Origin: a virus
Virus record (IMG/VR): IMGVR_UViG_3300021356_000216
Location: 1-20,564 of that record
Direction: 5' to 3' (one strand)
Length of the DNA: 20,564 nucleotides
Both the position numbers and the translations under genes were made by a program. Under the pieces are notes generated by a model, which worked only from the letters and a program-made list of their open reading frames with translations, was not told the DNA's origin and did not search any database. Shown in pieces: positions 1 through 20,564 of the stretch (its first letter is position 1; every line of letters begins with the position of its first letter).

Positions 1-282
1 TGTTCGCTTGATGTTTTCGTAATAACTAAACGGCGTTGGCACGTTTGCGTTTATTGCGTTTTCTGACTTTTCGGTAAATCTATGACTATCACAATTGTAT
101 TTAATTCTTTCAACTGCTCCAGTCTGACCTAATATGCGTCTAATAGAAGTCCTGCACGAATCAATCGGGTTTTTACAGTTAATAAATAATTCTGGATTTT
201 GTTTTACTATAAGTTTAGCTAAAGTCAAGTTAGGCAACTTATATTTATCGACGTATTGCCTAATAATGTCTTTTCTAACCAT
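1..282 (-). CDS. Partial gene at left edge; N-terminal part of an unidentified phage protein, possibly a metallophosphoesterase
   Basis: An ATG at 282-280 opens a frame of 94 codons with no stop before the window ends, so the gene is truncated by the edge. Its start overlaps the last 8 bases of the amidase gene, as expected for the next gene of the same operon. The translation begins MVRKDIIRQYVDKYKLPNLT and is basic, with a helical-looking N-terminal region of about 55 residues (ending near RRILGQTG) and a following segment containing PTPFSYYENIK. From memory, metallophosphoesterases of Bacteroidota phages begin with a similar small helical domain (a 'tLAK' motif, then an arginine-rich helix and a Gly turn) before the catalytic domain. 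No catalytic motif lies inside the window, so this is only an inference. The reading frame itself is well supported by length, context and position. Confidence 0.7.
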   Translation of the reverse strand, partial: MVRKDIIRQYVDKYKLPNLTLAKLIVKQNPELFINCKNPIDSCRTSIRRILGQTGAVERIKYNCDSHRFTEKSENAINANVPTPFSYYENIKRT

Positions 283-691
283 TATACTCGTCAATTGCAG
301 AAAAACCAGGACAATCCTTATTTGAAAAATCACGATGTCCATAAGTTGGTATATAACCGTACATCGACCGTACAAATGCAATAACTATATTTATTGATTT
401 CATTTGTTCTGGCGTTCTTGTGTCGCCTAATGACCCGTCGTTACATTTACCGCCGACATAACATATACCAACGCTATCGTAGTTTTGACCGTGACAATGA
501 GCGCCGACTAAATCTACTTGCCTACCTATTTGCACCGTGCCATCAAGCTTAACTAAAAAATGATAGCCTATATCGCTAAATCCTCTATTTAAATGCCATT
601 CACGTACATCATTAACGTCGTATTCTTGATGCTCCGCCGTTTCAGTATAATGTATTATAATCTTATTTGTTTTTTTTCTATTTTTCATCAC
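275..691 (-). CDS. Endolysin: N-acetylmuramoyl-L-alanine amidase, T7-lysozyme type (Amidase_2)
   Basis: This 138-residue protein should cleave the amide bond between N-acetylmuramic acid and the stem peptide of peptidoglycan, degrading the wall at the end of infection. The zinc ligands expected for the family are visible: His14 (in IIIHYTET), His119 (in YGHRDF) and Cys127 (in NKDCPGF). The other two key residues also fit: Tyr43 in IGYHF and Lys125 two residues before the cysteine. All five sit exactly three residues before their T7 lysozyme counterparts (H17, Y46, H122, K128, C130), which is strong support. There is no signal peptide or membrane helix, so it would depend on a holin to reach the periplasm. 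Its ATG overlaps the stop of the LamG gene (ATGA), implying translational coupling. It is slightly shorter than T7 lysozyme (151 residues) and contains only the catalytic domain. Confidence 0.95.
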   Translation of the reverse strand: MMKNRKKTNKIIIHYTETAEHQEYDVNDVREWHLNRGFSDIGYHFLVKLDGTVQIGRQVDLVGAHCHGQNYDSVGICYVGGKCNDGSLGDTRTPEQMKSINIVIAFVRSMYGYIPTYGHRDFSNKDCPGFSAIDEYNG

Positions 692-1977
692 GGCACATCA
701 CTTACAATATCAGCACTCGTCATATTGGTCATAACAAACGTCGCATTTGCCTCTGTACCACTATCCGTAAGATTTGGGTACGTATCCCCGTCACCCATTC
801 GCCACCAATGCTTAGGCGCTTGTGTTAAGTCAGATAAATCACGTGGACTTCCGCTATAATAAATGTCAGATATATTAGCAGATTGGTCTGAATCCCATAG
901 GGCAACTTCATCTACTTTAGCGGAATCTCTCATATAACCTCCGGAGTCTGATTGACCAATCCTAAAATACCCTGCATTAATTGCTCCTGTCCAACCGTTA
1001 TTACCGTCACTCCAACTACCTCCCGATGTAACATTTGTTCCGTCAACAAAAAAATTAAATCGTGATTCATAATTGGAAATATCAGCCGCTACATTTCCTG
1101 TCGTGCCTCCGTCGTAGGTTATTAATATATGATGCCATGTGTTATCAGTAAATGTGTTAGTGGCTGAAATGAATCTTAGATAATCAGTTGCGTTTCCATA
1201 TTGAAATCTAAGTGAGTTTGGACTGCCTCGAAACGTCAATCTTAAATACCCGTTCAAATCTCCGTCAGTATCACCGTAATAGATTAACGTCTGTGTTCCG
1301 TCCGTACTTGTTGACGGCTTAAACCACATTGAAATTGACCAAGCGTCACCGCTCCCTACTCCGTTAGCTGATCTGCCTAGAGTTCCACTAACTGCTGACA
1401 CGCCTCCTTCTAGGTAATCTTGGCTATTAAATTGTATACTCTTTGTGTTAGCAAATGATGGTTGAGATACAGTTAATACAATGGTTTCTGAATCTTCGCC
1501 ATTGTAGTTGATTGCTTTGACAGGTATATTATAAGTACCAGATGTTAAGCTACTGCCCCCAACTATTTTTCTGTTATTCCCTTCAACTAAAGCGATACCC
1601 GAAACATTAGAAAAATCCCACTCATAAGCTACACCATAATTAGCAGTTAGTTCATAGTTTAAGGTTTCCCCTTGTACGATAGAAACGGCCAAAGATGAGG
1701 TAATAACAGGAGCATTACCCGTAGCTGTACCACTTGATGCAAACAAAGCATTTAAAGCATTACAAACATCTGTAGCATTACTACCATATGATGCCCCATT
1801 ATTATCGGCAAAATCTGAATAAATGGTATTAGATACTATTTCAATGTCTTTTGCTAAATCGGTTATACCGCAATAATCCCCACTTGCAGTAGCTTGTAAT
1901 GAGTTCATAAATTGCACTCCGTTACCATCTTCAATAAAGATTGCGTTTGCTGATTGGTCTTTATAAATCTTTATCAT
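688..1977 (-). CDS. Virion adhesion protein with Ig-like and LamG (concanavalin-like) domains
   Basis: A 429-residue protein with three visible parts. Residues 1-80 form an N-terminal module also present in the upstream 318-residue protein (shared IKIY start and a YS-acidic...YGS motif at about 53-66). Residues 89-171 look like a bacterial Ig-like/cadherin-like beta domain (APVITSS... to ...ETIVLTVS). From about 176 to 380 is a LamG-type jelly roll: IQFNSQDYLE, then WSISMWFKP, a NTWHHILITYD strand, NFFVDG, and KVDEVALWD. The C-terminal tail (HWWRMGDGDTYPNLTDSG and an end in SDVP) resembles, from memory, LamG proteins of marine phages. The likely role is binding of surface glycans as a tail or capsid decoration. 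Its start overlaps the stop of the previous gene by ATGA. It lies between holin-like genes and the amidase, not with the other tail genes. Confidence 0.85.
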   Translation of the reverse strand: MIKIYKDQSANAIFIEDGNGVQFMNSLQATASGDYCGITDLAKDIEIVSNTIYSDFADNNGASYGSNATDVCNALNALFASSGTATGNAPVITSSLAVSIVQGETLNYELTANYGVAYEWDFSNVSGIALVEGNNRKIVGGSSLTSGTYNIPVKAINYNGEDSETIVLTVSQPSFANTKSIQFNSQDYLEGGVSAVSGTLGRSANGVGSGDAWSISMWFKPSTSTDGTQTLIYYGDTDGDLNGYLRLTFRGSPNSLRFQYGNATDYLRFISATNTFTDNTWHHILITYDGGTTGNVAADISNYESRFNFFVDGTNVTSGGSWSDGNNGWTGAINAGYFRIGQSDSGGYMRDSAKVDEVALWDSDQSANISDIYYSGSPRDLSDLTQAPKHWWRMGDGDTYPNLTDSGTEANATFVMTNMTSADIVSDVP

Positions 1978-2930
1978 AATTTCCCTTTTATTAGCTGAAT
2001 AACCGACCCTGCATTATTTAACGTTCCTGCTCCAGATAATTTAACTTGTAATACTATTGGATTGTCTTTTGTGTTTGTGTCGCCCATATAAATTAAATCT
2101 GGTTTAAGGCTAAAACGATAATCTATACCCGAACCCGCATCTAATCTACCTAATATTGTTTCTAGCGTGTAAATACTACCACCCGTTCCAAGCTGATACC
2201 GAAATTCTAATAATGTGTTGTTATTATGTGGATTAATGCTAAAATCATTTCTAATTATAATAGTATCACCTAATGTTAACTCAGATGTATCTATTGCGCC
2301 CGTTGATGTATTCATTAATTCAGTTACACCATCTGGCTTATAGGTTTTGTTAGTAAAAGACCCAAGTCCATTATTAGGGATGGTTGTCCATGTGTCGGCT
2401 GTTAATGATACGTCGCCTGTAGTGTCGTTATAATCTATAAAGCCTTGTTTTTGTATCGGCTCTAGTTCCTTAAATACCGCATCGTTTTTGTTTGTCCAGA
2501 TTAAACCGGTATCGTAATACCAACCCGCTCCGTAATAGCTACCGCCTAATGTACCTGGTAGCCATTGTGTACCTTCCGCATTCTCAACAAATGCAAAAAA
2601 ACCCGCATTACCCGCAGGATATGCGGTGGTTAATGCTGTATAGTTTGTAAAACTTCCTTGATAATTAACGTCGCCCCCCGCCCCCCCTCGACGAATAATA
2701 TCGTCGAGATCGGTTATAAGATCATCAAGCGACCCATAAGCAACTCCTGCCTCGTTTTGATATTCGCTGTAAACCTCATCCGTATAATTAATATCAATGT
2801 TGTTTATGTTTCTAATACTAACCTTATCGCCTGTCTGGCGATAAAATATTTGGCCTTTTGGAATTTTCTCCATACTCGTACCTCTGTCAAGTATGATTAG
2901 GCTTGTTGTTGCATATATTTTAATAGCCAT
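1974..2930 (-). CDS. Fibre-like adhesion protein, N-terminal module shared with the LamG protein
   Basis: This 318-residue protein appears to be a modular virion fibre. Residues 1-80 match the start of the downstream LamG protein (IKIY at 3-6; YSEYQNEAGVAYGS at 54-67 against YSDFADNNGASYGS). A short glycine linker RRGGAGGD at 80-87 follows, encoded by an unusual G-rich tract. Residues about 88-145 contain an aromatic, glycine-rich segment (FFAFVENAEGTQWLPG, GAGWYYDTGLIWT) like those of phage fibre proteins, and residues about 205-318 read as a beta-rich, TNF-like or jelly-roll end domain (DTIIIRNDFSI ... SVIQLIKGKL). I infer attachment through the N-terminal module with the remainder binding host surface. 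The start codon overlaps the stop of the small membrane protein gene (TAATG) and its end overlaps the LamG start (ATGA). No enzyme motif was seen. Confidence 0.75.
   Translation of the reverse strand: MAIKIYATTSLIILDRGTSMEKIPKGQIFYRQTGDKVSIRNINNIDINYTDEVYSEYQNEAGVAYGSLDDLITDLDDIIRRGGAGGDVNYQGSFTNYTALTTAYPAGNAGFFAFVENAEGTQWLPGTLGGSYYGAGWYYDTGLIWTNKNDAVFKELEPIQKQGFIDYNDTTGDVSLTADTWTTIPNNGLGSFTNKTYKPDGVTELMNTSTGAIDTSELTLGDTIIIRNDFSINPHNNNTLLEFRYQLGTGGSIYTLETILGRLDAGSGIDYRFSLKPDLIYMGDTNTKDNPIVLQVKLSGAGTLNNAGSVIQLIKGKL
2674..2687 (-). repeat. G-tract (G7 C G6 on the coding strand) encoding a glycine linker
   Basis: On the coding strand seven G, one C and six G occur in a row, flanked by the inverted pentamers CGTCG and CGACG (2669-2673 and 2689-2693 on the plus strand). 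It encodes the Gly-Gly-Ala-Gly-Gly linker between the shared N-terminal module and the variable part of the 318-residue fibre protein. Such a run is conspicuous in this AT-rich sequence. It could be prone to slipped-strand changes or form a guanine structure; neither can be shown from one sequence. Confidence 0.7.
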
Positions 2931-3154
2931 TATACGCCTGTTTTCTTCTTACCTAATCTAAACAGAAAATTGATAAATCTGTCGGGAGCAAGAAACAACC
3001 CCCCACCTACGACAACAAATCCTAGCGGTAAGGCGTAGTGATTCCATGAAAAAGCATTAACCGTAAAGTATTCGATTAATGTTATTACTGTACCTATTAA
3101 TAGGAAAACGCCGCCTAATATTGTCGTTTTCCATTCTTTTATATTATTTGTCAT
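2930..3154 (-). CDS. Small two-helix membrane protein, putative holin
   Basis: A 74-residue protein with two hydrophobic segments, about residues 11-31 (TILGGVFLLIGTVITLIEYF) and 41-56 (ALPLGFVVVGGGLFLA), joined by a short polar turn with Trp and His, and a basic C-terminus (FRLGKKKTGV). Size, two-helix topology, positive tail and position in the same operon as the amidase fit a class II-like holin, which would open the inner membrane for the endolysin. Family membership is inferred from topology only. Its start overlaps the end of the 53-residue membrane protein by 11 bases, and its stop overlaps the next start as TAATG. An alternative role as a spanin-like or antiholin partner to that neighbour cannot be excluded. 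Confidence 0.75.
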   Translation of the reverse strand: MTNNIKEWKTTILGGVFLLIGTVITLIEYFTVNAFSWNHYALPLGFVVVGGGLFLAPDRFINFLFRLGKKKTGV

Positions 3155-3305
3155 TTCTATAAATTCTAATTAATGTCATAATTGAAACAAGTATAGCCAA
3201 CGTCGCGGCTATTGCTCTTGCATAAACTGTATAGGCTTCCACGTAACTAAATGCTGAACCAATTAATACTATTATACTACTTAATACGTTTTTTACGTTC
3301 TGCAT
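3144..3305 (-). CDS. Very small two-helix membrane protein (53 aa), holin or antiholin candidate
   Basis: This frame is short but well supported. Its ATG at 3305-3303 shares one base with the stop of the PAS gene (TAATG), and its TAA at 3146-3144 lies 11 bases inside the next gene. The translation begins MQNVKNVLSSIIVLIGSAFS and ends with the basic tail RIYRNDK. Two hydrophobic stretches are visible, about residues 8-24 and 31-47. Without it there would be an unexplained 150-base gap in an otherwise packed operon. Two adjacent small two-helix proteins next to a lysin suggest a holin/antiholin pair or a two-component holin. No family was recognised, so function rests on topology and context. 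Confidence 0.75.
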   Translation of the reverse strand: MQNVKNVLSSIIVLIGSAFSYVEAYTVYARAIAATLAILVSIMTLIRIYRNDK

Positions 3306-3805
3306 TAATAATTACTTAAATCTATGCCTAATAATTTCTTAGCTAAGAATATAATAATACCACCTACTACACCCCATATTATTTTCTTTGCCCTTTGCCA
3401 ATCTTTAGCGATATATAACCAAAAATTACTACCATAAGTAGATACAGGCATTATTATACCTATAGCATATTCAAACTTATTATTTTTATACATTCCGTAA
3501 ACAAAACATTCTGCTTGGAATAGTATACCAGACTTAGTTACATATCTTTTTCTTAGTTTGTAATATCCTATTTTATTATTAACTAATTGATTAAATAGTT
3601 CACGATCAAATATCAAATCATCTGCTTGGCTAATATGGTCAAAAGTATATCTACATAACTCATCCATTGAGTAGCCTAATAGGTTTGATAACGTTTCATT
3701 ACAATCTAATATCTTGCCAGACTTAGAAACTTTAGCAATGCTGTATGGTGCATTTATCCAAAATATTTTAGCAAAGTCAAATGACTTGAATATTTGTTCG
3801 ACCAT
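3305..3805 (-). CDS. PAS-domain protein with a C-terminal transmembrane helix
   Basis: A 166-residue protein. Residues about 13-121 form one PAS domain: NAPYSIAKV, the SGKILDCNETLSNLLGYS segment (typical 'G.I...N....LLGYS'), DELCRYTFDHIS...DD, then KRYVTKSGILFQAEC and a final strand FEYAIGIIMPV. PAS domains sense small ligands, redox state or light, or mediate protein contacts. A linker with charged residues (AKDWQRAKK) leads to a single hydrophobic helix at about 142-156 (IIWGVVGGIIIFLA) and a short basic/polar tail. There is no kinase, GGDEF, HTH or other output domain. It sits four bases after the signal-peptide fibre and directly before two holin-like genes, sharing TAATG with the first. 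I infer a membrane-tethered cytoplasmic sensor or adaptor, possibly affecting lysis timing; this is speculative. Whether cofactor is bound cannot be read. Confidence 0.85.
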   Translation of the reverse strand: MVEQIFKSFDFAKIFWINAPYSIAKVSKSGKILDCNETLSNLLGYSMDELCRYTFDHISQADDLIFDRELFNQLVNNKIGYYKLRKRYVTKSGILFQAECFVYGMYKNNKFEYAIGIIMPVSTYGSNFWLYIAKDWQRAKKIIWGVVGGIIIFLAKKLLGIDLSNY

Positions 3806-3808
3806 TTA

Positions 3809-5386
3809 CTAGTTTTCATCTTGCTTATTCCACTCAGGTATTAATTGACCATTTTCATCAGTCAAATTCCAATCAATAACAGTTTGATCCTTTCGTTCAC
3901 CGATGACCAACCAATCCACAACTGCCCTGCTTAGTTCATTCTGACATTCAATATAAATGATGCCGTTTGAATAGTACCCTCTAACGCGATCCCAAGTGTC
4001 ATTGTTCGTGACAAACACTTGCACATTCTGATTCAATAAATCAAAAGTGCCTTCCATCATATTGCTTGCTGTGTCGATTCCAACCCTTGCAATTCCTCTG
4101 TAAAGTTCCACCTGTCCACGATATATGTTGTCGGCTCTTGGTGCTTCAACAAATGAATGATAAAGCCATTTGTTTGTGTCTAGTGGATGTGTAATCTTGA
4201 ACGTTCCTGAACCCTTTGAAAGTGAACCTGTGATTGAAACATCCCCCGAAAACGTGGCGTTTCCACTATTATCAATATAAAAATCTGGTGAATCTAAATT
4301 AGCTGTGTGACTAATTCCAACCACATTAAGATTATCGTTAAAACCTATTGATGTACTTGATGATCCTTGATTTTGAAAACGAATAAATGACTGAGAGTTA
4401 GCGTTATCATTGTCTATACTTAATATAGTAGCTGTTGTGTTTTGTCCGTCAATGTCTAAAGCTACTTGCTGTGTAGTGCTTAGAATATTAAGGGGAAAGG
4501 TTGTACTCGCTCCATTTACTCCTATCTTTCCACCTACTGTTAGATTATCACTAGTGGTTACTTGACCTATATCAATAAAACTCTTATTAGAGAACTCCCA
4601 ATGATTACCCAATTCATCCCATCTTCCAACCTCCGTTCCACTAGATAGAAAAATAATATCATTAGCCGCACTCGCACCCTCACCGTTTAATTGAATTTGA
4701 CCTCCGCTAGAACCGTTACTACCTCCGCTTAATGTTAAATGTGGACTACTAGCACCAAGATATATGTCACCGCTTGAAGCTATTATATCCCCCGAAAACG
4801 TGGCGTTACCTGTCACGTCGATGCCCGTATTGTCAATATTAATTATGTCAATTCCCCCTGCTGCAATATCCAAATGATCTGCTTGACCCGAATATATACC
4901 TGTGTTTTCGTCATTGTTTATGTAATAACTAACAGCACTTGAAGAACCACCGCTTGACGTATAAATGCGAGGCGTCACAATCCTACTTGATGAATTTAAT
5001 AGAATTAAATCACCGCCATTGGTGATTCTAACATCTTCTGTTCCTGTTGGAACTAAATCAATTGTTCCTGTAGAACTTGACATGATATTCCCATCCAAAG
5101 TCAGATTGTCAACGGTAAGACTTCCTGTCACCCCCAAATCTGTACCATCCCAAGTCAAATCAGAACTTGCACCAAAAGCACCGTTGTCATTGAATTGAAT
5201 TTCGGTGTTGTTTCCTGCTACACCTGTACCAAAACCCTCAATATATGGTGCAGATTGTGTCCTTGCCCTAATAGTATCAGCAACAAGCGAATCCAAACCA
5301 ACTACCTTTTTACCGTATACATTGTTTTGTGCCACCGATTTAACTGCTCCGGCTAACACTAAAATTATTAATACTACCTTTTTCAT
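3809..5386 (-). CDS. Tail fibre-like protein with N-terminal Sec-type signal sequence
   Basis: A 525-residue protein. Residues 1-20 read as a signal peptide (MKK, hydrophobic VVLIILVLAGAV, then SVAQ before NNV, a cleavage context common in Flavobacteriia). Residues about 58-90 contain GNNTEIQFNDNGAFG, a motif I know from many phage fibres. The middle is a beta-rich, Ser/Gly/Thr/Asn-rich shaft with a repeated NATFSGD unit at 194-200 and 376-382. Residues about 390-500 (KGSGTFKITHPL, HSFVEAPRADNIYRGQVEL, GTFDLLNQNVQVFVTN, DWLVIGERKD) resemble, from memory, a C-terminal domain widespread in marine phage fibres. The expected role is receptor binding. A signal peptide is unexpected for a virion protein assembled in the cytoplasm. 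The leader before the ATG is A-rich (AAAAAAGAAA) with no Shine-Dalgarno. Confidence 0.85.
   Translation of the reverse strand: MKKVVLIILVLAGAVKSVAQNNVYGKKVVGLDSLVADTIRARTQSAPYIEGFGTGVAGNNTEIQFNDNGAFGASSDLTWDGTDLGVTGSLTVDNLTLDGNIMSSSTGTIDLVPTGTEDVRITNGGDLILLNSSSRIVTPRIYTSSGGSSSAVSYYINNDENTGIYSGQADHLDIAAGGIDIINIDNTGIDVTGNATFSGDIIASSGDIYLGASSPHLTLSGGSNGSSGGQIQLNGEGASAANDIIFLSSGTEVGRWDELGNHWEFSNKSFIDIGQVTTSDNLTVGGKIGVNGASTTFPLNILSTTQQVALDIDGQNTTATILSIDNDNANSQSFIRFQNQGSSSTSIGFNDNLNVVGISHTANLDSPDFYIDNSGNATFSGDVSITGSLSKGSGTFKITHPLDTNKWLYHSFVEAPRADNIYRGQVELYRGIARVGIDTASNMMEGTFDLLNQNVQVFVTNNDTWDRVRGYYSNGIIYIECQNELSRAVVDWLVIGERKDQTVIDWNLTDENGQLIPEWNKQDEN
4241..4261 (-). repeat. 21-base direct repeat, copy 1, in the 525-residue fibre gene
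   Basis: This 21-base stretch is identical to 4787-4807. Both encode the NATFSGD-type unit (residues about 376-382 here). The copies are 546 bases apart, a multiple of three, so recombination between them would delete 182 codons in frame. Confidence 0.85.
4787..4807 (-). repeat. 21-base direct repeat, copy 2, in the 525-residue fibre gene
   Basis: Identical to 4241-4261 and encoding residues about 194-200 (NATFSGD). The exact nucleotide identity, beyond what the protein repeat requires, suggests recent duplication or recombination between fibre segments. Confidence 0.85.
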
Positions 5387-5394
5387 TTTCTTTT

Positions 5395-6129
5395 TTAATT
5401 ACTTACGTGCCATGTTTCACCATCCCAAACTAACGTTTTTAAACCCGTACCACTATAAATAGTAAAAGTATCGCTATTGGCTATTGGATCCGTACCGTTA
5501 CCGTCTAGCGTTATATCTGCCGTTCCTACGTTGGCTATATAAAATTTAGACCATTGTATAGATGAACTAGTTGCGGGTAATGTCCATGACGCCGCACTTG
5601 TACCATCAAAAATGTAAGTACCAGGATCACCTATTATATAACTTACTGAATTAGTACGTACTCCTGTCGCAACCTCAGTAGAACCAAACCGCAGTATAAT
5701 AACTATCCCTGCCGTACTACCACCATCGGCCGACGCGCTGTATATCGCCGCATAATATCGGCCGTCAACTAAATCATCAGCGTCGGTTATTTGGCTTTGT
5801 AAGTCTGTATAAATTGGTAACGCGGTTAATCCATTAATACTAATAGTTGGACTTGCGCCGCTGTTAGTATTCATTTTAAAAATAAATCCTATACTGGCAT
5901 TGTATGCGTCACTAGGATAATCTTTTAAACTACTTAACGTTAAGGCTGTACTACTGCCTCCTGTTGTACCTAATATTTTAAAATACGGATCATCTAGCCT
6001 ACTAACTAAACTATCCGCATGATTTTCTCTGTCTTGCCGATCTAGCGCAGGCGTTATTGATTCATTTGTATTATCGGGTATTAAATTACCCGTTTGCGTT
6101 TTTAAATCTGATCTATTAAAATTTGCCAT
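5395..6129 (-). CDS. Fibre-like minor tail protein
   Basis: A 244-residue protein without signal peptide or membrane segment. The polar N-terminus (MANFNRSDLKTQTGNLIPDN, then a charged DRQDRENHADSLV stretch) looks like a virion-attachment segment. The rest is beta-rich: FIFKMNTNSGASPTISINGL, YYAAIYSAS, and a C-terminal part with GTYIFDGTSAASWTLPA and TITLDGNGTDP-like strands ending in TLVWDGETWHV, which resembles the end domains of phage fibres and baseplate appendages. It starts on the last base of the tail-tip gene (TAATG), so it is probably co-translated with it and assembled at the tail tip. No precise family is recognised; a role as fibre, tip attachment protein or capsid decoration is possible. 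Confidence 0.7.
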   Translation of the reverse strand: MANFNRSDLKTQTGNLIPDNTNESITPALDRQDRENHADSLVSRLDDPYFKILGTTGGSSTALTLSSLKDYPSDAYNASIGFIFKMNTNSGASPTISINGLTALPIYTDLQSQITDADDLVDGRYYAAIYSASADGGSTAGIVIILRFGSTEVATGVRTNSVSYIIGDPGTYIFDGTSAASWTLPATSSSIQWSKFYIANVGTADITLDGNGTDPIANSDTFTIYSGTGLKTLVWDGETWHVSN

Positions 6130-8966
6130 TAGCTGTATCCGCTTGTATATGAATTATCTTTATAGGCTTTTAATACTACAGGCGTATCGCTTCCTACCTC
6201 AGATAGTTCACCGTTAAAAATCATTTGTTTCATGTTCCACTCCAAGCGATCCCACTTTAACAATAAATTATTATCGTATGTAATCCGCATTAAATGATAC
6301 GGATATACGTGGTTATTTTGTCTACCACTCAAAGTTAATATTTTGGTAGGCAACTTATACAGTTCACCTAATAACGTTTTTATAAAATCTTGACTCTTAA
6401 CGTTATTCTGAGTCAAATCAATATTATTCCAACCTAATAAAATTGGTTCACCGTTTGATAGTTTCCAATAGTTCAAAACTCGTTTGTCAGCGTTAGATAC
6501 TGTTTCGTCTATATCAAAAAAAGACAAATTATAATCTAAATTTTGGTTATTGTTTTCGTTTATAGATAACGCATTAATTTTTACGCTGTCGTCCTGGTTT
6601 GTAATTGAACTAATATTAACTTGTATGGACTTGTACTTTACATATAGTCCATTTATGTAAGTTAGATACGATCTACTTGTTTCGTTGGTTGGTGGAACAA
6701 CGCCTACGCCCGTGTCATACGTCCATTCATATAAACTACTATTTCTTACGCTTGCTGTTACGTTGCAATCTCTTGTATTGTCGCCTGTTCCTGCCTGCTG
6801 TAGTGTAAAATAAAAATAACTTTTTGAACCAGAACCGTATAAATGCGATACGTCGGTCGATCCCATAATAGAATAACCTAAAGGCAACGCATCATTATTA
6901 CCCGTCCAATTATCTATATCTTTAGCCTCAATTAACGTGCGTAAACTTGTAAAAGTAGAACCGCCTACAAAATCCTCTTTAAATGGAACAACTGAATATA
7001 ATCTAATTTCTACCGTTGCCTCTGTACCTATTTCGTCAAATGTAGCCTCTATTTCTAACGTTGCATCAGTATTATATTCTTTTACTAACGACTCGTTTAT
7101 TATTTCGTAACTGTACCAATTACCATCTAAGCCTAAGTATTTACTACCGGCTTTTATCATAAATCGTAGTTTGATATATGGCGGCTGATACTCAAACTTT
7201 TTATCAATTCGATAACCTACATTGAATGTTATTTTATCGTTTGTTGTATAGTTTGTTTTTTTTATGTCAGTCGTTATATATGCGTTTCCACTTTGTTTTA
7301 CGTTAAACTCAGCCTCTAAATACTCATTGTTGCCGTCCATTGAAAAACTACCCGTATCTCCATTTAATACAGGCGTCCAATTTTTCGGTAATCCTCCAGG
7401 CTCTACATTTTCTGCTGTAAAATCGCTAACTAACTGATTATTAATTATTCTATTTTCGACCGCATTAATTGTATCGTAAATACCACTAAACCTAACATTA
7501 GCGCCATTAATAATACTATCTACATCTATCCGACTTGTAACTGTGCCATTACTTAAATATGCGCCTGCCGTTGTAAATTCTCTATAATCTACTGTATCTG
7601 CTGTTTGCTGAATTGGCCAAACATACCAATAACCTTCTGCGCTAAAAATTCGACAAGGCTGAGGTAAACTGCTTAATATAGATTGTATTACATCGTAACA
7701 ACTTGTAGGCTCGTTATCAACTACAAAGCAATCATTATTAAGGTATGTTTGTTTTAATGGGTCGTCAGTTGCTCCGTTATTTTGTTCATCAGCATAAAAA
7801 TTAATACAACTTCTAATATTTTGCTTTATGCCTGTTTTGGACAAGCAAAAGGTAAGTATATCTATTATTGATTCATTACCCGTTATACGCTGTCCTTCTG
7901 TCCATCCTTCCGACTCAGTATACGGCGTTACTGTGTATGTTATATTCTGCAAATCTGCCAAACCATCCACAATGCGTAACCCCGTAACTATATACGGTTC
8001 TTCTATATACGGTTCTTCGTAAATTTCTGGCACAATGTAGCCGCGCTGTATTACGTTTGCGCCTTGCGTTATTTCTACTAAATACTGCTTTTCGTTTATT
8101 ACCTTAAATTCGTTTGCCCATTGTTGGTCGGTTTCAGATACTAATTCAACCATCATAGATCCACCTAGTACCGTAGATAATCTGTCCTGGCTACTAGTGG
8201 ATCCCCACATTAATTTAACAGGCGTTGCACCGCTATAATCTAACTCCGTTACTGAGCCGCTATAATTAGATTCTTTAATGGTACAACGATGCGTAACATC
8301 CTGCCAATCCTTGTAATCAAAATAATACTTATCTGCATAAGACGCCGTTATATCTTCTGTAACAATTGCAATCGTTAAAATACTGCATCCATTAGAATCT
8401 AGCGCGTAAACATTGTAAGTACCTTTTAATAATGATGTAAAAGACTTGGTATAATTTGACCCATTAGTAGTAGTTGCAGATTGCATACTATCATAACTAG
8501 GTAAATTAGACGCATCCACTAAAGCAAATTTTACCGTAGATGAACTAGATACAGTAATAGTTATAGATCCGTCGGCCGTTCCGCTTGTTGCTTGTACTAC
8601 GGTTGTAGTTCCTTGTTGCTCGATGTCACAAACTACGGCGCTACAAGTTGGGCTATTTAATATAGTACGTTGTACAAAATAAGGAAAAGACGAATACCAA
8701 GATTGACTAGGGTCGTAAATATTAGTGAATGTGTTGAGCGTGGTAGATTCGCAAAACTCATAATTAGTAATTGTAACAGATGCGTAACCATTATTTACGT
8801 GCCAACTAGTAATAGCCGGCCCACCAGATAACCCGCCTCCGTTTTTATATTTTTGAATAACTCCTGTTGCATCGTTATAATATATTTCGATAACGTCGCC
8901 TGTATTGTATCCAGAAAAATACGACCCATTATTTATATTAAACCGTCCTAATAGATTTAACGACAT
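6129..8966 (-). CDS. Large tail-tip / baseplate hub-like protein with an SprB-like domain
   Basis: A 945-residue protein directly after the tape measure, the usual place for distal tail and hub proteins. Residues about 1-110 are beta-rich with paired cysteines. Residues about 113-205 resemble an SprB repeat of flavobacterial adhesins: ADGSITITV near 131-139 and LKGTYNVYALDSNGCS near 180-195. From about 212 onward (YYFDYKDWQDVTHRCTIKE, then LTVLGGSM-like and QYLVEITQGANVIQRGYIVPE strands) the sequence looks like a hub/structural domain common in Bacteroidota phages, with GYWYVWPIQ near 450. The C-terminus has YPYHLMRITYDNNLLLKWDRLEW. A 15-base tandem duplication encodes EEPYI twice near residue 320. 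The probable role is the tail-tip hub that carries the fibres and contacts the host surface. The functional label rests on position and size more than on a named family. Confidence 0.75.
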   Translation of the reverse strand: MSLNLLGRFNINNGSYFSGYNTGDVIEIYYNDATGVIQKYKNGGGLSGGPAITSWHVNNGYASVTITNYEFCESTTLNTFTNIYDPSQSWYSSFPYFVQRTILNSPTCSAVVCDIEQQGTTTVVQATSGTADGSITITVSSSSTVKFALVDASNLPSYDSMQSATTTNGSNYTKSFTSLLKGTYNVYALDSNGCSILTIAIVTEDITASYADKYYFDYKDWQDVTHRCTIKESNYSGSVTELDYSGATPVKLMWGSTSSQDRLSTVLGGSMMVELVSETDQQWANEFKVINEKQYLVEITQGANVIQRGYIVPEIYEEPYIEEPYIVTGLRIVDGLADLQNITYTVTPYTESEGWTEGQRITGNESIIDILTFCLSKTGIKQNIRSCINFYADEQNNGATDDPLKQTYLNNDCFVVDNEPTSCYDVIQSILSSLPQPCRIFSAEGYWYVWPIQQTADTVDYREFTTAGAYLSNGTVTSRIDVDSIINGANVRFSGIYDTINAVENRIINNQLVSDFTAENVEPGGLPKNWTPVLNGDTGSFSMDGNNEYLEAEFNVKQSGNAYITTDIKKTNYTTNDKITFNVGYRIDKKFEYQPPYIKLRFMIKAGSKYLGLDGNWYSYEIINESLVKEYNTDATLEIEATFDEIGTEATVEIRLYSVVPFKEDFVGGSTFTSLRTLIEAKDIDNWTGNNDALPLGYSIMGSTDVSHLYGSGSKSYFYFTLQQAGTGDNTRDCNVTASVRNSSLYEWTYDTGVGVVPPTNETSRSYLTYINGLYVKYKSIQVNISSITNQDDSVKINALSINENNNQNLDYNLSFFDIDETVSNADKRVLNYWKLSNGEPILLGWNNIDLTQNNVKSQDFIKTLLGELYKLPTKILTLSGRQNNHVYPYHLMRITYDNNLLLKWDRLEWNMKQMIFNGELSEVGSDTPVVLKAYKDNSYTSGYS
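7989..8018 (-). repeat. Tandem 15-base duplication in the tail-tip gene
   Basis: Two exact adjacent copies (7989-8003 and 8004-8018) of a 15-base unit. It adds five residues (EEPYI twice) at about residues 317-326 without disturbing the frame, at the junction between two beta-rich parts of the protein. Confidence 0.9.
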
Positions 8967-8967
8967 A

Positions 8968-10899
8968 TTACCCCGTTCTGCCTGTTATCGTTCGTTCACG
9001 ATCTAGCACATATACTAAATCACTACCTTGTATTCTAAATTGCCCATCTAAAGTAACCGATTGACCGCCTCTACCAATTCGACCGCTACTATCGCCTCCA
9101 AATGTAGATCCACCGCCGCCACTTGAATTAACGCCTAAACTTTTATTTAATAACCCCCCTGTCGCACCTAAAAAAGTACCTATACCTATTGCTGATATTG
9201 CTTGTTTTTTATTGCTAATTGATAATGGATTAGGTACACCACCCGTAGCCGCTTGTGCTAATAATGAATTAGCAAAAAATAACGCTCCTGCCTCAATAAA
9301 TTTAAAACCTATTGATCGCATCATAGATGCAAAACCTCGAGTTATTGCATCACCTACTGACTCTGTACCGTTAAAAATAGCATCTGCCATACTTGCAAAA
9401 CTAGACGCCATAGTTGTACTAACAGATGATAAGTCGTCGCCAAACTTTTTAGCAACCGGATAAATTTGCATGGCTTGCTCTGTTAATGTCGGGCCTAATC
9501 CACCCATATACAGTAGTGATTCTTCTATCTTACTTGTTGCCGCGTCTAATTTTTCGGCGTCAATTTCAAACCCATTTGATAATACACTAAACGCTCGATT
9601 ATAATCGCGACTTGCGCCTTCTATTGGGCTAGTGTCTACTTCAATGTTACGCAATGCGTCGGATCCTAATAAAAAATTAGGATCTGTTGCTTGCGTTGCG
9701 GGTCTATCTGTCGGTATAACAATACCATTACCTGGTGCAGGCGCTACAGTTGGTTGCATACCAGAGGTAATAGCATCAGCTAATTTTTTATAGCTTGTAG
9801 TCGTTTCGTCTATTTCTTTTTGCAGTTCGTTCCATGCTTGCGGCGTCCACCGATCCATACTTGCAACTGTTGCAAAGTCTGTTAATAATTGCGTAGCACC
9901 TCTAAAAAAGGCGTTAAATTTTGATCCCTCATTAAGTACAATACCATCTAACGCGCTTTTTAATTTTGCCAAATCAGTTAACAAATTATCCTCCATAACT
10001 TTAGTCATGTCAGACATTTCCTCTGTATTATCACTAAAAGCCACTATTAGCTTATTAACCTTTTCTGTATTATCAGCTAGGATAATACCCGCCGCGCCTG
10101 CACGTTTGCCGAACAACTCAGTAGCCGTACCTAACTTATCTGTACTATTGCGAACTTTAGCAAAAGCCTCATTTAATGTTAGTCCAGACTTATTAGATTC
10201 TATTAGTATCGTTCGTAAATCAGTACCCGCCTTACTTGCGTCTATTCCTGCATCGACTAGCGCACCTAAATACGCTGTAGTTTGTTCAACTGTTAAACCG
10301 AACGCCTTCGCATTTGCGCCAACGTTACCCATTGCAGTACCAAACTTTTCTAAATCTAATGCAGACTTAGAAAATGATTCGGCCATCGTGTTAGCAATGC
10401 GTCCTGCTTCTAACGTTTCTAGGCCAAAAGCATTTATTACATTACCGACTACTCTAGCGCTTTCGCCTAGTTCCGCATCCGCTACGGTTGCTAGTTGTCT
10501 AGTTGCATCTGTTAACTGTATTATGTCATTAGCGGCAAAACCTAAACGGCTAAATTCCTCTTGCAGTTTTCCTATTTCGGTTGCTGTAAATTTAGATCGT
10601 GCGCCTAAATCTTTTGCGTTTTTAGTTAGCGCGGCTATTTCATCTGCAGTCGCACCAGATACCGCCGCGACTTTATCCATTTGAAATTCAAAATTGGCTA
10701 ATGTGCTAACCGCAACTCTAGCGCCTTGAATAACCGCCGCACCGGCAAACATTTGAGCAAAACTAGACTGTATAGATTTACTAATCTTAGACGTGCTAGA
10801 TTGAAAGCGCTTCATTTGCGCCTTCGATTGGTTCAGCTTGCGCGTTAAATCTTTGTTATCCGCTACTAACCTAGCAACTAATTTAGCTTCTAATGCCAT
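8968..10899 (-). CDS. Tail tape measure protein
   Basis: A 643-residue protein that should fill the tail tube, set its length and be ejected during DNA delivery. The N-terminus is coiled (DNKDLTRKLNQSKAQMKRFQ). From about residue 67 to 330 it has the TP901-type tape measure domain: FEFQMDKVAAVSGAT, TKNAKDLGARSKFTATEI, EFSRLGFAANDI, FGTAMGNVGANAKAFGLTVE, AYLGALVDAGIDASKAGTDLR, LFGKRAGAAGIIL. A hydrophobic stretch at about 540-610 (GALFFANSLLAQAA, AIGIGTFLGATGGLL) may interact with the host membrane. At roughly 0.15 nm per residue it implies a tail near 95 nm, an estimate from the general relation, not a measurement. It overlaps the gp10-like gene by 17 bases. A long opposite-strand frame (10007-10684) is a coding shadow. 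Confidence 0.95.
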   Translation of the reverse strand: MALEAKLVARLVADNKDLTRKLNQSKAQMKRFQSSTSKISKSIQSSFAQMFAGAAVIQGARVAVSTLANFEFQMDKVAAVSGATADEIAALTKNAKDLGARSKFTATEIGKLQEEFSRLGFAANDIIQLTDATRQLATVADAELGESARVVGNVINAFGLETLEAGRIANTMAESFSKSALDLEKFGTAMGNVGANAKAFGLTVEQTTAYLGALVDAGIDASKAGTDLRTILIESNKSGLTLNEAFAKVRNSTDKLGTATELFGKRAGAAGIILADNTEKVNKLIVAFSDNTEEMSDMTKVMEDNLLTDLAKLKSALDGIVLNEGSKFNAFFRGATQLLTDFATVASMDRWTPQAWNELQKEIDETTTSYKKLADAITSGMQPTVAPAPGNGIVIPTDRPATQATDPNFLLGSDALRNIEVDTSPIEGASRDYNRAFSVLSNGFEIDAEKLDAATSKIEESLLYMGGLGPTLTEQAMQIYPVAKKFGDDLSSVSTTMASSFASMADAIFNGTESVGDAITRGFASMMRSIGFKFIEAGALFFANSLLAQAATGGVPNPLSISNKKQAISAIGIGTFLGATGGLLNKSLGVNSSGGGGSTFGGDSSGRIGRGGQSVTLDGQFRIQGSDLVYVLDRERTITGRTG

Positions 10900-11416
10900 A
10901 TCTTTTTATTGACCTATCAAACGCCTTTTGAATCATAGGGATCCTTAATCGCTTGTAAATACTCATTGATTTCGTCACCTCAGTATTAAAAGCCATTTCT
11001 ATAAAATCGCCTTTACCTTGTGTCGTGCCTGTGTTATATTTCATTCTACTAGTTGAACTTTTAGCCGTCCATTGCCGACCTTGTGCAACTAATTTAGCCC
11101 AACCATATGCAGTAAAATGCGTTCGATCCTTTAGGCCTTTTACGGGTATATCTACTATATTTTTCATCTGGATATTAACGCCGCCCTTATAACGACTACG
11201 TCGTATGTTTTGCGCCATTAACAGCATTTTACTAAACCCGTCTTTATCTGTACCTTTTGCGTATGATTTTACGTAATTTCTAGCTTTTTTTTCAATGGGT
11301 TGCGACGCCTTCCATAATGCAGACTGTTCGCCTTTTCCTCTTATCTGAATAGGAATATCATCAAGTATTTTAATAAACTCATCAATACCGTCAAATCTTA
11401 CGCCCTTTTTTGCCAT
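10883..11416 (-). CDS. HK97 gp10-like tail completion/head-tail joining protein
   Basis: A 177-residue basic protein. The N-terminal pattern (GIDEFIKILDDIPIQIRGK, ALWKASQPIEKKARNYVKSYA) matches the usual layout of HK97 gp10-like proteins: a short 'G.dE..k.L' helix, then 'al.kaa..i...ak' and a variable loop. The rest (KMLLMAQNIRRSRYK, HFTAYGWAKLVAQGRQW) is compatible with this fold. It would be part of the tail completion or head-tail interface. Its position is unusual: in most HK97-like phages the gp10-like gene precedes the tail tube gene, whereas here it lies between the tail chaperone and the tape measure. It overlaps the T frame by 19 bases and the tape measure by 17. Assignment is by pattern from memory. 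Confidence 0.65.
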   Translation of the reverse strand: MAKKGVRFDGIDEFIKILDDIPIQIRGKGEQSALWKASQPIEKKARNYVKSYAKGTDKDGFSKMLLMAQNIRRSRYKGGVNIQMKNIVDIPVKGLKDRTHFTAYGWAKLVAQGRQWTAKSSTSRMKYNTGTTQGKGDFIEMAFNTEVTKSMSIYKRLRIPMIQKAFDRSIKRYGIRS

Positions 11417-11697
11417 TTTACCCGTTTCTTACCTTTTGCGCTATCTTTTTCGTCTATTGGCGTTTTTATATCGCTATACTTTATCTCTTTACTGCCTTGC
11501 ATAGCTATTACAGAATAATAACTAACCATTCTGGCGCGTTCCCATTCTTGCCGCTGTTTAATTTCATACCCTTGTACCGCTAATTGATAATCTTTTACAG
11601 TCCAAGTTAAAAAATCACTTAAACAAGCCCCAATACAACCCAATGCGACCCTACACATTTCATCCAATGGATCGAGCGTATCGGGGCTGTTTAATTT
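11398..11697 (-). CDS. Tail assembly chaperone T segment, made as a G-T fusion by -1 frameshift
   Basis: This frame has no good start of its own: the first possible start is a TTG at 11667 and no ribosome site precedes it. It is open in the -1 frame relative to the G gene from a TGA at 11706-11704 onward. Slippage at 11694-11703 would join residue 94 of G to this frame, giving a fusion of about 193 residues that continues KLNSPDTLDPLDEMCRVALG and ends in the basic tail KGKKRVKWQKRA. It lies between G and the gp10-like gene, close to the tape measure, where lambda-type GT chaperones are encoded. The product should coat the tape measure during tail assembly, with G in excess. A helical stretch rich in charged residues (EIKQRQEWERARMV) is visible. 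Confidence 0.8.
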   Translation of the reverse strand, partial: KLNSPDTLDPLDEMCRVALGCIGACLSDFLTWTVKDYQLAVQGYEIKQRQEWERARMVSYYSVIAMQGSKEIKYSDIKTPIDEKDSAKGKKRVKWQKRA

Positions 11698-11978
11698 TTT
11701 GGGTCATCTTCTTTATCAGTTCCTAAATTACACCATTCAGCAAATGCCTCCCACACTACGGCGGCGTCTTTTAGGCTCAAACCTTGTTCTATATCCTCAC
11801 GCGACGGTACGTCACTTGTATCGCTATATTTACCATACTTTAAACCAACGTAGGATAAAGCCCCGAAATAATCCGGGTCTAATATTTCTTCGTTGGTTAA
11901 TTTAAACGGGCTGATTCCTGTCAACTGTTTAAATTCACGTAAAGCCGCAATATTATATTTTAGGTCGCTTTTTTTCAT
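11691..11978 (-). CDS. Tail assembly chaperone G
   Basis: A 95-residue acidic protein placed directly after the tail tube gene and before the tape measure. The pattern YNIAALREFKQLTGISPFKL (aromatic, 'aL.ef...tG') followed by LKDAAVVWEAFAEWCNLG is typical of tail assembly chaperones, which bind the tape measure and recruit tail tube subunits and do not remain in the mature virion. The last codons hold a slippery sequence that lets a fraction of ribosomes continue in the -1 frame into T. The gene starts four bases after the tail tube stop with the leader AATATT before ATG, and the first codons (ATGAAAAAAAGC) are A-rich. Confidence 0.8.
   Translation of the reverse strand: MKKSDLKYNIAALREFKQLTGISPFKLTNEEILDPDYFGALSYVGLKYGKYSDTSDVPSREDIEQGLSLKDAAVVWEAFAEWCNLGTDKEDDPKN
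11694..11703 (-). promoter_or_regulatory. Programmed -1 ribosomal frameshift site (slippery CCCAAAAAAT)
   Basis: On the coding strand the bases read C CCA AAA AAT TAA in the G frame. Two canonical X XXY YYZ heptamers overlap here: C CCA AAA and A AAA AAT, both in the correct phase. The -1 frame is closed by TGA at 11706-11704 immediately before, and the 0 frame by TAA at 11693-11691 immediately after, so the shift can occur only inside this 10-base window. Such a narrow window filled by slippery heptamers between G- and T-type frames is strong evidence. Confidence 0.88.
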
Positions 11979-11982
11979 AATA

Positions 11983-12384
11983 TTAGGATTCCGTTCCGGT
12001 TGTTACTGCACCGTTTACCTCAATTGTAAATGTATATCTCATAGCGTCATCTAACGCGCCTGTTTTGTCAATACTTGCAACGATTCCAGAACCCGTTAAA
12101 TTACTATCTCCTGTAACATTTGTACTGATTTCCCATGTTACGTCTGTATTGGTTGCAAAATCACTAATTAACTCATCAAATCCCTCTGTAGCCGCATAAT
12201 CTACAAAAGCATTTGCCGTTATTGTTGCTGATCTTGTACCAGGTAGTACCTCACGCCAATAACTACTGTTTTTGTTAGTAACGTCTATGGTTTGTTTGCT
12301 GAAACTAATGCTAACATCGACCAAGTCCTCAACTTGTGCAGAGTTAGTTAATAGTAGTAGCGTAGTGCCCGATTTTATTGCCAT
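11983..12384 (-). CDS. Major tail tube protein
   Basis: A 133-residue protein of the phage tail tube family, which polymerises into the tail tube around the tape measure. The pattern is typical: an N-terminal MAIKSGTTLLLL, a strand VEDLVDVSISFSKQTIDVTNKNS (the 'd.td.s..T..' strand), SYWREVLPGTRSATITANAFVD, and a C-terminal strand MRYTFTIEVNGAVTTG. It precedes the G/T chaperone genes, as in most siphoviruses. The leader directly before the start is extremely A-rich (ATAAAACAAAAAA before ATG) with no Shine-Dalgarno, as seen for strongly translated genes of Bacteroidota. Confidence 0.9.
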   Translation of the reverse strand: MAIKSGTTLLLLTNSAQVEDLVDVSISFSKQTIDVTNKNSSYWREVLPGTRSATITANAFVDYAATEGFDELISDFATNTDVTWEISTNVTGDSNLTGSGIVASIDKTGALDDAMRYTFTIEVNGAVTTGTES

Positions 12385-12403
12385 TTTTTTGTTTTATTTT
12401 TAG

Positions 12404-12598
12404 TTATTTAATTTCTACTCCCGATTTTTCTAATTTTTCAATCAGTTCTTTTGTTGGCTCAAAGTCTTTTGCCGCTTTTGCGTGTTTTGACTTTATCACC
12501 GTTTTCGCTAGGTCATCACTTAATATAGTTCGTTTTCCTTTTGGAAAAATTCGACCGCGTTCGTCTTTGTATTCTTTTATAAATTCTACTTTTTGCAT
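12404..12598 (-). CDS. Small protein of unknown function in the connector/tail block
   Basis: A 64-residue, lysine- and glutamate-rich protein (MQKVEFIKEYKDERGRIFPK at the start; PTKELIEKLEKSGVEIK at the end). The start, 'v.FiK.Y...Gr.f.KG', resembles short beta-type proteins often found among head-connector genes of phages, but I cannot name a family. It lies 5 bases after the DUF3168-like gene and 19 bases before the tail tube gene. There is no signal or membrane segment. Confidence 0.7.
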   Translation of the reverse strand: MQKVEFIKEYKDERGRIFPKGKRTILSDDLAKTVIKSKHAKAAKDFEPTKELIEKLEKSGVEIK

Positions 12599-12603
12599 TT
12601 GCT

Positions 12604-12993
12604 TTATCTATTTAACCAAACATCATAAGTCTGTTCGACCATAAATGCTCTTTTGTTTCCGCTATTCTCAATACTATCTGTTTGCTCATCTTGAAAATAG
12701 GCATAGGCTGTACCATCAGCCCTATAATAATCTAACGCCGCACGTACTTCATCGGCTAGGTTTTTAGCGCCTTTAACGGATCCGCTTGTAATGTAACGAT
12801 CGCCAAACGATAATACGCGACATTGTACCCGATCAAATGTAGACGCGCCATTATGTGTATTATGTGGCTCGGTCGTATCCTGCATAATTACTATGTAAGG
12901 ACGACTAGCGCCGCCTTCGGATTGCTCGTAATATATATCTTCGGTTATGCCTTGCGCTACCAATCTATTTAATATCGTTTGTTGTGCGCTCAT
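12604..12993 (-). CDS. Tail completion/terminator protein, DUF3168 (SPP1 gp17)-like
   Basis: A 129-residue protein. The pattern fits the tail terminator family: an N-terminal helix (AQQTILNRLVAQG), YIVIMQDTTEP near 33-43, then FDRVQCRVLSFGD and KGAKNLADEVRAALDYY ('v...a..ia..vr.aLd'), and a last strand ENSGNKRAFMVEQTYDVWLNR typical of the 'i.....y.v' ending. It would cap the tail tube and join tail to head. Its ATG directly follows the stop of the head closure gene with no intergenic base. Position before the tail tube gene is the expected one. Confidence 0.75.
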   Translation of the reverse strand: MSAQQTILNRLVAQGITEDIYYEQSEGGASRPYIVIMQDTTEPHNTHNGASTFDRVQCRVLSFGDRYITSGSVKGAKNLADEVRAALDYYRADGTAYAYFQDEQTDSIENSGNKRAFMVEQTYDVWLNR

Positions 12994-13347
12994 TTAATCA
13001 TCTGACCTATTAACGCCCTCAATAACTGTAACCCATTTAGAACCTTTCCAAGGGGTTACCCTTGTCATATAAAACCAATTATCATCGGTTTCATCGGTTT
13101 CTCTGAAACGCATGGTATCTGCATTAAAACCTCGACCAGATGCCATTATTTTATACCGTCTACGCTCAATGTTTAACGGTTGCCCTGCTTCCTCATCATC
13201 CTTAGCACCGGCAAATATTAACTGCGCTCTTACGTCTAATTCCAAATTGCTCCATGACTCACTAACATCACCAGATACAACTCGCGTAACTTCCTGCACT
13301 TGTAGCGATCTATCGTAATTGTACGGACTGTCTGTTAAGGTTGGCAT
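12994..13347 (-). CDS. Head closure protein (SPP1 gp16 / phage head-tail adaptor-like)
   Basis: A 117-residue protein with the expected beta-barrel pattern: a polar N-terminus (TDSPYNYDRSLQVQEVTRVV), ESWSNLELDVRAQLIFA ('W.....v.a.v....'), NIERRRYKIMASGRGFNADTMRF ('..v.ir.......r'), and a final WFYMTRVTPWKGSKWVTVIEGV. This family closes the connector under the portal and joins it to the tail. It starts 38 bases inside the gp6-like gene; this overlap is longer than its neighbours' overlaps, but no later methionine gives a family-length protein. Confidence 0.75.
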   Translation of the reverse strand: MPTLTDSPYNYDRSLQVQEVTRVVSGDVSESWSNLELDVRAQLIFAGAKDDEEAGQPLNIERRRYKIMASGRGFNADTMRFRETDETDDNWFYMTRVTPWKGSKWVTVIEGVNRSDD

Positions 13348-13900
13348 ACCAGGCTAACGTATTTAATCTGTTTTTATTAATAATATTTTCGTAGGCTACC
13401 GACATATCTAAATTATAGTATAACTGAGATAATTTTAGCAGTATAGCGTATTCTAATGTCTTTGTTTCAGCGTTGCTACTAATGCCATATCCTGCCGTGT
13501 ATTCTATTTCTATAACGCTATTTAAATCTTCATTCACATCTGTAGGCCATCCGTTTACCTCAACTATACGCGCATCTGTTTCGCCGATAACTACCTTATA
13601 GTCTACGTCCGATGTTAATGTCTGTTCTACGCCGTCACTATTGGTATATTTAACGGCCGCAACTGATTGAATACGACCCATTGGTAAATAAATTTCGCTA
13701 GGAAAATAATCTAGCTTCATAGTAAACACCGTATTTAATATTGCTTTGTTTATATCGGCCTCAACTTCTTTTCTCGCTGTTTCTAACGCGCGGGTAACAT
13801 TAGTATCGTCATACGTTGAACTAATGCGTAACTGCTGTTTAGCGTCGGCCAACGGTACTAAATCCGTCGTGGTATAATCCGTTTTAATATAAACTCGCAT
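13310..13900 (-). CDS. Head-tail connector protein, HK97 gp6-like
   Basis: A 196-residue protein. The N-terminal pattern VPLADAKQQLRISSTYDDTN ('lsleeak.hLrid...dD..i'), the helix ALETARKEVEADINKAIL, the beta segment MGRIQSVAAVKYTNSDGVEQ and VIEIEYTAGYG are hallmarks of gp6-like adaptors that ring the portal and gate DNA exit. The C-terminal helix (TLEYAILLKLSQLYYNLD) is also typical. It starts three bases after the SAP-domain protein stop and ends inside the head closure gene, consistent with one operon. Confidence 0.9.
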   Translation of the reverse strand: MRVYIKTDYTTTDLVPLADAKQQLRISSTYDDTNVTRALETARKEVEADINKAILNTVFTMKLDYFPSEIYLPMGRIQSVAAVKYTNSDGVEQTLTSDVDYKVVIGETDARIVEVNGWPTDVNEDLNSVIEIEYTAGYGISSNAETKTLEYAILLKLSQLYYNLDMSVAYENIINKNRLNTLAWYANLNRQSVQLR

Positions 13901-13903
13901 TTA

Positions 13904-14101
13904 TTATTTCTTTTTTGGTCTGCCTCTTTTTGGCTTATCCGATCTAATTTCTCTAGTTTCCTCTGGTTTAACTGCCTTAACCTCGTATTCGGTAATCCCT
14001 GCGCGTCTTAATCTTGATATTAACGTTAACTTACCGCCTCTGTTATCAAGTTGGTTACGTTCGCAAAGTATTTGTAATTCTAAGTTTGTTAAATTATCCA
14101 T
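13904..14101 (-). CDS. Small SAP-domain protein with an AT-hook-like basic tail
   Basis: I choose the ATG at 14101-14099 (65 residues); the longer frame from a TTG at 14125 would start inside a terminator-like hairpin. Residues 3-35 (LTNLELQILCERNQLDNRGG, then KLTLISRLRRAGI) match the SAP fold, a two-helix nucleic-acid-binding motif with a glycine turn followed by 'K..li.RL'. The C-terminus KPKRGRPKKK includes the AT-hook core GRP flanked by lysines. Small SAP-, HeH- or Rho-N-like proteins are common just after the major capsid gene in phages. The likely role is DNA or RNA binding in head or connector assembly; exact function is unknown. Confidence 0.75.
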   Translation of the reverse strand: MDNLTNLELQILCERNQLDNRGGKLTLISRLRRAGITEYEVKAVKPEETREIRSDKPKRGRPKKK

Positions 14102-14134
14102 AAATAAAATAAGGCCGACCGCCAACCGACGGCC
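14101..14134 (-). terminator. Terminator-like hairpin after the major capsid gene
   Basis: On the coding strand a GC-rich stem GGCCG...CGGCC (14134-14130 with 14117-14113) encloses a partly self-complementary 12-base loop and is followed by TTATTTTATTT. It lies 20 bases after the major capsid stop and ends at the next start codon. It probably lowers transcription into the less-needed connector and tail genes. The U-run is interrupted, so termination may be partial. Confidence 0.6.
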
Positions 14135-14154
14135 GAACCCTAATTAGTTAAAAA

Positions 14155-15495
14155 TTAAGCTACTAGAGAAGTTGCTTTTACAAAAGCTGATCCTCTAACT
14201 ACACCCCAATCTACGTAACGATGTAGTACAATATGTACCTCGTCGTTTTTCAGTCCACTAATGGTATCTCTTGTGATAGAAAGACCACCAAACCAACCTA
14301 ATTTAATTTGGCTCATATTACCAAATAGGAAGTCACCAGATACGCCTGCTGACTTAGTAGCCGCAACTGTAAATACAGTAGGATAACCATTAATGTTAGC
14401 AATTCCGCGGGTTGGTATTGCACCGTTACCAAATGCAGGCATAACGCTAGATACTTGCGCTGACTTTTTAAGATCATTCATTAGGTTAGTAGCGCCTACG
14501 TAGCAAAGATTACCCTCTAAACCCTCCGCGTCTGCTAATACTTGCTCTGCTTCGACGAAGTCAGAGAAAATAGACGCATCAGCAGAATAAGTAGCTTCTG
14601 TAAATGTTCCGACGCCAGATTTACCGGCAATAGCACCAGGCGCATTAGATACGTCGGCAGTCGACCACATAGCCGCATCAATTAGGTTTGCGGTTGATCT
14701 ACCTAAATCTCTAAAAATAGAATTATAGGCCGCTTCGCCGTTTTGTAGCAAAATTCTATTTGACAAAGGAACGTAACCGGTACATCTGTACGGGGTTAAA
14801 GTATCGCTAGTAAATTGAGCGCCAATATCAGCCGCCGCAGAGTTTTCGCTAGATGCCCATGCTACCGCTTGATCGCCAACCGCAGGAATTTTATAATCTG
14901 CTGTCAAGCCCATAAGTTGTTCTACTCCTACCTTGTCATATACTGCTGACTCTCTCAACTGATCGACATAAGCCCCGACTACTGTCGGTTTAATAGCTGA
15001 GTTTGTTTGGTCAACTGTAGCACGTTTTTCCGCTACGGCCTCGATTGCAGATAGTGGAATATTTACGCTATCTTTTTCAACCATTCCAGAAAAACTTCTA
15101 ATCTCGTTTCTACCTTCTGCGTCCAATTCTGCTACTGCTCCTGTTAGGCTTCTGCCTTCCATCAATGATGTAATGATGTCTTTTGCACTTGCAGACTCGT
15201 CAATTTTCCTTAATTCCTCTTTTTCTCCTTCATTGGATACCCAAGTGGAAGAAACAGCGTTAGCCGCTTTTCTAGCCTCTTTGTCTGCTATCGCTTGCGC
15301 TTTTCTCATTTCTTCCGCATCTTTAGCGTCTACTAATTCTGTGTTAAGATTTTCTATTTCATTTCTTAACTCGTTAAACTCTTGCTTTTCAGCTTCAGTT
15401 CTTGCCCTAGATTCGTTTTCACATTTCTCATCTATTGCAAGTAGTGCATTACGCTTTTCTGCGATTTGCTCTTGTAGTTGTTTTACTCTACTCAT
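14155..15495 (-). CDS. Major capsid protein, HK97 fold
   Basis: A 446-residue protein. Residues 1-80 are a strongly charged coiled coil (RVKQLQEQIAEKRNALLAID and onward), the delta or scaffold domain normally removed by the prohead protease encoded just upstream. From about residue 120 the HK97-fold body follows: NIPLSAIEAVAEKRAT, YVDQLRESAVYDKVGVEQL, YKIPAVGDQAVAWASSENSAA (E-loop region), TLTPYRCTGYVPLSNRIL, LIDAAMWS, and the C-terminal GDFLFGNMSQIKLGWFGG, HIVLHRYVDWGVVRGSAFVKAT. The cleavage site cannot be placed exactly, probably between residues 90 and 140. The start has an A-rich leader (AAGTAAATAAAA before ATG) without Shine-Dalgarno. It forms the icosahedral shell. Confidence 0.95.
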   Translation of the reverse strand: MSRVKQLQEQIAEKRNALLAIDEKCENESRARTEAEKQEFNELRNEIENLNTELVDAKDAEEMRKAQAIADKEARKAANAVSSTWVSNEGEKEELRKIDESASAKDIITSLMEGRSLTGAVAELDAEGRNEIRSFSGMVEKDSVNIPLSAIEAVAEKRATVDQTNSAIKPTVVGAYVDQLRESAVYDKVGVEQLMGLTADYKIPAVGDQAVAWASSENSAAADIGAQFTSDTLTPYRCTGYVPLSNRILLQNGEAAYNSIFRDLGRSTANLIDAAMWSTADVSNAPGAIAGKSGVGTFTEATYSADASIFSDFVEAEQVLADAEGLEGNLCYVGATNLMNDLKKSAQVSSVMPAFGNGAIPTRGIANINGYPTVFTVAATKSAGVSGDFLFGNMSQIKLGWFGGLSITRDTISGLKNDEVHIVLHRYVDWGVVRGSAFVKATSLVA

Positions 15496-15497
15496 TT

Positions 15498-16085
15498 TTA
15501 TTTACTTAAATCTAATTGTCTAATTATCTTATCCCTATCTACTTTATCGGCTTCAAGGATTGCCGTATTATCTTCTTTTAATTTTCCCAATGACCGCATC
15601 GCTACCGACGTATCGTTGTATGCAGGATACGTGACAGGACTAACATCGTATAGCCTACTTACTTTTGTAATCGTTCTGTACGTTTGCCCTTCTTTTTCCT
15701 CCCATTGCGAACCATCACGCGCTACTCTAAATCCAAAACTAGATTGAGTTACGTCGCCGCGTTTCATTGATTCTAACAAGTCATTAGCATAAGTTGTATT
15801 TGGACTGTCATACTCATAATAAAGCCCTTTTTCGTCTTGACCTATTCGTAGTGTACCAGATACAGTACGACCTAGTATTAATTCGCTTTTATGATCTATA
15901 AGCGCCCTGACATCATCCTGTAAAACAGAAGAAAACGCACCAGGCGCTATAGTTTCAATAAATCCGCCTAAATCGTTAGATTCGCTATTGAATACAGCCG
16001 CATAACCCCGTACCGTGTTTTTATCTCCGTCCATTCTAACTTCGATGTTTGCGTCATATGTTCTTGTTTCTTTATTCGATTCCAT
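15498..16085 (-). CDS. Prohead maturation protease, HK97 family (peptidase U35/S78)
   Basis: A 195-residue serine protease that cuts the scaffold domain from the capsid protein during head maturation. Visible motifs are VRGYAAVFNSES near 25-36, the catalytic His65 in RALIDHKSELILGRT, the catalytic serine (Ser116 most likely) in GDVTQSSFGFRV, and SRLYDVSPVTYPAY near 143-156, the usual third conserved block. Length is typical. It overlaps the portal gene by 14 bases and ends two bases before the capsid start, the standard portal-protease-capsid order. The C-terminal 30 residues are charged and variable, possibly a capsid-targeting segment. Confidence 0.95.
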   Translation of the reverse strand: MESNKETRTYDANIEVRMDGDKNTVRGYAAVFNSESNDLGGFIETIAPGAFSSVLQDDVRALIDHKSELILGRTVSGTLRIGQDEKGLYYEYDSPNTTYANDLLESMKRGDVTQSSFGFRVARDGSQWEEKEGQTYRTITKVSRLYDVSPVTYPAYNDTSVAMRSLGKLKEDNTAILEADKVDRDKIIRQLDLSK

Positions 16086-17289
16086 TTTCTACCTCTTTTC
16101 CTTTTTCAACCATTGCGCCCTGCATATAGTATTTTTCACCTAATCCGTCTGGCTGTTTTGGTTTGTTTTCAAATGCTCGTATTTCATCGGCATTAAATAC
16201 GCCGTCTAGTATCATATCGTGATATACTTTATAACGCGTTTGCATATCTCCGCGTAAAAAGTAATCCGTGTTATGATACGTATATAATGGATATTGTTTA
16301 TCCTCGTTTTTGTACCCAAATAATTTACAGTTGTTTTCGTCCTCTAACATTTTATAATGAGGCATCAAAGTAAATTTTACATGGTTTATCGCTTGTTGTT
16401 CTGCGTTTGCTTTTACACCTTCATCAAAATTAGATACCATTGTAGGCTGAACGCGAAACATACCGTATATTTCAATATTTGTTCGTATAGTGCTTTCAAT
16501 AAATTGCACTTGATCGCCGGATAACTGCAATGGATTATATTTTACATCACCAACTAAAAAAGGCGTACCACGTACATCGTCACCACTTATAGCGGCGCTC
16601 CATTGATCCGCTATTTTTTTCTGTTGTTCGGCCGTTGCTGTTCCATTTAAATAACCTGGTGGCTTTGCGCCTAGTGTACGACTTGAAAATTTTTGCTCTT
16701 TTAAACGTTTACCCATTAATTCGGCATTGTGCATAATTGGGCTAACACCTTTTACTCCATCTTTTGTGAATAGCTTATAATGTAGCATATCACGCGCCGA
16801 AACAGTACCTAACTCATTTACTTTATAAAAAACATCATGGCCTTTACATAATACCTCAACTGCTGACGGATTGATAGGTAGTAACTGCTTGGGTTGACCG
16901 TTACCATCTCTTAATATGTAGTTATATGCACTACCATAAACTAAATAACAGTATACGTTAGAATACGCCCAACTGTAGGCGCTCATGCGCTCATTAGGCT
17001 TTTTATCTAGTAAATCATTGATTTTACCGCGCTTTATTTCGCGTCCTTGTTCACCATCTTGGTAAACGTTTAAAGGTGTCTGCGCTATGTCCTGCGCTAT
17101 TACATTAATGCAATTAAATACCGTACTAATACGGCTTGCGCGTGATTCCGTGACATATTCGCCAGATTCGCTATACTGTAGAAAATCTGGCTGATATAAA
17201 TAGTCGTAATTTTGACTCCTTAAATCGTGGTTAGGATTCCATAGTGAATTACGGATTATCTGTAATAATCCTGGTTTTGTATTGGCCAT
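16072..17289 (-). CDS. Portal protein, HK97 family
   Basis: The product forms the dodecameric ring through which DNA enters and leaves the capsid. Family segments are visible: SRISTVFNCINVIAQDIAQT ('v..av..cv..ia..ia..p'), KPNERMSAYSWAYSNVYCYL, GSAYNYILRDGNGQPKQLLP, DMLHYKLFTKDGVKGVSPIM, and MFRVQPTMVSN with later PHYKMLEDENNCKLF. Length (about 405 residues) is typical. I choose the ATG at 17289-17287; an in-frame TTG at 17298 would add three residues but lies inside a perfect palindrome. There is no Shine-Dalgarno. It is the first gene after the terminator region, so it probably has its own promoter. Confidence 0.93.
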   Translation of the reverse strand: MANTKPGLLQIIRNSLWNPNHDLRSQNYDYLYQPDFLQYSESGEYVTESRASRISTVFNCINVIAQDIAQTPLNVYQDGEQGREIKRGKINDLLDKKPNERMSAYSWAYSNVYCYLVYGSAYNYILRDGNGQPKQLLPINPSAVEVLCKGHDVFYKVNELGTVSARDMLHYKLFTKDGVKGVSPIMHNAELMGKRLKEQKFSSRTLGAKPPGYLNGTATAEQQKKIADQWSAAISGDDVRGTPFLVGDVKYNPLQLSGDQVQFIESTIRTNIEIYGMFRVQPTMVSNFDEGVKANAEQQAINHVKFTLMPHYKMLEDENNCKLFGYKNEDKQYPLYTYHNTDYFLRGDMQTRYKVYHDMILDGVFNADEIRAFENKPKQPDGLGEKYYMQGAMVEKGKEVENGIE

Positions 17290-17297
17290 ACACGCCA

Positions 17298-17314
17298 ATA
17301 ATACGGCGTATTAT
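17298..17314. repeat. Perfect 17-base palindrome next to the portal start (ATAATACG-G-CGTATTAT)
   Basis: Eight-base arms mirror exactly around one central base. It lies 8 bases before the portal ATG and would overlap the -10 region and transcription start of the tentative promoter. Such a site could be bound by a dimeric regulator, or in RNA form a 5'-end hairpin. A chance perfect 8-base arm right before a start codon is unlikely but possible in AT-rich DNA. Confidence 0.75.
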
Positions 17315-17339
17315 GTTACATTCTTTGAAATAATTTCAA
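17310..17339 (-). promoter_or_regulatory. Tentative promoter for the portal/head operon
   Basis: On the minus strand TTGAAA (17339-17334) and CATAAT (17315-17310) are separated by 18 bases, which resembles a -35/-10 pair and would start transcription about 14 bases before the portal ATG. The typical Bacteroidota -7 element (TAnnTTTG) is not clearly present, so the assignment is weak. The need for a promoter here follows from the two terminator-like hairpins just upstream. Confidence 0.35.
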
Positions 17340-17340
17340 A
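17324..17340. repeat. Perfect 17-base palindrome upstream of portal (TTTGAAAT-A-ATTTCAAA)
   Basis: Eight-base arms mirror exactly around one base, 9 bases away from the second palindrome at 17298-17314. It covers the -35-like element of the tentative promoter. Two palindromes of equal length and form but different sequence suggest binding sites for one or two dimeric proteins. Confidence 0.75.
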
Positions 17341-17343
17341 AAC

Positions 17344-17373
17344 AAAAAAAACCGTTACCCAATCGAGTAACGG
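17344..17373 (-). terminator. Rho-independent terminator (second of two) before the portal operon
   Basis: On the minus strand the stem CCGTTAC (17373-17367 on the map) pairs with GTAACGG (17358-17352) around an 8-base loop and is followed by eight T. This is a standard terminator shape for leftward transcription coming from the terminase genes. Confidence 0.8.
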
Positions 17374-17415
17374 CCTTAAACAAATTATAAACTATGAATT
17401 ATGAAGAGACTATTT

Positions 17416-17449
17416 AAAAAAGGCGGCACGATCCCCATCTAGGCCGCCT
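17416..17449 (-). terminator. Rho-independent terminator (first of two) after the terminase genes
   Basis: On the minus strand AGGCGGC (17449-17443) pairs with GCCGCCT (17427-17421) around a 15-base loop and is followed by TTTTTT. With the hairpin at 17344-17373 it forms a tandem terminator. Confidence 0.7.
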
Positions 17450-17461
17450 ATGGTATTACAC

Positions 17462-17498
17462 AACCAGAACGAATAACCACCTTTAAACCGTTCTGATT
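17462..17498 (-). other. Inverted repeat hairpin directly after the 60-residue gene
   Basis: AATCAGAACG and CGTTCTGGTT (coding strand) can form a 10-base stem including one G-T pair, enclosing 17 bases. It starts 2 bases after the TAG of the 60-residue gene and has no T-run, so it is probably an RNA-stabilising or attenuating stem rather than a terminator. Confidence 0.55.
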
Positions 17499-17499
17499 G

Positions 17500-17682
17500 C
17501 TAATATAGTTTATCTTTTGATTTACGCAAACAATTTAAATAACTATCGTAGCTAGAATAGCCATTTATACCCTTATCAGTTTTAAATTTATCGTTTGCGG
17601 CTTGAAACGCTCTGTACCTGGTTGCGTGTCCATTTGTTAACTCCTTATCAAAATATTTTTGGAATACCTTAATTTTTTTCAT
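17500..17682 (-). CDS. Small basic protein of unknown function following the terminase
   Basis: A 60-residue, lysine- and tyrosine-rich protein (MKKIKVFQKYFDKELTNGHA at the start; SYDSYLNCLRKSKDKLY at the end). Its ATG overlaps the large terminase stop (ATGA), which supports translation. It looks helical, with no membrane or signal segment. It is the last gene of the packaging transcript, before tandem terminators. Its function is not recognised; a packaging accessory or DNA-binding role is possible from charge and position only. Confidence 0.65.
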   Translation of the reverse strand: MKKIKVFQKYFDKELTNGHATRYRAFQAANDKFKTDKGINGYSSYDSYLNCLRKSKDKLY

Positions 17683-19370
17683 TGCAATATAATTATATCA
17701 CTTTCAATTTTTTGCTCCGCTTTACTACTTATCCATGCGTCAAATGATAGTATCATTGCTACCGTCGGATCTATTTTATTTTCTGGATTACTTTTATCCG
17801 GTCTAATATTTCCATTTGGATCTAGCTTTGGTTCGCAGTTTGCTAAACTCCATTCGTGGACAGGATTATTAAAATGCTCGACATTACCCGCACTTATTTC
17901 TATTTCCATCGCTTTCATTGTTTGGCTCAAATTATAACCGCCCATACTTATCGGATATACTTCTATTCCTGCTTCAGCCATTTCTGGCGCTAACCACTCT
18001 GCTAAATATTTGTCATAATGTAGCCTAACTAAATTATATGTATCTGCCGCCGCCTTTATGTCCTCAAACATAATTTTAGGACTGCTATGATTACCTGGTG
18101 TAGTTTTCATATACCCCGCCTCAACAAAAGCTGAATAATTACGGCTACGATATGTTACGTTATCTTCTGGCAACCAACAACTAAGTAATACTGCGTGTTT
18201 CTTTTGACCCCATACGCCTACATCTGGAAAAAGTAAATTCATGGCGTTTAAATCTCGCGTTTGTCCTAAGTCTAAGCCGCCGTAGCAAGTTTCCCCTATA
18301 AGATCAGAAATTTTTAATTTTGGGTCGTGGTTGGCTATCCATACTTGGTTACTAATCCATACGTTAGCTGTATCTGTCCAATAGTTCAAGTTTTTTGTTT
18401 TATAATTTACTTCCACCGTCGACCCCATATTTAACGCTTTGTTTAGTTCCACTTTTAAATATTGCCCTAATGTATCAATATGGGTTATCATAGGATTAGA
18501 CTTTATCCAATTACTAGGATCTTGCCAATCGTCGTTCTCGTCTAGTTCATAAATGCAACTAAAAAACGTATCATCTTTTGCCGCATCGTTTAAAATCTTT
18601 ACCGATGTTTTACGCATCAACTGATAACAAACGCCATGCTTATTAAATCCGGCAGTAGTTACAACAATTAGTAACGGCTCTTTTCTTGCACCTTGTCCAG
18701 ATGCTATAACATTTAATAACGCATCGTCTTTAGCTTCGTGGTATTCATCGACCACTCCAAGACTAGGATTATATCCGTCTTTTGTTTCGGGGTTTTTACT
18801 CATGGCTGTTATACTTGCTAACTTACCGCCATAGTTATATATCAATCCGCGATACTTGCCGTTATATTGATGTAGTCGTATTGCGTCTTTTTGGTATAAC
18901 TTATTTAAGCCAGGACTAACGGTTACCATTTTACCAATCGTATTAGTACATATTTTGGCTTGATCTTCGTTATTTGCTCCTACTAATATTTGCGGCGTTG
19001 GATCCTTGTCTAGTATCATATGAATAAAACTAATGACCGCCGCCAATGTCGTTTTACCGTTTTTTCTACTAACCTGTACGTATGCTGTTCTAATTAGTCG
19101 CGTTCCGTCTTTTTTTTTCCACCCAAATATATTTTGAATAATAAAGGCTTGAAATGGATAAATTTTTACTTTTTCGCCTCTATAATCACCTTCCCAAAAA
19201 CATAAAACATCTTCAGCAAACTCTACTACATCTTCCGCTACCTTACGGTCGTAATAAATGTCTTTTCGTTTTAGATTCTTTTTAAAACGCTTTGCCGCCA
19301 ACTTAATTAAGTTACCGGTTACTACCTTATTATTTATTACGTCGTTTGCGTATTTTTCTGCTACTGTCAA
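17679..19370 (-). CDS. terL: Terminase large subunit
   Basis: A 563-residue DNA-packaging motor. The ATPase half has a Walker A-like motif SRKNGKTT at 101-108, Walker B LGVVDEYHE at 204-212 with the acidic pair Asp208/Glu209, and the coupling motif TTAG at 238-241. The nuclease half has the three expected acidic positions: Asp367 in YGGLDLGQ, Asp453 in HYDKYLAEW and Asp534 in NKIDPTVAM. Segments NYWTDTANVWI and GNVEHFNNPV are also typical of the Terminase_1/HK97-like group. It translocates DNA into the prohead and cuts it. It overlaps the small subunit gene and the following gene by ATGA on each side. Confidence 0.97.
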   Translation of the reverse strand: MTVAEKYANDVINNKVVTGNLIKLAAKRFKKNLKRKDIYYDRKVAEDVVEFAEDVLCFWEGDYRGEKVKIYPFQAFIIQNIFGWKKKDGTRLIRTAYVQVSRKNGKTTLAAVISFIHMILDKDPTPQILVGANNEDQAKICTNTIGKMVTVSPGLNKLYQKDAIRLHQYNGKYRGLIYNYGGKLASITAMSKNPETKDGYNPSLGVVDEYHEAKDDALLNVIASGQGARKEPLLIVVTTAGFNKHGVCYQLMRKTSVKILNDAAKDDTFFSCIYELDENDDWQDPSNWIKSNPMITHIDTLGQYLKVELNKALNMGSTVEVNYKTKNLNYWTDTANVWISNQVWIANHDPKLKISDLIGETCYGGLDLGQTRDLNAMNLLFPDVGVWGQKKHAVLLSCWLPEDNVTYRSRNYSAFVEAGYMKTTPGNHSSPKIMFEDIKAAADTYNLVRLHYDKYLAEWLAPEMAEAGIEVYPISMGGYNLSQTMKAMEIEISAGNVEHFNNPVHEWSLANCEPKLDPNGNIRPDKSNPENKIDPTVAMILSFDAWISSKAEQKIESDIIILQ

Positions 19371-19696
19371 ATGTACTTATCTAGTGGGTTTTCGTCTTTT
19401 TGAAATTCCTGCATTTTGCCTAGTCGTTTGCGACCGTATGGAGTTAAACCGAATTTATCCGATAGGTCTTTTATAATATTAGTTGTTTCCTTCCAGGTTA
19501 CATATACACTAGATTGAGTATAGGCTTTGTCTAGCTTTGAAAAGTCCTGTTTTGATACCTCTTTAAATGCGCGTCGGTTTACTTCTATTGCGTTCGCTAA
19601 CCGTTCTAGTTCTAGTTCATCTATGTCGGAGTGAACCCCTAGCCGCTCTACGTTGGCTTTTACTTGGTTAAATATCTTCTTTGTTGCCGCGTTCAT
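19367..19696 (-). CDS. terS: Terminase small subunit, P27-like
   Basis: A 109-residue protein immediately before terL with ATGA overlaps on both sides. The pattern DELELERLANAIEVNRRAFK ('d...l..la......') and QSSVYVTWKETTNIIKDLSD, then KFGLTPYGRKRLGKM ('lgltP..r.rl'), is characteristic of P27-type small terminases, which recognise the packaging site and regulate the large subunit. It is at the short end for the family. Together with the upstream HNH gene it gives the HNH-TerS-TerL order typical of HK97-like cos-type packaging. Confidence 0.9.
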   Translation of the reverse strand: MNAATKKIFNQVKANVERLGVHSDIDELELERLANAIEVNRRAFKEVSKQDFSKLDKAYTQSSVYVTWKETTNIIKDLSDKFGLTPYGRKRLGKMQEFQKDENPLDKYI

Positions 19697-20508
19697 TCAA
19701 ATATTTTATCTCTTTTCTTAATATTTTCCTTTGCTTCTAGTGGTTGTAAGTTGATTAACGACCAACATAATTTAAAACCATAATCGTTAACTGACTTAAT
19801 ACGAAAAAATGAATGAGGAATTATATGGTCAATATGCCAATATAAACCGTAATTATCCCATGACATATAAGCGTCAAATTGATTTTCTAAATGTTCTTTT
19901 AAATCTTTAATTGAATACCCTAATAAATTAGTTAAACTTTTTCCTTCCTTGCCGTATTTTAAATGTTGGTATATCCTAGAATTAATATTTTTTTTAATCC
20001 TTCTATGCGCTCTTTTATCGTTTATTCTGCCTATATTTTTCCTATGTTTAATTTTGCAAGGGTTTGAACAAGTTAATTTATGACTTCTAGTTTCAAAATA
20101 TCCATTACATATTATACAGTTCCTTTTATGTAATGGCGTATAGTGTTCTTTTTTACAATTACTAGAACAAAATTTACTTTTATGTTTACTTAAAACACCC
20201 CCACATTGAATGCAGTTTTTTATCTCCTTTTTTTTATAATATATTTCTCTTCGTTTCTTGTTGCAATATTTTTTTAGGCATTGATTTGAGCAATACATTT
20301 GTCGCTTATTTGTCGTAATAAAATGATTATTACAATAAATACAGTTCTTATTTATTTTAGGTAGATTATCTTTTTTAATCTGGTAGTTAGCTTTTTGATA
20401 GCAAACACTTGAACAATATTTTTTACTTATTTGAAATTTACTTATTTCAAATTTTTTATTACAAAACTTGCAAATTCTTATTTCTAAATACCCTTTTTTA
20501 TACTTCAT
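19693..20508 (-). CDS. HNH endonuclease with four zinc-binding cysteine clusters
   Basis: A 271-residue, highly basic protein. Four CxxC...CxxxC clusters follow each other: Cys13/16/32/36, 56/59/73/77, 99/102/114/118 and 131/134/147/151. The C-terminal half has an HNH nuclease: LLGYSIKDLKEHLENQF, MSWDNYG, then YWHIDHIIPHSF with His225, Asp227 and His228, and CWSLINLQPLEAKENIKKRDK with Asn253 and Asn262. HNH proteins next to terminase genes assist DNA cutting at packaging in HK97-like phages, but those are usually much shorter. The DNA here is visibly richer in A and T than the neighbours, and the domain style is also that of free-standing homing nucleases, so it may be a mobile gene that took the place of the packaging HNH. 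It overlaps terS by ATGA. Confidence 0.88.
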   Translation of the reverse strand: MKYKKGYLEIRICKFCNKKFEISKFQISKKYCSSVCYQKANYQIKKDNLPKINKNCIYCNNHFITTNKRQMYCSNQCLKKYCNKKRREIYYKKKEIKNCIQCGGVLSKHKSKFCSSNCKKEHYTPLHKRNCIICNGYFETRSHKLTCSNPCKIKHRKNIGRINDKRAHRRIKKNINSRIYQHLKYGKEGKSLTNLLGYSIKDLKEHLENQFDAYMSWDNYGLYWHIDHIIPHSFFRIKSVNDYGFKLCWSLINLQPLEAKENIKKRDKIFE

Positions 20509-20511
20509 AAA

Positions 20512-20526
20512 TGCAATATTGTTGCA
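20512..20526. repeat. Short inverted repeat upstream of the HNH gene
   Basis: TGCAA-TATTG-TTGCA (5-base arms) lies just before the HNH start codon at 20508. It may be an operator or only chance; the 56 bases upstream of the HNH gene otherwise show no clear promoter, and the window ends there. Confidence 0.35.
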
Positions 20527-20564
20527 AACCCCTCTTAGCGAAACATAACAAAGAAAAATTTGAC

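Follow-up and report, generated by a model that had tools for sequence, protein, structure and literature searches.

A tail-anchored PAS protein beside putative lysis genes of a virus, and its relatives in other phages

What might a PAS domain held on a membrane do among the late genes of a phage? The question is raised by a small gene of a 20,564-bp virus record, the whole of which was analysed here and is referred to as the window. An earlier note on this DNA had read the product as a membrane-tethered PAS domain encoded directly before two small holin-like genes, and had suggested that it could sense redox, ligand or energy state, so that the timing of lysis might depend on the environment. 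The coordinates of the gene, of its parts and of its neighbours are collected in Table 1.

The complete-looking PAS domain that the note had placed at residues of about 13-121 was borne out by a profile search with two families above their cut-offs and by structure prediction. Pfam PAS_9 (PF13426) matched residues 22-118 (E=2.5e-6, 28.1 bits, cut-off 27), and TIGR00229 (sensory_box) matched residues 18-118 (30.9 over a cut-off of 22.9). The AlphaFold2 model of the protein, for which an alignment of phage relatives served as input, showed the full PAS topology with a pLDDT of about 96 (about 94-98 over residues 21-120), and Foldseek with this model returned 607 PDB matches at E<=0.001, PAS crystal structures with a best value of 8.6e-9, the closest solved folds being a mixed set including the FAD-PAS of NifL, heme-PAS and Aer. 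The model of a second family member, L042, showed the same fold. The absence of an output domain likewise held, as Pfam and AlphaFold2 revealed the PAS domain and one helix alone in the 166-aa protein; in addition, no holin or antiholin family match to it was found in Pfam, PHROGs or NCBIfam. The single C-terminal membrane helix, given in the note as residues 142-156, was present with a somewhat different extent by hydropathy (Table 1) and at residues 136-159 in the model, with a net charge of +3 in the 15 residues ahead of the scored helix and a C-tail of 5 residues after it. Net positive charge preceded the helix in every relative measured, suggesting that the PAS side of the protein is likely cytoplasmic.

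Table 1. Features of the PAS gene and its surroundings in the window, with family markers given as codons.
Feature	Position	Strand	Basis or remark
Tail-anchored PAS gene, 166 aa	3305..3805	-	ORF, Pfam/TIGRFAM profiles, AlphaFold
PAS domain, residues about 13-121	3443..3769	-	Pfam/TIGRFAM, AlphaFold2, PDB PAS matches
C-terminal membrane helix, residues about 142-160	3326..3382	-	Hydropathy, charge, AlphaFold2 model
W16 codon, family marker	3758..3760	-	Trp in 10/11 phage and 0/35 bacterial rows
T90 codon, in KRY[VI]TK, family marker	3536..3538	-	11/11 phage and 1/35 bacterial rows; partly ascertained, T90 having been in a search pattern
P120 codon, replaces DIT Asp, family marker	3446..3448	-	Pro in 9/10 phage rows reaching the column (window row included) and 0/34 bacterial rows; not in a search pattern
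Holin-like small membrane protein P0002, 53 aa, two hydrophobic stretches	3144..3305	-	PHROG holin E=0.072
Holin-like small membrane protein P0003, 74 aa, two hydrophobic stretches	2930..3154	-	No convincing family match
Amidase endolysin	275..691	-	Amidase_2 PF01510, phrog_822, E=7.9e-13
Fibre-like gene directly upstream of PAS gene, 525 aa	3809..5386	-	Role inferred

The PAS gene starts three bases behind the fibre-like gene, whose product has a signal-peptide-like N-terminus and no Pfam match. It joins P0002 through a TAATG junction, an 11-nt overlap links P0002 to P0003, which meets the next gene at another TAATG, and the amidase endolysin lies five genes downstream of the PAS gene at the end of the co-oriented block. 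The TAATG junction described in the note stood. The holin identity of the two following genes is suggested by their size, two hydrophobic stretches and position, with the family matches as weak as those in Table 1. The PAS protein itself combines a membrane helix with a lysis-cassette location, the two features taken as marks of holins and antiholins. Elsewhere in the window, a Laminin_G_3/concanavalin-like domain (5.5e-13) was matched in a late protein of 429 aa encoded at positions 688-1977(-). The gene at positions 19693-20508(-), the most AT-rich in the window at 25% GC, encodes 271 aa in which Cys-x2-Cys motifs recur and the end looks HNH-like by eye.

Relatives were sought by profile scans of IMG/VR. 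The first profile, in which the window PAS was combined with PAS domains of bacteria, retrieved phage proteins, 164 and 200 aa long, that are organised like the window protein, and second and third profiles extended the family to about ten further phage lineages with an N-terminal PAS domain and a C-terminal helix, hereafter PAS-TM (L042/L043, L045/L044, L049, L050/L051, L052, L055, L056, L057-L061, L071, and L073, which is truncated by its contig end). The window protein shares the defining traits, namely an N-terminal PAS domain and a single C-terminal helix in a stand-alone ORF of a phage record, and, judged by sequence, it is a member of a previously unrecognised family in unrelated phages. 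Single queries were far less productive than profiles: P0001 and P0003 (74 aa) found no relatives among viral contigs, and tblastn of the window, L042, L045, L049 and L052 proteins against 50,697 phage records gave one weak match (E=0.09). The L049 protein as a tblastn query recovered plasmid-borne PAS proteins down to 4e-18. Relatives of the portal or endolysin of the window phage were short or unrelated contigs only, and none of these 13 records contained PAS_9. A PAS-like tblastn match without a matching long ORF in a greedy ORF list was seen in another viral contig (L041:6001-6321), possibly a broken copy. The titles and abstracts retrieved in literature searches on PAS in phage lysis, Flavobacterium phages, myoviruses or viral auxiliary genes describe no such protein; the domain is a known one, but we did not find a description of this architecture, which recurs among phages.

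The window protein carries all three residues that mark the family (W16, T90 and P120), and they speak against a separate origin of this copy by capture from a host kinase. When the tree included 35 bacterial PAS rows covering several phyla, a 98/92 branch set every phage row, that of the window among them, apart from the bacterial ones; an earlier tree, whose bacterial rows came mostly from Bacteroidota, gave only 80/48 for this separation. The window row formed a long branch at the phage/bacterial boundary with a placement of 34/0, and L042 and L049 were sisters (96/86). The sequence Asp-Ile-Thr (DIT) usually closes a PAS domain and is considered to couple it to the helix that follows. This C-terminal coupling motif, common and not universal in PAS domains, is missing from the window PAS, where P120 stands for Asp. 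The FixL heme His sits in a PAS helix, and heme and LOV readings of the window domain were set aside, as no His in the corresponding helix and no flavin-binding Cys motif could be read from the sequence. The suggested sensing of redox, ligand or energy state found no backing in the domain, which showed no ligand signature and had the DIT Asp changed to Pro.

The window protein served as query against 399 Flavobacteriaceae genomes, and the phage profile was run on 395 Bacteroidota genomes; both sets are samples, and scoring covered the top 8-9 candidates of each genome. Among the matches listed, all but one lay in frames of 342 aa or more, and the nearest cellular relatives were PAS domains of large sensor proteins, with about 28-43% identity over the 20 best loci. 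In a scan of genome contigs, the two Bacteroidota loci examined of five matches were also large sensor proteins. The exception among the matches listed was a 162-aa frame with an internal TAA in a Flavobacteriaceae genome (G139:C1:2711885-2712280); a better match lay in a 395-aa frame about 0.9 kb further along the contig, and the interrupted frame could represent a disrupted sensor gene. A Deinococcus aquaticus plasmid was also seen to encode an S-box PAS protein of 138 aa (L094:1483-1899) that stands alone, with neither helix nor output.

The genomic context of the relatives bears directly on the proposed link with lysis. Of ten assessable lineages, four (the window, L042, L049 and L057-L061) have the PAS-TM gene adjacent to lysis genes and six (L045, L050, L052, L055, L056 and L071) do not; on the rough assumption of a 15% chance that a random gene lies that close, four of ten is borderline. 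In L042, the order is tail fibre, PAS-TM, an 88-aa and a 159-aa membrane protein, and lysozyme as the third gene downstream, and in L049 a tail gene precedes PAS-TM and an endolysin follows 1.7 kb on. In L057-L061, the endolysin is the first to third gene after PAS-TM: L057-L060 have a fibre gene, PAS-TM, a 58-aa hydrophobic protein, a 55-aa lipoprotein-like protein and, where the contig reaches, the endolysin, and L061 has a near-identical PAS-TM followed by an amidase-type endolysin. In the other lineages, PAS-TM adjoins a tail fibre gene (L045), tail sheath/tube genes (L050), a terminase gene (L052 and L055) or baseplate genes (L056 by PHROGs, and L071 by likeness to L056). PAS-TM near lysis genes, the arrangement on which the note built, recurred in L042, L049 and L057-L061 and was lacking in six of ten lineages, so that the outcome named in the note as refuting its reading, relatives away from lysis genes in most phages, narrowly obtains for the whole family and does not in the subgroup with short C-tails. 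All four lysis-adjacent lineages have C-tails of 3-6 residues, and the tails measure 23-47 residues in five of the six others (8 in L055); in the short-tail subgroup, the window's own, four of five lineages are near lysis genes, a split noticed after the fact and confounded by relatedness, L042 and L049 being sisters. The linkage of the family to lysis genes is real but partial, and the interpretation given in the note is supported in part.

Three further features of these contigs were noted. The endolysins behind the near-identical PAS-TM genes of L057-L060 and L061 belong to different families, as if the endolysin had been swapped and PAS-TM retained. The fibre gene before PAS-TM in L057 (L057:4261-5946) has a signal-peptide-like start like that of the window, which is unusual for a tail fibre. 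In L050 and L052, the PAS-TM gene overlaps a following gene for a small zinc-ribbon-like protein, similar in both by eye (L050:6545-6745 and L052:6536-6766).

The PAS gene has 28.1% GC, compared with 37.3% for the window, and about 2% of non-overlapping 501-nt windows are equally low. In the Acidithiobacillus phage AcaML1, a homologue of the 159-aa membrane protein of L042 likewise precedes the lysozyme, and no annotated PAS gene lies between its tail and lysis genes. The low GC and the lack of an annotated PAS gene in AcaML1 agree with an accessory gene that is gained and lost, and the window PAS gene behaves in keeping with an acquired one.

On these grounds, the reading that we place first, at a probability of about 0.4 (0.42 by our estimate), is that a late, acquired, tail-anchored PAS protein acts by protein contact at the inner membrane and tunes lysis in the short-tail subgroup; it is placed first because of the gene order, the co-orientation and the repeated lysis context. 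According to this proposal, an S-box PAS domain like those of bacterial sensor kinases and diguanylate cyclases would face the cytoplasm, held on the inner membrane by its single C-terminal helix and with no enzyme or DNA-binding output, and the protein would be made late, from the tail-to-lysis block. The PAS domain would most likely work through protein-protein contact at the membrane, the simplest mode of action for a domain that has lost its output module and whose DIT motif is altered. In the short-tail subgroup, the likeliest partners would be the adjacent small membrane proteins, whose hole formation might be advanced or delayed. Ligand sensing is a separate and weaker claim than lysis tuning, and environment-dependent lysis timing is possible.

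A broader version, in which the tail-anchored PAS proteins are phage-evolved lysis regulators whose captured host domain reads the late cytoplasmic state and sets holin opening, with a related membrane role for the long-tailed subgroup in other phages, often contractile-tailed ones, is in our view doubtful. It is likewise unlikely that the phage PAS instead acts as a decoy late in infection, pairing with the PAS domains carried by sensor kinases or cyclases in the host membrane and so blocking these proteins. Such interference would suit the nearest cellular relatives being PAS domains of large sensors, the loss of output and DIT coupling, and a tether that places the phage PAS where host sensors are, and it would account for PAS-TM in phages where lysis genes are not adjacent; against it, a gene for host takeover would hardly be expected in the late region, and the phage PAS forms its own branch and does not track one host kinase family.

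Somewhat less probable still is a role in superinfection exclusion, or as another membrane accessory gene (moron) beside tail or receptor-binding genes, for which the position beside tail or fibre genes in most lineages, the AT-rich gene of the window and the similar lysis layout of AcaML1 with no PAS gene annotated there could be cited; a cytoplasmic PAS domain with 3-6 residues beyond the membrane is unlike known surface-acting exclusion proteins. A true environmental lysis sensor, whose PAS domain would take up a cofactor or metabolite and relay the signal through the helix to the holin, we regard as improbable. The intact fold, with NifL, heme-PAS and Aer among its nearest neighbours, and the lysis-gene neighbourhood in four lineages are consistent with it, and phages do sense conditions through lysis inhibition (PMC7182436); however, the closest solved folds point to no single ligand, and the missing ligand signature and the Pro in place of the DIT Asp argue against it. 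A virion or assembly component carried with the tail genes is very improbable, for although several lineages have PAS-TM beside genes of the tail tube/sheath, baseplate or fibre, it has a membrane helix, takes a lysis-side position in compact phages and is not conserved with any one tail module.

Compared with known systems, the phage proteins share their fold with the S-box PAS of bacterial sensor kinases and diguanylate cyclases (PF13426 and TIGR00229; E. coli DgcE-type), whose core motifs N36, Y45, D63, D67 and KRY also occur in the window protein, but differ from them in having no output, a C-terminal anchor and W16/T90/P120, with the DIT Asp lost. The RsbP-type PAS of the Bacillus subtilis RsbQ-RsbP system likewise lacks the DIT motif (PMC3183031), whereas RsbP has a coiled coil, a phosphatase output and the partner RsbQ, none of which was noted for the window PAS protein. 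Among phages, the Cellulophaga phages phi18:3 (gp090, 172 aa) and phi19:1 (gp108, 240 aa) encode unannotated proteins with a membrane helix and a PAS-like fold in BFVD, the BFVD entries being assigned to the genes by protein length and position only. Both genes lie between tail genes and the endolysin, resembling the window layout, and neither has a Pfam match; they differ in that the helix, at the N-terminus or in mid-protein, comes ahead of a C-terminal PAS-like part. Similar five-helix membrane proteins, gp091 (phrog_21474) in phi18:3 and gp111 in phi19:1, are encoded between the PAS-like gene and the endolysin (L101:39637-40143 and L103:9110-9649). Moreover, entries named 'PAS' from uncultured Caudovirales phages (A0A6J5KZZ3, A0A6J5NY05, A0A6J5QVN9 and A0A6J5RGP7), PAS-fold proteins of 169-205 aa found as structural matches, were compared by database name and length only. 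Few systems are known in which phages adjust lysis to conditions, through antiholins, and the lysis-inhibition systems of T-even phages and ICP1 are not known to contain a PAS domain; we also know of no phage decoy of bacterial PAS signalling, which the present protein would be if its role were interference with host kinases. Lysis inhibition in T-even phages and in ICP1 (PMC7182436) is a precedent for sensing conditions via membrane lysis control. A membrane-tethered captured sensor beside holin-like genes would be a candidate route from host state to the lysis machinery, and the family marked by W16, T90 and P120 is something to look for in culturable phages.
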